NCBI RefSeq assembly: GCF_900220985.1
Contig: NZ_OCPC01000003.1
Span: 186,001 to 250,000, forward strand
Length of the DNA: 64,000 bases
Source: Parahoeflea halophila
Lineage (GTDB): Bacteria; Pseudomonadota; Alphaproteobacteria; Rhizobiales; Rhizobiaceae
Direction of reading: 5' to 3'
The notes under the pieces are model-generated. The model ran no database searches. It saw nothing but the letters and a program-made list of their open reading frames with translations, and was not told the DNA's origin. The position numbers and the translations under genes are program-made. Shown in pieces: positions 1 to 64,000 of the stretch (the stretch's first letter is position 1; each line of letters starts with the position of its first letter).

Positions 1-47
1 ATTTGAAGGCGGCCTTCCGGGCGCAGCGACAAGGACCGAAAACCAGC

Positions 48-812
48 ATGACATCTTCCAGGGGAACAGTTCTTGTCACCGGCGCCGCGCGCCGCATCGG
101 CAAGGCCATCGCATTGGATCTGGCCGCACACGGCTACCGGATCGCCATTCACGCCAACAGCAGCGGCAAGGAAGCCGAAGCCGTGGCGGGCTCGATCCGC
201 GATCTGGGCGGCGTCGCGGAGGTATTTCTGGCTGACCTGTCGGACAGCAAGGCGACGCGTCGGCTGCATGACGAGGTGACTGCCAGGCTCGCCCCGCCCG
301 ACATCATCGTCAACAATGCCTCGGTGTTCGTGGACGACGACGTGCGCGACTTTGACGAAAAGAAATTCGACCGGCATTTCGCCCTTCACCTCAAGGCCCC
401 GGCGATTCTGGCCGAAGCCATGGCCGCGAACCTGCCGGACGGACGCGACGGGCTGATCGTCAACATCATCGACCAGCGGGTGTGGAAGCTGACGCCCCGG
501 TTCTTTTCCTACACGCTGTCGAAGGCCGGGCTGTGGACAGCGACGCAGACAATGGCCCAGGCTCTGGCGCCGCGAATCCGGGTCAATGCCATTGGCCCCG
601 GCCCGACACTCGCCAATAACCGCCAGAAGAGCGATGACTTTTCCAAACAGGCTTCGGCGGTGCCGCTAGAGCACGGGCCGGAGCTCGCCGAATTCGGCGC
701 CACCATCCGCTATCTGCACGACGCACGCTCGGTGACCGGCCAGATGATCGCGCTCGACGGCGGCCAGCATCTGGCCTGGGAAACACCCGATGTGACCGGC
801 ATCGGTGAATAG
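48..812 (+). CDS. Pteridine-reductase-like short-chain dehydrogenase (FolM/PTR1 type)
   Basis: A 254-residue SDR oxidoreductase, probably NADPH-dependent. The cofactor motif TGAARRIG is at residues 11-18 and NNAS near 90. The active site reads D142, Y155 (YTLSK) and K159: Asp replaces the usual SDR Ser, and the 13-residue spacing to Tyr matches the Asp/Tyr/Lys set of pteridine reductase PTR1. The Arg in the glycine motif also fits that subgroup. Reduction of dihydropterins is inferred. I chose the ATG at 48, which has AAGGA about 12 bases upstream, over an in-frame TTG at 3. The gene precedes uvrC by about 100 bases on the same strand. Confidence 0.85.
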   Translation: MTSSRGTVLVTGAARRIGKAIALDLAAHGYRIAIHANSSGKEAEAVAGSIRDLGGVAEVFLADLSDSKATRRLHDEVTARLAPPDIIVNNASVFVDDDVRDFDEKKFDRHFALHLKAPAILAEAMAANLPDGRDGLIVNIIDQRVWKLTPRFFSYTLSKAGLWTATQTMAQALAPRIRVNAIGPGPTLANNRQKSDDFSKQASAVPLEHGPELAEFGATIRYLHDARSVTGQMIALDGGQHLAWETPDVTGIGE

Positions 813-913
813 GCTGTTTGCGCTTGATAAACTCCACTGCTGACGCCAGATGACAGGTACTTGAGCAAACCCTCTCTTGCCCACACAGCGTCAGGAGTTG
901 ATAAGATCGGCCG

Positions 914-3001
914 ATGACTCGCCAGCCCGACCAGACATCCCCGAAACCTTCCAAAGCCGCGGCGAAATCCGATGGTGGCGTGATCTATGCGGAAACCGAC
1001 AGCGACGAGGACGAGCTGACGGAAGCCGAGGCTCCCCTCCCCGCCGATGTCGCCAACATTGCCGATATGGAGTGGAACGAAAGCCCCGGCCTTGCCAGGG
1101 GCCTGAAGGGCGCCGAGGTCATTCAGGCCTTCGTCAAGCACCTGCCCAATCAGCCCGGTGTCTACCGGATGATGAACGAAGCCGGCAACGTGCTTTATGT
1201 CGGCAAGGCGCGCAGCCTGAAGAAGCGTGTGACGAACTACGCGCAAGGCCGCGGCCATTCCAACCGCATCACCCGGATGATCGCGCAGACGACCAACATG
1301 GAATTCGTCACCACGCGCACCGAGACCGAGGCACTGCTGCTTGAAGCCAACCTGATCAAACGGCTGAAGCCACGCTTCAACGTGCTGATGCGCGATGACA
1401 AGTCGTTTCCCTATATCCTGATCACCGGCAACCACGAGGCCCCGGCGATATTCAAGCATCGCGGCGCACGCTCGCGCAAGGGCTCCTATTTCGGCCCCTT
1501 CGCCTCTGCCGGCGCGGTTGGCCGGACAATCAATGCGCTGCAGCGGGCATTTCTGCTCAGGACCTGCACCGACAGCGTCTATGAAAGCCGCACGCGGCCC
1601 TGCCTGCTCTACCAGATCAAGCGTTGCTCCGGCCCCTGCACCGGCGAGATCAGCGCCGAGGGCTATGCCGAACTTGTGAACGAGGCCAAGGGGTTTCTTT
1701 CCGGCCGCAGCCAGGCGGTCAAGTCGCAATTGTCGACGGCGATGCAGGCGGCTTCGAACGATCTCGATTTCGAGCGGGCGGCGATCTACCGGGACCGGCT
1801 GTCGGCGCTCAGCCACGTGCAGAGCCACCAGGGCATCAATCCGCAGACAGTTGAAGAAGCTGACGTTTTCGCCATCCACCACGATGCCGGCATGGCCTGT
1901 ATTCAGGTGTTCTTTTTCCGCACCGGACAGAACTGGGGAAACCGCGCCTATTTTCCGAAAGCCGATCCGTCGCTGGCCTCGGGGGAGATCCTGGGTGCCT
2001 TTATCGGCCAGTTCTACGATGACAAACCGGCGCCGCGGATGATCCTGATTTCTGAAGATTTCGAGGACCGGTCACTGCTCGAGGAAGCGCTCAGCGTGCG
2101 GATGGAGCGCAAGGTCGCAATCAGCGTGCCGCAGCGTGGCGAGAAGCGCGAACTGGTCGACCAGGTGCTGAGCAACGCGCGTGAGGCCCACGGCCGCAAT
2201 CTGGCGGAAACCGCTTCCCAGACGCGGCTGCTCAAGGGCCTGGCCGAAACCTTCAACCTGCCGCACCCGCCACGCCGCATCGAGGTCTATGACAACTCGC
2301 ATATCATGGGCACCAGCGCGGTTGGCGGGATGATTGTGGCCGGGCCAGAAGGCTTTGCCAAGAATCAGTACCGGAAGTTCAACATCAAATCGACCGAGAT
2401 CACCCCGGGCGACGATTTCGGCATGATGCGCGAGGTCATGCAGCGGCGGTTCTCGCGGTTGATCAAGGAGCACGGCGGTGCCGGGCCGACGCCGCCGGAC
2501 GCGGCGGACGATGCCGATGCGGTGACGCAGTCGGGGATGCCGGCCTGGCCCGACTTGGTGCTGATCGATGGCGGCAAGGGCCAGATGAGCGCCGTGCGCG
2601 CGATTCTCGAAGAACTCGGGATCGCCGACAAGATTACCGCCATCGGCGTGGCCAAGGGTATGGACCGCGAGGCGGGGCGCGAACGCTTCTTCGTGGAAGG
2701 CAAGCCGGACTTCACCCTTCCGCCGCGCGATCCGGTGCTTTATTTTGTCCAGCGGCTGCGCGATGAGGCCCACCGCTTTGCCATCGGCACGCACCGGGCG
2801 CGGCGCAAGAAGGAGATGGTTGCCAATCCGCTGGACGAGATCGCCGGCATCGGGCCGACGCGCAAGCGCGCGCTGTTGCATCATTTCGGCACCGCCAAGG
2901 CGGTGTCGCGCGCTGGGATCGAGGACCTTGTTGCCGTGGAAGGAATTTCACGCAACGTGGCCGAGCTGGTCTACAATCATTTCCACGAGGATAATCGCTG
3001 A
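914..3001 (+). CDS. uvrC: UvrABC excinuclease subunit C
   Basis: The dual-incision nuclease of nucleotide excision repair; it acts with UvrB on damaged DNA in the cytoplasm. The protein has 695 residues. A poorly conserved acidic N-terminal extension of about 75 residues is followed by the GIY-YIG nuclease (GVYR at 82 to VLYVGKAR near 94-101), a UVR domain near 265-300, the central RNase H-like UvrC homology region ([18 protein letters not shown]) and C-terminal helix-hairpin-helix motifs ([13 protein letters not shown]). An alanine/aspartate-rich loop interrupts the homology region near 525-540. It lies upstream of pgsA, the usual rhizobial order. Identification is secure. Confidence 0.98.
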
Positions 3002-3121
3002 ATGGAAGCAACGAGCGACACGAAACTGCGGCATTCGGGCGCTAATACGCGGCGGGACGGTTGACCTTTCGGCTTGGCCGCGCGCATCTTGCGCAGAATC
3101 CTGAAACGGATGGGGTGCCCC

Positions 3122-3706
3122 ATGGCGTCACGTGCGCTTAACATACCGAATATACTGACCTATGGACGGATCCTGGCGGTTCCGCTGATCGTTCTGTGCT
3201 TCTTCATCGAAGGCCGGCTGCACGGCTCGGATCTGGCGCGATGGAGTGCTCTTCTGATCTTCATCATCGCATCGGTGACCGACTTCTTCGACGGCTACCT
3301 CGCCCGGATCTGGGACCAGACATCCAACATCGGCCGGATGCTCGACCCGATCGCCGACAAGCTGCTGGTCTCTGCAATCCTGTTGCTGGTCGCCGCCGAC
3401 GGCACCATTGCCGGCTGGTCGATCTGGGCAGCAATCATCATCCTGTGCCGGGAAATCCTGGTATCGGGTTTGCGCGAGTATCTCGCCGCCCTGAAAGTGT
3501 CGGTGCCGGTGACCTGGATCGCCAAATGGAAGACCACGCTGCAAATGGTGGCTCTCGGCTTCCTGCTGGCAGGTCCTGCCGGTGACAAGGTGCTGCCCTA
3601 CACAACGGAAATCGGCATCGGTTTGCTGTGGATCGCGGCGATCATCACGATGTATACCGGCTACGACTATTTCCGCGCCGGATTGAAGCATATGGTGGAC
3701 GAATGA
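3122..3706 (+). CDS. pgsA: CDP-diacylglycerol--glycerol-3-phosphate 3-phosphatidyltransferase
   Basis: An inner-membrane enzyme that makes phosphatidylglycerol phosphate, the committed step to phosphatidylglycerol and cardiolipin. The 194-residue protein has several transmembrane helices and the CDP-alcohol phosphotransferase motif: D54, D57-G58, A61-R62, G71, D75 and D79. The start at 3122 gives MASRALNIPN, the N-terminus expected of the family; an in-frame TTG at 3074 and ATG at 3110 would add residues that look unconserved. The stop overlaps the moaD start as ATGA, so translation is probably coupled. Confidence 0.95.
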   Translation: MASRALNIPNILTYGRILAVPLIVLCFFIEGRLHGSDLARWSALLIFIIASVTDFFDGYLARIWDQTSNIGRMLDPIADKLLVSAILLLVAADGTIAGWSIWAAIIILCREILVSGLREYLAALKVSVPVTWIAKWKTTLQMVALGFLLAGPAGDKVLPYTTEIGIGLLWIAAIITMYTGYDYFRAGLKHMVDE

Positions 3707-3960
3707 GCTTGAAGGTTGTCTATTTCGCCTGGGTGCGCGAGCGCATCGGCAAGGGATCGGAAGAGCTGGAGCTGCCCGAGAGCGTCGTCACCGTCGGTGA
3801 CCTGATCGCGCATCTTGCGACGCTGGGCGAAGAATATGCGGCGGCCTTTGAAGTGCCGCAGGTGATCCGCGCGGCGATCGACGAGGAACATGCCGGACAT
3901 GACGAGGCCATCGGCAACGCGCGGGAGATCGCGCTGTTTCCGCCGATGACCGGGGGCTGA
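3703..3960 (+). CDS. moaD: Molybdopterin synthase small subunit (sulfur carrier)
   Basis: The sulfur carrier of molybdopterin synthase. Its C-terminal Gly-Gly is thiocarboxylated and donates sulfur to precursor Z in complex with MoaE. The protein has 85 residues with a ubiquitin-like fold signature (VVYFAWVRERIG near the N-terminus) and ends in FPPMTGG, as required. The ATG overlaps the pgsA stop by 4 bases, and moaE begins one base after the moaD stop. The cofactor made here could serve the CoxL-type hydroxylase encoded near 40-42 kb. Confidence 0.96.
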   Translation: MSLKVVYFAWVRERIGKGSEELELPESVVTVGDLIAHLATLGEEYAAAFEVPQVIRAAIDEEHAGHDEAIGNAREIALFPPMTGG

Positions 3961-3961
3961 G

Positions 3962-4462
3962 ATGACGGCGGACAGCACGCCCCCGGCGAAACGGCCGGTG
4001 CAAGTGACCGTCCGGATCCAGAGCAGCGACTTCGACATCAGCGATGAGATCGGCGCGCTGACCGCCGGCCGTGCCGATGTCGGTGCAGTGGCAAGCTTTA
4101 CCGGGTTGTGCCGTGACGAAGGCGGCCGGCTGTCCGCGCTTGAACTCGAGCACTATCCCGGCATGGCGGAACGCGCCATCCGCGCGATCGCCGAAGAGGC
4201 GGCCGAGCGGTTCGAGCTGACCGGCCTCACCGCCATTCACCGCTATGGCAAGATCGCTCCCGGCGGCAATATCGTTCTGGTGGTGGCATGCGCCTCGCAC
4301 CGGCAGGCGGCCTTTGACGGCGCCGCTTTCCTGATGGACTATTTCAAGACCGATGCGCCGTTCTGGAAAAAAGAACATCTGAAAGACGGCGGCGCGGGCG
4401 AGTGGGTGTCGGCCAAGGATGCCGACGACAAGGCCAAGGCACGCTGGCGGAGCAGATCGTGA
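3962..4462 (+). CDS. moaE: Molybdopterin synthase catalytic subunit
   Basis: The large catalytic subunit of molybdopterin synthase; it converts precursor Z to molybdopterin using the MoaD thiocarboxylate. The protein has 166 residues. Typical MoaE features are [23 protein letters not shown], the [10 protein letters not shown] segment and the conserved FWKKE near the C-terminus with its catalytic lysine. It follows moaD directly, and its stop overlaps the GTG start of ung as GTGA, so moaD, moaE and ung look co-translated. Confidence 0.97.
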
Positions 4463-5148
4463 ATACCACGGTCACGCTTGACGAGAGCTGGAAGGCTGCC
4501 CTGTCGGCGGAGCTTCAAAGCCCCTACATGGGTGAGTTGCGATCCTTTCTTAAAACCGAACTGGCGGAAGGCAAGGTGATTTTCCCCAAACCGTCCGAGT
4601 ATTTCGCAGCCCTCGACCTGACACCGCTCGATGAGGTCAAGGTGGTCATCCTCGGCCAGGACCCCTATCACGGCGACGGCCAGGCACACGGGTTGTGCTT
4701 TTCGGTGCGGCCCGATGTACGCACGCCGCCATCGCTGAAGAACATCTACAAGGAACTGGAAGCCGATCTCGACGTCCCCAGAGCCCCGCACGGACATCTG
4801 GTCAGCTGGGCGCGGCAGGGCGTGCTGCTGCTCAACTCGGTGCTCACCGTCGAGCGCGGGCTTGCCGCCTCGCATCGCGGCCGTGGCTGGGAAAAGTTCA
4901 CCGACGCGGTGATCGCCCGGGTCAACCAGCTCGAGCACCCGGTGGTGTTCCTGCTCTGGGGCGCCTATGCGCAAAAGAAAGCGCAATTCGTCGACAGCAG
5001 CCGCCATTTAGTGCTCAAGGCCGCCCACCCCTCGCCGCTGTCGGCGCATAACGGCTTTCTCGGCTGCAGGCATTTTTCCCAGGCCAATGAGTTTCTTGAG
5101 AAGAACGGTCTCGAGCCGGTCGACTGGCAGCTGCCGGAAAAGCTCTGA
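4459..5148 (+). CDS. ung: Uracil-DNA glycosylase, family 1
   Basis: Removes uracil from DNA at the start of base excision repair. The protein has 229 residues. The water-activating motif GQDPYH spans residues 66-71 with catalytic D68, and the intercalation motif HPSPLS is near 192. The GTG at 4459 overlaps the moaE stop by 4 bases and gives the length usual for the family; an in-frame GTG at 4402 would run deep into moaE. A second, unrelated uracil glycosylase of the family-4 type is encoded at 36.5 kb. Confidence 0.96.
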
Positions 5149-5235
5149 GCGGAGGCAACCGACCGCCAACACCCCGGCCCGATCGTCCAAGTCAACACGA
5201 CCCCTCGACCCGACAGCCTGCACAGGAGAGCCAGC

Positions 5236-5691
5236 GTGAAACCGTCAATTCTACCCATGACTGGAAAGTGCCGCTGCGGCGAGGTCAGGTTCCAGATCAC
5301 GCAGTCCCCGCTGATGACAGCCGCCTGCCACTGCACCGGTTGCCAGCGCATGTCCGGCAGCGCCTACTCCCTGACAGCGATGATACCGGTCGACGGGTTT
5401 TACGTCATCGAAGGCGATACGGTTGTCGGCGGCCTCAGGGGGCCGCAACTGCATCACAACTTCTGCCCGTCCTGCATGACCTGGATGTTCACGCGGATCG
5501 AGGGCGTTCACACATTTGTCAATGTTCGTCCGACATTGCTTGAGGATGCGAACTGGTTCTCGCCATTCATTGAAACAATGACCGTAGAAAAACTTGACTG
5601 GGCCACGACGCCCGCCAAACACAGCTTCCAGGGTTTTCCGGCAATGGACGAGATGCCGGACCTGATTGCCGAGTACGCAGCGAGCAGCTGA
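5236..5691 (+). CDS. GFA family (glutathione-dependent formaldehyde-activating-like) zinc protein
   Basis: A 151-residue protein of the GFA fold. The zinc-binding cysteines are visible: CRCG near residue 13, CHCTGC near 32-37 and CPSC near 77-80. In the founding member Gfa, glutathione and formaldehyde bind this fold, but most homologues have unknown roles, so no substrate is assigned. The start is GTG with an AGGAG 8 bases upstream. It is convergent with ndk, with a hairpin between the two. A second GFA protein lies at 59.2 kb. Confidence 0.88.
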   Translation: MKPSILPMTGKCRCGEVRFQITQSPLMTAACHCTGCQRMSGSAYSLTAMIPVDGFYVIEGDTVVGGLRGPQLHHNFCPSCMTWMFTRIEGVHTFVNVRPTLLEDANWFSPFIETMTVEKLDWATTPAKHSFQGFPAMDEMPDLIAEYAASS

Positions 5692-5713
5692 GAAGTGTAG
5701 CCTTGGAAACGAA

Positions 5714-5741
5714 CGAAAAAGGCGACCCCCAGGCCGCCTTT
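5714..5741 (-). terminator. Rho-independent terminator after ndk
   Basis: The 7 bp arms AAAGGCG (5718-5724) and CGCCTTT (5735-5741) flank a 10-base loop. On the minus strand the stem is followed by a T run (A run on plus at 5716-5720). It lies between convergent GFA and ndk genes and could also stop plus-strand transcription weakly. Confidence 0.7.
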
Positions 5742-5788
5742 CGTATCGTGTTCAAGCGCCGGATTGTCCGGCCGCAATTGAAGCGGGT

Positions 5789-6211
5789 TCAGCCGACGAT
5801 TTCGGTGCCGGAGAACCAGTAGGAGATTTCCTGGGCTGCGGTTTCGGGAGCGTCCGAACCGTGCACCGAGTTCTCGCCGATCGACAGCGCGTAGGTCTTG
5901 CGGATGGTGCCTTCGGCGGCGTCGGCCGGGTTGGTGGCGCCCATGATCTCGCGGTTCTTGAGGATGGCGTTTTCACCTTCGAGCACCTGGACGACGGTCG
6001 GGCCGGAGGTCATGCCTTCAACCAGTTCGCCGAAAAACGGGCGTTCCTTGTGGACGGCGTAGAAGCCTTCAGCTTCGCGCTTGCTCATCCAGACGCGCTT
6101 GGAAGCGACCACGCGCAGGCCGTTGTCTTCGAATACCTTGGTGATGGCGCCGGTCAGGTTGCGCTTGGTGGCATCGGGCTTGATCATCGAGAAAGTGCGT
6201 TCAATCGCCAT
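5789..6211 (-). CDS. ndk: Nucleoside diphosphate kinase
   Basis: Transfers the gamma phosphate from ATP to nucleoside diphosphates through a phosphohistidine. The protein has 140 residues, the standard length. It begins [18 protein letters not shown], and the catalytic histidine is H117 in NSVHGSD. The ATG at 6211 gives the canonical N-terminus; an upstream in-frame ATG would add six residues. It is a single gene between convergent and divergent neighbours. Confidence 0.98.
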
Positions 6212-6347
6212 TGTGGTCTGTCCTGTCATTTGGTTGTGGTCACCAGACTTGAGCCCGGCAATTGCCTGCGCAAGATGTTCGGTGTGCGAAAAACCGGGTT
6301 GGAAGATCTCCGGCCCGGAGTTGGCGCCTAAATAGCCGCATGGCCTG

Positions 6348-7265
6348 TCATCCGCAAGGGGCGTCGGGCGCAACAGGCCAAACCCCTTCCACGGCCAGCG
6401 CTGTGCCGAGCCACCGCGCCACACGGTCGACCGGGCCGCGCCGGGCCGTGGCCGGATTGGGAACGAGCCAGATCGAGTTCGGCAGACGCACTGACTGGTT
6501 GCCAAACGGGGCAACAAGCAATCCAGACGCCAGGCTGTCACGGGTCAGCGACAGCCGCGCCAGTGCGACGCCCTCGCCGCACTCGGCCGCCCGCAACAGA
6601 ACCTCGCCCGAGTCATAGCGTGGTCCCCGGCTGCAATCCATGCCAGTTGGACCATGCAGCCGCGCCCACGTCTGCCATTGCGCGCTGGGATCGCTGTCAT
6701 GCAAAAGGCGCATGGCCGCAATATTATTCGCCGGACCCAGTGTGCGCAGATATCCTTGACTGGCCACCGGCAGCAGCAGATCGTTACCCAGTATCATGGC
6801 ACCGGCTTCCGCCCAGGGGCCCGCGCCCAGCCTGACAGACAGGTCAGCGCCCTGACTCTGCGGAGGTGCCACTTCACGACTGACGGTGACCGAGACGTCG
6901 ACACCGGCCAACACTTCCCGTGACGCGAGCATGCGCGGAAATAGCCAGCGGGCAGCAAAGGACGAGGTGGTGTTGATGACAACGCCGTTGCGGCCCGTAG
7001 GCCGGGCTATCGTGGCCAGTGCTGCCTCGATCCCGGCGATCGCGGCGATCGCCGCGTTGCCCAGTGTCTGGCCCTCGGGGGTGAGCTCGAGCCTGCGCCC
7101 CTGACCACGCCTCCGCACCATGGCAACACCGGTGGCGAGCTCGAGCTCGCCAAGCGACCGGCTGACCGCAGAATGGGCAATGCCCAGTCGCTTTGAGGCC
7201 GGTCGGACTCCGCCCTCCTCGATGACCGCAGCTAGGGCACGCAAATGGATGAAGGGTGGCAACAT
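6348..7265 (-). CDS. LysR-family transcriptional regulator
   Basis: A 305-residue LysR-type regulator. A winged helix-turn-helix occupies residues 1-60 ([20 protein letters not shown] at 23-42), followed by a linker helix and a type-2 periplasmic-binding-protein-like effector domain from about 90 to 295. It is divergent from the quinone-reductase-like gene at 7360, and a perfect palindrome sits at its own start codon. By the usual LysR arrangement it probably autoregulates and controls that neighbour. The effector is unknown. Confidence 0.9.
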
Positions 7266-7283
7266 GGTCTATTTCATAGACCA
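7265..7283. promoter_or_regulatory. Palindromic operator-like site at the LysR start
   Basis: The 8-base arms TGGTCTAT (7265-7272) and ATAGACCA (7276-7283) are perfect inverted repeats around TTC. The T at 7268 and A at 7280 satisfy the T-N11-A LysR box. The site touches the LysR start codon and is about 80 bases from the divergent gene. Binding is inferred. Confidence 0.55.
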
Positions 7284-7359
7284 GATTACACAGATTTTGA
7301 ACCGGAATTTTCTGAAGTAACGCGGTATCCTGCAGGCACAATTTTCTCAGGAGGCGCAC

Positions 7360-8388
7360 ATGGGAATGCTAATAGACGGAGAATGGCACGACAACCCCGA
7401 CCCGAAATCAACGGATGCGACGGGCCACAGCTTTCCACACTGGTCATCTCTGAGCACCAATAACGCTCTAGGCGATTTGGCTGCACGCTATGTTCTGGTG
7501 GCGTCCTACAGCTGCCCGTGGTCGCATGCGACGCTGGTTACCCGCGCGCTGCTGGGGCTGCAGCAGACGGTACCGCTGCATGTCGCCGGCGGGCCGCGGA
7601 TTGAGGGATACGCGTTGTCGCCCGAGGGGCCGCTGTCTGCTTCGGCGACGACGGCGGACGCGACCACAGTTTACCGGCATCTCCACGAACTCTACACGGC
7701 GACGGCACCCGGTTTCACCGGCCGGGCCACGGTTCCGGTGCTCTGGGACCGCATGGAGCGGCGCCTGGTTCTGGCCGATTCCGGCGATATTCTGCGATGG
7801 CTCGACCTTCTGGGCGGCGCGGGTCCGGCCCGGTTGCACCCGGAGAGCGCGCAGAAGGAAACGGAGGAGTTGCTTGCCCTGCTCCGCGACCGGCTGGCGC
7901 AGCCGATCTATCGCGCCGGTCTCGCCACCACGCAGGCGGTCTACGACGCGGCGACAGACACGGTCTTTGCGACGCTTTCCGATCTCGAGGCTCGGCTGGC
8001 CGACCGGCGCTTCCTACTCGGCCCCGTCCTGTCTGTCGCCGACATCCGCCTGTTCTGCCTGCTGGTCCGTTTCGACACGGTCTATGGTCCGCTTTTCCGT
8101 CTCACCCGCCGGCGCCTGACCGACCACCCAGCGCTCTGGGCCCATACGCGCGACATCCTGTCTTTGCCCGGCGTTCAGGACACCGTCCAGATGCGGACCA
8201 TCCAGGAGGGGTACTTCCTCAATGACGGCGCCACCAATCCACATCGCATCATCGCCGATCTGCCGGATCTTGACTGGACCCCGGACGCCGGGCGCGTGTT
8301 TGCCGGATGCGTGAGACGCGCCGTCCCGGCGCCGGCAGCCGCTGCTTGGATCACCAGTCGATCCGGGATAAAATCCTCCCATGTCTGA
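7360..8388 (+). CDS. Glutathionyl-hydroquinone reductase-like protein (Xi-class GST)
   Basis: Resembles the Xi-class glutathione transferases (YqjG/ECM4) that remove glutathione from glutathionyl-hydroquinones. The 342-residue protein has the family's active-site Cys at C52 in SCPWSHA, a thioredoxin-like half with VPVLWD, and an alpha-helical C-terminal half with the GPVLSVADIRLF segment. The usual CPWAHRT motif is altered to CPWSHAT, so its Arg is lost. AGGAGG lies 7 bases before the ATG at 7360. The end overlaps the next ORF by 8 bases. The divergent LysR gene probably regulates it. Confidence 0.75.
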   Translation: MGMLIDGEWHDNPDPKSTDATGHSFPHWSSLSTNNALGDLAARYVLVASYSCPWSHATLVTRALLGLQQTVPLHVAGGPRIEGYALSPEGPLSASATTADATTVYRHLHELYTATAPGFTGRATVPVLWDRMERRLVLADSGDILRWLDLLGGAGPARLHPESAQKETEELLALLRDRLAQPIYRAGLATTQAVYDAATDTVFATLSDLEARLADRRFLLGPVLSVADIRLFCLLVRFDTVYGPLFRLTRRRLTDHPALWAHTRDILSLPGVQDTVQMRTIQEGYFLNDGATNPHRIIADLPDLDWTPDAGRVFAGCVRRAVPAPAAAAWITSRSGIKSSHV

Positions 8389-8956
8389 CGCGGTGATAGC
8401 CTCGGGAGTTGTCGCTGTGGCGGTTTTCGGGTTTGCGCCTCAGAACCAGGCGATGCTGGCGGCGGGTGCTGCGCGAACCGTCAGGCCGGTGCTCGACACG
8501 ATGTTTGTCAGCCTCTGCGGCTGGCTGCTGCTGTTCGGACTGGCGCTGGGCTTGTTGCGGCTGTTGCCCGCGTGGATCGGCGGGGCGGCGGTGATCTTCG
8601 CCTCGCTCTTGCTGGCGGTGGCCGGACTGAGCCGCTACATGGCCGATCCGGGAACCCGAAGGGATCCGGTGGCGGCCATCACTCACCCGGCGCTCCCGCG
8701 GCACTATCTGCAAAGCCCGGAAAGCTGGGCAGTGGCGTTCTTTCTCGCGGGATCCGCCGCCGGCGGCTCCGTGACGCTGGCCGCTGCCTTTGCCGGCTTG
8801 ACGCTGCTGACCATCTTCAGCCTGGCGCTGTGGGCCACAGCGGGCTGGGCCGGATGTCAGTACCTGGCGTCACGCTGGCACCGGCGGCATCTCGACTGGG
8901 GCCTGGGCATCCTGATGTTCTTCGCAGCCATGGCCTCGCTCACTCCCTCGGGCTGA
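8381..8956 (+). CDS. Uncharacterised inner-membrane protein
   Basis: A 191-residue hydrophobic protein with about five or six predicted membrane segments (residues about 4-24, 40-60, 65-83, 115-135, 135-155 and 170-187). Alternation of short loops and membrane spans recalls small exporters of the LysE/RhtB type, but no diagnostic motif is visible and I do not recognise the family. Its ATG lies 8 bases inside the end of the quinone-reductase-like gene, so the two are probably co-translated and functionally linked. Confidence 0.7.
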   Translation: MSDAVIASGVVAVAVFGFAPQNQAMLAAGAARTVRPVLDTMFVSLCGWLLLFGLALGLLRLLPAWIGGAAVIFASLLLAVAGLSRYMADPGTRRDPVAAITHPALPRHYLQSPESWAVAFFLAGSAAGGSVTLAAAFAGLTLLTIFSLALWATAGWAGCQYLASRWHRRHLDWGLGILMFFAAMASLTPSG

Positions 8957-8968
8957 ACGCCCGGCAGC

Positions 8969-9661
8969 TCAGACCGCTGCGGGAGCCGAGCGCCCCAGTC
9001 CATCATGCAGATCGAGGCAGCGCTCGAACCAGTCGCCCACCGGGTCTGCGGTTTCAACCAGGCTGATCCCGGCGGTCAGCCGCACCCATTGCAGGGCGCC
9101 AAAGACGATGTAATCGGCAAACAACGGCGATGAACCGCCAATCCAGGGCTGCCGCTTCAGGGTCGTGCGTAGTGGCAGGAGCGTCGCCGGCAGCGCCTCG
9201 AGCGCTTTCGCACGCCCTTCCGCCACCTGTTCCAGCGTCATGCCCATGCGGGCTTCGCGGCTGGTGCGGAAATACGCCTGGTCGGCCGGCGCAAGCGCAT
9301 TGTGGATGTCCATCAGAGCGATATCGCGCATGGCGCCATGCAGCACCGTGTTGGTCCAGCTCTCGATGAAGCGGGCCATGGCCTGGCCGCCCTCCCCGCC
9401 AAACAAGCTCGGCTTGTCCGGGTGGGTTTCCTCCAGATAGGCGGCAATCATGAAGCTGTCGGCTATGACCTGGCTGCCATCACGGATGACCGGCACAGTC
9501 CTGGACACGCCGCCCTCTACCTCGGGCACCTTGGTGAAACACACCTGACGACGCTCGAACGGCAGACCCTTGTGGGCAAGCGACATCGCCGTCTTCCAGC
9601 AATGAGGGCTGAAGGGGCGTGACGAATCCGCGCCAACAAGTTCGTGAAAGATGATGGTCAT
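8969..9661 (-). CDS. Glutathione S-transferase family protein
   Basis: A 230-residue GST. The N-terminal thioredoxin-like domain contains SPHCWKTAMSLAHKG, the cis-proline in SRTVPVIRDG and the glutathione-contacting ADSFMIAAYLE; the C-terminal domain is all alpha. The physiological substrate is unknown. The ATG at 9661 gives a conventional N-terminus (MTIIFHELVGADSSRPFSP); a much longer open frame upstream runs antisense to the ABC-F gene and is not credible. It is convergent with the membrane gene at 8381 and divergent from the ABC-F gene. Confidence 0.88.
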   Translation of the reverse strand: MTIIFHELVGADSSRPFSPHCWKTAMSLAHKGLPFERRQVCFTKVPEVEGGVSRTVPVIRDGSQVIADSFMIAAYLEETHPDKPSLFGGEGGQAMARFIESWTNTVLHGAMRDIALMDIHNALAPADQAYFRTSREARMGMTLEQVAEGRAKALEALPATLLPLRTTLKRQPWIGGSSPLFADYIVFGALQWVRLTAGISLVETADPVGDWFERCLDLHDGLGRSAPAAV

Positions 9662-9788
9662 GTGTTTGTCTCCCAACGCCAATTCAGCATTGTTGTGGCG
9701 CAACACGAAGCGGTTGTCACCCGGGTTGCGACCATCATTGCGTGGTTTCCCCTTGCCATTTTGGTTCAACATCGCCAGAAGCGCGGGC

Positions 9789-11672
9789 ATGCTTACGATC
9801 ACAGACCTTTCCGCACGCATTGCCGGGCGGCTTTTGATTGACAATGCCTCGTTGGCGCTGCCCGCAGGTATCAAGGCCGGGCTTGTCGGCCCCAACGGCG
9901 CCGGCAAATCGACCCTTTTCAGGATCATCACCGGCGAAATGGCGAGCGAGACCGGCCATATCTCGATCCCCAAGAACACCCGCATTGGCCAGGTGGCGCA
10001 GGAAGCGCCGTCGGAAGAGACTGCTCTGGTCGAGATCGTGCTGCGCGCCGACCTCGAGCGCACCAGGCTGATGAAGGAGGCGGAGACGGCGACCGACCCC
10101 AACCGCATCGCCGAGATCCAGACCCGGCTGGTGGATATCGACGCCCATTCGGCGGAAGCCCGCGCTTCCTCGATCCTGGCCGGCCTCGGCTTCGACCAGG
10201 ACGCACAGCAGCGGCCGGCCTCGAGTTTTTCCGGCGGCTGGCGCATGCGGGTTGCGCTGGCTTCGGTGCTGTTTGCCGAACCCGACCTTTTGCTTCTTGA
10301 CGAGCCGACCAACTATCTCGACCTTGAAGGGACCTTGTGGCTGGAAGATTATATCCGCCGCTATCCGCACACCGTGCTGATCATCAGCCATGACCGGGAC
10401 CTGCTGAACACGGCTGCCAACGCGATCGTCCATCTCGACCAGAAGAAGCTGACCTTCTATCGCGGCGGTTTCGACCAGTTCGAGCGCCAGAAGGCCGAGC
10501 GCGACGAGCACCAGATGAAGGCGCGCGAGAAGAGCCTTGCCGCACGCAAGCACATGGAAGCCTTTGTCGAACGTTTCCGCGCCAAGGCGTCGAAAGCGCG
10601 CCAGGCACAGTCACGGCTCAAGGCGCTTGAGAGGATGGGCACGGTCGATGCGGTCGTGGAGACCAGTGTCAGCGGGTTCTCGTTTCCGCGGCCAGAGAGA
10701 GGCGTCGCCTCGCCGATCATCGCAATCGAGGACGGCTCGGTCGGCTACACGCCGGGATCGCCGGTGCTGAAACGGCTCGACCTCAGGATTGATGCCGACG
10801 ACCGGATCGCCCTGCTCGGCTCGAACGGCAACGGCAAGTCGACCTTTGCCAAGTTCATCGCCGGCCGGCTTGAGGCCGAGGGTGGCCGCCTGCGGGTGGC
10901 ACCGCAACTGCAAACCGGTTTCTTCGCCCAGCACCAGATGGATGACCTGATCCCCCAGGAATCAGCAGTCGCCCATGTGCGCCGGCTCATGCCCGATGCT
11001 CCGGAGGCGCGCGTCCGTGCGAGGGTGGCGCAGATGGGCCTGAAGCAGGACAAGATGAACACGCCTGCCAAGGATCTCTCCGGCGGCGAGAAGGCGCGGC
11101 TCCTTATGGGGCTTTCGGCCTTCCATGCACCCAATCTGATGATCCTCGATGAGCCGACCAACCACCTCGACATCGACAGTCGCGCTGCGCTGATCCGGGC
11201 GCTCAATGATTTTCCAGGTGCAGTGATCCTGATCAGCCATGACAGGCATCTGATCGAAGCCACGGTCGACCGGTTGTGGATCGTCAAGGACGGCACGGTC
11301 AGCGCGTTTGACGGCGATCTGGACGACTACCGCCAGGAAGTGGTGGGCTCCTCGAGCAAAAGCAAGAAGAGCTCGGACAATGACGGCGGCGGCTCCAAGG
11401 CGGAGAAGCGCAAGCAGGCTGCCCGCGAGCGTGCGAACCTTGCGCCGATGAAGAAAAAGATCAAGGAATTCGAATCCTTGGTGGAGAGACTTAGCAAACA
11501 GATTCAGTCGCTTGATGCAGAACTTGCGAACCCGGACCAGTTTGCCGATGCGCCCTACAAGATCGCGCAGAAGACAAAGCAGCGGGCTGATCGGGCAGCC
11601 GAACTGGCCAAGGCCGAGGAAGACTGGCTGGTGCTGACAAGCGAAGTCGAGGAAGCCGAAGCGTCCGAGTAA
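9789..11672 (+). CDS. ABC-F family ATP-binding protein (ribosome-associated type)
   Basis: A soluble protein of 627 residues with two ABC ATPase domains and no membrane domain, the ABC-F plan. The first domain has Walker A GPNGAGKST (about 34-42), signature FSGGWRMR and Walker B LLLLDEPTNYLD. The second has GSNGNGKST, LSGGEKAR and LMILDEPTNHLD. Between them is a charged ABC-F linker (about 235-290), and a lysine/glutamate-rich coiled coil occupies the last 100 residues. Family members act on the ribosome during translation. Among subgroups it looks closest to Uup/YheS, but I cannot separate them. The start at 9789 (MLTITDLS) was chosen over an in-frame start at 9651. Confidence 0.92.
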   Translation: MLTITDLSARIAGRLLIDNASLALPAGIKAGLVGPNGAGKSTLFRIITGEMASETGHISIPKNTRIGQVAQEAPSEETALVEIVLRADLERTRLMKEAETATDPNRIAEIQTRLVDIDAHSAEARASSILAGLGFDQDAQQRPASSFSGGWRMRVALASVLFAEPDLLLLDEPTNYLDLEGTLWLEDYIRRYPHTVLIISHDRDLLNTAANAIVHLDQKKLTFYRGGFDQFERQKAERDEHQMKAREKSLAARKHMEAFVERFRAKASKARQAQSRLKALERMGTVDAVVETSVSGFSFPRPERGVASPIIAIEDGSVGYTPGSPVLKRLDLRIDADDRIALLGSNGNGKSTFAKFIAGRLEAEGGRLRVAPQLQTGFFAQHQMDDLIPQESAVAHVRRLMPDAPEARVRARVAQMGLKQDKMNTPAKDLSGGEKARLLMGLSAFHAPNLMILDEPTNHLDIDSRAALIRALNDFPGAVILISHDRHLIEATVDRLWIVKDGTVSAFDGDLDDYRQEVVGSSSKSKKSSDNDGGGSKAEKRKQAARERANLAPMKKKIKEFESLVERLSKQIQSLDAELANPDQFADAPYKIAQKTKQRADRAAELAKAEEDWLVLTSEVEEAEASE

Positions 11673-11948
11673 AATGCACAGTGGTTTCCGGGATTTCCTG
11701 CTCAGAAACCGTGGCGCTTTTGAAGCGACGTTCGTAACCCGACCGCGCGGAACTCTCCGGAGCTCTTTGTTGTTCGACGCGTGCACCAACCCGGACCGTT
11801 GTCCCTGCCGGTCACGCAAGGCCGTCTTCACCTATGCCGCCGGCTTTGATGGTTGGCCGGTGCAGTTGATTGACGAACGGTTTGGGCTGGATAATTGTGG
11901 CGCTTGGCAGTTCAAGCTTCAGCGTTCACGACCCCAGGGAGGTCCCGA

Positions 11949-12710
11949 ATGACCCAGTCTGCAAAAGCCGACGAGTTTGCGACCCTTCACGTTCCCGGCC
12001 AACCGCTCGTGCTCTACAACATTTGGGATGCCGGCAGCGCCGCTGCCATTGCCGAAGCCGGCGCTTCGGCCATTGCGACGGGTAGCTGGTCGGTTGCCGC
12101 GGCTCAAGGCTATTCCGATGGTGAGCAGATTCCGCTGGAACTGCTCCTGAGCATCAGCGAAAGAATCGTTCATGCGACTGATCTTCCGGTCACGATCGAT
12201 TTCGAGGGCGGCTATGCACGCGCACCCGCCCAACTGGCCGAAAACGTGACCCGGCTCATCGAAACCGGGGCCGTCGGCATCAATTTCGAAGACCAGATTG
12301 TCGGTGCTGATGATCTCTATGCGATCGCCGAGCAGACCGACCGCATTGCCGCAATCCGCGAGACGGCACACTCAGCCGGGATGCCGTTGTTCATCAATGC
12401 CCGAACAGACCTGTTCCTGAAGGAAAAGGACGCTTTGCGGCACGAGGGTCTTGTCGACAGCGCAATCGAGCGGGCACAGAGCTACGAACAGGCCGGCGCC
12501 AGCGGGTTCTTCATTCCAGGACTGTCCGAACCGGAACTGATCAGGCGCGTCTGCCGTGCGGTTTCCCTGCCGGTCAATGTCCTGCGTCCGGGTACAAGCC
12601 CATCCCGTGCAGAGCTGGGCGCGCTCGGGGTCGCGCGCATATCTGCCGGCCCGGCGCCTTACCGGAGCATGATTGCCGATCTTTCCGTACGCTTTGCGAA
12701 ATTATCATAG
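11949..12710 (+). CDS. Isocitrate lyase/PEP mutase family protein
   Basis: A 253-residue TIM-barrel enzyme of the isocitrate lyase/phosphoenolpyruvate mutase superfamily. Visible motifs are YNIWDAGSA at the N-terminus, the metal-site TIDFEGGYA near residues 80-88, NFEDQ near 114-118 and INARTDLFL near 152. The diagnostic catalytic loop of true isocitrate lyases (KKCGH) is absent, so activity is likely on another carbon-carbon or phosphorus-carbon substrate such as a methylmalonate or oxaloacetate derivative; this is inference. A strong GGGAGGT ribosome-binding site precedes the ATG at 11949. The 276 bases upstream hold no credible gene. Confidence 0.82.
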   Translation: MTQSAKADEFATLHVPGQPLVLYNIWDAGSAAAIAEAGASAIATGSWSVAAAQGYSDGEQIPLELLLSISERIVHATDLPVTIDFEGGYARAPAQLAENVTRLIETGAVGINFEDQIVGADDLYAIAEQTDRIAAIRETAHSAGMPLFINARTDLFLKEKDALRHEGLVDSAIERAQSYEQAGASGFFIPGLSEPELIRRVCRAVSLPVNVLRPGTSPSRAELGALGVARISAGPAPYRSMIADLSVRFAKLS

Positions 12711-12829
12711 CCTGAACTTGCTGCGGCAGCCTGTCACGAACCACGGCACAAGGCTAAACCGGCAGGCGATTTGTCCATCCAGTGTTTGCTGTTAGATTTT
12801 CGCTTCTCTCCGGCTTCGAGGCAGGGCGA

Positions 12830-13462
12830 ATGGCAAAACATGCAACGAAGGTCGCTTGCCGACCGACCCATGGTGCAAGCCGGTTAGGGCCATTGGTCGC
12901 CCTTGGCCTTCAAAGTCGGCTGCAGGTTACGCTGTTGATCTGGATTGCCGCGGCACTGAGTGCCTGTACAACGGGAAAACCCGGCACAACGTACCGGCAT
13001 TACATGGTCTACGCGGAAACAACACAAGGGTTTGCCCGCAGCGTACGGGCCAATGCGCCACGCGGTGGACGGGCCTTTGGGCTGGTCGAGATCACCTTTC
13101 ACCCCGACTATACGTTGAAGCCGGACGGCAAAGCGTGCGCAGCCACGGTCAAGTCTGTCGGCCTTGAACTTGTGATCGTGCTGCCGAAATGGCGGGAAGG
13201 AAAACCCGTCCCGGCTCAGGTCAAGCGAACATGGGCCCGGTTCGACCGGACCATCACCGCCCATGAGAACGCCCATGTCCGCATTGCGCGGGCCTATGCT
13301 GCGCGGATGAAGAAATCCATCTCCGGCATGCGGTCGGCCTCAGGCTGCGGCGACCTCAAACGCAGGATCAAGGACCGCATCTCGAAGTTGAAAACGCAAC
13401 ATCTGCGCGCTCATGACCGCTTCGACGCTCGCGAGAGGAAGCGACTCAAAGCGTTGTTGTAA
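12830..13462 (+). CDS. Predicted lipoprotein with DUF922-type zinc protease domain
   Basis: A 210-residue predicted exported protein. A hydrophobic segment (about 34-46) ends in a lipobox LSAC with Cys46, suggesting lipid attachment. The rest resembles predicted secreted zinc proteases of the DUF922 class: the HExxH motif is HENAH at 145-149, followed by a basic helical tail. The substrate is unknown. The start is uncertain: ATG at 12830 is preferred over GTG at 12782, and both leave an unusually long, basic N-terminal region before the hydrophobic core. It converges with holC. Confidence 0.65.
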   Translation: MAKHATKVACRPTHGASRLGPLVALGLQSRLQVTLLIWIAAALSACTTGKPGTTYRHYMVYAETTQGFARSVRANAPRGGRAFGLVEITFHPDYTLKPDGKACAATVKSVGLELVIVLPKWREGKPVPAQVKRTWARFDRTITAHENAHVRIARAYAARMKKSISGMRSASGCGDLKRRIKDRISKLKTQHLRAHDRFDARERKRLKALL

Positions 13463-13504
13463 TATGATCGTTCTGATCTGAAGCGGCCATGCGTAGGGCG
13501 TCAA

Positions 13505-13954
13505 TCACGCCTTTTTCTGCCAGCGCCGATCCGGGGTTTGCTGCCAGTAAGTGAGCGTGTGGCCGCCAGCCTTGAGAGCCTTCCACTGGGCCCGGGCCGC
13601 ATCGAGCTGGCTCTGGTCGTGACCGTCGAACATCATCACCAGGCGCTCAACACCGTCGAGTTCAGGCATATCCGCCCCGTCGGCGACAAATCGCACGGTG
13701 GCGCCGTTTGCCGGTTCGGCGGCCAAGGTCAGCAACACCGGCTGGCGTTCCGCGTGGGCAGATTGTGCGCTGCCATGCGGCAGAAAGCTGTCCTCACGGA
13801 AGGTCCAGAGGTGGGCATCCAGCGCTGCGCAGCGCTCCTCGCTGCCGACATGCACGGACACCCGCCAACCGCGTTCGAGGCTCTTCTCGAGCAGCGGCGG
13901 CAAGGCGTCCTCAAGCCGGGATTCGGTCAGATGGTAAAACAGCGCCTCGACCAT
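13505..13954 (-). CDS. holC: DNA polymerase III chi subunit
   Basis: The chi subunit of the clamp-loader complex, which links it to SSB. The 149-residue protein contains VEALFYHLT at the N-terminus, the conserved HLWTFREDSFLPHG near residue 47 and LVMMFDG near 106. It follows pepA by 8 bases on the same strand, an arrangement widespread in proteobacteria, so the two are probably one transcript. Confidence 0.95.
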   Translation of the reverse strand: MVEALFYHLTESRLEDALPPLLEKSLERGWRVSVHVGSEERCAALDAHLWTFREDSFLPHGSAQSAHAERQPVLLTLAAEPANGATVRFVADGADMPELDGVERLVMMFDGHDQSQLDAARAQWKALKAGGHTLTYWQQTPDRRWQKKA

Positions 13955-13962
13955 CGGGCAAA

Positions 13963-15450
13963 CTAGCTTTCGTAGTTGGCGCGCACCAACTCGTCGAGCA
14001 ACCGGACACCAAATCCAGAAGCCCAGGACTGGTTGATGTCGGTGGCGGGCGACCCCATGGCGGTGCCGGCGATGTCGAGATGTGCCCAGGGCGTGTCGCC
14101 GACGAAGCGCTTGAGGAACTGCGCGGCGGTGATCGAACCGGCATAGCGGCCGCCGGTGTTCTTCATGTCGGCGAACTTGGAATCGATCATCTTGTCATAG
14201 GCCGGATCAAGCGGCAGGCGCCAGACCCGTTCCTGGGTGGCTTCGCCGGCCTTGCCGAGGGCTTCCGAAAGCTTCTCGTCGTTGGAGAACAGGCCGGCGT
14301 GATGCTGGCCGAGCGCCACCATGACGGCGCCGGTGAGCGTTGCCAGGTTGACCATGATCTCGGGCTTGAAACGCTGCTGACAATAGGTCAGCGCGTCGCA
14401 CAACACCAGGCGGCCCTCGGCGTCGGTGTTGATGATTTCGATGGTCTGGCCCGACATCGAACGGACGATGTCGCCGGGGCGCTGGGCGGCGCCGTCGGGC
14501 ATGTTTTCAACGAGCCCGATTATGCCGACAGCGTTGACCTTGGCCTTGCGGGCGGCAAGCGTGTGCATCAAACCGGTCACGGCGGCCGCGCCGCCCATGT
14601 CGCCCTTCATGTCTTCCATGCTGGCGGCCGGCTTGATCGAGATGCCGCCGGTGTCAAAAACCACGCCCTTGCCGACGAAGGCCAGCGGCTTGTCCTTGGG
14701 CTTGCCGCCCTGCCATTGCATGATTGCCAGCCGCGGCGGGCGCACGGAGCCAAGCGAAACACCAAGCAGCGCCTCCATCTTAAGCTTCTTCATTTCCTTC
14801 TCGGTCAGGATTTCGACTTCCATTCCAAGCGCTTCAAGCTCCTTGGCGCGGCCGGCAAACTCGACCGGTCCGAGCACATTGGCCGGCTCGTTGACGAGAT
14901 CGCGGGCCAGCTTGACACCGTCGGCGACTGCCTGGCGGCTGGCAAAGGCCTTCTTGCAGCCAGCGGCGTCTTCGTGCTGAAAAACAACGGTGAGCTCGCG
15001 TGAACCGTTCTCCTCATCCTCGGCCTTCTTGGTCTTGTACAGATCAAACCTGTAGGCCCGGAGCAGCAGGCCCAGCGCCATGTCGGCCGCTGCTTCCACG
15101 CCGATGGCTGCCGTGTCGCCCAGCAGGACCGTGACCCTCTCGGCCTTGCCGATCAGCGTGAATGCCTTGCCACCGATGCGCATCCACTCATGTCCGGTGA
15201 GCTTGTCAGGCTCCCCTGCCCCAACCAGCGCTATGCGGTCGACGGGCGCGTCGACAGGGGCAATCACATCGGCGGTCGAGAAGGTCTTGCCGGTAAAGCC
15301 TGCGACCTTGACCGCCTTTTGCAACTGGCCCGACGGATCCACGCCGCTGACGGCGTGTGGTACCGGCTGGTTCAGCGATCCCAGGGCAACAACCAGTCCT
15401 CCAGAGGTTTTCGCTGTTTTGGAGAAACTGATCTTTATGCTCATCGACAT
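13963..15450 (-). CDS. pepA: Leucyl aminopeptidase (cytosol aminopeptidase, M17)
   Basis: A two-metal aminopeptidase releasing N-terminal residues from peptides, normally hexameric and cytoplasmic; some homologues also bind DNA. The 495-residue protein has the M17 signature NTDAEGRL at 341-348 and metal ligands in [11 protein letters not shown] (from about 260) and [17 protein letters not shown] seven bases ahead supports the ATG at 15450 over one two codons later. It is divergent from lptF across about 355 bases. Confidence 0.96.
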
Positions 15451-15805
15451 GACGGCTCCCTTGAATTCAGATGATTTGCATGGCTGGCGATCTTCGCGTT
15501 TTCGCGGCAGAAGGCAAGAGTTGTGAATCGGATCAGGCGCGAAACGCGCGTTGGTTCAAGACGAACCCGTTTTGCGTCGAAAATTAGGCGCGTCCGGACA
15601 ATCGTCGAATGAGGACTGAAGCGGATTTTGCAAGGAACATTGCATTTGCCGTCCGGCACCGCAATAAAACGTTAACTGTGTTTGTTTGCCACAGATTATC
15701 CAATTTGCGATTTGATAAGGCCGGTGCATGGTTGGGCTGATCCAACCGGAATTCCGCAGTGCCTGAAGAAACATGGTTCTGCCCGGCTTGCTCCGGAAAG
15801 GCACG
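15451..15805. other. Divergent pepA/lptF intergenic region
   Basis: 355 bases without a gene. It should hold promoters for pepA (minus) and lptF (plus). Three small perfect hairpins are visible: GCGCG-AAA-CGCGC (15537-15549), GGTTC-AAGAC-GAACC (15553-15567) and GTTGG-GCTGAT-CCAAC around 15730-15745. The 40 bases near 15665-15715 are AT-rich. No promoter hexamer pair is convincing. Confidence 0.5.
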
Positions 15806-17008
15806 ATGAAGCAGATTGAACGCTACATATTCATCCGCATGGCACTGCTGACCTTCTGGTCGCTGTCTGCCGTGACCCTGCTTGTGATGACCACGCAAGT
15901 GCTTGTCCGCGTCAATGTGCTGACCACGACCGGCCAGGCATTCGGCGCATTCCTGTTGCTTGCCGCCACGCTCATACCCTCGGTTCTGACCATCGTGGCG
16001 CCGTTCGCGTTGCTGATCGGTGTCAGCCAGGTTCTGTCGAGCATGAATTCCGACAGCGAGCTGGTTGTCGTCGAAGCTGCAGGCGTTCCTCCGGCCACCG
16101 TTTTCAAACCCGTTCTGATGCTCTCGGCAACCGTATCGCTGGCCGTGCTTCTGATCAGCCATTTTGTCGAGCCCTGGTCGAACAACAAACTCCACGACGT
16201 CCTTGCACAGGCACAGTCGGATCTGTTCTCCGTCGCCGTGCGCTCGGGAACCTTCATGAAGCTCGTAGAGGGTCTCCACGTCCAGATCAACGAGAAGCTC
16301 GCCGATGGTCAAATGGGCGGAATCTTCCTGTCCGACAACCGCACCGAAGGCAATGAGACGATCTATTACGCGCGCAGCGGCGTGGTCAGGAAATCCGAAG
16401 AGACCGGCAGCAATATCCTGTTCCTGGTCGACGGCGAGTTGCAGCAGCGGGACCTGACCAGTGACAGGATCTCGATCGTCACCTTCACGTCCTACGCGCT
16501 GGACATGGCAGCCTTCATTCCGGCCGGCAGCGCGCCGGCCATGCGCCCCAACGAGCGGCCGACACAGTACCTGCTCCACCCGGATCCGGACGATTATTTC
16601 ATGAACGGGCCCAAGAACGCCATAACCCAGGAGCTTGTTAAGCGATTTTCGACGTGGATGTATCCACTGGCCTTTGGACTGATTGCGTTTTCATTTCTCG
16701 GCAAAGCGCGCTCGAACCGGCATGAGCAGTTCCAGAACGGAGCGCTGGTAGCCGCCATTGCGCTTGGCAGCCGCGGGCTTGGATTTTACAGCACTGAAGC
16801 ATCCGGAATAAACCAAACCATGGAAATTCTTTCCTATGTGGTTCCTGCGGTCCTGATCCTGGTCTTCGGCCTTCTGGCCCTGACCGGCAGAACGTTGACC
16901 ATTCCGAAAGCCTGGGCGCAGTTGAATTACCGTGTCATGGACTTTTGTGCCGCACAGATCGCCAGACTTCAAGGCCGTGGCCGCGCGGGTGAAGGACACT
17001 CGACATGA
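15806..17008 (+). CDS. lptF: LPS export ABC transporter permease LptF
   Basis: One of the two permeases of the LptB2FG transporter, which extracts lipopolysaccharide from the inner membrane. The 400-residue protein has transmembrane helices near residues 15-35, 50-80, 100-120 and three after 285, around a large periplasmic beta-jellyroll region, the YjgP/YjgQ plan. The ATG at 15806 (MKQIERYIFIRM) has GGAAAGG close upstream; an in-frame ATG at 15773 would add 11 residues. The stop overlaps the lptG start as ATGA. LptF and LptG act together with the LptD protein encoded next. Confidence 0.95.
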   Translation: MKQIERYIFIRMALLTFWSLSAVTLLVMTTQVLVRVNVLTTTGQAFGAFLLLAATLIPSVLTIVAPFALLIGVSQVLSSMNSDSELVVVEAAGVPPATVFKPVLMLSATVSLAVLLISHFVEPWSNNKLHDVLAQAQSDLFSVAVRSGTFMKLVEGLHVQINEKLADGQMGGIFLSDNRTEGNETIYYARSGVVRKSEETGSNILFLVDGELQQRDLTSDRISIVTFTSYALDMAAFIPAGSAPAMRPNERPTQYLLHPDPDDYFMNGPKNAITQELVKRFSTWMYPLAFGLIAFSFLGKARSNRHEQFQNGALVAAIALGSRGLGFYSTEASGINQTMEILSYVVPAVLILVFGLLALTGRTLTIPKAWAQLNYRVMDFCAAQIARLQGRGRAGEGHST

Positions 17009-18093
17009 GGCTGCCCTTCACCACCATGTCGCGCTATTTCTTCTACCGCTACATGGCGACTTTCCTGATCTACTGCCTCGGCCTGCTGCTGGTGATCCTG
17101 CTGGTGGATTTCAACGAAACCAGCCGGCGGCTTTCACGGGCGGAGGACTATACCGTGACGCTGGGGCTGCTTGTCTCTGCCCTCCGCGTTCCCACCGTGC
17201 TGCAACTGATTATCCCCTTCGTCGTGCTTATTGCATCCATTGCGACGCTGATGCAGCTCAACCGCAAATATGAGCTGGTGGTGACGCGCGCGGCCGGTAT
17301 CTCGGCCTGGCAGTTTCTGGCGCCGCTGGTCGCTGCCAACGTGCTGATCGGGCTGGTTTCGGTTACCGTGCTCAATACACTGGCCGCCAAAGCCATGACC
17401 ATGGCAGAGACTATCGCCGTCGACCGCAATCTTGGCAGTGCCCGCTCGTCAGACGTCCCGCCCTGGCTGAGGCAGCGAACGGAGGAGGGCGATACGGTCC
17501 TGGGCGCCCGTGCAAGTTCCGAAGGCGGCACCAGATTGTCGGGCGCCACCTTCTTCCTGTTCGACAAGGACCAGCGGATCAAGGAGCGGCTGGAAGCGGA
17601 AACGGCGGTCCTCGGCGACGGGGTCTGGGAGCTGACGAACGTCAAGCGGATTCGTGGTCAACAGCCGGTGGAACAGGTGGAAGCCGCAACAGTGCCCACA
17701 GCGCTGAAACCGGAGTTCGTCGGCGAATCATTGAGTTCGCCGGACACGGTCCCCTTTTTCGAGTTGCGCGGGAAGATCGCGACAGCCAAATCTTTCGGCC
17801 TTCCGGCAACCAGTTACCAGATGCAGTTCCACCGTTTGGTGGCCCTTCCGGCGCTTCTCGCGGCGATGACGCTGATTGCTGCAATGGTCTCGCTGAAATT
17901 TGTTCGCTTCGGCCAGTCTTTAACGGTCATCCTGGGTGGAATCCTGGCGGGCTTCGTGCTTTATGTCGTTTCCGAGTTGATCCAAGCGTTTGCCAACGCT
18001 GGGACCATTCCGCCGGTCGTGGCGGCCTGGCTTCCGGTGCTTGTCGCTTCGGCATGTGGTACGACAGTGCTTCTCCACAAGGAGGATGGATAG
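17005..18093 (+). CDS. lptG: LPS export ABC transporter permease LptG
   Basis: The partner permease of LptF in LPS extraction. The 362-residue protein starts with the conserved SRYFFYRYMATFL segment and first helix, has further helices near 60-110 and three at the C-terminus (about 275-360), and a periplasmic jellyroll between. An internal ATG at 17026 is a possible alternative start. The start overlaps lptF by 4 bases, and its TAG shares one base with the GTG of lptD, so the three are co-translated. Confidence 0.95.
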   Translation: MRLPFTTMSRYFFYRYMATFLIYCLGLLLVILLVDFNETSRRLSRAEDYTVTLGLLVSALRVPTVLQLIIPFVVLIASIATLMQLNRKYELVVTRAAGISAWQFLAPLVAANVLIGLVSVTVLNTLAAKAMTMAETIAVDRNLGSARSSDVPPWLRQRTEEGDTVLGARASSEGGTRLSGATFFLFDKDQRIKERLEAETAVLGDGVWELTNVKRIRGQQPVEQVEAATVPTALKPEFVGESLSSPDTVPFFELRGKIATAKSFGLPATSYQMQFHRLVALPALLAAMTLIAAMVSLKFVRFGQSLTVILGGILAGFVLYVVSELIQAFANAGTIPPVVAAWLPVLVASACGTTVLLHKEDG

Positions 18094-20456
18094 TGGCGGG
18101 TGTGCGCCGGTCTAGAGTAGATGTGTTTGCTGGCGTTCTTTGCGCCGGCGTGGCCGTTTGCACCATTTTTACGTTTGCCGCTGAGCAGGTCGCAGCGCAG
18201 GGCGTACCGCCTGGCAGTTTCGACATTGCAGAAGACGCAAAGATGCTGCTGGCCGCCGATGAACTGATCTACAACAACGATACCGGCGTCGTCGTGGCAA
18301 GTGGCGGCGTGCAGATCGATTACGGCAATTACAAGCTTGTGGCCGACCGGGTCGAGTATGACCAGAACACCGGCCGCATGCAGGCTTTCGGCTCGGTCGA
18401 AATGGTCGAGCCAAGCGGAAACCGGATTTATGCTGACAATCTCGATGTCACGGATGATTTCGCTGACGGGTTTGTCAACGCACTGAGAATCGAAACGCCC
18501 GACAACACACGCATAGCGGCCGAAAGTGCCGTACGCGGAGACGGCCAGACGACATTCAACAATGGCGTCTACACGGCTTGTGAAATTTGTGAGGAAAAAC
18601 CCGAGCGCGCACCCTTCTGGCAGGTCAAGGCAAGGCGCGTGATCCAGAACGGCGAGACCAAGACGATCCGCCTCGAGCATGCGACTTTCGAACTCCTGGG
18701 CATGCCGATTGCCTACCTGCCTTTTCTCGAGCTTCCCGACCACGACAAGAAGCGCAAGTCCGGCTTTCTCACCCCCAGCTACCTGATCAGCGAGAATCTC
18801 GGTTCCGGGGTATCGATCCCGTTCTATTTGGCGATTTCACCCTATATGGATGCGACCTTCACAGGTACCGGCTACACCAAACAGGGTTTCCTCGGGGAAG
18901 TCGAATTCCGGCAAAACTTCGCCAATGGCGAGCACACTCTGCGCATGGCAGGCATTTCCCAGACGGACCCAAGCGCTTTTGCTGCAAACACATCGGACTC
19001 GCTGACCACCCGACGGGGCATGATCGCATCTCAGGGGCAGTTCAGGATCAATCCGCGCTGGACCTTCGGCTGGAACGGGATGATCCAGACCGACAACAAT
19101 TTCTCAGAGACCTACGGCATCGCCGGCTACAGTGGCAGCACGGTCAAGTCGGAAGTCTATCTGAAGGGCCTGTCAAACCGGAGTCACTTCAATCTGCAAG
19201 CCTACAGGTTCGACATCCAGGACGCCGACGAAACCAATGCTGCTGAAAAGCTCCAGACCGTTGTCCACCCGTCGCTGGACTACAAACGGACGTTTTCCGA
19301 ACCGGTCGCCGGCGGGGAATTGTCGCTCGACGTCAACGGATATTCGGTGTCACGGCAGGCAGACGACAAGACCGTGCGCAGTGGCTCCGCCTCCACCAAC
19401 CCGCTGAATGCCGACCGTTACAAGGGCTTTGCCGGTTCGAACTCGCGGCTGAGCGCCGAACTCGAGTGGAGACGGACATTCACCTCCATGAACGGGCTCC
19501 GGCTCACTCCACTGCTGGCAGCGCGCGGCGATGTCAATTCGGTCGATGTCGACACCGCGCCGGACGATTACAACGGGACCTTCGCCGGAAATGGCTCGCA
19601 TGGCCGCGGCATGGTCACCGCCGGGCTTGAAGCCAGCTATCCGGTGCTGGTTACCACGGCCGGATCCAGCCATGTTTTCGAACCGATTGCGCAAGTCTTT
19701 GTGCGCCCCGACGAGCAGTTGGCAGGCGGCATTCCGAACGAGGATGCCCAGAGCTTCGCATTTGACACGACTTCGCTGTTCGAACGGGACAAGTTTTCGG
19801 GTTTCGACAGAACCGAGGGTGGCACACGGGCGAATGTCGGTGTTCGCTACACCGGCAGCTTCGACAACGGCCTGACGACGCACGGCGCGTTCGGCCAGTC
19901 TTATCACCTTGCGGGCCTCAACTCCTTCGCCACGCCGGACCTTTCGCAGGCAACGCGAAATTCGGGCCTTGAAGACAATGTCTCCGATTTTGTCGGCTCG
20001 GGCGGAATGGCTTTCAAGGGCTTCTCGTTCGCAGCCTCAGCCCGTTTCGACAAGGATGACTTCCGCATCGAGCGCTCTGACCTGCGCGCCGGGTACTCTT
20101 CCGGACGGATCACCACATCGATGACCTACAGCGAAATCAAGGCGCCGCGGCCACTCGTTCAGGGCGACGAGGACCGCCGTGAGATCACCGGACTTGCCTC
20201 ACTGAAGGTCCATGATTACTGGCGTGCGGCGGCCTCCGTGAGCTACGACCTGGTCGACAGGAAATTCAACAGCACGGCTTTTGGCCTGCTGTATGAGGAC
20301 GAGTGCTATGCCTTTGCCCTTGCTTATGAAACGACGCGGGACGACGGCAACACATCGGCGCGCGATTGGAAAATCGGTGCCCGCCTGAGCTTTCGCACCC
20401 TCGGCGATATCGGCACGGGCGACGTGACAAATCCGTTGCTGAAGTCGAGCTTCTAG
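18093..20456 (+). CDS. lptD: LPS assembly outer-membrane protein LptD
   Basis: The outer-membrane translocon that inserts LPS into the outer leaflet with LptE. The 787-residue precursor has an N-terminal signal segment (to about residue 36, ending near AAQG), an OstA/LptA-like jellyroll (about 45-160) and a large C-terminal beta-barrel. The mature protein has only three cysteines: C163 and C166 in a CxxC pair and C738. The start is GTG, sharing one base with the lptG stop, with AAGGAGGA 7 bases upstream. No lptE is visible nearby. Confidence 0.94.
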   Translation: MAGVRRSRVDVFAGVLCAGVAVCTIFTFAAEQVAAQGVPPGSFDIAEDAKMLLAADELIYNNDTGVVVASGGVQIDYGNYKLVADRVEYDQNTGRMQAFGSVEMVEPSGNRIYADNLDVTDDFADGFVNALRIETPDNTRIAAESAVRGDGQTTFNNGVYTACEICEEKPERAPFWQVKARRVIQNGETKTIRLEHATFELLGMPIAYLPFLELPDHDKKRKSGFLTPSYLISENLGSGVSIPFYLAISPYMDATFTGTGYTKQGFLGEVEFRQNFANGEHTLRMAGISQTDPSAFAANTSDSLTTRRGMIASQGQFRINPRWTFGWNGMIQTDNNFSETYGIAGYSGSTVKSEVYLKGLSNRSHFNLQAYRFDIQDADETNAAEKLQTVVHPSLDYKRTFSEPVAGGELSLDVNGYSVSRQADDKTVRSGSASTNPLNADRYKGFAGSNSRLSAELEWRRTFTSMNGLRLTPLLAARGDVNSVDVDTAPDDYNGTFAGNGSHGRGMVTAGLEASYPVLVTTAGSSHVFEPIAQVFVRPDEQLAGGIPNEDAQSFAFDTTSLFERDKFSGFDRTEGGTRANVGVRYTGSFDNGLTTHGAFGQSYHLAGLNSFATPDLSQATRNSGLEDNVSDFVGSGGMAFKGFSFAASARFDKDDFRIERSDLRAGYSSGRITTSMTYSEIKAPRPLVQGDEDRREITGLASLKVHDYWRAAASVSYDLVDRKFNSTAFGLLYEDECYAFALAYETTRDDGNTSARDWKIGARLSFRTLGDIGTGDVTNPLLKSSF

Positions 20457-20583
20457 GGCCTGTGGACAGTTATGGTTGCGCCGGATACGCCTCGTTTTCG
20501 CCGCATGCGACAGGCATTTACGTGCGACATCGGATTTGCAAGACTGGTATCTTCGGGTTGACCGGACAAAAGGACTAGAAAGC

Positions 20584-21519
20584 ATGAACTTCACCGCGAT
20601 CTCTCGCCTGACCGGCCTGCTGCTTGCTGCCGCCGTCGCGCTGCCGGTCTCGTTGGCCGCAACACCTCCCGTTCGCGCTGCCAGCGAGATCAAGATCGTG
20701 GTCAACAACCAGGCAATCACAAGTGTCGATATCGCCCGGCGGGTGGCATTTCTCAGACTACAGCGCACCGGCGGCAACCTTGGACAGAAAGCGCGCGAGC
20801 AGCTCACCGAGGAGGCCCTGAAGCTGCAGGAGGCAGCGCGCATGCGCGTGATGGCCTCGGATGCCGAGGTTGACGCCGCCTTCGAACGCTTTGCCGCCTC
20901 GAACAACTTGTCCACCGCCCAGATGACCCAGGTTCTCAACCAGGCCGGCGTTACGCCAAAGCATTTCAAGAACTTCATCCGGGTTCAGATGAGTTGGCCG
21001 CGGGTTGTTGGCGCAATCGGTGGCGGTGGTCTGTCGACGCAGGAGCTGGTTACCAAAATGCTTGAGCGGGGCAACAGCAACAAGGCTTCGACGACGGAGT
21101 ACATTCTCCAGCAGGTGATCTTTGTCGTCCCAGCCAGCAAACGCTCCAAATCGGTTTTGAACGCCCGCAAACGCGAGGCAGATCAGCTGCGTGCAAGGAT
21201 CAGTGGATGTGACAACATAACTTCAATGATCACCGGACTCAGGGACGTGTCGCTGCGCCAGCTTGGCCGCGTAATGCAGCCGCAGTTGCCGTTGGACTGG
21301 AAGCCGCTGATCGAACGGGCCGACACCGGTTCGGCCACCTCGACACGGATTACAGAGCGTGGCGTGGAATTCATCGTGCTGTGCTCAGCAAAGACAGTCA
21401 CGGACGACAAGGCAGCCGAGCTCGTGTTCAGAGCCGAGAACGAAGAGGCCGGCGAGTCCGAGGAAGCCAAGAAGTACCTCGCCGAATTGCGCAGACGCGC
21501 GATTATCGCAAACAAGTAA
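20584..21519 (+). CDS. surA: SurA-like periplasmic chaperone/peptidyl-prolyl isomerase
   Basis: A predicted periplasmic foldase for outer-membrane proteins, probably including LptD encoded just before it. The 311-residue precursor has a signal peptide (about 1-33, cleavage near VRAAS), a SurA N-terminal chaperone domain ([22 protein letters not shown] and the following helices) and a reduced parvulin-like region from about 180 ([11 protein letters not shown]). It is shorter than enterobacterial SurA, with at most one degenerate isomerase domain, so chaperone action is more certain than isomerase action. It sits between lptD and pdxA, a widely conserved order. Confidence 0.88.
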
Positions 21520-21529
21520 GGGCTGCTCG

Positions 21530-22579
21530 TTGACAAACGGACGCCGCCGCGCGCTGGCCTTGACCATGGGCGATCCAGCCGGAATCGGCCCGGATCTGGC
21601 TCTGGCGGCCTGGACGAACCGTGCAGCTCTCGAATTGCCACCGTTTCTGATCATCGCTGATCCGGCCATGCTTGCCGAGCGGGCTGAACGGTTAGGTCTC
21701 AATGTAGCGCTGGCCGTGACCTCGCCGGAGGACGCTGCGGTTAAGTTCGATACCGCACTGCCCGTCTTGCCGGTGACGCTGGCCAAGCCGGCCATACCCG
21801 GAACGCCTGACCCGGCCAATGCCAACACAATTATCGAAGCCATAAGGCTCGGCGTCGAATTGACCACCGGTGACAGAACCCGCGCCGTTGTGACCAATCC
21901 GATCGCCAAGAGCGTGCTTTACGCGTCCGGCTTCGGCTTTCCCGGCCATACCGAATACCTGGCGCATCTGGCGGGTGAGGCCGCGGGGCATGTTGTAACC
22001 CCGGTCATGCTGCTGGCAGGACCCGAGCTGCGCGTGGCGCCGGTCACGATCCACATTCCGCTCGGTCAGGTTCCTCAGGCGTTGAGTACCCGTGCCATCG
22101 TGGAAACCGGCCGGATCATGGCGCGGGACCTGGTTTCGCGCTTCGGGCTGAACGCACCACGCCTGGCGGTATCCGGCCTCAACCCGCATGCCGGGGAAGA
22201 CGGCGCGCTGGGCAGCGAAGACGGCGACATCATTGCGCCCGCCGTGGCCGAACTGCGGGCCATGGGGATCGGCGCATTCGGTCCGCTCCCTGCCGACACC
22301 ATGTTTCACGCCGAGGCCCGGGAAAGCTATGATGCAGCGCTGTGCATGTATCATGACCAGGCGCTGATACCGGCCAAGACGCTCGGCTTTCACGATTCGG
22401 TCAATGTCACCCTCGGCCTGCCCTTCATCCGCACATCGCCTGATCACGGCACCGCGTTTTCGCTGGCTGGACAGGGCGTGGCCCGCCCCGACAGCCTGAT
22501 CGCCGCGATCAGGCTTGCGGCCAGGATGGCCGATACCGAGATCGAAACCAAAACGCCGCAAGCGTCGAGCCGGATCTGA
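21530..22579 (+). CDS. pdxA: 4-hydroxythreonine-4-phosphate dehydrogenase
   Basis: Oxidises 4-phosphohydroxy-L-threonine in the DXP-dependent pyridoxal phosphate pathway. The 349-residue protein carries [12 protein letters not shown] at the N-terminus and metal-ligand histidines in FPGHTEYLA and MYHDQALIP, and SPDHGTAF near the end. The start is taken as TTG at 21530 just after surA; the ATG at 21566 is a conservative alternative but would remove conserved residues before MGDPAGIG. The stop shares a base with the rsmA ATG. Confidence 0.93.
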
Positions 22580-23409
22580 TGGCCACCACCCCAGACGGCC
22601 TGCCGCCGCTGCGCGAAGTTGTCGCCACCCACGGACTCGCGCCAAAAAAGGCGCTTGGCCAGAACTTTCTCTTCGACCTCAACCTCACCGCCAAGATTGC
22701 CCGCTCCGCCGGTCCGCTTGAGGGTTTTACGGTATTTGAGATCGGCCCCGGCCCGGGCGGGCTGACCCGCGCCCTGCTGGCGCAAGGTGCCTCACGCGTC
22801 GTGGCGGTGGAGACAGATCCGCGCTGCCTGCCCATCCTGGACGAAATCTCCAACCATTATGCGGGCCGCCTGCAGATTGTTCAGGGCGACGCGCTGAAGA
22901 CCGACCTTGCGGCCATTGCTGCTGGCGGCCCGGCAAAGGTCGTCGCCAACCTGCCCTATAATGTCGGCACGCAATTGCTGATCAACTGGCTCACCGCCAA
23001 TCCCGACGCCCCTTTCTGGACGTCGATGACGCTGATGTTCCAGAAGGAAGTCGGCCAGCGGATCGTGGCTGGACCAGGCTCCAACCACTATGGCCGCCTG
23101 GGCGTACTTGCGGGATGGATTGCGCACAGCGAGATCCTGTTTGACGTGCCGCCGCAGGCCTTCACGCCGCCACCCAAGGTCACCTCCAGTGTGGTCCAGC
23201 TTGAACCGCTCAAAGAGCGCCTGCCATGCGACCTTGCGAAACTCGAGCGCGTGACCCAGGCTGCCTTCGGCCAGCGCCGCAAGATGCTCAGGCAGAGCCT
23301 CAAGCCGCTCGGCGGGGAAAGCCTGCTCGAGCGCGTCGGCATCGACCCGGCGCGCCGCGCAGAGACCCTGAGTGTTGAAGAGTTCTGCCAATTGGCGCGG
23401 GCGATCTGA
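22579..23409 (+). CDS. rsmA: 16S rRNA (adenine(1518)-N6/adenine(1519)-N6)-dimethyltransferase
   Basis: Dimethylates the two adjacent adenines near the 3' end of 16S rRNA late in 30S assembly (also called KsgA). The 276-residue protein has KKALGQNFL, the SAM-binding loop [10 protein letters not shown], the VVAVETDPR segment and the catalytic NLPYN. It overlaps the pdxA stop by one base (TGATG). The surA-pdxA-rsmA order is conserved across proteobacteria. Confidence 0.97.
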
Positions 23410-23472
23410 CACAGCCGTGCCGCCTTTTGTTGCGCGAAGACCGGCTTGACCGAGGGGTGGGGAGTAGAAGCC

Positions 23473-24174
23473 ATGAAGACAATCGGCATTCTGGGCGGGA
23501 TGAGCTGGGAGAGCACGGCCACCTATTACCAGTTGCTCAATCGGATGGTCCGGTCGAGACTTGGCGGCTTGCACTCCGCCGACATCCTGTTGCGCTCCTT
23601 CGACTTCGCGCCAATTGCCCGCCTGCAGTCCAACGGCGACTGGGACGGCGCAGCAGAGCTGATGACCAAGGCGGCTCTTGCGCTTGAGAAAGCCGGCGCG
23701 GACTGCTTGCTGATCGGCACCAACACGATGCATATCTGCGCCGACCCCGTGCAGTCGAGACTGTCGATACCGCTATTGCACATCGCCGACGTGACAGCGG
23801 AAGCAGTAAAGGACCGTGGCTGCAGATCTCCGTTGCTGCTTGCCACGCGCTTCACCATGGAAAGGGATTTCTACAAGGGCAGACTGAGCCTGAAACATGG
23901 CGTCGAAGTGGTGATACCCGATGAGCAGCAGCGAGCGGACGTTCACCGCATCATCTATGACGAGCTGTGCCAGGGCTTGATCAGCAGCCAGTCAAAGGCG
24001 CTGTATCTCCAGATCATAGAGGCGGCGAAAACCCGCGGCGCCGATGGCGTGATCTTCGGCTGTACAGAGGTCGGCCTGCTCATTTCGGCCGACGATGTCG
24101 ACGTGCCCGTGTTCAACTCGACTGAACTTCATGCCCAGGCCGCCGTGGATTTTGCACTCACCGATCAGATCTGA
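23473..24174 (+). CDS. Aspartate/glutamate racemase family protein (YgeA type)
   Basis: A cofactor-independent amino acid racemase of 233 residues. The N-terminus reads MKTIGILGGMSWESTATYY. The two catalytic positions are T83 in GTNTMH and C197 in FGCTEV, the Thr/Cys pair described for the broad aspartate/glutamate racemase YgeA of E. coli, at identical numbering. The substrate could be L- to D-Glu/Asp or another amino acid. The ATG at 23473 was chosen over a TTG nine codons upstream. It converges with gmk. Confidence 0.85.
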   Translation: MKTIGILGGMSWESTATYYQLLNRMVRSRLGGLHSADILLRSFDFAPIARLQSNGDWDGAAELMTKAALALEKAGADCLLIGTNTMHICADPVQSRLSIPLLHIADVTAEAVKDRGCRSPLLLATRFTMERDFYKGRLSLKHGVEVVIPDEQQRADVHRIIYDELCQGLISSQSKALYLQIIEAAKTRGADGVIFGCTEVGLLISADDVDVPVFNSTELHAQAAVDFALTDQI

Positions 24175-24248
24175 CTTCTGACATCGGGAGCTTACTGTCA
24201 GGGTGTGCCCGCAATGGTGCGGAATAATCGGCCCGGCAAACAGCCCGG

Positions 24249-24905
24249 TCAGGTGTCGAGCAGATCCTTGACGAAATCGAACAGGCCCGGCCGACGGTCG
24301 CGGCGCAGGCGTTCGGCCTGGACAATGGCGCGGACGGCCGAATAGGCGCGGTCGAGATCATCGTTGACGACGACATAATCGTATTCGCGCCAGTGTTCGA
24401 TCTCGGAGCGGGCATTGGCCAGCCGCTGTTCGATCACCTCGTCGGCGTCCTCGGCGCGGCGGTGCAGCCTTGCACGCAGCTCTTCCATCGACGGCGGAAG
24501 GATGAAAATCGAGACCACGTCGACGCTCATTTTTTCCTGCAGCTGCTGAGCGCCCTGCCAGTCAATGTCAAACAGCATGTCGCGGCCTTCAGACATCGCC
24601 ACTTCGGCGGCTTCGCGGGGCGTGCCGTAACAATTGCCGTGCACCTCCGCCCACTCGAGCAAAGCTTCGGAATCACGCATGCGTTCGAAATCGCGGCGCG
24701 ACTTGAAATGGTAGTGAACCCCTTCGATCTCGCTGCCACGGCGCGGGCGTGTGGTCACGCTGACCGACAGGCTGAGACCGGGGTCATTTTCCAGCAAGGT
24801 GCGGGCAATGGTGGATTTTCCGGCACCCGAGGGTGAGGAAATCACCAGCATGAGACCGCGCCGCTTGATGCGGGCCGAGGGAAGATGGGCGGGCGGCTGG
24901 CTCAT
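24249..24905 (-). CDS. gmk: Guanylate kinase
   Basis: Phosphorylates GMP to GDP, also recycling signalling nucleotides. The 218-residue protein has the P-loop [10 protein letters not shown] near 23-32, the GMP-binding [18 protein letters not shown] and the lid segment around [14 protein letters not shown]. The N-terminus extends about 17 residues beyond E. coli Gmk, common in alphaproteobacteria. It begins two bases after the yicC stop, using a GGAG within the end of yicC. Confidence 0.97.
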
Positions 24906-24907
24906 CG

Positions 24908-25795
24908 CTACTCCAGATTTTGAACTTGTTCGCGAAACTGGTCTATCAAGACCTTCAAATCAAGCCCGATCGCGGTAACCGGCGCGGCATTGGATTTGGA
25001 ACAGATGGTGTTGGTTTCGCGGTTGAATTCCTGGGCCAGGAAATCAAGGCGCCGGCCCGCGGGTGCATCTCCGGCGATCAGGGCGCGTGCGGCATCGACA
25101 TGGGCCTTGAGCCGGTCGATTTCCTCACGCAGATCCGCCTTGGTGGCGAGCATCGCCGCCTCCATGTGCAGGCGGTCGCGGTCAAGGCTGGCGTTGGCGT
25201 CCATCAGGCTGGCTACCTGCTCGGCCAACCTTGCGCGGATAGCGTCGGGCGAGCGCGACGGCTCCTCCTCGACGGCACGCGTCAGCGCTGCGATGCGCTC
25301 GACCTGGGTTTTTAGAATTCTGGTCAGCGCCGCCCCTTCCGACAGCCGCATGGCCTTGAGATCTTCAAGCGCATGCATGAAGCCTGCAAGCACCGCCTGG
25401 TTGCGGGCTTCGCTGTCTTCAGCAGAAAGTTCGGGCTCGCGAAATTCGAGGACGCCCTTGATGTTGAGAATGCCGTCCAGTGCCGGTTTGCGGGCGTCGA
25501 TACGCTCGCCAAGCCTGTCGACGAGGCTGATCACGGCTTCAAGGGCTGCATCGTTGATAACGGCTTCCACCGCATTGCTGACCACATTGGCAGAGAGCGA
25601 CACTTGCAGATTGCCCCGTGTCAAAACCGCGGCCGCGGCCCTGCGAACCGGCTGTTCCAACGCCTCGAAGCCCTGGGGCAGCCGCAGCCGGACATCAAGG
25701 CTCTTGCCGTTGACCGAGCGGAGTTCCCACACGAAGCGCAAGCCGGCAGCTTCGCCCTCGTGGCGCGCAAATCCCGTCATTGACTGGATTGCCAT
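24908..25795 (-). CDS. yicC: YicC/YloC family endoribonuclease
   Basis: A 295-residue protein of the YicC/YloC family, whose characterised members are endoribonucleases acting on small RNAs and mRNA. It has the N-terminal signature [28 protein letters not shown], and the C-terminal DUF1732 segment ([18 protein letters not shown]). The start at 25795 is conserved; the frame is open further upstream but antisense to the mltG end. It lies between mltG and gmk, the standard order in this group. Confidence 0.95.
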
Positions 25796-25850
25796 GCTTG
25801 TCGCCCCCTGTTGGCCCCACGCCCGCCCTGCCCGGCCGGACGCAGGAAGA

Positions 25851-27065
25851 TCAATCGCCCTGTGTGCCCGCTTCGCCCTCGGCAGCCTTGGCTGCTTCGG
25901 CCTCTTCCGCAGCAAGCGCTTTCGCCCGCTCGGCTTCAAGCCTGCGCCAGCGCGCGACATTCGCGTTGTGATCATCGAGTGTCTCGGCAAAGGCATGACC
26001 ACCGGTGCCGTCGGCTACGAAGTACAGATCCTTGGTCCGCGACGGATTGGCAACGGCTTCCATCGCCTCACGGCCCGGATTTGCTATCGGGGTGGGCGGC
26101 AGACGGTCAATCACATAGGTGTTGTAGGCGGTCGGCTTTTCTATGTCGGACTTGTAGATCGGACGGTCGGCCGGTTTTCCAGCGCCTCCGAACAGGCCGT
26201 AGATGATGGTCGGATCAGACTGCAGCCGCATGCCGCGGTTAAGCCGGTTGATGAAGACGCCGGCGACACGCGGGCGTTCGTCAGCCCTTGCGGTTTCCTT
26301 CTCGACGATGGAGGCCAGGATCACCAGTTCATCGGGCGTTTCAAGCGGCAGATCCGGGGCGCGGCGGGCCCATACCTGCTCCAGCGCCCGGGTCTGGGCC
26401 CTGGTCATCTGCTCGACAATTTCGGCACGGGTGGTGCCGCGCGAGAACTTGTAGGTTTCGGGCAAAAGCGCGCCTTCCGGGGGCATCTCTGCCGGCAGGT
26501 CCCCCTGCAGCATCTCGTCGGCCTTCAGCCGGTCGAACACCTGCTGCACGGTCTGTCCTTCGGGAACGGTGAAGGAATAGAGAATCGACTTGCCCGACTG
26601 CAGCAATTGGACAATCTCGAGCATCGAAGCCCGGGCCTTGATTTCGTATTCGCCTGCCTTGAGCGTGTCTTCGCCGAGCACGCCCTTGGCGCCGATCGAA
26701 AAGATCCGCTGATTGTCGATGATGCCCTGGCGTTCGAGCGCGGCCGCGATCTGGTTGAGACCGGCTCCGTCCCGAACCATGAAGTTGGTGGTCTGGTCGA
26801 GCGGGCCATGGCCTTCAAACTCGGTCTTGCCATACCAGAAGACGCCGATACCGACGATGGCGACAAAGATCACCAGGGAGAGGATGAAGTTGAGGAACAC
26901 CACCACCTGGCTGCGGGCACGGCGCGAGCGCCGGGGTGGAGGCGGGGCCATTTCGGGCTTCAATGCCTGTGACGGCGAAACCGGCACAATCGGCCCGGAA
27001 TCGGCATTGTTCTTGCCACCAGCCCGGCCAAAAATGCCCTTGCCTTGATCAGTGCGGTCGTTCAC
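25851..27065 (-). CDS. mltG: Endolytic murein transglycosylase MltG
   Basis: A membrane-anchored lytic transglycosylase that cuts nascent glycan strands and ends their growth. The 404-residue protein has a proline-rich cytoplasmic N-terminus, one membrane helix (near 55-80), a LysM-like subdomain and the YceG/MltG catalytic domain with the active-site Glu in ASIVEKET. The C-terminus ends in an Ala/Glu-rich tail. I chose the GTG at 27065, preceded by GGAG at a good distance, over a TTG at 27128 that has no ribosome-binding site. Confidence 0.93.
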   Translation of the reverse strand: MNDRTDQGKGIFGRAGGKNNADSGPIVPVSPSQALKPEMAPPPPRRSRRARSQVVVFLNFILSLVIFVAIVGIGVFWYGKTEFEGHGPLDQTTNFMVRDGAGLNQIAAALERQGIIDNQRIFSIGAKGVLGEDTLKAGEYEIKARASMLEIVQLLQSGKSILYSFTVPEGQTVQQVFDRLKADEMLQGDLPAEMPPEGALLPETYKFSRGTTRAEIVEQMTRAQTRALEQVWARRAPDLPLETPDELVILASIVEKETARADERPRVAGVFINRLNRGMRLQSDPTIIYGLFGGAGKPADRPIYKSDIEKPTAYNTYVIDRLPPTPIANPGREAMEAVANPSRTKDLYFVADGTGGHAFAETLDDHNANVARWRRLEAERAKALAAEEAEAAKAAEGEAGTQGD

Positions 27066-27139
27066 GAGGTCAATCTCCGCAGGAATTGGTACAGGGTCAG
27101 CGCCCGATGCAGTGTTCTTGCCGCTCAATGTGGCGAAAT

Positions 27140-27171
27140 ACCGGTTCGAGATGCTCTCGATTCGAACCGGT
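27140..27171 (-). terminator. Inverted repeat between fabF and mltG
   Basis: The 9 bp arms ACCGGTTCG (27140-27148) and CGAACCGGT (27163-27171) flank a 14-base interior. It lies 7 bases after the fabF stop and before mltG. No long T run follows, so it may attenuate or stabilise rather than fully terminate. Confidence 0.45.
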
Positions 27172-27177
27172 TCGTCG

Positions 27178-28443
27178 TTACTGACCCGGAAAACGTTTCA
27201 GAACAAGGGATGCGTTGGTACCGCCAAAGCCGAAGGAATTGGACAGCGCGACATCAATCTGGCGCTTGCGCGCAACCTTGGGAACCAGATCGATCCTGGT
27301 TTCGACTTCGGGGTTGTCGAGGTTGAGCGTCGGCGGAGCCACATTGTCGCGAATGGCAAGGGCCGAAAACACCGCCTCCATGGCGCCGGCGGCACCAAGC
27401 AGGTGCCCGATGGACGATTTGGTCGACGACATCGAGATCTTGCCCGCGGCGTCGCCCACCAGCCGCTCGACAGCGCCAAGCTCGATGGTATCGGCCATGG
27501 TCGAGGTGCCATGGGCGTTGATATAGTCGATGTCGGAAGGCTCCAGCCCGGCGCGCTTTAGCGCCATCTGCATGCAGCGGTAGGCGCCGTCGCCGTCTTC
27601 GGACGGGGCAGTAATGTGGTAGGCGTCACCGGACAGGCCGTAGCCCACCACTTCGGCGATGATGTTGGCGCCACGCGCCAGCGCATGATCAAGATCTTCG
27701 AGGACCACGATTGCAGCGCCCTCGCCCATGACGAAACCGTCACGGTCGCGATCATAGGGCCGAGAGGCCTTTTCCGGGGTGTCGTTGTAGGCGGTGGACA
27801 AGGCCTTGCAGGCGGCGAAACCGGCCAGGCCGATGCGGCAGATGGCAGCTTCGGCTCCGCCGGCAACCATGACATCGGCATCACCCAGGGCAATCAGACG
27901 GGCTGCATCGCCGATGGCGTGTGCGCCGGTCGAGCAGGCGGTGACGACGGCGTGGTTGGGACCGCGCAATCCGTGCCGGATCGAGACCTGACCCGAGATC
28001 AGGTTGATCAGGCGGCCCGGAATGAAGAAGGGAGAAACCCGGCGGGGGCCCTTGTCGCGCAGGGTGTAACCAGCTTCGACAATGCCCTCGAGACCGCCGA
28101 CGCCCGAGCCGATCATCACACCGGTGGCGATCTGGTCTTCACGGCTCTGGGGGTGCCAGCCGGCATCCTTGAGCGCCATGTCAGCCGCAGCAACGCCGTA
28201 GAGAATGAACTTGTCGACCTTGCGCTGTTCCTTGGGCTCCATCCAGTCATCAGGATTGAAGGCCCCTTCCACCGAAGGATCGCTGGGAACTGAACAGGCA
28301 ATCTGGGCGGCGATGTCGCTGACGTCGAAATCGGTGACCCGTGAGGCACCGTTCTGGCTGTCGATCAAGCGCGACCAGGTGATCTCCGTGCCGCAACCCA
28401 ATGGAGAAACCACACCAGTGCCGGTAATGACCACTCTGCGCAT
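27178..28443 (-). CDS. fabF: 3-oxoacyl-ACP synthase II
   Basis: A condensing enzyme for fatty acid elongation. The 421-residue protein has the full catalytic set: nucleophile C170 in TACSTGAH, H311 in NAHGTSTM and H347 in SIGHLLGA, plus the C-terminal GFGGTNASL. It follows acpP by about 100 bases including a hairpin. Together with fabD, fabG and acpP it forms the fatty acid cluster on the minus strand. Confidence 0.97.
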   Translation of the reverse strand: MRRVVITGTGVVSPLGCGTEITWSRLIDSQNGASRVTDFDVSDIAAQIACSVPSDPSVEGAFNPDDWMEPKEQRKVDKFILYGVAAADMALKDAGWHPQSREDQIATGVMIGSGVGGLEGIVEAGYTLRDKGPRRVSPFFIPGRLINLISGQVSIRHGLRGPNHAVVTACSTGAHAIGDAARLIALGDADVMVAGGAEAAICRIGLAGFAACKALSTAYNDTPEKASRPYDRDRDGFVMGEGAAIVVLEDLDHALARGANIIAEVVGYGLSGDAYHITAPSEDGDGAYRCMQMALKRAGLEPSDIDYINAHGTSTMADTIELGAVERLVGDAAGKISMSSTKSSIGHLLGAAGAMEAVFSALAIRDNVAPPTLNLDNPEVETRIDLVPKVARKRQIDVALSNSFGFGGTNASLVLKRFPGQ

Positions 28444-28472
28444 TTTTTCAAACCCCAGTCATGTCAAAATGC

Positions 28473-28501
28473 AAATAAACCGGCGCATATGCTGCGCCGG
28501 T
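28473..28501 (-). terminator. Hairpin with T-rich tail after acpP
   Basis: Perfect 9 bp arms ACCGGCGCA (28479-28487) and TGCGCCGGT (28493-28501) enclose a 5-base loop. On the minus strand the stem is followed by TTTATTT. It lies between acpP and fabF and probably causes partial termination, giving more acpP than fabF transcript. Confidence 0.65.
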
Positions 28502-28543
28502 CCTGACTACGGACATCAGGTCCGCCGGTCAACTTCAGTTCAA

Positions 28544-28780
28544 TCAGGACTGGGCCTTGGAGATGAACTTGATAGCGTCGCCAACCGTCAGGATGGTGTC
28601 GGCCGCATCGTCGGGGATTTCGACGCCGAACTCTTCTTCGAATGCCATCACCAGTTCGACCGTATCGAGCGAGTCCGCACCGAGATCGTCAATAAAGCTT
28701 GCGCTTTCGGTCACTTTTTCAGCGTCAACGCCCAGATGTTCGATGACAATTTTCTTTACGCGGTCTGCGATGTCGCTCAT
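28544..28780 (-). CDS. acpP: Acyl carrier protein
   Basis: Carries growing acyl chains on a phosphopantetheine arm. The 78-residue acidic protein has the attachment serine S37 in [18 protein letters not shown]. The ATG at 28780 has GAGGA 6 bases upstream and gives the canonical [11 protein letters not shown] start. A good promoter sits about 80 bases upstream, and a hairpin follows, so it can be expressed apart from fabG and fabF. Confidence 0.98.
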
Positions 28781-28859
28781 GTCGTATTCCTCGACCTGTT
28801 TCACATTGTTGTTGCGCTTCGTTACCTGCGCAAGCATGGGTAATCAAGCTCGTTGCTCG

Positions 28860-28888
28860 TTTTTATGGGCAATACCCGCTTCCGTCAA
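28860..28888 (-). promoter_or_regulatory. Sigma-70-type promoter for acpP
   Basis: On the minus strand TTGACG (28888-28883) is separated by 17 bases from TAAAAA (28865-28860). The -35 is near consensus and the -10 is weaker. A transcript would start near 28853, leaving a leader of about 70 bases before acpP. Confidence 0.5.
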
Positions 28889-29057
28889 AGCCGAAGCTGT
28901 GGATTTCAGCAGTTTTTGACCCAAGGAAACAGGCATGTACCGAGCCTAGAGAGGGGGCGAAGTACCATGGTTTGGCAACCGGGCAAAGACGGAAAATGCA
29001 CCTTTGCGGTGATTCCCGGCAGCATGGTGAAGCCATGACATCCGTCCCGGATGCGGG

Positions 29058-29795
29058 TCACACCATCAGCATGCCGCCATTTACGTGAACCGTCTGACCG
29101 GTGACATAGGATGCTTCGTTGGAGGCCAGCCAAGTCACGGCAGAGGCGATTTCCATTCCGGTGCCCATCCGGCGCATCGGGATCGCGCCCATGATGGCTT
29201 CCTTCTGCTTGTCATTCAGCTTTTCGGTCATGGCGCTTTCAATGAAGCCGGGAGCGACGCAGTTGACGGTGACGTTGCGCGGCGCGACTTCCTGGGCAAG
29301 GCTCTTGGAGAAACCGATCATGCCCGCCTTTGCAGCGCAATAGTTCGCCTGTCCCGGATTGCCCGACACGCCGACGACGGAGGTAATGTTGATGATGCGG
29401 CCGTTGCGGCGCTTCATCATCGGATGCATCAGCTCCCGCGTCAGACGGAAAACGGCGGTCAGGTTGACCTCCATGACCTGGTCCCAGGCCTCGTCGCTCA
29501 TGCGTACGAACAGCCCGTCCTTGGTGATGCCGGCGTTGTTGACGAGAATGTCGACGCCCCCGAGCTTCTCCTCGGCGCTCTTGCCCAGCTCAGAGACGGC
29601 ATCACGATCAGACAGGTTGGCCGGAAACAGCTCGACCCGCTCGCCCAGTTCCGCAGCCAGGGCTTCCAGCCGCTCGACGCGGGTGCCGTGCAGACCGACT
29701 GTGGCGCCCTGGCTGTGCAGCTGGCGGGCGATGGCTTCGCCGATTCCACCGGATGCACCGGTCACGAGAGCCTTGCGGCCTGTCAGATCGAACAT
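29058..29795 (-). CDS. fabG: 3-oxoacyl-ACP reductase
   Basis: The NADPH-dependent SDR that reduces 3-oxoacyl-ACP in each elongation round. The 245-residue protein has TGASGGIG near 12-19, NNAGIT, the catalytic SVVG...YCAAK motif and PGFIES. The start at 29795 (MFDLTGRKALVTG) is the family start. It lies 68 bases after fabD and about 280 bases before acpP. Confidence 0.97.
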   Translation of the reverse strand: MFDLTGRKALVTGASGGIGEAIARQLHSQGATVGLHGTRVERLEALAAELGERVELFPANLSDRDAVSELGKSAEEKLGGVDILVNNAGITKDGLFVRMSDEAWDQVMEVNLTAVFRLTRELMHPMMKRRNGRIINITSVVGVSGNPGQANYCAAKAGMIGFSKSLAQEVAPRNVTVNCVAPGFIESAMTEKLNDKQKEAIMGAIPMRRMGTGMEIASAVTWLASNEASYVTGQTVHVNGGMLMV

Positions 29796-29863
29796 GGAAA
29801 GTCCTTTCGGGGTCTTCTTCAATTTGGGCCGTTGCAGGCCGTCGTGATGTGGTGCCGGCAGCT

Positions 29864-30808
29864 CTAGGCGTTGATTGCGGCCAGAAACGGATCGATGTCG
29901 TCGGGTCCGGTAACATTGATGCCGGTGAGCGAGCGGTCGATGCGGCGGGCGAGCCCGGTGAGCACCTTGCCCGCACCGATTTCGGCCAGCGCGTCGACGC
30001 CGTTGGCTGCGAACCAGGCCACCGTTTCGCGCCAGCGCACCTGGCCGGTGACCTGCTCGACCAGCAGACGGACGATTTCGTCCGGATCGGAGACCGGGGC
30101 TGCGCGGACATTGGCGATGACCGGCACAACCGGGGCCGACTTGGCCACGCTGGCCAGCGCTTCGCGCATGGCGTCGGCGGCGGGCTGCATCAGGCTCGAA
30201 TGGAACGGCGCGGACACCGGCAGCATCAGCGCGCGCTTGGCGCCCTTTTCGGTCGCGGCGGCCGCAGCGGCTTCGACAGCCGGCTTGAGTCCGGATATCA
30301 CTAGCTGTCCGCCGCCGTTGTCATTGGCGATCTGCACCGCGCCATGCGCACTGCCTTCCGCACACGCGGCTTCGACATCGGCGTTTTCCAGCCCGATGAT
30401 GGCGGCCATCGCGCCCTCGCCCGCCGGCACTGCCGCCTGCATGGCGTTGCCGCGAATGCGCAGCAGCCGTGCAGTGTCGGAAATCGAGAACATGCCTGCA
30501 GCACACAATGCCGAATATTCACCCAGCGAGTGACCGGCGACATAGCTGGCGCTCTTTGCTAGATCGAGACCGCGCGCTTCGAGCACCCGGACCAGGGCCA
30601 TGGAGACAGCCATCAAGGCCGGCTGGGCGTTGGCGGTCAGGGTCAGCGTGTCCTCAGGACCTTCGAAGATCACCGCAGAGAGTTTCTCGCCGAGGGCTGC
30701 ATCGACCTCGTCGAAGACGGCACGTGCTTCCGGATAGGCGGCGGCAAGGTCCTTGCCCATGCCGACTGTCTGGCTGCCCTGACCTGGAAAAGTGAATGCT
30801 ATGGCCAT
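29864..30808 (-). CDS. fabD: Malonyl-CoA:ACP transacylase
   Basis: Loads malonyl groups onto ACP. The 314-residue protein has FPGQGSQ at the N-terminus, the nucleophile S94 in GHSLGEYSAL, and the partner histidine in SAPFHSSLM. The ATG at 30808 (MAIAFTFPGQGSQ) was chosen over a longer frame to 30847. It is the first gene of the minus-strand fatty acid cluster and is divergent from a small membrane protein gene; the 275-base gap should hold its promoter. Confidence 0.97.
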   Translation of the reverse strand: MAIAFTFPGQGSQTVGMGKDLAAAYPEARAVFDEVDAALGEKLSAVIFEGPEDTLTLTANAQPALMAVSMALVRVLEARGLDLAKSASYVAGHSLGEYSALCAAGMFSISDTARLLRIRGNAMQAAVPAGEGAMAAIIGLENADVEAACAEGSAHGAVQIANDNGGGQLVISGLKPAVEAAAAAATEKGAKRALMLPVSAPFHSSLMQPAADAMREALASVAKSAPVVPVIANVRAAPVSDPDEIVRLLVEQVTGQVRWRETVAWFAANGVDALAEIGAGKVLTGLARRIDRSLTGINVTGPDDIDPFLAAINA

Positions 30809-31083
30809 GTTCCGGCTCCATTGCTTGATATCCCGTTGCCGCTTCAATTCACATTCGGGTACCCGGTGTCAAGCTTGGGGCCGGTTTGGCGCCCTGCCAG
30901 AACCTGTGCTGCTGCCTGAAGGGCGCAATTTATGAGTGACAAGCAGATGCCGCACTACCGCACTTCCAGGAGAGCAAGAAATATTTTCACGCGAGCTTCC
31001 GGGGCCCTTGAATTCGCCGGGAAACGGGATCACATCCATGGCGTTGCGCTCGATTCCAGCAGCGCCTTTTCGGACTCTCCAAG

Positions 31084-31380
31084 ATGTCGCATCCCGCGTC
31101 CTCACCGTTCCCCTCCGCGCCGGCCGAGGGCAGCGCCCCGCCTGCCCGCAGATCCAGATTTACCGCCTTCCTGACCGCCATCGGCGCCATCGTGCTGATC
31201 GGATCGGAAATCTGGCTTGCCGCCATCGCCAGCGTCTGGGCCCTGGACGGGGTCCTTGGTCTGTCCACCGTCGGCGACCTGGTGATGATTGCCATCGTCG
31301 CCCCAATTGCGCTCTGGGCGACATGGATGATAGCTAAGCTCGCCATCGCGGCAGAATTGAACCCCGAGAACGCTGACTGA
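31084..31380 (+). CDS. Small hypothetical membrane protein
   Basis: A 98-residue protein with a Pro/Ser/Ala-rich N-terminus (about 1-27) and two hydrophobic helices (about 28-50 and 60-86) ending in a short acidic tail. I recognise no family. The codon third positions look like those of its neighbours, and it fills the space between fabD and the exchanger gene, so I think it is real. A role cannot be assigned. Confidence 0.6.
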   Translation: MSHPASSPFPSAPAEGSAPPARRSRFTAFLTAIGAIVLIGSEIWLAAIASVWALDGVLGLSTVGDLVMIAIVAPIALWATWMIAKLAIAAELNPENAD

Positions 31381-31496
31381 CGGTCAGCGACAAGCTGGCA
31401 GCCGTCTCCGGTTCCACTTTTTTGCGTGGCCCGACCTGATGCGTGCCGCCGTAGCCCCGTGCATATCCGCCGGGCGCAATACGAAAGACTTATCCC

Positions 31497-32423
31497 ATGC
31501 TGATGAACCTGTTGACACTCGCCGCCGGGCTCGCGCTGCTGACGTTTGGCGCCGATTTCCTGGTGCGGGGCGCGATCTCCCTTGCCAACCGCTTTGGTAT
31601 GCCGCCCCTGCTGATCGGGTTGACCGTTGTCGGGTTTGGCACCTCGATGCCCGAACTTCTCGTGTCGTTGCAGGCAGCGCTGGCCGGTTCGCCGGCAATC
31701 GCGGTGGGCAATGTGGTCGGCTCCAATACAGCCAACATCCTGCTGATCCTCGGCGCAGCTGCTGCTATCTCGCCGATCGCTGCCCGCATTGCCAATCTCA
31801 ACCGCGACATGGTGATGATGCTGGTGGCCGCAGTGGTGATGCTTGGCCTGGGCTTGTGGGGCGTGGTGACGTTCTGGACCGGCCTTGCCATGTTCGCCCT
31901 GCTGGTAGCCTATCTCGCCTGGGTCACACACAGTGACCGCCGCCGCATGTCGGAGGCGGAATCAGAGCTGGTGGTCAAGCTGCCGGGCTGGAAGGAAGCG
32001 CTTTACATCCTCGGCGGTCTGGGCGGGCTTGTGATCGGCGCCAACCTGCTTATTCAGGCGGCCACGGCGATGGCGCGTGATTTCGGGGTTTCGGAAGCGG
32101 TGATCGGACTGACGATCGTCGCGGTCGGCACCAGCCTGCCGGAACTCGCCACCTCGGTGGTTGCCGCTTTCCGGCGCGAGGCCGAAATCGCGCTCGGCAA
32201 TGTCGTCGGCTCCAACATCTTCAACATTCTGGGCATTCTTGGCATTACCGCCGCGGTTGTCCCGGTTCCGGTCGAAGCGTCAATGGCCACTTTCGACATC
32301 CCCGTCATGCTTGCCGTGTCGGTTGGACTGATGGCCTTGATCATGCTTGCCGGACGGATCGGGCGTGGCGCGGGGATCGGCATGCTGGCAATCTACGCGG
32401 GCTACGTCGCCTGGCAGTTCTGA
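31497..32423 (+). CDS. Calcium/sodium antiporter, CaCA family (YrbG-like)
   Basis: An inner-membrane cation exchanger of 308 residues with about ten membrane helices. The two inverted alpha repeats are visible: GTSMPELLVS with GNVVGSNTANILL in the first half, and GTSLPELATSV with GNVVGSNIFNILG in the second. These bind the exchanged cations. Whether Ca2+ or another ion is carried cannot be told. A second ATG at 31503 is an alternative start. Confidence 0.92.
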   Translation: MLMNLLTLAAGLALLTFGADFLVRGAISLANRFGMPPLLIGLTVVGFGTSMPELLVSLQAALAGSPAIAVGNVVGSNTANILLILGAAAAISPIAARIANLNRDMVMMLVAAVVMLGLGLWGVVTFWTGLAMFALLVAYLAWVTHSDRRRMSEAESELVVKLPGWKEALYILGGLGGLVIGANLLIQAATAMARDFGVSEAVIGLTIVAVGTSLPELATSVVAAFRREAEIALGNVVGSNIFNILGILGITAAVVPVPVEASMATFDIPVMLAVSVGLMALIMLAGRIGRGAGIGMLAIYAGYVAWQF

Positions 32424-32525
32424 AGTCGCGGGCAGCGGTGGACGAAACGTTTCGTCTCGGGTGGGTTGCGCCATCAAGCCCCACCGCTATTGTGCCCGCG
32501 ACTTACCAGACAAGGAATGCGACTC

Positions 32526-33569
32526 ATGAAGATGAACCGGCTCGGACGTACGGAGATTATGGTCAGCGAGATCTGCCTTGGCACCATGACCTGGGGCGAG
32601 CAGAACAGCGAGGCCGAGGCACATGAACAGATGGACTACGCGCTGAGCCAGGGCGTCAACTTCTTCGATACTGCGGAGATGTATCCGACCCAGCCGACAC
32701 GGGCGGAGACACAAGGACGCACGGAAGAGTATATAGGCAGCTGGTTCCGCGCCTCCGGCAAGCGCAACGAGGTGGTGCTGGCCACCAAGATGGGTGGCAA
32801 CGGCGTCGAATGGATCCGCGGCGGCCAGGGCTTCACCCGCGCTTCGGTGATGGAGGCCGTCGATGGCAGCCTGAGGCGCCTGGGCATCGATCACATCGAT
32901 CTCTACCAGCTGCACTGGCCCAACCGCGGTTCCTATCATTTCCGCAAGCACTGGAGGTTTGACGCCAGCACCCAGGACAAGATGAGCACTCCGGCCGATA
33001 TCCACGAGACGCTCGAGGGGCTGGGCGATGCGGTCAAGGCCGGCAAGATCCGCGCCGTCGGCCTGTCCAACGAGAGCGCCTGGGGCACGATGCAGTTCGT
33101 TCGCCTCGCCGAGCAGCACGGCCTGCCGCGGGTCGCCTCGATCCAGAACGAGTACAACCTGATCTGCCGCCTGTTCGATACCGACCTGGCGGAGGTGTCG
33201 CACCACGAGGATGTGGGTCTGCTGGCGTTTTCACCGCTGGCTGCCGGCATTCTGAGCGGCAAGTACCAGAGCGGGGAAATCCCCGAAGGCTCGCGCCGGG
33301 CCGCGGTGGAAAACCTCGGTGGACGCTGGCGGCCGGAAGCTGCTGCCGCGACCCAGGCCTATCTCGATGTTGCGGCCAAGCACGGGCTCGATCCATCCCA
33401 GATGGCGATCGCCTTCTGCCTGACACGCCCGTTCATGACCTCGGCCATCATCGGGGCGACGCGAATGGAACAGCTCAAAACCGATATCGCGGCCAAGGAC
33501 GTAAAGCTGTCGGACGCGGTCCTGGAAGACATCGCAGCGGCACGACGGGCACATCCGCTGCCGATCTGA
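32526..33569 (+). CDS. Aldo/keto reductase (Tas family)
   Basis: A 347-residue TIM-barrel NADPH-dependent oxidoreductase, close in length to E. coli Tas. Catalytic residues appear as FFDTAEMYP (Asp, Tyr), LATKMGG (Lys) and LYQLHWPNRG (His). The substrate is unknown; Tas was found as a suppressor in a tyrosine-auxotroph test, which says little about function. The gene is single and is followed by a long nested inverted repeat ahead of the rpsF promoter. Confidence 0.9.
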   Translation: MKMNRLGRTEIMVSEICLGTMTWGEQNSEAEAHEQMDYALSQGVNFFDTAEMYPTQPTRAETQGRTEEYIGSWFRASGKRNEVVLATKMGGNGVEWIRGGQGFTRASVMEAVDGSLRRLGIDHIDLYQLHWPNRGSYHFRKHWRFDASTQDKMSTPADIHETLEGLGDAVKAGKIRAVGLSNESAWGTMQFVRLAEQHGLPRVASIQNEYNLICRLFDTDLAEVSHHEDVGLLAFSPLAAGILSGKYQSGEIPEGSRRAAVENLGGRWRPEAAAATQAYLDVAAKHGLDPSQMAIAFCLTRPFMTSAIIGATRMEQLKTDIAAKDVKLSDAVLEDIAAARRAHPLPI

Positions 33570-33588
33570 ACGCCGTTCCCTGTCCACG

Positions 33589-33651
33589 ATGCCGAATTTC
33601 AGCGCCGCCGGGACCGGTTCGGCCGGCGCGGCGGGCGGCGGTTTTCGGCAT
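33589..33651 (+). repeat. Nested inverted repeat after the aldo/keto reductase gene
   Basis: The outer arms ATGCCGAA (33589-33596) and TTCGGCAT (33644-33651) enclose CGCCGCC (33603-33609) and GGCGGCG (33634-33640), with a further CCGG/CCGG pair inside. It could act as a terminator for the upstream gene (a short GTTTT lies in the second arm) or be a mobile intergenic palindrome. Confidence 0.6.
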
Positions 33652-33688
33652 ATCCATTGCTGCTTGGCAATCTCATGGCATGACCGGG

Positions 33689-33716
33689 TTGCAATGCGGG
33701 AAAAACCGCGTATAAG
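33689..33716 (+). promoter_or_regulatory. Sigma-70-type promoter of the rpsF operon
   Basis: TTGCAA (33689-33694), 16 bases, then TATAAG (33711-33716). This is the best promoter match I found in the window. The transcript would begin near 33723 and leave an untranslated leader of about 215 bases. Confidence 0.65.
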
Positions 33717-33849
33717 CGCGTCTGTTCGAACACCCGGTCAATCTGGCTGGTGGCTGAACGGAGGGTGCGATCCTTGAAGAAGGGTCCTAGGGGCAACAGC
33801 GCTCCGGCCTCCCGTGTCTCCGCTCACGACCGTCTCGACCTACGTCTTT

Positions 33850-33880
33850 CTTGCCCGGCCTGAATGGCCGCCAGGACAAG
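33850..33880 (+). promoter_or_regulatory. Bulged stem-loop in the rpsF leader
   Basis: CTTG-CC (33850-33855) pairs with GG-CAAG (33874-33880, with a bulged A), and CGGCC (33856-33860) pairs with GGCCG (33866-33870) around a TGAAT loop, leaving a CCA bulge. Many rpsF transcripts carry a bulged hairpin that binds the S6:S18 complex for feedback; that this is one is inference. Confidence 0.4.
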
Positions 33881-33937
33881 TCGCTGGGGCTTAGCGCCGG
33901 ATCCGGGTGATGTTAAAGCAAGAAAGGCAAGTCAGTC

Positions 33938-34339
33938 ATGGCTCTTTATGAACATGTATTCCTTGCCCGGCAGGATGTCTCCAGCCAGCAGGTCGAAGCC
34001 CTCGTAGAACAGTACAAGGGCGTGATCGAAGCTAATGGCGGCAAAGTCGGGCGCATTGAGCACTGGGGTCTCAAGTCCCTCACCTACCGCATCAACAAGA
34101 ACCGCAAGGCGCATTACGCGCTGATGGACATTGATGCTCCGGCTCCGGCCGTGAAGGAAATGGAGCGCCAGATGCGCTTCAACGAAGACATTCTTCGCTT
34201 CATGACCATTGCCGTCGAAGCCCATGAAGAAGGCCCGTCGGCCATGCTGCAGAAGCGCGACCGCGACGACCGTCCACGCGGCGGCGACCGTGATCGTGGC
34301 GACCGTGGCCCGCGCCGTCCGCGCGAAGACCGCGAATAG
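33938..34339 (+). CDS. rpsF: 30S ribosomal protein S6
   Basis: Binds 16S rRNA as a dimer with S18 in the 30S platform. The 133-residue protein has the core [29 protein letters not shown] and a long Arg/Asp/Gly-rich tail (from about residue 105) typical of alphaproteobacterial S6. It is the first gene of rpsF-rpsR-DUF2232-rplI, and rpsR follows after 11 bases. Confidence 0.98.
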
Positions 34340-34350
34340 GAGTTTAGACA

Positions 34351-34599
34351 ATGGTTGATATCAATCAGATCCCGACGCGCCGTCCGTTCCACCGCCGCCG
34401 CAAGACCTGCCCGTTCTCGGGTGCGAATGCACCGAAGATCGACTACAAGGACGTGCGTCTGCTGCAGCGCTACATCTCCGAGCGCGGCAAGATCGTTCCT
34501 TCCCGCATCACGGCCGTGAGCCAGAAGAAGCAGCGCGAACTCGCCAAGGCGATCAAGCGCGCACGTTTCCTCGGCCTGCTGCCTTACGTGCTGAAGTAG
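34351..34599 (+). CDS. rpsR: 30S ribosomal protein S18
   Basis: Partner of S6 in the 30S platform. The 82-residue protein contains [27 protein letters not shown] and the basic C-terminal helix ([13 protein letters not shown]). AGGAG overlaps the rpsF stop and serves this start. A perfect 10 bp hairpin follows the stop. Confidence 0.98.
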
Positions 34600-34608
34600 G
34601 ATAATACC

Positions 34609-34634
34609 GGATCCGGCGTGCAAGCGCCGGATCC
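34609..34634 (+). terminator. Strong hairpin between rpsR and the DUF2232 gene
   Basis: Perfect 10 bp arms GGATCCGGCG (34609-34618) and CGCCGGATCC (34625-34634) surround TGCAAG. Only ATTTCCC follows, so it is probably an attenuator, partial terminator or 3'-end stabiliser rather than a full stop. Confidence 0.5.
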
Positions 34635-34725
34635 ATTTCCCATCCCGCGACGGGCGCGGGGTCTGGCTCGCCAAATCCCGGGTTGGGGCCGATGCCTCTA
34701 ACTGCGTGACGCAGGACAGCGAAAG

Positions 34726-35685
34726 ATGACACAGCAAAGCACATCGCTCCTCGTGGGCCTGCTCGCCGGCGTTTCCGCCGCGCTTCTGCTTGTCAGCGCC
34801 GGTTCTCCGTCCGGCATCTCCTTCATGCTGTTTGCGGCTGCCGCCCTCCCGATCCTGATTGCAGGTCTCGGCTGGTCCAACCTGGCCTCTATCCTGGCTG
34901 TGCTCGCGGCGATGGCCGTAATCGGCCTTGCCACCACACCGCAGGCCGCACTCGTGTCTACCGTCACCACACTGGCGCCGGCTGCGTGGATTGCCCATCT
35001 TTCCAATCTCGCCCGGCCGGCGGAGGAAGTGGGCGGCCCCGAAGGCGCGATCGTCTGGTATCCGTTGTCGGACATATTCGTCAACATCGCGCTTTGCGTG
35101 TGCGTCGCCCTTGTGGCGGTCGGGCTCGCACTGGGTTATGGAGCGGATTTCGTTGGCGAGCTTGTCGAGATTTTCGTGGCAACGCTGAAGGACAGCAATA
35201 CCTCCTATCAGCCCAGCGCCGAAGGCCTGGCGGAGATGAAGCAGTTCTTCCTTTATGCCCTGCCCGCGATCCAGGCGGCGATGTGGGTGCTGATCCTGTT
35301 TGCTGGCTGGTATGTCGCCTCGGGCATCGTGCGCATGTCGGGCCGCTCCAAGCGGTCCAAGGACGATATCCCCTCGCAGCTGAGAATGCCGCGCATGGGT
35401 GCATTGGCTTTGGCTGCCGGCGTCGCGCTGAGCTTCATCGATGGCGGCATCGGCCTCATCGGCTGGACCATCAGCGGTGCCTTCGGCATGGGCTTCGTGG
35501 CGGCGGGCTTTGCCGTCGCGCATCACCGCACCCGCGGCAAGCCGGCCCGCGGGCTGCTTCTGTGGGTGGCCTATCTGGCGACAGTGCTGTTTACCGTGCC
35601 GCTGGCATTTTTTCTGTTCCTCGGGCTGTTTGACACCGCCCGATCTCTCACGGCGACCGGTTCCGGTCCCAACTCCAACACCTGA
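34726..35685 (+). CDS. DUF2232 integral membrane protein
   Basis: A 319-residue multi-pass membrane protein with about eight predicted helices, including residues 8-30, 33-50, 55-75, 115-140, 175-200 and three after 225. It matches the DUF2232 family, which in Rhizobiales is found between rpsR and rplI exactly as here. Its function is not known to me. Being inside a ribosomal operon suggests growth-linked expression. Confidence 0.85.
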   Translation: MTQQSTSLLVGLLAGVSAALLLVSAGSPSGISFMLFAAAALPILIAGLGWSNLASILAVLAAMAVIGLATTPQAALVSTVTTLAPAAWIAHLSNLARPAEEVGGPEGAIVWYPLSDIFVNIALCVCVALVAVGLALGYGADFVGELVEIFVATLKDSNTSYQPSAEGLAEMKQFFLYALPAIQAAMWVLILFAGWYVASGIVRMSGRSKRSKDDIPSQLRMPRMGALALAAGVALSFIDGGIGLIGWTISGAFGMGFVAAGFAVAHHRTRGKPARGLLLWVAYLATVLFTVPLAFFLFLGLFDTARSLTATGSGPNSNT

Positions 35686-35707
35686 CCCTCCTTGAAAGGA
35701 CACACCA

Positions 35708-36301
35708 ATGGACGTCATTCTTCTTGAACGCATCGCCAAACTTGGCCAGATGGGCGAAACCGTAAAGGTTCGCGACGGCTACGCCCGCAACTTCCTGCTG
35801 CCCCAGGGCAAGGCGCTGCGCGCCAACGCAGCCAACAAGGCCCGCTTCGAAGCCGAGCGTTCGGTGCTCGAAGCCCGCAACAACGAGCGCAAGGCCGAGG
35901 CCGAGCAGATCGCAGAAAAGCTCGACGGCAAGACATTCGTGGTGGTTCGCTCCGCCGGCGAAACCGGCCAGCTCTACGGTTCGGTTGCCGCCCGCGACGT
36001 GATCCAGGTTCTGGCCGACAACGGCTTCACCATCGGCCGCAACCAGGTCGACCTCAACAACCCGGTCAAGACCATCGGCCTGCACACCGTGCCGCTGGCA
36101 CTGCATGCCGAAGTCAACGTCACCGTCACGTTCAACGTGGCGCGTTCGGCCGACGAAGCGGAACGCCAGGCCAAGGGTGAAGACCTGTCATCTGCAGACG
36201 CCATCTACGGCATCGACGAGGAAGCTGCCGCGGAAGCCGCAGAAGCTGCTGCCAATGACCCGGACTATCTCGATGATGAAGACGGCGAAGACAACGCCTG
36301 A
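35708..36301 (+). CDS. rplI: 50S ribosomal protein L9
   Basis: Binds 23S rRNA at the base of the L1 stalk. The 197-residue protein has the N-terminal [17 protein letters not shown] and [13 protein letters not shown] motifs, a long connecting helix (about 42-75) and the C-terminal domain. It carries an acidic tail of about 45 residues (alanine/glutamate/aspartate-rich) not present in E. coli L9. AAAGGA lies upstream, and a clear terminator follows. Confidence 0.98.
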
Positions 36302-36331
36302 TTTCGCCGTCATCTGACTACAGTCGTGTCT

Positions 36332-36370
36332 ACGCCCGAGAGCCTGTCTCCCGGGCGTTTTCATTTTTGT
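36332..36370 (+). terminator. Rho-independent terminator of the rpsF-rplI operon
   Basis: ACGCCCG-A-GAG (36332-36342) pairs with CTC-C-CGGGCGT (36348-36358) around CCTGT, followed by TTTTCATTTTT. It is 30 bases after the rplI stop. Confidence 0.85.
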
Positions 36371-36468
36371 TTCGATGGTCTGTTCACGCCACGAAAACCA
36401 GCCGGCATACCGCCACCCGCTCCTGTGAGCCTCTTCCCACTCCTGAACCCTTGCGGTAGAACCAGCAC

Positions 36469-37359
36469 ATGGCGACACTGGCATCTGACATGGATACGGC
36501 CGAACTGGCGGCGCTCCTGCACTTTTACGCTGAATGCGGCGTGGCGGAACTGTGCGAAGACACAGCCATTGACCGGTTTGAGCAGTCAGCCGAAATCCTC
36601 AAGGCGCGTGCGCGATCACAATCGCAACCCAATGCCGCGACCAGCCAACCGGCCCAGAAGCCTGCGCCCAATCTGGCGCCGGAACGCAAGCCAGCAGCTC
36701 AGCCAATCGCGCCGGCCCCGGTGGCTTCGCAACTCACAATCCCCGGTGCCGCAGCGTTTGAGGACGCACGCGGTCTGGCTGCGAGCGCCAGTACGATTGC
36801 CGAGCTGCGGTCTGCGCTTGACGGATTTACCGGCTGCAATCTCCGTCACAGCGCCAAGTCGCTTGTCTTTGCCGACGGCAACCCGGAGGCCGAGGTGATG
36901 TTCATCGGCGAAGCACCGGGCCGCGAGGAAGATCTCCAGGGCGCACCATTTGTGGGCCGCGCCGGCCAACTTCTGGACCGGATGCTGGCGGCAGTCGGGC
37001 TGAGCCGCGATACCGCCTATATCACCAACATCATTCCCTGGCGTCCACCGGGCAACCGCACACCGGCAGCCCATGAAATCGAACTCTGCCGGCCTTTCGT
37101 CGAACGCCACATCGCGCTCGCCCAACCGCGGATCGTGGTCATGCTCGGCAATATTGCCAGCAAGTCCCTGCTCGAGACCGACAAGGGCATCCTGTCGCTG
37201 CGCGGGACATGGATGGAATACAAGCTGGGCGGCACTGCGACCCCGGCCATGCCGACCCTGCACCCGGCCTATCTGCTCAGGAACCCGGCACAGAAGCGGC
37301 TGGCCTGGGCGGATTTCCTGTCGCTGCAAGAGCGGCTCGAACAGCTCAAGGGCAGCTGA
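36469..37359 (+). CDS. Family-4-like uracil-DNA glycosylase with incomplete iron-sulfur site
   Basis: A 296-residue uracil-DNA glycosylase of the SPO1-polymerase-related superfamily. A Pro/Ala/Gln-rich N-terminal region (about 50-95) precedes the catalytic domain with GEAPGREED (147-155), [14 protein letters not shown] and HPAYLLRNP near the end. Classical family-4 enzymes bind a 4Fe-4S cluster through four cysteines. Here only C123 and C207 remain; the other two positions are F120 and W191 (PWRPPGNR). The start ATG at 36469 lies after a gap holding the operon terminator. Confidence 0.85.
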
Positions 37360-37538
37360 TCCGGACCCGCAATTTTCGAATCCGATGGCGGAAATTTGCC
37401 AGTCGTGTCGCGATCCGGCCTTGCCGCCGCATCAAGGCATGACAAGGTTCAAACCAGAATCACATTTGCAAACAGGCCTGCAGGATCCGGTGAAACCGGA
37501 TATTGCCGGGCCGCGCTCCGTTGGCAGGGAGAGCCGCC

Positions 37539-38825
37539 ATGATCCAGTCCGTTCGATCGGTGGCGTCGCTGCTGCTTTCGACTTTTTTCCTGCTGACCGC
37601 GATGGGGCTGTCGGGCTACCTGATACCCGTCAGGGCCGTGGCCGAAGGCTGGTCGACCTTCTCGATTTCGCTGATTGCGACGGGTTATGCCATCGCGTTT
37701 ACCGCCAGCTGCATCATCACGCCGCGGCTGGTGCTCAAGGTCGGACATGTGCGCGTGTTCGGGGCTCTGACCACCATCATGGCGATGTCCTATCTGCTGC
37801 ATACGCTGATCGTGCACCCCGGCGTCTGGGTGCTGACACGCGCCCTGGCCGGGTTCTCGATCGCCGGCGGCTACATGATCATCGAAAGCTGGCTGAACGA
37901 AAAAGTCAGCAACGAAAACCGCGGCGCCCTGTTTTCGGTCTACATGATGGTGTCGATGTCAGCGGTGATGGTCGGCCAGTATATCGTCCCCTTCGGCGAC
38001 CCTGCCACGCCGACCCTGTTCATGGTCTGCGCACTGATCTGCTCGATGGCGGTGATGCCGACGCTGCTATCGAGCGCGCAATCGCCACAGCCGCTGACGC
38101 AGGTGAAGTTCGATGTTCCGGCGCTCTATCGAAGGTCGCCAGCGGCAGTGGTCGGCACCTTGCTTGCCGGCCTGATCGCCAGCGCCTGGGGCGCGCTGGG
38201 GCCAGTCTATGCCTCGCAACTGGGTCTCTCGACCATCGAAGGCGCGTCAATGCTCGCCATCGCCATGATCGGCGGCGCCATCTTCCAGTATCCGCTGGGG
38301 CGTGTCTCAGACCGCATGGACCGCCGCCGGGTGATGATCTTTGCGGGCATTGTCGGAGTCATCGCCTGCGCGATCACCCTCAGCTTCGGAGTCGAGAACA
38401 GGATCATCTTCTTCGCCGGAATGCTGTTTCTGGGAACCGTGCTGCTGCCGATCTATTCGCTCAATGTCGCACATGCCAACGACCATGCCATGCCCGACGA
38501 GTTTGTCGAAGTGTCGAGCGGACTGATGATCACCTATGGCGTGGCCACCATGGTGGGGCCGCTGATCACCGGTGTCGCCATGGACTGGTTCGGGCCGCAC
38601 GCGCTGTTTGCCTCGATTGCGGTGTTCTTTGCCGCCTATGCCGGTCACGCCGCCTGGCGTATCAGCCGCCGCGAGCAGCCGCCGGAAGAAACCCGCTCCG
38701 ACTTCCTGGCGATGGGGGCACTGGCCGACCTGACACCGCAATCGGCAGAACTCGACCCGCGCTCCGACCCGAGCTGGGGTGAACAGACCGAAGAGGATGA
38801 AAAAGACGCCACTGCGGCGACTTGA
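37539..38825 (+). CDS. MFS transporter (YcaD-like)
   Basis: A 428-residue major facilitator with twelve predicted helices and the loop 8-9 signature GRVSDRMDRRRVM. Features such as IIESWLNE after helix 5 and the overall plan resemble the YcaD subgroup. The substrate is unknown. The ATG at 37539 has AGGGAG close upstream. The tail is acidic (about the last 40 residues). Only 9 bases separate its stop from that of the convergent DMT gene. Confidence 0.88.
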   Translation: MIQSVRSVASLLLSTFFLLTAMGLSGYLIPVRAVAEGWSTFSISLIATGYAIAFTASCIITPRLVLKVGHVRVFGALTTIMAMSYLLHTLIVHPGVWVLTRALAGFSIAGGYMIIESWLNEKVSNENRGALFSVYMMVSMSAVMVGQYIVPFGDPATPTLFMVCALICSMAVMPTLLSSAQSPQPLTQVKFDVPALYRRSPAAVVGTLLAGLIASAWGALGPVYASQLGLSTIEGASMLAIAMIGGAIFQYPLGRVSDRMDRRRVMIFAGIVGVIACAITLSFGVENRIIFFAGMLFLGTVLLPIYSLNVAHANDHAMPDEFVEVSSGLMITYGVATMVGPLITGVAMDWFGPHALFASIAVFFAAYAGHAAWRISRREQPPEETRSDFLAMGALADLTPQSAELDPRSDPSWGEQTEEDEKDATAAT

Positions 38826-38834
38826 CAGTCCTTG

Positions 38835-39851
38835 TCAGCCCTGCGGGGTGACCAGCTTGCGCTGGGCCTTGCGCTCGAGGCCGAGCCTGTGCTCGCGCAG
38901 GATCACGAACAGCCCTGCCCCGATCACAATGGTTGTTCCCAGCAGCATGGACCAGGTCGGGACATCGCCAAACACGAAATAGCCGATGACAATGCCGAGC
39001 ACGATCGAGGTGTACTCGAAAGGCGCGATCGTCGAGACCTCGGCATGGCGATAGCTCTGGGTCAATAGAATTTGCCCCAGCCCGCCGCAAAAGCCCGCCA
39101 GCGCCATGAGGCCGAGGGTCGGCCAATCCGGTACAATCCATCCGAACGGCAACGACACCAGCGAGAGCACCGTCGCCGTCAGCGAGAAATACAGCACGAT
39201 CGTCGGCGTTTTTTCCGTCAGCACCAGTTTGCGAACGAGGATCATCGCTGTTGCACCGAGCGCGGCCGAACACAAGACGGCGATTGCACCCTGGGCCTCC
39301 CCGGAGCCGAATCCTTCGCCGAACAGGCTCAGCCGCGGCCAGGAAATGACAAGCACCCCGCCGAGGCCAACCGCGACCGCCGACCAGCGGAAAATCCGGA
39401 CCTTCTCGCCGAGAAAGAGGGCCGCGAAAACCACCGTCAGAAGCGGCATCGCGTAGCCAATGGCGATGGCATCGGGCAATGGCAACCGCATGATGCCGTA
39501 AAAACCCAGTCCCATGGCGGAGACCCCGACCAGTCCGCGCCGGACATGCGAGAGCGGGCTTGCCGTTCGCCAGGCAGTCTGAAGCTGGCCGCGCAAGGCA
39601 AGGAAAACCAGAATCGGGACCATCGCGAAAGCCGAACGGAAAAACACGATCTGGCCTGCCGGCAACCCCTCGCCCGAAGCCTTGATCAGCGTCGACATGG
39701 TGACGAAGACAGAGACCGACGCCACCTTAAGCAGAATGCCGATCATCGGTGAGCCGCTTTGCTCACTGGAAGATTGCATCGGCGCCGACTGCGCTGGGCC
39801 GGATTGCGGCGAGGCGTTTTTCCGTTGGTCAGTGGTCGGGCGTTCGGTCAC
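38835..39851 (-). CDS. EamA/DMT family transporter
   Basis: A 338-residue drug/metabolite transporter with two EamA repeats and ten predicted helices starting at about residue 37. The first 35 residues are a Ser/Gln/Pro-rich cytoplasmic extension. The GTG at 39851 has AAGGA 8 bases upstream; an ATG at codon 36 (MIGILLKVASVSV) would remove the extension. The substrate is unknown. It is convergent with the MFS gene. Confidence 0.88.
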   Translation of the reverse strand: MTERPTTDQRKNASPQSGPAQSAPMQSSSEQSGSPMIGILLKVASVSVFVTMSTLIKASGEGLPAGQIVFFRSAFAMVPILVFLALRGQLQTAWRTASPLSHVRRGLVGVSAMGLGFYGIMRLPLPDAIAIGYAMPLLTVVFAALFLGEKVRIFRWSAVAVGLGGVLVISWPRLSLFGEGFGSGEAQGAIAVLCSAALGATAMILVRKLVLTEKTPTIVLYFSLTATVLSLVSLPFGWIVPDWPTLGLMALAGFCGGLGQILLTQSYRHAEVSTIAPFEYTSIVLGIVIGYFVFGDVPTWSMLLGTTIVIGAGLFVILREHRLGLERKAQRKLVTPQG

Positions 39852-40025
39852 CTTGGTTCCTTCGTAGCAGCATTTCAGGCATGCGGGGATTTCGTCAGGC
39901 CCGACGGGCGTGTCGCTGCGACCATAGACTGAGTGTTGCTTGCCGTCCGATAAAAAAAGCTGATGACCTCACTATCTGGCACTGATGAATGGCGACGGCC
40001 GCCTGAGCACGGGCTCGTGCCGCGC

Positions 40026-42323
40026 TCAGCTGTTGAGCGCTTCCCAGATGCGCTGCGGGGTGGCCGGCATCTCGATGTGTCGCACGCCGCGGGCGCGGTC
40101 GAGCGCATCGACAAGCGCGTTCATCGCCGCCGGACAGGCGCCGATGGTGCCGGCCTCGCCCGCGCCCTTGATCCCCATCGCATTGGTGGTGGAAGGAACA
40201 TTGCGGGTCTCGAAATCGAAGAACGGCATGTCGCCTGCGCGCGGTACGGCGTAATCCATGAAGCTTGCAGTCAGAAGCTGGCCGTCGTCGGAATAGACCA
40301 CGCCTTCGCTCAGGCACTGGGCCACGCCCTGAACCACGCCCCCATGGATCTGCCCGAGCAGCAGCACCGGATTCACCGTCATGCCGAAATCATCGACGAT
40401 GGTGTAGCGCACGATGTCGACATGGCCGGTCTCCGGATCGATCTCGACCTCGCAGACATGGGTGCCATTGGGATAGGTGGCCTCGTCCTGCACCACATCG
40501 GCCAATCCGGTGCGGTCCTCCTCGGTTTTGGCGGCCCTTGCCATGTCGGCATAGCTGATCACCCGGTCGGTGCCGACGATACGGGCAGAGCCATCGACGA
40601 GTTCGATATCGGCTGCGGAAGCCTCGAGTTCGTCGGCGGCGAGCTTCTTCATCTTCTCGGCCAGCACCTTAGAGGCTGCGGACACCGACACGCCGCCAAG
40701 CGGGATCGAGCGCGATCCGCCGGTGCCACCGCCCTTCGCCAGTTCGGCGGTGTCGCCCTGGCGCACGGTGATCCTGTCAAAGTCGATGCCAATCTGGTCG
40801 GCGATGAACTGGCTGTAGGCGGTGGCGTGCCCCTGCCCGTTGGTCTGGGTGCCAATGTAGAGGGTAATCCCGCCATCGGCATCAAGCGTCAACCGGGCCG
40901 GTTCGGAACCGGCAAATGCGCAGGCCTCGATATAGACTGCGGTGCCAAGGCCGCGCAGCTTGCCGCGGGATTGCGCTTCGCGGGCGCGGGCCGAGAAACC
41001 TGCGACATTGGCCTTTTCCAGGGCGCGGGTCATGTGGCCGTCGAATTCGCCGACATCATACGTGCGGCCGCCGGGCGTGTGATAGGGAAACTGCTCCGGG
41101 CGGATGAAATTGCGGCGGCGCAATTCAGCCACCGGCACGTCGATCTCGCGGGCTGCCGAGTCGATCAGACGTTCGATCAGAAACGCCGCTTCTGGCCGGC
41201 CGGCGCCGCGATAGGCATCGACCGGCGTGGTGTGGGTGTAGACGCCGCGCAGTCTGAAATCGAGGTTTTGAATGTCATAGACCCCGGTTGCCATGGAGGC
41301 GCCGAAAACCGGGATAAAGGGGCCGAACTGGCTGAGATAGGCCCCCATATTTGCCATTACATCGATCTTCAGGCCGAGAATGCGGCCCTCGTCATTCAAG
41401 GCCAGGGACGCAGAGACCTTGTTGTCGCGGCCATGTGCGTCGGCCAGAAAGTGCTCGGTGCGGTCGGAGACCCATTTGACCGGCCGGTTGAGCTGCCGTG
41501 CGGCCTCCAGCGACAGCGGATATTCGCGGTAGTTGAAGACCTTGGTGCCGAAGCCGCCACCGACATCGCGGGTAATGACCCGGAAGTCTTCAAGATCCAT
41601 GCGGAAAATGTCCTTGGCGATGGTCTTGCGAATGCCGTGGACGCCCTGAGAGCCGAGCGTCAGGGTGAATTTCTTGCTCTCATCGTCCCATTCCGCCAGG
41701 CAGGCGCGAGTTTCCATGTAGTTCGAAACAAGCCGGTTGTTGGTGAACTCGATCGTGGTGACATGATCGGCTTCAGCGAAGGCCTGTTCCGTCTTGTCGA
41801 TATCGCCGGTGCGATACAGGTAGGCCTGATTGGTTCCCAGATCGGGCCAGACCAGCGTCTGGCTATCTTCGAGTGCCCCCGCAAGATCAACCTGAGCGTC
41901 TTCAATGTCCCAGTCTATCTCGATCAGCTCGGAGGCTTCCTGCGCCTGGGCCAGCGTCTCGGCGACGATGAAGGCGACGGCATCGCCAACATGGCGGACT
42001 TCCCCGTCACACAACAGCGGGATGTGTTTCTGAGGATGGATGGTGCCGTCGGGCTGTTTGACGGTGGCCTGATTGACGACCGGTCCGAGATGAGCAACGT
42101 CACCTGCGGTGAGAACCAGATGAACACCTTCGGCCGCACGCGCTGCGTCGAGGTCGCCAATCTCGAACTTTGCAGCGGCGTACGGAGACCGCAACACGAA
42201 ACCGCGCAATTCGCCTTCAATCCGAACGTCGTCGGTAAAGGAACCCTCGCCGGTGATCAGCTTTCGGTCTTCCTTGCGCAACGCTGAAGCGCCCACGCCG
42301 AATTTAGGTGTCGCGATGTTCAT
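40026..42323 (-). CDS. CoxL-type molybdenum hydroxylase large subunit (form II-like)
   Basis: The molybdopterin-binding large subunit of a xanthine dehydrogenase/CO dehydrogenase-family enzyme, 765 residues. An a/b hammerhead domain comes first (about 15-135), then the molybdopterin domains with GGGFGTK, the active-site loop AYRGAGRPEAA, a GQG loop and the catalytic-Glu motif GIKGAGEAG near the end. AYRGAGR is the form II loop; the AYRCSFR of true CO dehydrogenase is absent, so CO oxidation is unlikely. No small FeS or medium FAD subunit gene is adjacent, which is unusual. Confidence 0.9.
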   Translation of the reverse strand: MNIATPKFGVGASALRKEDRKLITGEGSFTDDVRIEGELRGFVLRSPYAAAKFEIGDLDAARAAEGVHLVLTAGDVAHLGPVVNQATVKQPDGTIHPQKHIPLLCDGEVRHVGDAVAFIVAETLAQAQEASELIEIDWDIEDAQVDLAGALEDSQTLVWPDLGTNQAYLYRTGDIDKTEQAFAEADHVTTIEFTNNRLVSNYMETRACLAEWDDESKKFTLTLGSQGVHGIRKTIAKDIFRMDLEDFRVITRDVGGGFGTKVFNYREYPLSLEAARQLNRPVKWVSDRTEHFLADAHGRDNKVSASLALNDEGRILGLKIDVMANMGAYLSQFGPFIPVFGASMATGVYDIQNLDFRLRGVYTHTTPVDAYRGAGRPEAAFLIERLIDSAAREIDVPVAELRRRNFIRPEQFPYHTPGGRTYDVGEFDGHMTRALEKANVAGFSARAREAQSRGKLRGLGTAVYIEACAFAGSEPARLTLDADGGITLYIGTQTNGQGHATAYSQFIADQIGIDFDRITVRQGDTAELAKGGGTGGSRSIPLGGVSVSAASKVLAEKMKKLAADELEASAADIELVDGSARIVGTDRVISYADMARAAKTEEDRTGLADVVQDEATYPNGTHVCEVEIDPETGHVDIVRYTIVDDFGMTVNPVLLLGQIHGGVVQGVAQCLSEGVVYSDDGQLLTASFMDYAVPRAGDMPFFDFETRNVPSTTNAMGIKGAGEAGTIGACPAAMNALVDALDRARGVRHIEMPATPQRIWEALNS

Positions 42324-42770
42324 GGCAGGTCCTGGTGATGGATAGATTTCGATAATCGCGAAGGCGATCCTCGACTCATATTAGACTCCGGGCCCTGAAA
42401 GTCGAGTAGCGCCGGCCCGATTGCCTCCGGACTGCCTGCCGGTCTCGTCCTTATCACTGCCGGGACCACCGAATTTGCGACACGAAACCATGCGGATCAG
42501 ATACATGCTTAACAAGTTGATAACCCGGCCGAGGTGCAAACGGTCCTCGCAACCGGCTAAATCCTGATAAATCGCCTCAGATTATGGAGAATTCGGCGCC
42601 TCGACACCACCCCACTCCCACTTCGGGTTGAAAACGAGGCCTGGACGCTATTTTCCTGTATTATCATGCCGTAACCCGCCACCGGGCCACGCGGGTTCAT
42701 CTTAACCCGCTGTCAGGAACCAGCGTGATAGCTTCCGTCCCACAATGGGAAAATGCGGGACATTCAAAAC
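42324..42770. other. Divergent coxL-like/pepN intergenic region
   Basis: About 447 bases with no convincing gene. Close to the hydroxylase start are two GACTC sites 11 bases apart (42373 and 42384). The middle is moderately AT-rich. Near pepN there is a three-part repeat AACCCGC-GCGGGTT-AACCCGC. It should contain promoters for both flanking genes, none of which is clear-cut. Confidence 0.5.
42673..42710 (+). repeat. Alternative-hairpin repeat ahead of pepN
   Basis: AACCCGC (42673-42679), GCGGGTT (42691-42697) and AACCCGC (42704-42710). The middle element can pair perfectly, over 7 bp, with either flank (loops of 11 and 6 bases), so two mutually exclusive hairpins are possible 60-100 bases before the pepN start. 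Confidence 0.55.
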
Positions 42771-45413
42771 ATGCGGACTGAGACGGGACAGGTGTACAAG
42801 CTCAAGGATTACAAGCCCACCGATTTCGTGGTCGAACGGATCGATCTGACATTTGAGCTTGACCCCAGCGAGACGAAGGTCGTCTCCAGGGTGATCCTTC
42901 ACCGTCGCGAGGGTGTGGCCGCGGATGCTGCTCTGGTGTTCGACGGTGACGAACTCACCCTCGACAGCGTGCAACTCGATGGCAACGATATCGATCCTTC
43001 GCTCTTCGACGTGGACGAGGAAAGCCTGACGATCCGTGGCTTGCCCGAAAGCGCACCGTTCGAGATCACCGTCAACACCACGCTGTCTCCCGACACCAAT
43101 ACCAAACTTATGGGGCTCTACCGCACCAACGGCGTGTATTGCACCCAGTGCGAGGCCGAAGGATTCCGCCGCATCACCTATTTCTATGACAGGCCGGATG
43201 TGCTGGCGGTCTACACCGTCACCATCATCGCCGCAAAGGACGATGCGAAGTACCTGTTGTCAAACGGGAACTTCCTGGGCAGCGGCAATTATGACGAAGG
43301 CCGCCATTTCGCCGCCTGGTTCGATCCTCACCCAAAACCCTCTTATCTGTTTGCCCTTGTGGGCGGCGATCTCGGCTTGGTCGAGGACACGTTCACCACC
43401 ATGAGCGGCAAGGAAGTGGCGCTGAAGATCTATGTCGAGCACGGCAAGGAAGGCCGCGCCGGTTACGCCATGGATGCGCTAAAACGCTCGATGAAGTGGG
43501 ACGAAGAGGTCTTCGGACGCGAATATGATCTCGATATCTTCCAGCTCGTCGCTGTGTCGGATTTCAACATGGGCGCGATGGAGAACAAGGGACTTAACGT
43601 CTTCAACGACAAATATGTGCTGGCCGACCCGGAAACCGCGACAGACGCCGATTATGCCAATATCGAAGCCATCATCGCGCATGAATATTTCCACAACTGG
43701 ACCGGCAACCGCATCACCTGCCGCGACTGGTTCCAGCTGTGCCTGAAGGAAGGTCTTACCGTCTACCGCGATCACGCTTTCTCGGCAGATCAGCGTTCGG
43801 CGGCGGTCAAACGGATTGCCGAGATCCGGCTTTTGAAAGCCCACCAGTTTCCCGAGGATGCCGGCCCGCTGGCGCATCCGGTTCGTCCCGAAACATATAA
43901 GGAAATCAACAATTTCTACACTGCAACAGTGTATGAGAAAGGTTCCGAAGTGGTGCGCATGATCCGCACCATTCTGGGGGCTGACGATTTCCGCAAAGGC
44001 ATGGATCTGTATTTCGAACGGCACGACGGCGATGCCTCGACGATCGAGGATTTCCTGGCTTGCTTTGCCGAAGCCAGTGGCCGCGACCTGAAGCAATTCG
44101 CCCTGTGGTACAGTCAGGCAGGCACGCCTTCCGTCTCGGTCTCGACCGACTGGAACGAAGCCGCGAAGTCCTTCAAGGTAACGCTCGAGCAGTCGCTGGC
44201 GCCGACGCCGGGCCAGTCCCGCAAGGCGCTGATGCACATCCCGCTGGCCTATGGCCTGATCCTGCCCGACGGCTCGGAGTTCAACGGTCAACCGCAGGGC
44301 GGCGAAGCCGGCAACGGTGTTTTCCATCTGACCAAGCGGAAGCAGACCTTCAGCTTTACCGATGTGCCGGGTCGGCCTGTGCTGTCGATCAACCGCGGCT
44401 TCTCGGCGCCGGTCAATATCGCCATGGAACAGAGTGCCGACGACCTTGCCCATATTGCGCGCCACGACAGCGATGGGGTGTCGCGCTGGCAGGCACTGAA
44501 CGAACAGGCCATGCGGCATCTTGTGGCGGTGTCCAAACTGGCGCGTGACGGCCGCAAGCTGCCCGCGGCGAAAGAACTGGCGAAGATCCTTGTCGACACC
44601 GCTGCCGACGAAAGCCTGGAGCCGGCTTTTCGCGCCCAGGCACTGGCCCTGCCCGCTGAGAGCGACATCGCGCGCGAGATCGGTTCCAACATCGATCCGG
44701 ACGCCATTCACACCGCACGGGAAGCAGTGCTTTCGGAAATAGCCACCGCCGGCCTCGCCGTCTTCAGCAAGCTGGCAGACCGTGCACCCACCGGCCCCTA
44801 CAGCCCGGCTGCAGAAGATGCCGGACTGCGGGCGCTTGCGGGTACGGCGTTGGCCTACGCCTCGATCGCCGAAGCTGAGCCGGTACGCGCCAAGGCTGCG
44901 TTTGATGCCAGCAACAACATGACGGCGATGACGCAGGCGTTGCAGATCCTGGTGCATCAGTTTCCCGGGTCAGACGAAGCCGAGGCGGCTCTGGCAGCGT
45001 TCAAGAGCCGGTTTGCGGGCGACGCTCTGGCGCTCGACAAATGGTATGCGATCCAGGCCATGGCGCCGGGTGCCGGCACTTCCGCCCGTGTCGAGGCGCT
45101 GCTCGAAAGCCCGGACTTCGACCGCAAGAACCCAAATCGCATGCGCGCCCTGATCGGCTCGTTCTCGGCAGGCAATCCGACCGGCTTCAACGCACCCGAC
45201 GGCGCAGGCTACCGGCTTCTTGCCCGTGAGGTCATCGACATCGACAAGCGCAATCCACAACTGGCTGCCCGCCTGCTCACTGCGATGCGGTCGTGGCGGT
45301 CGTTCGAGCCTCGACGGCAGAAGCTTGCACGGCAGGCGCTGGTGTCGATCCGCGAGGCCGGAAAGCTCTCCCCGGATGTCGGAGATATCATCGAGCGCAT
45401 GCTGGCTGACTGA
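42771..45413 (+). CDS. pepN: Aminopeptidase N (M1 family)
   Basis: A cytoplasmic zinc aminopeptidase of broad specificity, 880 residues. It has the substrate-anchoring GAMENKG and the zinc motif HEYFHNWTGNR, followed by the third ligand Glu in LCLKEGLTVYRD. A beta-sandwich and a long helical C-terminal domain follow, as in E. coli PepN. The start at 42771 gives MRTETGQVYKLKDY, matching the family; an ATG at 42753 is an alternative. A histidine kinase gene follows 280 bases downstream. Confidence 0.95.
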   Translation: MRTETGQVYKLKDYKPTDFVVERIDLTFELDPSETKVVSRVILHRREGVAADAALVFDGDELTLDSVQLDGNDIDPSLFDVDEESLTIRGLPESAPFEITVNTTLSPDTNTKLMGLYRTNGVYCTQCEAEGFRRITYFYDRPDVLAVYTVTIIAAKDDAKYLLSNGNFLGSGNYDEGRHFAAWFDPHPKPSYLFALVGGDLGLVEDTFTTMSGKEVALKIYVEHGKEGRAGYAMDALKRSMKWDEEVFGREYDLDIFQLVAVSDFNMGAMENKGLNVFNDKYVLADPETATDADYANIEAIIAHEYFHNWTGNRITCRDWFQLCLKEGLTVYRDHAFSADQRSAAVKRIAEIRLLKAHQFPEDAGPLAHPVRPETYKEINNFYTATVYEKGSEVVRMIRTILGADDFRKGMDLYFERHDGDASTIEDFLACFAEASGRDLKQFALWYSQAGTPSVSVSTDWNEAAKSFKVTLEQSLAPTPGQSRKALMHIPLAYGLILPDGSEFNGQPQGGEAGNGVFHLTKRKQTFSFTDVPGRPVLSINRGFSAPVNIAMEQSADDLAHIARHDSDGVSRWQALNEQAMRHLVAVSKLARDGRKLPAAKELAKILVDTAADESLEPAFRAQALALPAESDIAREIGSNIDPDAIHTAREAVLSEIATAGLAVFSKLADRAPTGPYSPAAEDAGLRALAGTALAYASIAEAEPVRAKAAFDASNNMTAMTQALQILVHQFPGSDEAEAALAAFKSRFAGDALALDKWYAIQAMAPGAGTSARVEALLESPDFDRKNPNRMRALIGSFSAGNPTGFNAPDGAGYRLLAREVIDIDKRNPQLAARLLTAMRSWRSFEPRRQKLARQALVSIREAGKLSPDVGDIIERMLAD

Positions 45414-45437
45414 TTCTTTCTTACAAATCGGCCATGT

Positions 45438-45478
45438 GCGCCTGCCCTGTTGTCCGGTTGGAACGGCGCGGCAGGCGC
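45438..45478 (+). terminator. Possible terminator hairpin after pepN
   Basis: Perfect 9 bp arms GCGCCTGCC (45438-45446) and GGCAGGCGC (45470-45478) with a 23-base interior, followed by GTTCTTG. The tail is poor in T, so termination is uncertain. Confidence 0.4.
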
Positions 45479-45586
45479 GTTCTTGCGCCGCCAGACAGGT
45501 GATTTGCGGACCCGGTGCCCCGTCCGGAGCATGAGACCTCTTCCGCAGCGCTCCGATTTTGGTGAAATGCAAGCAATTTCAAAATC

Positions 45587-45636
45587 TTAACGAATGGTTA
45601 CTTTTAGCACTGGACAAGCCGAATCACCTTTGATTC
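45587..45636 (+). promoter_or_regulatory. CtrA-like box and two GANTC sites ahead of the histidine kinase
   Basis: TTAA (45587-45590), 7 bases, then TTAC (45598-45601) matches the CtrA site TTAA-N7-TTAA at 7 of 8 positions. GAATC (45621) and GATTC (45632) are CcrM methylation sequences 11 bases apart. All lie 58-107 bases before the start codon. Function is inferred. Confidence 0.45.
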
Positions 45637-45693
45637 ACTAGGGCAGATCCGAAGATGCGGTAGTTCGGATGCTAACGGGGAAACAATTCAATT

Positions 45694-48036
45694 ATGGCGG
45701 ATGCGCAGCACCTACCTGCGGCCGGAGGGTCGAATCATGCTCGAAAACCTGGCGTAAAGCGCGCCGACGGGAGGCTGTCGGGTCACGCCAAGCTGTTCGC
45801 CCAACCGGCCTACGACCGGCTGATCAGTGCCGAGCCCTTTCTCAAGCGTCTCATTCCAGTGTTGATCGTTGCGTTTCTGGTGGTGGTCGCAGCGGCCCGC
45901 TACATGAACATCAGCGACTATCGAGACCGGCTTATGAATGCGGCGGAACACATCACGGCCCTGTCGCTGGCTGCCGCCCACGCAAGTCTTTCCACCGAGC
46001 TGAAGCCGGTCCAGCAATCCCTGCGCTGGGACACCGAGGCGCGCCTGAACCGTGCTGTAAGCGCCCTGCCCGACACCGCAGGCCGCTATCTGCTGGTGCT
46101 CAATGCTGAAAACCGGGCCTTTGCCGCGACCGCCGGCGGCTATCACCTCGTCGGCAGGCTGATGTCAACGCTGCTGCCCGAATCCTCGCCATTGCGCCTG
46201 TTCGGCGACCGGGCCGGGGTCCAGCAGATCAACCTCAATGGCGAGCAGGTGATGGCCGCCATGTCATTGCTGCCCGAAGGTGCCGGATCCGTGCTTTCTG
46301 TCACGCCGATCGCCGATATGAACGCGGCCTGGCGGCAGTCGGTCTCGGTCAATGTGACATTGTTCATCGCCACCTCCTCGATCCTGCTCGTCATACTCTA
46401 CGCCTATTTCAGCCAAGCGGGCCGTGCTCAGGAAGCCGACGAGATCTATCTCGAGAGCCACCGCCGCGTCGACATGGCGCTGTCGCGCGGACGCTGCGGG
46501 CTGTGGGATTGGGACATGGCGCGAGGAAGGCTCTATTGGTCGCGATCCATGTACGAGATCCTCGGGCTCCCGCCGCGCGACAGCGTAATCTCGTTCGGCG
46601 AGGCCTCGTGTCTGATCCATCCGGACGACGGCGACCTCTACGAAATCGCGCAAAAGGTGGCGAGCGGTGAAATAAAGCAGGTCGATCAGCTGTTTCGCAT
46701 GCGCCATGCAGATGGCCATTATGTCTGGATGCGGGCCCGGGCACAGGTCGTCGACCCCACCTCGGCCCAGACCCACCTGATCGGCATAGCCATGGATGTC
46801 ACCGAGCAGCACCGCCTGCAGCAGCGCACCGCAGAGGCCGACCAGCGCCTGTTCGACGCCATCGAAAGCACATCGGAAGCCTTTGTGTTGTGGGACCGAA
46901 ACGACCGGCTGGTTTTGTGGAACAAGCACTACCAGGAAATTCACGGCCTTCCCGCAGACAGCCTGGCGCCTGGCACGCCGCGCGAAACTGTCGAAGCGGC
47001 AGCCACACGACCGGTCGTCGAACGGCGACTGGCTGTCCCCTGCTCCAAGGGCCTGGCGCAGACCTATGAGGTCCAGCTCTGCGACGGACGATGGATGCAG
47101 ATCAACGAACGCCAGACGCGCGACGGCGGGCAGGTTTCGGTGGGAACAGACATCACGCCGCTGAAGCGCAACCAGGAACGCCTGCGCGAAAGCGAGAAAC
47201 GGCTGATGGCCACCATCGGCGACCTAACCGCATCGCAAAACGAACTCGAACGCAAGGCCGCGGAGCTGTCTGAACTCAACAGGGATTACCAGATCGAGAC
47301 CGAACGGGCGGAAGCGGCAAACAAGGCAAAATCAGAGTTCCTTGCCAATATGAGCCACGAGCTGAGAACGCCGCTCAACGCCATCATCGGCTTTTCCGAA
47401 GTGCTGCAGGCGCGCATGTTCGGGCCGCTGGGATCGGACAAGTATTCCGAATATGCCGACGACATCCACAATTCCGGCATCCACCTTCTGACCGTCATCA
47501 ACGACATTCTCGACATGGCCAAGATCGAAGCCGGGCAAATGCGCATTCATTGCCAGCAGGTCGATATGGCGCCGCTGCTCGACGAGGCTCTGAGGCTGGT
47601 TGCCATCCAGGCCGAAAAAAAGGGCATCGAGGTTCACCAGAAGATCTCGAAACACCTGTCGCTGAACGCGGACCGGCGGGCGATGAAACAGATCCTGCTC
47701 AATCTTTTGTCCAACGCCGTAAAGTTCACGGAAGCTGGCGGCCGGATCATGGTGCGGGCGCGCAAGACATCCTGCGCGGTGACCGTCAGCATCGAAGACA
47801 CAGGCATCGGCATACCCAAGGCGCTGCTCAGCCGGATCGGCCAGCCGTTCGAACAGGTACAGAACCAGTTCTCGAAATCCACCGGAGGCTCAGGCCTGGG
47901 CCTGGCAATCTCGCGCAGCCTTGCCGAACTGCACGGCGGTGCGATGAAAGTCCGCTCCAAGGAGGGTATCGGCACCATCGTCAGCATCCGGATGCCGCTC
48001 GAATGCTGCGAAGACCGTCCGGCCACGGCGGCGTAG
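45694..48036 (+). CDS. PleC/DivJ/PdhS-type PAS sensor histidine kinase
   Basis: A 780-residue membrane sensor kinase. Two membrane helices (about 50-70 and 220-240) bracket a periplasmic domain of about 150 residues; two PAS domains follow (about 262-380 and 385-495), then a coiled coil, the H box SHELRTPLNAIIGFSE with His near 555, and a HATPase domain (NLLSNAVKFTE, DTGIGIP, GGSGLGLAI). The segment after the His (MFGPLGSDKYSEYADDIHNSG and INDILDMAKIEAG) is typical of the kinases that address the cell-cycle regulator DivK. PleC is the likeliest orthologue by architecture; this needs a tree. Confidence 0.85.
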   Translation: MADAQHLPAAGGSNHARKPGVKRADGRLSGHAKLFAQPAYDRLISAEPFLKRLIPVLIVAFLVVVAAARYMNISDYRDRLMNAAEHITALSLAAAHASLSTELKPVQQSLRWDTEARLNRAVSALPDTAGRYLLVLNAENRAFAATAGGYHLVGRLMSTLLPESSPLRLFGDRAGVQQINLNGEQVMAAMSLLPEGAGSVLSVTPIADMNAAWRQSVSVNVTLFIATSSILLVILYAYFSQAGRAQEADEIYLESHRRVDMALSRGRCGLWDWDMARGRLYWSRSMYEILGLPPRDSVISFGEASCLIHPDDGDLYEIAQKVASGEIKQVDQLFRMRHADGHYVWMRARAQVVDPTSAQTHLIGIAMDVTEQHRLQQRTAEADQRLFDAIESTSEAFVLWDRNDRLVLWNKHYQEIHGLPADSLAPGTPRETVEAAATRPVVERRLAVPCSKGLAQTYEVQLCDGRWMQINERQTRDGGQVSVGTDITPLKRNQERLRESEKRLMATIGDLTASQNELERKAAELSELNRDYQIETERAEAANKAKSEFLANMSHELRTPLNAIIGFSEVLQARMFGPLGSDKYSEYADDIHNSGIHLLTVINDILDMAKIEAGQMRIHCQQVDMAPLLDEALRLVAIQAEKKGIEVHQKISKHLSLNADRRAMKQILLNLLSNAVKFTEAGGRIMVRARKTSCAVTVSIEDTGIGIPKALLSRIGQPFEQVQNQFSKSTGGSGLGLAISRSLAELHGGAMKVRSKEGIGTIVSIRMPLECCEDRPATAA

Positions 48037-48088
48037 GCTTCACCGCTGCCTCTCTCGTGAGACACCTCCTGGTCGCTACAGACCCGCG

Positions 48089-49147
48089 TCAGCCGCGATC
48101 GTGGATGATGCCGTGGATGAACTCCAGCTTGGCAAAAATCGTGTCCGAGAGCACGAAGGGATAGAAATCGCTCAATCCGATTGACCGGTTCATGGCGTTC
48201 ATCGCCACCGTCAGCGGCACCCATGCGTCCATCAGCGGCCGGAACTCCGCCGCACCGTAGGGTCCGGCGTCGGACCAGCCTCCGGGCGTACGCTTCAGGC
48301 CGGCATCGGGGGTGTGGCCGTCGAGCCCGTACCAGCCGGCCGTTTCCAGACCGTCGACAATATGAAAGTAGTGCGCCCAGGTTTCGGCGAAATCCTCCCA
48401 GGAATGCGCGCAGGCGTAGGAACTGACATGGGTTGCCTCCCAGCCCGCTGGCGCACCGTGCTCATAGTGACGTTTGAGCGCCTCGCCATAGTCCTCGCGT
48501 TCATCGCCGAAGATGGCTCGATAGGCATCGAGCTTGGGTGTGTTCCAAACCAGATGATCCCAGTAGTAATGCCCGGATTCGTGGCGGAAGTGGCCGATCA
48601 GGGTGCGGTAGGGCTCGCCCATCGCCTTGCGGTATTTTTCCCGTGTGGGATCGTCGGCCTCCGCCACGTTGATGGTGATCAGCCCGCGGTCATGGCCGGT
48701 GAGAACCCGCGTGGTCTTGCCATCCGGGGTCAAGGTGTCTGCCTTGAATTCAAACCGCAAGGCGGTATCGGGCTGGTGGACCAGATCGCCGACCCCCAGC
48801 TTGAACTTTTCGATGGAATAGAACAGGCGCCGCTTGGCTTCCTCGAGTGCTGCCCAGTGCTCACGGTTCTCGTCCGAGGACAGATCGGGGATTACCAGGG
48901 TGTGGCGGCAACTCAGGCAATGCTCTTCCTCATCGTCGCTCTCGACGAGCCAGTTGCAATAGATCGACTGCCGGTTGGCACAGGCCTTGTAGGCAGTCGC
49001 ACCATCGTGCCAGAGCTGATCATCCGGACTGGCGTAAAACATCTGGTCCCATGCGGGAACATAGCCAAGCCGCGAATGACAGTTGACGCATTCGCTGTTG
49101 CGGAAATGGACTTCATTGGAGCAATTGGGACAGGCGTAGCGACGCAT
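48089..49147 (-). CDS. Zinc-ribbon putative metallopeptidase
   Basis: A 352-residue protein with an N-terminal zinc ribbon (CPNC at 6-9, CVNC at 20-23), a second cysteine cluster (C56, C64, C77 and C80) and a zincin-like domain with HESGH at 189-193 and a likely third ligand in SWEDFAETWAHYFH. It fits the family annotated as zinc-ribbon plus putative zinc-binding metallopeptidase. The fold predicts peptidase activity, but I know of no demonstrated substrate. It has no signal peptide. It converges with the histidine kinase gene. Confidence 0.78.
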   Translation of the reverse strand: MRRYACPNCSNEVHFRNSECVNCHSRLGYVPAWDQMFYASPDDQLWHDGATAYKACANRQSIYCNWLVESDDEEEHCLSCRHTLVIPDLSSDENREHWAALEEAKRRLFYSIEKFKLGVGDLVHQPDTALRFEFKADTLTPDGKTTRVLTGHDRGLITINVAEADDPTREKYRKAMGEPYRTLIGHFRHESGHYYWDHLVWNTPKLDAYRAIFGDEREDYGEALKRHYEHGAPAGWEATHVSSYACAHSWEDFAETWAHYFHIVDGLETAGWYGLDGHTPDAGLKRTPGGWSDAGPYGAAEFRPLMDAWVPLTVAMNAMNRSIGLSDFYPFVLSDTIFAKLEFIHGIIHDRG

Positions 49148-49447
49148 GGGGTCAATCCATTGGCTGGTTGGTGAAAGCCGTCAGCGGCAATTGTAGCAAG
49201 ATGACGCCGGTTTTGAGGCAGATCATTTTTTTGTGCCGCCGCCAAACCGCGCCTGATCCGCACATACGTTTGGATCCGACAAAGGTTCCAGGCATCCTCG
49301 CAAATGTCGGCCATCTGCCCTGGCCACAGCCCCGGCCCCTGTTCCATGTCTCATAGCCGCCTCGCGGGTTCCAGACGAGGAAAACCCGGCGCCTGCAAAG
49401 GTGCGGGCGCCGGGCTGACTGTTTCAGACCATTCAGATTTCGATGGT
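49148..49447. other. Gap between the metallopeptidase and chemoreceptor genes
   Basis: 300 bases without a gene. The end nearer 49447 holds the terminator of the chemoreceptor gene; the end nearer 49148 must hold the promoter of the metallopeptidase gene, for which I see no clear hexamers. Confidence 0.5.
49381..49414 (-). terminator. Rho-independent terminator of the chemoreceptor gene
   Basis: Perfect 9 bp arms CCCGGCGCC (49385-49393) and GGCGCCGGG (49406-49414) with a 12-base loop. On the minus strand TTTTCCTC follows. It is about 35 bases after the stop of the gene at 49448. Confidence 0.8.
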
Positions 49448-51268
49448 TCAGGCCGCGCGAGACTGGCGCTGCTGTGCTCCACCGGCCTGTGGCAAACGGA
49501 AGTTGCGCAGCATGGAATTGAGCTGGCCGCTTTCCTGCGTCAGGGTCAAGCTGGCTGCACTGGTCTCTTCGACCATGGCCGCGTTCTGCTGGGTCATCTG
49601 GTCCATCTGATTGACCGCAGTGTTGACCTCGGCCAGGGCGCTGGCCTGTTCCTGCGCTGCAGTGGCAATCGAATTGACCTGTTCGTTGACTTGATTCACG
49701 AAGCGCTCGATTTCAGAGAGCGCATCTCCGGTGGACTGAACCAGCGACACGCCGTTCTGAACTTCGTTGGCCGAACTGGAAATCAACTGCTTGATTTCCT
49801 GTGCGGCTGTCGCCGAACGCTGAGCCAGTTCACGCACTTCCTGGGCGACCACAGCAAAGCCACGGCCGGCCTCACCGGCACGGGCTGCTTCAACACCCGC
49901 GTTGAGCGCAAGCAGGTTGGTCTGGAAAGCGATCTCGTCGATCACGCCGATGATCTTGCCGATGCGGTCGGACTCATCCTTGATCCGGTTCATCGCGGTG
50001 ATCGCCTCGTTGACGATCTTGCCTGACTTGCTGGTGCTCTGGCGGGTTTCGCCAACCATGCGGTTGGCCTCGGAGGCACGCTCGGAGGAGCTGCGAACGG
50101 TCGAGGTAATCTCGTCCAGAGCCGCAGCGGTTTCCTCGAGCGAAGCCGCCTGTTGTTCAGTCCGGAGCGAAAGGTTGTTTGCGGCTTCGGCGATCCCGTC
50201 GGCGCTGGCGTTGACCACGTCGGTCGACTGCGCAATTGACACGATGACGCTGCCCAGCGCGTTGACCGCCTGGTTGAAATCATCCCGCAGCTTGGCGTAT
50301 TCCGGCGAGATGTTGTCGATCTGCACCGTCAGGTCGCCGCTCGCAAGCTTCTCCAATGCACCGCCGAGCTTGGCCATGACATCGGCCTGTGACTGGCTGA
50401 TGTTCTGCTGACGCCGGACACCATCTTCCCGCTCGGCATCGAGCTGCTGCTGCTGCTCAGCTTCGCGTGCACGCATCTCGGCGCGTTCCCGGACTGAATC
50501 CCGCAGCACCAGAACTGAGGCTGCCATCTCGCCCACCTCATCCTTGCGCTCGGCTTCAGGAACCTCGCCACTGACATCCTCGCGGGCAATATCCTGCATG
50601 GTGGCGTTAAGTCTGCGAATCGGGGTGACGACGCTGCGAACCACAGCCCATGCAACCAGAAGGATCGCCAAGGCGCCGAAGCCCAGGATGACCGCGGTGT
50701 TGGTTGCATTGTTCTTGAACAACGCCGCCAGGTCGTCGGCGTAAACACCGGTGCCTACAATCCACCCCCAAGGCGCAAAACCTTCCACATGGGAGTACTT
50801 GAGAACTGGTTCTTCGGCTCCCGGCTTGGGCCAATGGTAATCGACATAGCCTTCCCCGTCGGCCTGCACGACTTTCACCATCTCCTGGAAGATGAACTTG
50901 CCCGTCGGATCTTTCAGGTCGCCCAGATTCTGGCCTTCCAGCGCCGGCTTGATTGGATGCATGACCATGACTTTATTCATGTCATTGATCCAGAAGTAAC
51001 CATCAGCCTCATAGCGCATCGGGCGAACTGCCTCGATGGCACGACTTTGGGCCTCCTCGCGCGTCAAAGCGCCCGAGGTTTCGAGGCTGTGAAAATGTTC
51101 CAGCATCGCAATGACGCTTTCGTCAAGCGCATTGAGCTTGGCCTTGCGCTCCGCAACCATCGCATTCTGAGAATCATACAGCTTGTAGACGGCAGCTGCC
51201 GCAAACACCGCCAAAGCCAGACCTACGAGGAAATACAGCCTCGTGGAAATCTTGAAGTTACCCATCAT
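49448..51268 (-). CDS. Methyl-accepting chemotaxis protein with single Cache domain
   Basis: A 606-residue chemoreceptor. A first membrane helix (about 10-28) is followed by a periplasmic single-Cache sensor (about 35-185; [16 protein letters not shown] is characteristic), a second helix (about 190-212), a HAMP domain (about 210-265), a glutamine-rich coiled coil, and the signalling domain with the hairpin tip [22 protein letters not shown]. No CheB/CheR-binding pentapeptide is obvious at the C-terminus. The ligand is unknown. Start at 51268, or one codon later. Confidence 0.92.
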
Positions 51269-51359
51269 TGCCTGAACCGATCCTTGATAAACTAAAGGCT
51301 AGTGATCGAGGAAACTCGCAAACTAATCTTAATTTTACATAAATTGGCCGGGACAATAA

Positions 51360-51369
51360 TTACCGGTAA
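51360..51369. promoter_or_regulatory. Palindrome upstream of the chemoreceptor gene
   Basis: The 10-base palindrome TTACCGGTAA lies about 90 bases ahead of the chemoreceptor start in an AT-rich stretch (51325-51370). It may be an operator or chance. Confidence 0.3.
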
Positions 51370-51509
51370 AACGGGGACTTCACGGTGCTCACCCAGCTCA
51401 TATCCGGGCCAGGATCCAGCCACTTGGCTCGCCACAGACGAGGCACGTCCGCCTCGCCCGGGGGCAACAGGCAGCGCGCATCGGTGAGAAACGGCTAGTC
51501 GCTGGCCTG

Positions 51510-51890
51510 TTACTGGCTGGGATGCCGGGCACGGCCGATCAGGCCATCCGATATGGCTTGCCGGAGTTCGAATTTGTCGATCACATCGACAATGCCGTGA
51601 GCTCTGTAATCTCCCAGCCTCTCACACTCGCGTGCAGCCGAAATCAGATAAATCCGGCTGTCGCCGCTCACCTCGCCGATCGCGCCAATGGTCTCAGTGT
51701 AGCTGTGATGGGGGCGCAACCGGTTGTCGAGGAGGATGATATCGAACGACTGAATGTGAAGTTCAGCAAGCGCCTCATCGAGAGCGTAGGCGGACACAAA
51801 CGGACAGTCAGGGCCGAAGTTTTCATCAAGATAAAATGACAACAGTTCGTGTTGATGGGGGTCGTCATCGACCAAGAGGATTGTCTGCAT
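51510..51890 (-). CDS. Single-domain response regulator
   Basis: A 126-residue stand-alone receiver domain. It has the acidic pocket D8-D10, the phosphoacceptor D55 in LLDNRL, the switch Ser in LISA and the lysine in IDKFEL. There is no output domain, so it works through protein contacts or as a phosphate sink. It is on the same strand as the chemoreceptor gene, about 240 bases upstream of it. Its partner kinase is not evident; the PAS kinase at 45.7 kb is a possibility only. Confidence 0.85.
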   Translation of the reverse strand: MQTILLVDDDPHQHELLSFYLDENFGPDCPFVSAYALDEALAELHIQSFDIILLDNRLRPHHSYTETIGAIGEVSGDSRIYLISAARECERLGDYRAHGIVDVIDKFELRQAISDGLIGRARHPSQ

Positions 51891-52087
51891 GGGTACCCCC
51901 GCTACTATCTCGCACGTCTATGCATCGTGCCTGTCCCCGTGTCCATAAATGCCTCAAACAACTTGCCCCAGCCTTGCGCCCCCTGCAATTCTTACTGGTT
52001 TTCATGAGACGGGACAAGCGCAGCGAAAGAGTGGGCCCATCGCTTCGCTCGCAGCGTATCTGCCGGCTTGACAAGCGCCGGTCCTGG

Positions 52088-55000
52088 TCAGGCCATGATC
52101 TGCTGAAATACGGTCCGGACCCGTCTCGACGTAGCCTTGAACTCTGCCTCCAGGCTGGCCAGGCTGGGCGTCTCTCCGGATCGTGTAACAAGATCGATCA
52201 AGCCCGCCGGTGCTTCCTTCGGCGCGAAACCGCTCTCGGTGCAGAGCCTGACGATCTGGGCGTGACCGGACCACAGCGCCAGCGCATGGCGCAGGCTTTC
52301 GGTGATTTCCTCGCCGAGTGCGCCGGGACCAAGGACCTTGAGCATGGCATCGGTGCTGGTGCACTCATTGTGATCGACGGGCTGGGCGATCCGGTCGGGA
52401 TCAGTGCCTGTGAGCAGTCCGGCGGCGCCATCGTCTTCCGGTGCCGGCTGCCACCCCTCAGCCCGGGCGGTGAGCGAGAGGTACTGGGCGATGAATTCGA
52501 TATCGATAAGCCCGCCGGGGATGAGCTTGACGTCCCAGATGTCGCGCGGCGGCTTCTCCTGCTCGATCAGAGTGCGCATTTCTGTCAGGTCTTTGAGCAG
52601 TTTCGCCCGGTCGCGCGGCCTGGCCAGCACCTCGTCTATCAGCGCACGCGCCTCACCACACAAGCTCTTGTCGCCGCAGACCGCTCGGGCGCGGGTCAAC
52701 GCCATGTGCTCCCAGGTCCAGGCTTCTTCCGCCTGGTACTTCGAAAAGGCCCGGATCGAAGTCGCCACCGGCCCCTTGTTGCCCGAGGGGCGAAGCCTCA
52801 GGTCGACCTCATAGAGGATACCCTCGGCGGTCGGCGCCGAAAGCGCGGCAACCAGCCGCTGGGTCATGCGGGTGTAGTAGCGCACAGGGTCGAGCGGCTT
52901 CGGGCCGTCTGAGTCATCGCCGTCGGGATCATGATCATAGAGAAGGATGATATCGACGTCAGACCCGGCGGAGAGTTCATAGCTGCCGAGCTTGCCCATC
53001 CCGAGCACGGCAACCCGGCCGCCGGGAATGCGGCCGTGGGCTTCTTCCATGCCTTCGCGAACCGCCTCGAGTGCCGCACCAATGATCAGATCGGCCAGAT
53101 GCGAGAAACTGCGTGCGGCGCGCTCGGCCGAGATCGCTCCGGTGAGCAGCCTGACCCCGATAAGAAACTTCTGCTCCAGCGCGACAATGCGCAACCGGTC
53201 GAGAACTTCCTCATAGGCCTGGGCGCCTTCGAGAAAATTTTCCAGCCGTTCGGCGAGGTAGGCCCGGGTCGGCAACTCCGCCATCAGGCCGGGATCGAGC
53301 ATGCCGTCGAAGACATGCGGCTTGCGCGAGATGATGTCGGCCAGCCGCGGGGCGGAGGCCATGATCGTGACCATCAGCGACATCAGGCCGGGATTGTTGC
53401 CGATCAACGAAAACAGCTGGATGCCGGCCGGCAGGCCCGAAAGGAATGCATCGAACCTGAGCAGCGCCTCATCGGCCCGTTTGGTCGCACCGAACACGCG
53501 CAACAGCTCCGGCGTCAGCTCCGTTAGACGCTCACGCGCCTCTTTCGACTGAGTGGCGCGATAGCGGCCGTAATGCCAGGTGCGGATGACGCGGGCGATA
53601 TCCGAAGGCCGCTCGAAGCCGAGATCGGCAAGTGTCTTGAGGGTGCCGGGATCATCATCGTCCCCGGTAAAGACCAGATTGCCGACGCCGCCGGAAAGGC
53701 CCTGCTCCTTTTCGAAGAGGTCGGCATAGCATTGCTCGACATTTGTCAGCACCCTGACATAGGACTTGCCGAAACTCTTCGTGTCGACATCGCCCATCAT
53801 CAGCGCGATGCGGGCGAGCTCGGCTTCGCTTTCGGGCAAGGTGTGGCTTTGCTCATCGCGCACCATCTGGATGCGATGTTCGACATCACGCAGATACCAG
53901 TAGCTTTCCACCAGCAGCCTTGCGGTCGTGGTGTCGATCCAGCGGGCACGCGCCAGCGCCACCAGCATCTCGTCGGTACGGCGCAGCCTGAGTTTCGGCA
54001 TCCGGCCGCCGGCGATCAGTTGCTGGGTCTGCACAAAGAACTCGATCTCGCGGATTCCGCCTCGGCCAAGCTTCACATTGTGGCCCTTGACCGCAATGTC
54101 GCCAAAGCCGCGATGGGCGTGGATCTGCCGCTTGATCGAATGAATGTCGGAGATGGCCGCGAAATCGAGATATTTGCGAAAGACAAACGGAACCAGTTCC
54201 TGAAGGAAGCGCTCGCCTGCCTCGATGTCGCCCGCAACCGGCCGGGCCTTGATATAGGCCGCGCGTTCCCAGTTCTGGCCCCTGCTCTCATAATAGTTCA
54301 TCGCCGCGTAAACCGGGAAGGCCAGCGGCGTCGAGCCGGGATCGGGTCTCAACCGCAGGTCGGTGCGGAAGACATAGCCATCGCCGGTGCGCTCCTGCAT
54401 GATGCGGACGAGACGGCGGACCATGCGGGCAAACACCTCGGTCGCCTCGTCCCGGTCCTTGACCACGCCGGCAGCCGGATCGAAGAACACGACAATGTCG
54501 ATATCGGAAGAATAGTTGAGCTCGTGGGCGCCATGCTTGCCCATACCCAGCACGATTAGCCCGGAATTGTCCGAGGGATTGTCCGGATCAGGCAAGGTGA
54601 GCTTGCCCGCTTCGTGGCCACCGCGCAGCAGATGATCAAAGGCAGCCCCCAGTGCCGCATCGGCAAGTTCGCTCAGTGCTGCCGTGGTATGTCTGGCATC
54701 AGTCAGCCGGGCCAGGTCATTAAGGGCAAGGGCCAGTGACACCCGGCGCTTGGCGCGGCGCAGATGCCGCATCAGTTCGGCCTCGGTGGCAAGCGTGCCA
54801 TCCGCATTGCGCCAGCTGTCGCGCGCGTCCCCGATGGTGCTGGCAACGAGATAGGCCGCAGGCACGGATACCGCCAGCGCCAGCGACTGGGGATCGATCA
54901 GCGCAATTTCCCGCAGATAGGGCGATAGCGCCAGTGCCGCGAGCAGGAACTCGCGGGGCGCGCCGTCCGACGCAAGCACTGCGGCAATCTCGGAATGCTC

Positions 55001-55114
55001 CGCGGCCAGCGGCTTGAGATCGGCGGCCACGGATTTTGCAGCCTTCTGCGATGGCGCGCGGATGGGGCTGTTGGCGAGATGCTTGATCAATCCGGCGTCT
55101 GGCGTGTCTGTCAT
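52088..55114 (-). CDS. glnE: Bifunctional glutamine synthetase adenylyltransferase/adenylyl-removing enzyme
   Basis: Adenylylates and de-adenylylates glutamine synthetase according to nitrogen status signalled by PII. The 1008-residue protein has two nucleotidyltransferase domains: GMGKHGAHELNYSSDIDI in the N-terminal (removing) half and GMGKLGSYELSAGSDVDI in the C-terminal (adenylylating) half, each followed by a helical domain. The ATG overlaps the stop of the sensor kinase gene by 4 bases, so its translation is probably coupled to that kinase. Confidence 0.97.
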   Translation of the reverse strand: MTDTPDAGLIKHLANSPIRAPSQKAAKSVAADLKPLAAEHSEIAAVLASDGAPREFLLAALALSPYLREIALIDPQSLALAVSVPAAYLVASTIGDARDSWRNADGTLATEAELMRHLRRAKRRVSLALALNDLARLTDARHTTAALSELADAALGAAFDHLLRGGHEAGKLTLPDPDNPSDNSGLIVLGMGKHGAHELNYSSDIDIVVFFDPAAGVVKDRDEATEVFARMVRRLVRIMQERTGDGYVFRTDLRLRPDPGSTPLAFPVYAAMNYYESRGQNWERAAYIKARPVAGDIEAGERFLQELVPFVFRKYLDFAAISDIHSIKRQIHAHRGFGDIAVKGHNVKLGRGGIREIEFFVQTQQLIAGGRMPKLRLRRTDEMLVALARARWIDTTTARLLVESYWYLRDVEHRIQMVRDEQSHTLPESEAELARIALMMGDVDTKSFGKSYVRVLTNVEQCYADLFEKEQGLSGGVGNLVFTGDDDDPGTLKTLADLGFERPSDIARVIRTWHYGRYRATQSKEARERLTELTPELLRVFGATKRADEALLRFDAFLSGLPAGIQLFSLIGNNPGLMSLMVTIMASAPRLADIISRKPHVFDGMLDPGLMAELPTRAYLAERLENFLEGAQAYEEVLDRLRIVALEQKFLIGVRLLTGAISAERAARSFSHLADLIIGAALEAVREGMEEAHGRIPGGRVAVLGMGKLGSYELSAGSDVDIILLYDHDPDGDDSDGPKPLDPVRYYTRMTQRLVAALSAPTAEGILYEVDLRLRPSGNKGPVATSIRAFSKYQAEEAWTWEHMALTRARAVCGDKSLCGEARALIDEVLARPRDRAKLLKDLTEMRTLIEQEKPPRDIWDVKLIPGGLIDIEFIAQYLSLTARAEGWQPAPEDDGAAGLLTGTDPDRIAQPVDHNECTSTDAMLKVLGPGALGEEITESLRHALALWSGHAQIVRLCTESGFAPKEAPAGLIDLVTRSGETPSLASLEAEFKATSRRVRTVFQQIMA

Positions 55115-56511
55115 TTCCCCCCCGGCAGCGCCATGGTCGCGGCGAGGCCGGGATGGTCCCTGGCTTCCGGTGACGCGTCATCGAGCAACAAGTGCCCACC
55201 ATGCAGCGCCGCAACGGCCTGGACAAGGCTCAATCCCAGTCCGGTTCCGGGTTTTGAACGGCTTTCATCAAGCCGGACGAAACGCTTGACCACATCTTCG
55301 CGACGGTTTGCGGGCACGCCGTGGCCATTGTCCGTCACAGCCAGCCGTATCTGGTTACCGGAGCGGCCGAGCGTGACGGCAATTCGAGGATCCGGCCCAT
55401 CGCCGACATATTTGACCGCATTGTCGATCAGGTTCGACAGCGCCTGCGCCAGAAGCTCGCGGTTACCGCGGATGATTATCCCTGGTTCGACTTTCGCCGT
55501 CAGCTTCACCCCTTCCTCCTCGGCCACCGGCTCATAAAGGTCAGCGGCGTCCAGGGCGAGGCCCGACAGGTCGACGTCGGTCATTTGCGCGGTCGAGGAA
55601 CCGGCCTCGACGCGGCTGATCATCAACAGCGCATTGAAGGTCCTGATCAGCTGATCGCTGTCGGCTATCATCTGTTCGAGCGCTTCGGTCTGGGCTTCAA
55701 CGCCGCCATCGGCCAGGGCCGCTTCGGCCCGGTTGCGCAAGCGGGTCAGCGGGGTCTTCAGATCATGGGCGATATTGTCGGAAACCTGGCGAAGTCCTTC
55801 ATTGAGCTGCGCGATGCGTCCCAACATGGTGTTGAGAGACAGGCTCAGCCGGTCGAACTCGTCGCCGGAACCGTTGACGGGCAGGCGCTGAGACAGGTCG
55901 CCGGCGAGGATCTTCTTGCTGGCTTCGGACATATGATCAATGCGCCGGAGGGCCCTTCGCCCCACAAGGAACCAGATCGCCAAGGCGCCGACGAACATGA
56001 TCGCCAGCGCCATGACCAGCGCTTGACGCACCAGTCCGCGTACCTGCTCGCGCTCGCCGATGTCGCGGCCGACCATCAGCCGCATGCCGTTGCCCAGAAA
56101 CACGACCTGGGCCAGCGCCCGGTGATCTTCGTCCACTCTTTCACCGATCCGCTCGTAACGAAACGGAACCGGGCTCCAGCCTTCGGAATCGAGAACACCT
56201 GGCTGCAGCGACGCGATGTTGCCGGCGATCAATTCACCGGTGGGAGCGGCAATGGCATAGAGGTTGGCGCCGGGTCGCCGCGAGCGGCGCTCGATGATCC
56301 GCACCAGCCCGGCCACTCCGCCGCCACGGTAAGCGCCTGCGACGATACGCAGCTCATTGGCGATGGCGTCCTGGGTACGGTCACGCTGCATCCCTTCGGA
56401 GATCGCAGTGACGTAAAACACCAGCGCGACGGCGCAGAGCGCAAACAGGCCGAGATAGAGCGCCGACAGGCGCACGGCCGTGGTCGACAACATGGCGCGA
56501 AGACGGGACAT
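55111..56511 (-). CDS. HAMP-domain sensor histidine kinase
   Basis: A 466-residue inner-membrane kinase partnered with the OmpR-type regulator encoded just before it. Membrane helices at about 15-37 and 163-185 bracket a periplasmic sensor of about 125 residues. A HAMP domain (about 185-238) leads to the H box with H249 (AHDLKTPLTRLRNRAE) and the ATPase domain (NLIDNAVKY, GTGLGLSL). It starts one base within the regulator stop and ends overlapping glnE. The location beside degP suggests envelope sensing; the signal is unknown. Confidence 0.93.
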   Translation of the reverse strand: MSRLRAMLSTTAVRLSALYLGLFALCAVALVFYVTAISEGMQRDRTQDAIANELRIVAGAYRGGGVAGLVRIIERRSRRPGANLYAIAAPTGELIAGNIASLQPGVLDSEGWSPVPFRYERIGERVDEDHRALAQVVFLGNGMRLMVGRDIGEREQVRGLVRQALVMALAIMFVGALAIWFLVGRRALRRIDHMSEASKKILAGDLSQRLPVNGSGDEFDRLSLSLNTMLGRIAQLNEGLRQVSDNIAHDLKTPLTRLRNRAEAALADGGVEAQTEALEQMIADSDQLIRTFNALLMISRVEAGSSTAQMTDVDLSGLALDAADLYEPVAEEEGVKLTAKVEPGIIIRGNRELLAQALSNLIDNAVKYVGDGPDPRIAVTLGRSGNQIRLAVTDNGHGVPANRREDVVKRFVRLDESRSKPGTGLGLSLVQAVAALHGGHLLLDDASPEARDHPGLAATMALPGGK

Positions 56512-57188
56512 CAGCCTCCGGCTTTCATCATGTAGCCCGCTCCGCGGACCGTTCTGAGCAACGGTTCGCCAAAATCCTTTTCGATCTTCGAGCGCAGTCT
56601 GGAAATGTGGACGTCGATGACATTGGTCTGCGGATCGAAATGGTAATCCCAGACATGCTCGAGCAGCATGGTGCGGGTCACCACCTGACCGGCATTCTTC
56701 ATCAGGTATTCGAGCAGACGGTACTCACGCGGCTGCAACAGGATCTGCTGTCCTGCGCGGCGGACTTCATGGCTCAACCGGTCAAGTTCGAGATCGCCAA
56801 CGCGGTAAGTGGTCTCCTGCTCGCGCCCACCCTTGCGGCGGCCAAGGATCTCGATCCGGGCGAGCAATTCGGAAAAAGCGTAAGGCTTGGTGAGATAGTC
56901 GTCGCCGCCGGCCCGCAGGCCGGTTACGCGGTCATCGACCTGGCCCAATGCCGAAAGAATCAGGGCCGGCGTATCATCTCCCTTTTCGCGCAATTCACTG
57001 ATGATCGACAGGCCGTCGCGCCTGGGCAGCATGCGGTCGACCACCAGCACGTCATAGCTGTTCTCGGAGGCCAGGAAGAAACCGGAATCGCCATCGCTGG
57101 CATGATCGACCGTGATACCTGCTTCGCGAAAGGCTTTTGACAGATAGGCCGCGGTTTCCAGATCGTCTTCGATAATGAGAATCTTCAT
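56511..57188 (-). CDS. OmpR-family response regulator
   Basis: A 225-residue DNA-binding regulator. The receiver domain has E7, D8-D9, phosphoacceptor D51 and the KPYAF lysine near 101; the winged helix (about 128-222) carries QPREYRLLEYLMKN and RTVRGAGYMM. It is cotranscribed with the kinase (TGATG overlap). A strong terminator separates it from degP, so it needs its own promoter in the short gap 57189-57242 or relies on read-through. Confidence 0.94.
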   Translation of the reverse strand: MKILIIEDDLETAAYLSKAFREAGITVDHASDGDSGFFLASENSYDVLVVDRMLPRRDGLSIISELREKGDDTPALILSALGQVDDRVTGLRAGGDDYLTKPYAFSELLARIEILGRRKGGREQETTYRVGDLELDRLSHEVRRAGQQILLQPREYRLLEYLMKNAGQVVTRTMLLEHVWDYHFDPQTNVIDVHISRLRSKIEKDFGEPLLRTVRGAGYMMKAGG

Positions 57189-57242
57189 GGCGTGATCCTA
57201 GGGCGCTTTGCGTCGAAATGGAATCATCCGAGATCCGGACAC

Positions 57243-57281
57243 AAAAACGCGGCGGGCTATATGGGGCGGCCCGCCGCGTTT
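57243..57281 (-). terminator. Rho-independent terminator after degP
   Basis: A 13 bp stem, AAACGCGGCGGGC (57245-57257) and GCCCGCCGCGTTT (57269-57281), with an 11-base loop; on the minus strand the stem runs into a T tract (plus-strand A at 57243-57247). It lies downstream of degP and ahead of the regulator gene. Confidence 0.85.
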
Positions 57282-57286
57282 GGCAC

Positions 57287-57309
57287 CCGGAGCACGTCAC
57301 GTGCTCCGG
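57287..57309. repeat. Perfect hairpin downstream of degP
   Basis: CCGGAGCACG (57287-57296), TCA, CGTGCTCCGG (57300-57309). A 10 bp perfect stem with a 3-base loop, in tandem with the terminator and without its own T run. It may be an operator, RNA stabiliser or part of a compound terminator. Confidence 0.5.
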
Positions 57310-57331
57310 AATGCAAGTCATTCAGGCCGGA

Positions 57332-58888
57332 TTAGCCCTGGTCGATCGGCAGGGCGACGAAGCGCGACCGATTCTCGTTTTCGACCTGGAACAGGGCTGC
57401 CTTGCGGCCATCCTTGGCGGCGGCATCGATAATGCTCACCACATCGGCAGCCTTTGCGACATCCTGGTTGTTGACAGCCAGAATGACGTCGCCGGCACGC
57501 AGACCGCGCTCCTCGGCAGCACTGTCGGGCGCCACCGAAGTGATGACAAGGCCGTTACCGGTCTCAGCCGGAACCACAGTCAGGCCGAAGCTGTCGAGGG
57601 TGGCTTCCGCCTGAGGTTCGGACGGCACTTCGTCCTGGTCAGGCGCAAGAGCGGCCGTTTCGGTGGGAAGCGAGCCGAGTTCGACCTTAATGGTTTCACT
57701 CTTGCCATTGCGCCATACCGTGACATCGACGGTCTTGCCCGGATCCATCGCGGCGATCTTCTTGGCCAGATCACGCGGATCCTCGACCTTGTCGCCATCG
57801 ACCGCGGTGACCACGTCACCCGCTTCGATACCGGCCTTGGCGGCGGGCGCATCCTCCTGCGGTTCGGTGACCAGAGCGCCTTCGGCATTGGAAAGGCCGA
57901 GGGATTCGGCGATGTCGGCGGTGACCGGCTGAATCTGGACGCCAAGCCAGCCGCGCTCGACCGAGCCACTGTCGATGAGATCATTGATCACCGCACGGGC
58001 GGTAGTTGCGGGGATCGCAAAGGCAATTCCGACATTGCCGCCCGATGGCGAGAAGATCGCTGTGTTGATGCCGATGACTTCGCCCGACAGGTTGAAGGTC
58101 GGACCACCGGAGTTGCCGCGGTTGACGGCCGCATCCACCTGGATGAAATCATCATAGGGGCCTGCGCCGATGTCGCGACCGCGCGCCGAGACGATACCCG
58201 CGGTCACGGTGCCGCCAAGACCGAAGGGATTGCCAACAGCTACAACCCAGTCGCCGACACGGATCTTACTGTCATCAGCGAAGTCGACATAGGTGAACTT
58301 GCGCTCTTCCTCGACCTTGAGAACGGCCAGATCGGTGCGGCTGTCGCGGCCGACCAGCTTGGCGTCGAGCTCGGTGCCGTCATCCATGATCACGGTGAAG
58401 GCAGAGCCGTTTTCAACCACATGGTTGTTGGTCACCAGCAGGCCGTCTTCGGAGATGAAGAAGCCCGAACCCTGGCTGACGGGACGCACCCGGCCGGGAC
58501 GGCGCTTGCCTTCCGGCCCGCGGCGATCACGCTCGGCGCGGCGGTCATTGTCGTCGCCAAAGCCACGGCTGAACTGATCAAAGAAGCGCTTCATCGGGTG
58601 ATCGTCCGGCAGGTCGTCAAAGCCGCGGCCGTTAAAATCGAAATTGAAGCCGCCATTGTTGGACACTGGCTTGACTTCGGCCTGGACGCGCACGGACACG
58701 ACGGCCGGCGACACGGCTTCAACGACATCGGCAAAGCTCGGGGCCTGGGGTGCTTCAACGCGGACGGCGTCGGCGAAAGCGCCGGACACCGGCGCGGGCA
58801 CGCCAGTGGTCAGCAGGGCAGCGGCGATACCGGCGATTGCGGTGGTGCCAAGGAAGCCCTTGGAGAATCTGCGGGGAGTGTTCGACAT
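57332..58888 (-). CDS. degP: DegP/HtrA-type periplasmic serine protease (Do family)
   Basis: A periplasmic protease/chaperone for misfolded envelope proteins. The 518-residue precursor has a signal peptide (to about residue 40), a trypsin-like domain with the triad H156 (TNNHVV), D186 (RTDLAVL) and S260 (GNSGGP), and two PDZ domains (about 315-400 and 425-510). A linker of about 55 residues rich in Arg, Asp and Gly lies in the LA loop region (about 80-135). The two-component genes and glnE follow on the same strand after a terminator. Confidence 0.94.
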   Translation of the reverse strand: MSNTPRRFSKGFLGTTAIAGIAAALLTTGVPAPVSGAFADAVRVEAPQAPSFADVVEAVSPAVVSVRVQAEVKPVSNNGGFNFDFNGRGFDDLPDDHPMKRFFDQFSRGFGDDNDRRAERDRRGPEGKRRPGRVRPVSQGSGFFISEDGLLVTNNHVVENGSAFTVIMDDGTELDAKLVGRDSRTDLAVLKVEEERKFTYVDFADDSKIRVGDWVVAVGNPFGLGGTVTAGIVSARGRDIGAGPYDDFIQVDAAVNRGNSGGPTFNLSGEVIGINTAIFSPSGGNVGIAFAIPATTARAVINDLIDSGSVERGWLGVQIQPVTADIAESLGLSNAEGALVTEPQEDAPAAKAGIEAGDVVTAVDGDKVEDPRDLAKKIAAMDPGKTVDVTVWRNGKSETIKVELGSLPTETAALAPDQDEVPSEPQAEATLDSFGLTVVPAETGNGLVITSVAPDSAAEERGLRAGDVILAVNNQDVAKAADVVSIIDAAAKDGRKAALFQVENENRSRFVALPIDQG

Positions 58889-59180
58889 ATCTCAACCTCT
58901 TGTTTGATGCGAAAGCCGTCAATCCGGCTCTTGCCGACGAGACATAGTGCGCAGCCGGTTACGACAAGCTTTCCGGATCATTAAACCTTTGTAATGTTGA
59001 TTGCCTTGTCTTCGCCACATTGCGCATCGGGGTGTTGTAGAAGAGTCCCTCCTCGCCAGCACACAGGCCGCATGAAGACAGGACCGCGGCTTGCCAGGTT
59101 TGCGCGGGTCCTTGCCGCGTCCAGTTTGTTCTTGTATTGTTCCCCGCATCTCAAAGCGTTTTCACAAAGGGATTCAGGTG

Positions 59181-59579
59181 ATGATCAAGGGTAGTTGCTG
59201 CTGCGGAGCGGTCAAATTCGAGCTCCTCAATCAACCATCGATGATGGGTACCTGCCATTGCTCGAGATGCAGGAAAGTGGGAGCCAGCACCATCGTTTTC
59301 GTCAGGAAGGAAGATCTAAAGTGGATCGTGGGTCGGGAGCATGTGCAGCTGTTCGAGCCGGTTTCGCCATATATTTACGGAAGGTGCTTCTGCAGGATAT
59401 GCGGCACGTCGCTGGGTGAGATCCTGTCCGATGCAGACAGTTTCCCGATAGCAGCAAACGCACTGGACACCGAACTGAGTGTCCGGAACAGCCTGCACGA
59501 ATTTGTCGATGAAAAGCCATCCTGGTACGAGATCTGTGATCAGGCAAAACAGTCAAAGGGTCATCCCGCGCCTTCATAG
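59181..59579 (+). CDS. GFA family zinc protein
   Basis: A 132-residue GFA-fold protein, the second in the window. Cysteines are at SCCCG near the N-terminus, CHCSRC near 25-30 and CRICG near 73-77, a full zinc set. There is no evidence for the substrate. The ATG at 59181 gives MIKGSCCCGAVKFE, the usual beginning; the open frame upstream is not conserved-looking. It lies about 290 bases from the divergent degP start and converges with the hydrolase-OsmC gene. Confidence 0.85.
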   Translation: MIKGSCCCGAVKFELLNQPSMMGTCHCSRCRKVGASTIVFVRKEDLKWIVGREHVQLFEPVSPYIYGRCFCRICGTSLGEILSDADSFPIAANALDTELSVRNSLHEFVDEKPSWYEICDQAKQSKGHPAPS

Positions 59580-59730
59580 CCGGCTATTTTAACGACACCA
59601 GATTTCGCCCGCGGTTTCGAAGCCGGTCGGCGCTGTGATCTGACCGGTTTCGCAAATCACTTGCAAGACTGGCGCCGGACTCCATTACGGATGCCGGCAT
59701 GCCTTGGCAATGCTCGCATTCACCGCGTTT

Positions 59731-60960
59731 TCAGTTGAGCCTTGTCACAACCTTGGCGCCATGTTCGAGCGTGCGGTGCACCGGGCATTTTGCGGCGATC
59801 TCGACAATTTTGTCGGCGAGGCCTGCGGGTGTTCCCCCGTCTATGGAAATAATGCGCTCAAATCGGTCGATCTTGCCGCGATCGGAGCGCTCCTCGTCGG
59901 TGCACTCCAGACAGTCGGCTGCATGGACCTTGTTGTGCCGGACCGTGACCGTCACGAGGCCAAGCTCGAGTTTCTTGAGCCGCACATACATGCGCAGCGT
60001 CATCGCCGTGCAGGCACCGAGTGCCGCCGCCATCAAATCATAGGGTGAAGGCCCGGTGTCGGCGCCACCGATATCGGCGGGTTCGTCAGCGAGAAAACGG
60101 TGCGGCCCGGCCTGTATCGACACCTGAAAACGCCCCTGCCCGGTTTCGCCAACCACAACGTCTTCCACCGTCTCATCCTCGCGCCGAGGCGCCTCGGCGG
60201 GCAGGTAGCGCGACGCCCAGGACGCAATGACATCGGCCACGTAATTGGCGTCAGTCGGGTCGGTCAGCAGATGATCGGCACCATCCAGTGACACAAAGCT
60301 TTTCGGGTGCTTGGCAGCGGTGAAGATCGCGGAAGCATTGTCAATGCCGACCATCGCATCGCGCGGCGCGTGCAGGACAAGCAGCGCCGTCTTCATGCGA
60401 CCGACCAGGTCCGTCAGATGGGTGGCATTGAGGTCCTCGATGAACTGCCGCTGGATCGTGAAAGTGCGGCCACCCAGATCAACCTCGGCTTGACCCTGCG
60501 CATGGATCTCTTCGACATGGGCGGCGAAATTGTGGATCACATGGCTCGCCTCGGCGGGCGCGCCAAGCGTGGCCACGGCCTTGACTGATTGGAGTTCACC
60601 GGCAATTGCCAGCACGGCTGCTCCGCCAAGCGAGTGGCCGATGAGGATCTCCGGCGCATCGTAATGAACGGCAAGCCAATCGGCCGCCGCGCGGAGATCT
60701 TCGAGATTTGAGGAAAAATTGGTCGAGGCGAATTCGCCGTCGCTCGAGCCGAGCCCGGTGAAATCGAAGCGCATGACGGCAATGCCTGCACGGGCAAGTT
60801 CGCCGGAGATGCGCCGGGCGGCAAGCGAGTCCTTGGAGCAGGTGAAGCAATGGGCGAACAAGGCCCAGGCGCGGATTGTGCCTGCCGGCAGATCAAGCCT
60901 TGCGGCCAGTTTCGCCCCGGAATGACCTTCGAATTCCGCCTTGATCGTATGTGCCGTCAT
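59731..60960 (-). CDS. Fusion of alpha/beta hydrolase and OsmC/Ohr-like domain
   Basis: A 409-residue two-domain protein. Residues 1-255 form an alpha/beta hydrolase with nucleophile S110 in GHSLGGAA and likely acid and base Asp/His in HAPRDAMV and DGADHLL. Residues about 270-409 form an OsmC-type domain with its two peroxidatic cysteines in LGACTAMTL and KCPVHRTLE. OsmC proteins reduce organic hydroperoxides with a thiol. A joint role on peroxidised esters is plausible but inferred. The two halves are in one uninterrupted frame. Confidence 0.92.
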   Translation of the reverse strand: MTAHTIKAEFEGHSGAKLAARLDLPAGTIRAWALFAHCFTCSKDSLAARRISGELARAGIAVMRFDFTGLGSSDGEFASTNFSSNLEDLRAAADWLAVHYDAPEILIGHSLGGAAVLAIAGELQSVKAVATLGAPAEASHVIHNFAAHVEEIHAQGQAEVDLGGRTFTIQRQFIEDLNATHLTDLVGRMKTALLVLHAPRDAMVGIDNASAIFTAAKHPKSFVSLDGADHLLTDPTDANYVADVIASWASRYLPAEAPRREDETVEDVVVGETGQGRFQVSIQAGPHRFLADEPADIGGADTGPSPYDLMAAALGACTAMTLRMYVRLKKLELGLVTVTVRHNKVHAADCLECTDEERSDRGKIDRFERIISIDGGTPAGLADKIVEIAAKCPVHRTLEHGAKVVTRLN

Positions 60961-60995
60961 GCCCTGTCCCTTTCAGTTCTTCGGGCATCCTTCTA

Positions 60996-61484
60996 TCAGG
61001 TCTGACGGTCACGGTCTTTCAACAGTTTCGCGAGTTCGGCTTGTTCGGCGTCGCTGAGTTCGCTGCCAGTGGCTGCGGCAACCGTCTTGCCGCGGCCGCG
61101 GCTGTAGACCAGCATCACTCCGGCGCCGATGAGAAAAATCGCGATCGGAGCGCCCCAGAGCAACACGGTCTGAACCGAAAAGCGGGGCTTGAGCAGCACG
61201 AATTCGCCATAGCGCGAGACGACATAGTCTATCACGTCCTCATCGCTGTCACCCGCCACCAGGCGTTCGCGCACCAGCACCCGCAAATCACGCGCGAGCT
61301 CGGCGTTGGAATCGTCGATCGACTGGTTCTGGCAAACAAGGCAGCGCAGTTCCAGCGACAGGGACCGGGCGCGCGCCTCCAGCGCCGGATCATCCAGCAC
61401 CTCATCGGGATTGACCGCTGCCGCCGGCGCAATCAGCGCAAGCAGAAGCAATAGCGCGGCCAGCGCCTGGCGAAAGATCATCAC
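60996..61484 (-). CDS. ccmH: Cytochrome c maturation protein CcmH (CycL)
   Basis: A periplasm-facing, membrane-anchored thiol protein that keeps apocytochrome c cysteines reduced for haem ligation. The 162-residue precursor has a signal peptide (about 1-23), the redox motif LRCLVCQNQ with C48 and C51, and one membrane helix (about 107-127). The start overlaps the ccmF stop by 4 bases. It ends the ccmI-E-F-H set. Confidence 0.95.
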
Positions 61485-63466
61485 GCGGTTGCCTCCGCAG
61501 GTTTTTGCTTCGACCGGGCCCGATTGGGCGCGCCAATGCGCAGACGGCGGTCAGTGAGCGACAGTAATCCTCCGAGCACCATGACGACCGTGCCGTACCA
61601 GATGAAGGTCACCCAGGATTTCCACCAGACCCGCACCACCAGGCCGCCATTGGCCTCGGGGTCGCCGAGCGCAACGTAGAGCTGGCTGGCGCCAAAGGTC
61701 AGGATACCGGCCTCGGTGGTCGGCATTCCCCGCGCCTGGTAGAACCGCTTCGACGAGGCAACCTGCGCCACTTCAACGCCACCGCGCGAAACGGTAAACT
61801 CGCCGGACTGGGCCGAGTAGTTCGGGCCATTGTAATCGCGGACGCCCTCGAAACGCAGCTCATAGCCGCCTGCCATGACGGTGTCGCCGGGTTTCATGGC
61901 GAGCACGGTTTCGGTGGAGAACACGCTTGCCGCGACAACACCGATCACAGTGACGCCCAGTCCCAAATGTCCCAGCGCGGATCCAAAGGCCGACCGCGGC
62001 AGGCCGGTCAGCCGGCCCCAGGCGATGCTCGGGCGCACCCGGCCAATACCGGAGCGCAGCGCCAGATCAGTCAGGGCACCAAGGATCAGGAAGACGCCAA
62101 GCGCGATGCCGAGCGCTGCCAGCACGGGCGCTCCGGTCTCAATAAAGACCACACCAAGCCCGACCAGCATGGCAATGCCGACAGCAAAGTAGAGCCGGTG
62201 CGCAGCACCTGCCAGATCACCGCGTTTCCAGGCCAGCAGCGGCCCGAAGGGAACCGCCAGCAGCAGCGGGATCATCAGCGGGCCGAAGGTCAGGTTGAAG
62301 AACGGCGGACCGACCGAAATCTTGGTCCCGGTGACGGCCTCCAGGAGCAGCGGATACAGCGTTCCAACCAACACCGTGGCTGCAGCCGTGGTCAGGAACA
62401 GGTTGTTGAGCACAAGCGACCCTTCGCGCGAGATCGGCGCGAACATGCCTCCGGCCTTCAAGGTACCGGCGCGGAAGCCGAACAGGGCCAGCGCACCGCC
62501 GATGAAGATCACCAGAATGCCCAGAATGAACACGCCGCGGGTCGGATCGGTGGCGAAGGCATGCACCGATGTCAGGACGCCCGACCGCACCAGGAAGGTG
62601 CCGAGCAGCGAGAACGAGAAGGTCAGGATGGCAAGCAGCACCGTCCAGATCTTGAGTGCCTCGCGCTTTTCCATCACCAGCGCCGAATGCAGCAAAGCAG
62701 TGCCCACCAGCCAGGGCATGAAGGAGGCGTTTTCGACCGGATCCCAGAACCACCAGCCGCCCCAGCCGAGTTCGTAATAGGCCCAGTAGCTGCCCATCGA
62801 GATCCCGGCGGTGAGAAAGATCCAGGCCGTCAGGGTCCAGGGTCGGACCCAGCGCGCCCAGGCCGCATCAATGCGACCCTCGATCAGCGCCGCAATGGCG
62901 AACGAAAAGGAAATCGAAAACCCGACATAGCCGAGATACAGCAGCGGCGGATGGATCGCCAGCCCGATGTCCTGAAGGATCGGGTTCAGGTCATTGCCTT
63001 CGGCGGGCGCCGGATCAAGCCGCAGAAACGGGTTCGAGGTCAGAAGCACGAAAAGCAGAAAGGCGACCGTGATCCAGGCCTGGACCGAAAGCACATTGGA
63101 CTTCAACGTGTCCGGCAGATTGCGCCCGAACAGCGCCACCAGGCCCGAAAACAGCACCAGGATCAGCACCCAGAGCAGCATCGAGCCCTCGTGATTGCCC
63201 CAGACACCGGTGATTTTGTAAATCATCGGCTTGAGCGAATGCGAGTTCTCGACCACATTCTGCACCGAGAAATCCGATGTCACATAGGCGTTGGTCAGCG
63301 CCGCAAAGGAGATCGCAACCAGCATCAGCGAAGTGACCGCCGCCATGGGGCCGACGGCCATCAGACCCGCATCACGGCGGCGCGCGCCGATCAGGGGAAC
63401 AACCGATTGCACGACCGCCGTCGCCAGCGCGAGGATCAGTGCAAAATGGCCGATTTCAGTGATCAT
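61481..63466 (-). CDS. ccmF: Haem lyase subunit CcmF (CycK)
   Basis: The core of the cytochrome c haem ligase in the inner membrane. The 661-residue protein has about fifteen membrane helices and the tryptophan-rich haem-handling motif [18 protein letters not shown]. The ATG at 63466 has GGGAGA at a good distance and gives the expected [10 protein letters not shown]; an ATG at 63481 lacks a ribosome-binding site. It lies 41 bases after ccmE. Confidence 0.96.
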
Positions 63467-63507
63467 GGCGTCTTCTCCCATGCCGCGCCGGCATGCTTTT
63501 CGTCCGT

Positions 63508-63978
63508 CTACTGCGTCTGCGTTTCGACCCCGGGGGCCGGATCCCCCTCCTGCCAGACCCCTTGTGCTTTCAGCGAGTCCGCAACTTCCTTGGGCATATA
63601 ATTCTCGTCATGCTTGGCGAGAACGGAATCGGCCAGGAATGTTCCTTGCTCGGGCGAAAACGTGCCTTCGGTGACCACCCCCTGCCCTTCGCGGAACAGG
63701 TCGGGCAGGATGCCGACATAGCGCACCTTGACCGAAGCGTTGGTGTCGGTCACCCGGAAGGTCACGGCCGAATTCTCACCGCGCTCGACCGAGCCGTCCT
63801 CGACCAAGCCGCCAAGCCGCACGCGGGTGCCCGGCGCCATTTGCTGTGCCAGCACGTCCGTGGGCGAATTGAAGAACACGATCTGCTCGCGCAGCGCCGA
63901 GGCGACCAGCGCCGCTGAAGCGGCCAAAAACACCGCACCCCCGGCGATGATCGACAATCGTTTCTGCTTGCGGTTCAT
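63508..63978 (-). CDS. ccmE: Haem chaperone CcmE (CycJ)
   Basis: Carries haem covalently in the periplasm to the CcmF/H ligase. The 156-residue protein has an N-terminal anchor helix (about 8-28), an OB-fold beta-barrel, and the haem-binding H123 and Y127 in [10 protein letters not shown] short flexible C-terminal tail follows. The ATG overlaps the end of the upstream gene as ATGA. Confidence 0.96.
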
Positions 63979-64000
63979 TGCTCCTCCTGAGCCTGTTCAA
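63975..64000 (-). CDS. ccmI: C-terminal end of a gene upstream of ccmE, probably ccmI (cycH), partial
   Basis: Reading into the window on the minus strand, the last eight codons of an open frame encode EQAQEEQ and stop, overlapping the ccmE ATG as ATGA. In rhizobia the gene here is cycH/ccmI, the apocytochrome c chaperone. Only the end is visible, so identity rests on gene order. Confidence 0.5.

Follow-up and report, generated by a model that had tools for sequence, protein, structure and literature searches.

A conserved GANTC-bearing block upstream of a pleC-type histidine kinase gene of Parahoeflea halophila is a putative promoter under GcrA/CcrM and CtrA control

Is a kinase that helps to set CtrA activity itself expressed under the control of the circuit in which it acts? 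This question is raised by a pleC-type histidine kinase gene of Parahoeflea halophila, which lies within the 64-kb stretch of DNA analysed here (hereafter the window) and is separated from pepN by a 280-bp gap that holds a CtrA-like box and two GANTC sites. Work on Caulobacter has established what GcrA, CcrM, DivK and PleC do. An initial annotation of this DNA proposed that the kinase gene may sit in a feedback loop under both CtrA and methylation control. We infer, at a probability of roughly 0.7, that the region is the pleC promoter and that it is controlled by GcrA/CcrM and by CtrA. The box and both GANTC sites were recovered at the positions first assigned to them, ahead of the kinase start at 45694; the -35-like TGGACA, the lost third GANTC and the leader hairpin are further features that the initial annotation did not contain (Table 1).

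Table 1. Features of the pepN-pleC region, in coordinates of the window
Feature	Position	Strand	Basis or remark
pepN, aminopeptidase N, neighbour 5' of the kinase gene	42753..45413	+ (shared direction)	TIGR02414
CtrA-like box TTAACGAATGGTTAC, TTAA-N7-TTAC	45587..45601	.	1 mismatch vs TTAA-N7-TTAA; starts 24 bp 5' of TGGACA
Conserved block, from the -35 through the spacer (two GANTC), the -10 and the start region to the leader hairpin	45610..45671	+	genus alignment
-35-like hexamer TGGACA (order-wide TGGACA / TAGACA)	45611..45616	+	putative -35 role
GANTC site 1, GAATC	45621..45625	.	CGAATCA at 45620-45626 is TGATTCG on the minus strand and fits YGAKTCK
GANTC site 2, GATTC	45632..45636	.	overlaps the predicted -10
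Predicted -10 hexamer TTCACT, 17-bp spacer	45634..45639	+	predicted from spacing
Third GANTC, lost (GATCC); predicted transcription start region	45646..45650	+	putative start position
Leader hairpin GATCCGA-AGATGCGGTAGT-TCGGATG; the window lacks the outermost pair	45646..45671	+	compensatory changes in relatives
Histidine kinase gene, pleC-type, 780 aa, PAS_3 + PAS_7 + HisKA + HATPase_c	45694..48036	+	domain matches, tree

Inside the window alone, the motif counts are within chance. TTAA-N7-TTAA with at most one mismatch occurs at three sites (1.9 expected), and two GANTC pairs have starts no more than 11 bp apart, compared with 1.3 expected at the window's density of GANTC, a motif that is itself strongly under-represented (86 observed vs 303 in shuffles). 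A sigma-70-type consensus scan of 45400-45800 gave no match. The second of the two close GANTC pairs consists of GACTC at 42373 and at 42384, a distance of 11 bp, in the interval 42324-42752 between pepN (start 42753) and a divergent ORF (start 42323, minus strand) that by eye resembles a xanthine-dehydrogenase-type oxidoreductase, and the same interval contains the CtrA-like box TTAACAAGTTGATAA at 42509-42523. The third box of the window, TTAATTTTACATAAA at 51329-51343, is found about 60 bp 5' of an ORF on the minus strand (49448-51268) resembling, again by eye, a methyl-accepting chemotaxis protein; the promoter of mcpZ is reported to be bound by CtrA in S. meliloti (PMC4433202).

The kinase itself is very likely PleC, as judged from its grouping in a tree, its architecture and elimination of the alternatives in the genome. 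It carries the Pfam domains PAS_3 (residues 280-366), PAS_7 (390-494), HisKA (545-614) and HATPase_c (660-770), and the translated HisKA region contains FGPLGSDKYSEYADDI, SHELRTPLN and the PdhS-type motif. With its PAS-PAS-HisKA-HATPase order and its FGPLG..KY..Y..DI motif it appears to be an ordinary member of the PleC/DivJ/PdhS kinases, in which no unusual domains were seen. Tandem PAS domains ahead of the kinase core, an architecture that we take to mark PleC, were also found in one Rhizobium and one Mesorhizobium orthologue. Two hydrophobic stretches are visible by eye near residues 53-69 and 220-238.

Four inspected matches of the genome carry variants of the PdhS-type HisKA motif, namely the window kinase and the loci L002, L003 and L004. 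Residues 150-680 of L002 align with positions 13-520 of the 531 of the Caulobacter DivJ model, below the curated cut-off, and L003 is closest to PdhS (689 bits, likewise below the curated cut-off). The best NCBIfam match of the window kinase is DivJ, at 249 bits over the kinase core only and against a cut-off of 1000, and the 25 of 84 NCBIfam families listed for it include no PleC model. In a tree of 46 chosen loci, built without an experimentally characterised PleC sequence, the window kinase falls into a 27-row clade together with orthologues from many families, one Caulobacteraceae locus (L075) and one Hyphomonadaceae locus (L074), with a support of 87/89 that is moderate and below the mark for strong support; L002, L003 and L004 all fall outside this clade. 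The initial assignment to the PleC/DivJ/PdhS type is thus upheld by a moderately supported grouping with PleC-type kinases, and a position outside the PleC/DivJ/PdhS clade, which had been named as the outcome speaking against it, was not obtained. At E <= 1e-100, one match each was present in 107 of the 130 genomes of the order, with some of the weaker matches spanning the kinase core only.

In order to compare the DNA upstream of these orthologues, regions were fetched for 94 of the 106 places besides that of the window, leaving out those matching only the later part of the query (G027, G032, G035, G054, G057, G083, G097, G099, G120, G134, G147 and G152). One further region, cut to 101 bp by a contig end (G071), was dropped, so that 93 were usable; anchoring succeeded for 88 of them when up to two substitutions were allowed and for 85 when TRGACA had to be exact. 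All 18 genomes of the genus share the core CTGGACAAG.(C/A)GAATCA.CTTTGATTCA, and a third GANTC follows shortly 3' of it in 16, the exceptions being the window (GATCC) and L013. The whole block, beyond the GANTC sites alone, is nearly invariant in these genomes.

Across the order (Hyphomicrobiales), T(G/A)GACA-N10..18-GANTC-N7..13-GANTC was found exactly in 72 of the 93 upstream regions, the exact core being missing from the other 21; allowing one substitution raises the count to 82. The exact elements are spaced by 14 or 15 and then by 9 to 13 bp, which gives the block the general form T(G/A)GACA-N14/15-GANTC-N9..13-GANTCG. The reverse strand yielded no exact match and two within one substitution, and 20 dinucleotide-shuffle sets yielded 0-1 and 0-3, respectively. 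The exact core is distributed over 32 of 37 families (34 within one substitution), including loci of Rhizobium lusitanum, Ciceribacter, Mesorhizobium, Roseibium, Methylocystis and Methyloceanibacter. A lack of conservation in close relatives, which the initial annotation had named as an outcome speaking against it, was thus not observed for the GANTC pair.

The genome-wide counts, which cover a narrower form of the core in the organism's own order, place it in 16 of 130 genomes (the own genome included), once per genome and in all 16 cases directly 5' of this kinase; the backwards control had no match in the 130 genomes. A motif common to many genes is thereby ruled out for the narrow form. 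The bare pair GAATC-N6-GATTC is not unique, being present at three sites of the own genome. A pattern built on the form of site 3 was searched across the class and matched 0 of 190 genomes (backwards control 1), a sample in which three genomes belong to the own order and members need not all have pleC, and with a pattern that would fit at most 50 of the 93 in-order regions. Besides the core, 13 of 18 genus members carry GACTCGA 30-90 bp 5' of it, often as GACTCGAATC with two overlapping GANTC, where the window has GCGCTCCGATTT at about 45548-45559. Another stretch, GTGATTTGC (45499-45507 in the window), is kept 60-180 bp 5' of the core in 12 of 18 members.

The substitutions at the GANTC sites differ in their distribution. 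At site 2, 21 changes fall on the free N and 1-2 on every other position (n = 85), as expected of a CcrM site; site 1 is GANTC in 39 of 85 elements, with N being T, A, G or C (24, 6, 6 and 3); and the changes at site 3 are distributed evenly among the five positions (6, 4, 3, 2 and 3). For these counts, every element was aligned by its exact T(G/A)GACA and site 1 was included only if it had a GANTC; they lean towards GANTC because the sites were located with a GA.TC pattern. The extended form YGAKTCK, at its best TGATTCG, has been described as the methylated GANTC form of presumed GcrA activation in Caulobacter (PMC7987155, PMC8725594), and no preference for an extended GcrA motif is reported for Brevundimonas (PMC7987155). 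Outside the window's genus, site 3 follows this form (YGATTCG) in 70 of the 72 exact elements. The 16 genus members that keep site 3 have AGATTCG, which does not fit, and the window has lost the site; CGAATCA at site 1, found in 17 of 18 members, corresponds to YGAKTCK on the minus strand, and site 1 alone fits the extended form within the genus.

In Caulobacter, pleC is listed among 80 loci with CcrM-dependent GcrA binding (PMC3667746). Promoters of that species with GANTC between -10 and -35 are reported to be activated at 40-60 min, those with GANTC outside these elements to have their lowest level at 40-60 min, and a third group with evenly spread GANTC to peak at 80-100 min (PMC4287350). 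A promoter of the GcrA/CcrM type would be expected to have GANTC within -40..+40 of its start; in the window, the sites at 45621 and 45632 are to be compared with a predicted start near 45646. A 2010 survey of GANTC and GcrA sites draws no conclusion on methylation control, and clpX is the sole gene for which it names a GcrA site in the majority of organisms (PMC2877005), and GANTC is described as not enriched in the promoters of Ensifer cell cycle genes (PMC8725594).

The same genome encodes all three trans-acting factors. GcrA (L232) matches PF07750 with 203.6 bits, above the cut-off of that family, and the NCBIfam model with 154.8 bits, below its cut-off of 280. CcrM (L239) is the sole match to PF01555 (N6/N4 methylase family), matches 6pbd at 1.7e-168 and reaches 638 bits against an NCBIfam cut-off of 830, while CtrA (L245) exceeds the NCBIfam cut-off. 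GcrA and CcrM also match PDB chains of the solved Caulobacter proteins.

CtrA boxes are enriched upstream of the orthologues without being universal. In the 70 bp 5' of the -35, boxes with at most one mismatch occur in 31 of 88 regions (4.5 expected, highest of 50 shuffle sets 9), exact TTAA-N7-TTAA in 9 of 88 (0.3 expected) and TTAACCA or its complement in 16 of 88 (0.7 expected), with 27 of the 31 boxes starting 18-37 bp 5' of the -35. Two control windows at 140-280 bp upstream and two downstream are at background, and the window at 70-140 bp upstream is slightly raised (6 vs 1.2). With one genome per family, the box is kept in about 12 of 36 (0.4 in the control window). The CtrA-like site of the initial annotation is of a kind enriched ahead of this gene, and at the same time it is kept in only a part of the relatives, since in the genus 8 of 18 members have it with at most one mismatch and 17 of 18 retain the left TTAA half. 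Overall the initial observation stands, on firmer ground than its annotation could know in the case of the GANTC sites and on weaker ground in that of the CtrA box.

CtrA has been reported to bind the pleC promoter in Brucella abortus (cited in PMC2877005) and, by ChIP-seq, in S. meliloti (PMC4433202), where a CtrA motif is described 5' of the pleC start (PMC3616915). Depletion of CtrA in S. meliloti is reported to cause no significant change of pleC expression (PMC4433202), which counts against a simple feedback loop. In our view, a CtrA input at pleC is likely in general and plausible in Parahoeflea halophila. The loop under dual control that had been proposed for this gene is favoured by the conserved GANTC pair and by the presence of CtrA, GcrA and CcrM, but is called into question by the S. 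meliloti depletion result.

We posit that transcription may proceed from a core promoter of the sigma-70 type with a weak -35 (TGGACA) and -10 (TTCACT). CcrM sites would lie within its spacer and overlap its -10, and most relatives would have one more at the predicted start. Replication would render these sites hemimethylated until CcrM remethylates them later, and GcrA, as a sigma-70 cofactor preferring methylated YGAKTCK, might tune initiation according to the methylation state. Phosphorylated CtrA at the box centred near -52 could provide a second input that is phased with the cell cycle. PleC would in turn act on DivK and thereby on CtrA activity, which would place pleC inside a circuit under its own control. 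The start site, the methylation, the binding and the direction of the effect at pleC are all putative here, and the loop is supported piecewise in Brucella, Sinorhizobium and Caulobacter, so that dual control of pleC would join published pieces.

The bases at the predicted start also seem to form one arm of a hairpin in the leader. In the genus, the leader reads GATTCGG-AGATGCGGTAGT-CCGGATC from site 3 onwards, and paired changes preserve most of the helix both in L013 (GATCCAG...CTGGATC) and in the window (GATCCGA...TCGGATG). Among 14 distinct sequences, drawn from the genus and from two other genera, 96.9% of the cells pair (93.8 in shuffles), double changes affect two pairs (17 of 500 shuffles have as many) and covariation is 0.248 compared with 0.173 in shuffles (0 of 500 as high), although related sequences can surpass shuffles of this kind even when unstructured; by their number of pair types the leaders do not stand out from shuffles (474 of 500 as high). 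The underlying alignment held 20 of 21 sequences, L030 being excluded for its differing arms. Order-wide, pairing of the first 13 bases with a downstream stretch gives a best-helix score of 14.0 (n = 88), compared with 11.6 in shuffles and 12.0 (highest 12.4) when arms are swapped between genomes, and at four other offsets the observed score differs from the shuffled one by -0.2, +0.8, +0.3 and +0.5. With one genome per family the score is 13.9 (lowest draw 13.4) and the swap maxima average 12.7 (highest 13.4), such that the ranges just touch.

A covariance model of 20 aligned leaders was run on 91 of the 94 upstream regions from other genomes, the set without L156, L160 and L231. It found 13 matches at E < 0.005, of which 12 begin exactly at site 3 on the sense strand, with a score that is partly plain sequence (GATTCGG). 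Searched against whole genomes, the model returned the pleC leader as best match in 18 of 18 genus genomes (others there at most 22.5 bits) and in 20 of 41 genomes altogether, all of them contributors to the model; one match lies elsewhere in G034 (E 5e-4). TGCGG is contained in 28 of 88 leaders (6.0 expected, highest 12). Folding energy, considered as further evidence for the hairpin, is ordinary (z of the window +0.26, mean z -0.36) and was set aside, and membership in a known RNA family was rejected after no Rfam match at gathering score appeared in seven loci; the stretch 45400-45900 has two weak sub-threshold Rfam matches. We consider the hairpin as such probable from these alignments, while its place in the mRNA hinges on the predicted start.

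Several explanations other than methylation control may be considered for this conservation. Chance co-occurrence of short elements, which the initial annotation had feared, agrees with the counts inside the window, but it is rejected for the GANTC pair because the core is conserved in 32 of 37 families in the face of shuffle and strand controls, and we regard it as very improbable. It is more conceivable, if still unlikely, that the block merely provides pleC with an ordinary, constitutive sigma-70 promoter or binds some pleC-specific factor, with incidental GANTC and irrelevant methylation. The near-invariance of the whole block in the genus and the even spread of changes at site 3 would suit this explanation, and a dedicated factor would equally give a narrow form that is specific to the kinase gene and lacks a regulon. 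A fixed protein site would not predict the concentration of site 2 changes on the free N, and site 3 follows the GcrA-preferred YGATTCG outside the window's genus, but some bias remains in this counter-evidence from locating the sites with the GA.TC pattern.

Part of the conservation may instead stem from a 5'-leader RNA hairpin that starts at the predicted first mRNA base, often with a UGCGG loop, and acts on stability, translation, a small RNA or a protein independently of methylation. This is possible, at somewhat less than even odds, and is compatible with GcrA/CcrM and CtrA control of the promoter. The compensatory changes at two pairs with their covariation, the order-wide helix score, the covariance matches starting at site 3 and the enriched TGCGG speak for such a leader, but its folding energy is ordinary, the number of pair types does not exceed that of shuffles, the margin narrows with one genome per family, the model score owes a part to plain sequence, the whole-genome search recovers the pleC leader only in model-building genomes and Rfam holds no match. 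In S. meliloti, the pleC transcript is reported to drop upon overproduction of the small RNA EcpR1 and to rise in an EcpR1 mutant, but the predicted pairing covers the pleC start codon and a pleC fusion was described as not regulated (PMC4414408); EcpR1 is hence unsupported as reader of the leader hairpin. More tentatively, and as a rather doubtful extension, the two explanations might be combined in an order-wide composite element, in which the methylation-sensed DNA at the start site doubles as the 5' arm of the leader hairpin and replication-coupled methylation and a post-transcriptional signal share the same bases. The GANTC is lost and the hairpin kept in a few lineages, namely the window, L013 and, by eye, also L030.

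With control by GcrA/CcrM and CtrA as the preferred reading, the locus resembles the GcrA/CcrM promoters of Caulobacter in its GANTC sites in the predicted -10/-35 region and their YGAKTCK form (PMC3667746, PMC4287350). It differs from them in that two to three GANTC form a fixed array ahead of one gene that is conserved across another order, and in that the window's genus carries the extended form at site 1 and on the minus strand. As in the Caulobacter system, the genome encodes GcrA, CcrM and a PleC-type kinase. With the pleC promoters of Brucella abortus and Sinorhizobium meliloti it shares the CtrA motif upstream of the pleC start (PMC2877005, PMC4433202, PMC3616915), whereas here the box and the GANTC core are described together, and the form of the box varies between genera. 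Neither the composite architecture nor the leader hairpin was found described in the open-access literature searched. If the preferred reading is true, one of the kinases setting CtrA activity would itself be under replication-coupled methylation control, by an element whose conservation over many families is unusual among bacterial promoters. The element would also offer a single sequence-defined site at which the joint timing of PleC by GcrA/CcrM and CtrA can be addressed outside Caulobacter.

The locus would further draw attention to an uncharacterised hairpin in the 5' leader of a central cell cycle mRNA, and two individual leaders deserve mention in this regard. In L030 (genome G019), site 3 has been lost (GATCG) and the arms CGCGATCG...CGACGCG by eye still seem to be complementary. 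In L227 (genome G106), the covariance model places a hairpin at 235-268 (E 0.002), upstream of an orthologue for which the search for the core promoter pattern gave no match.
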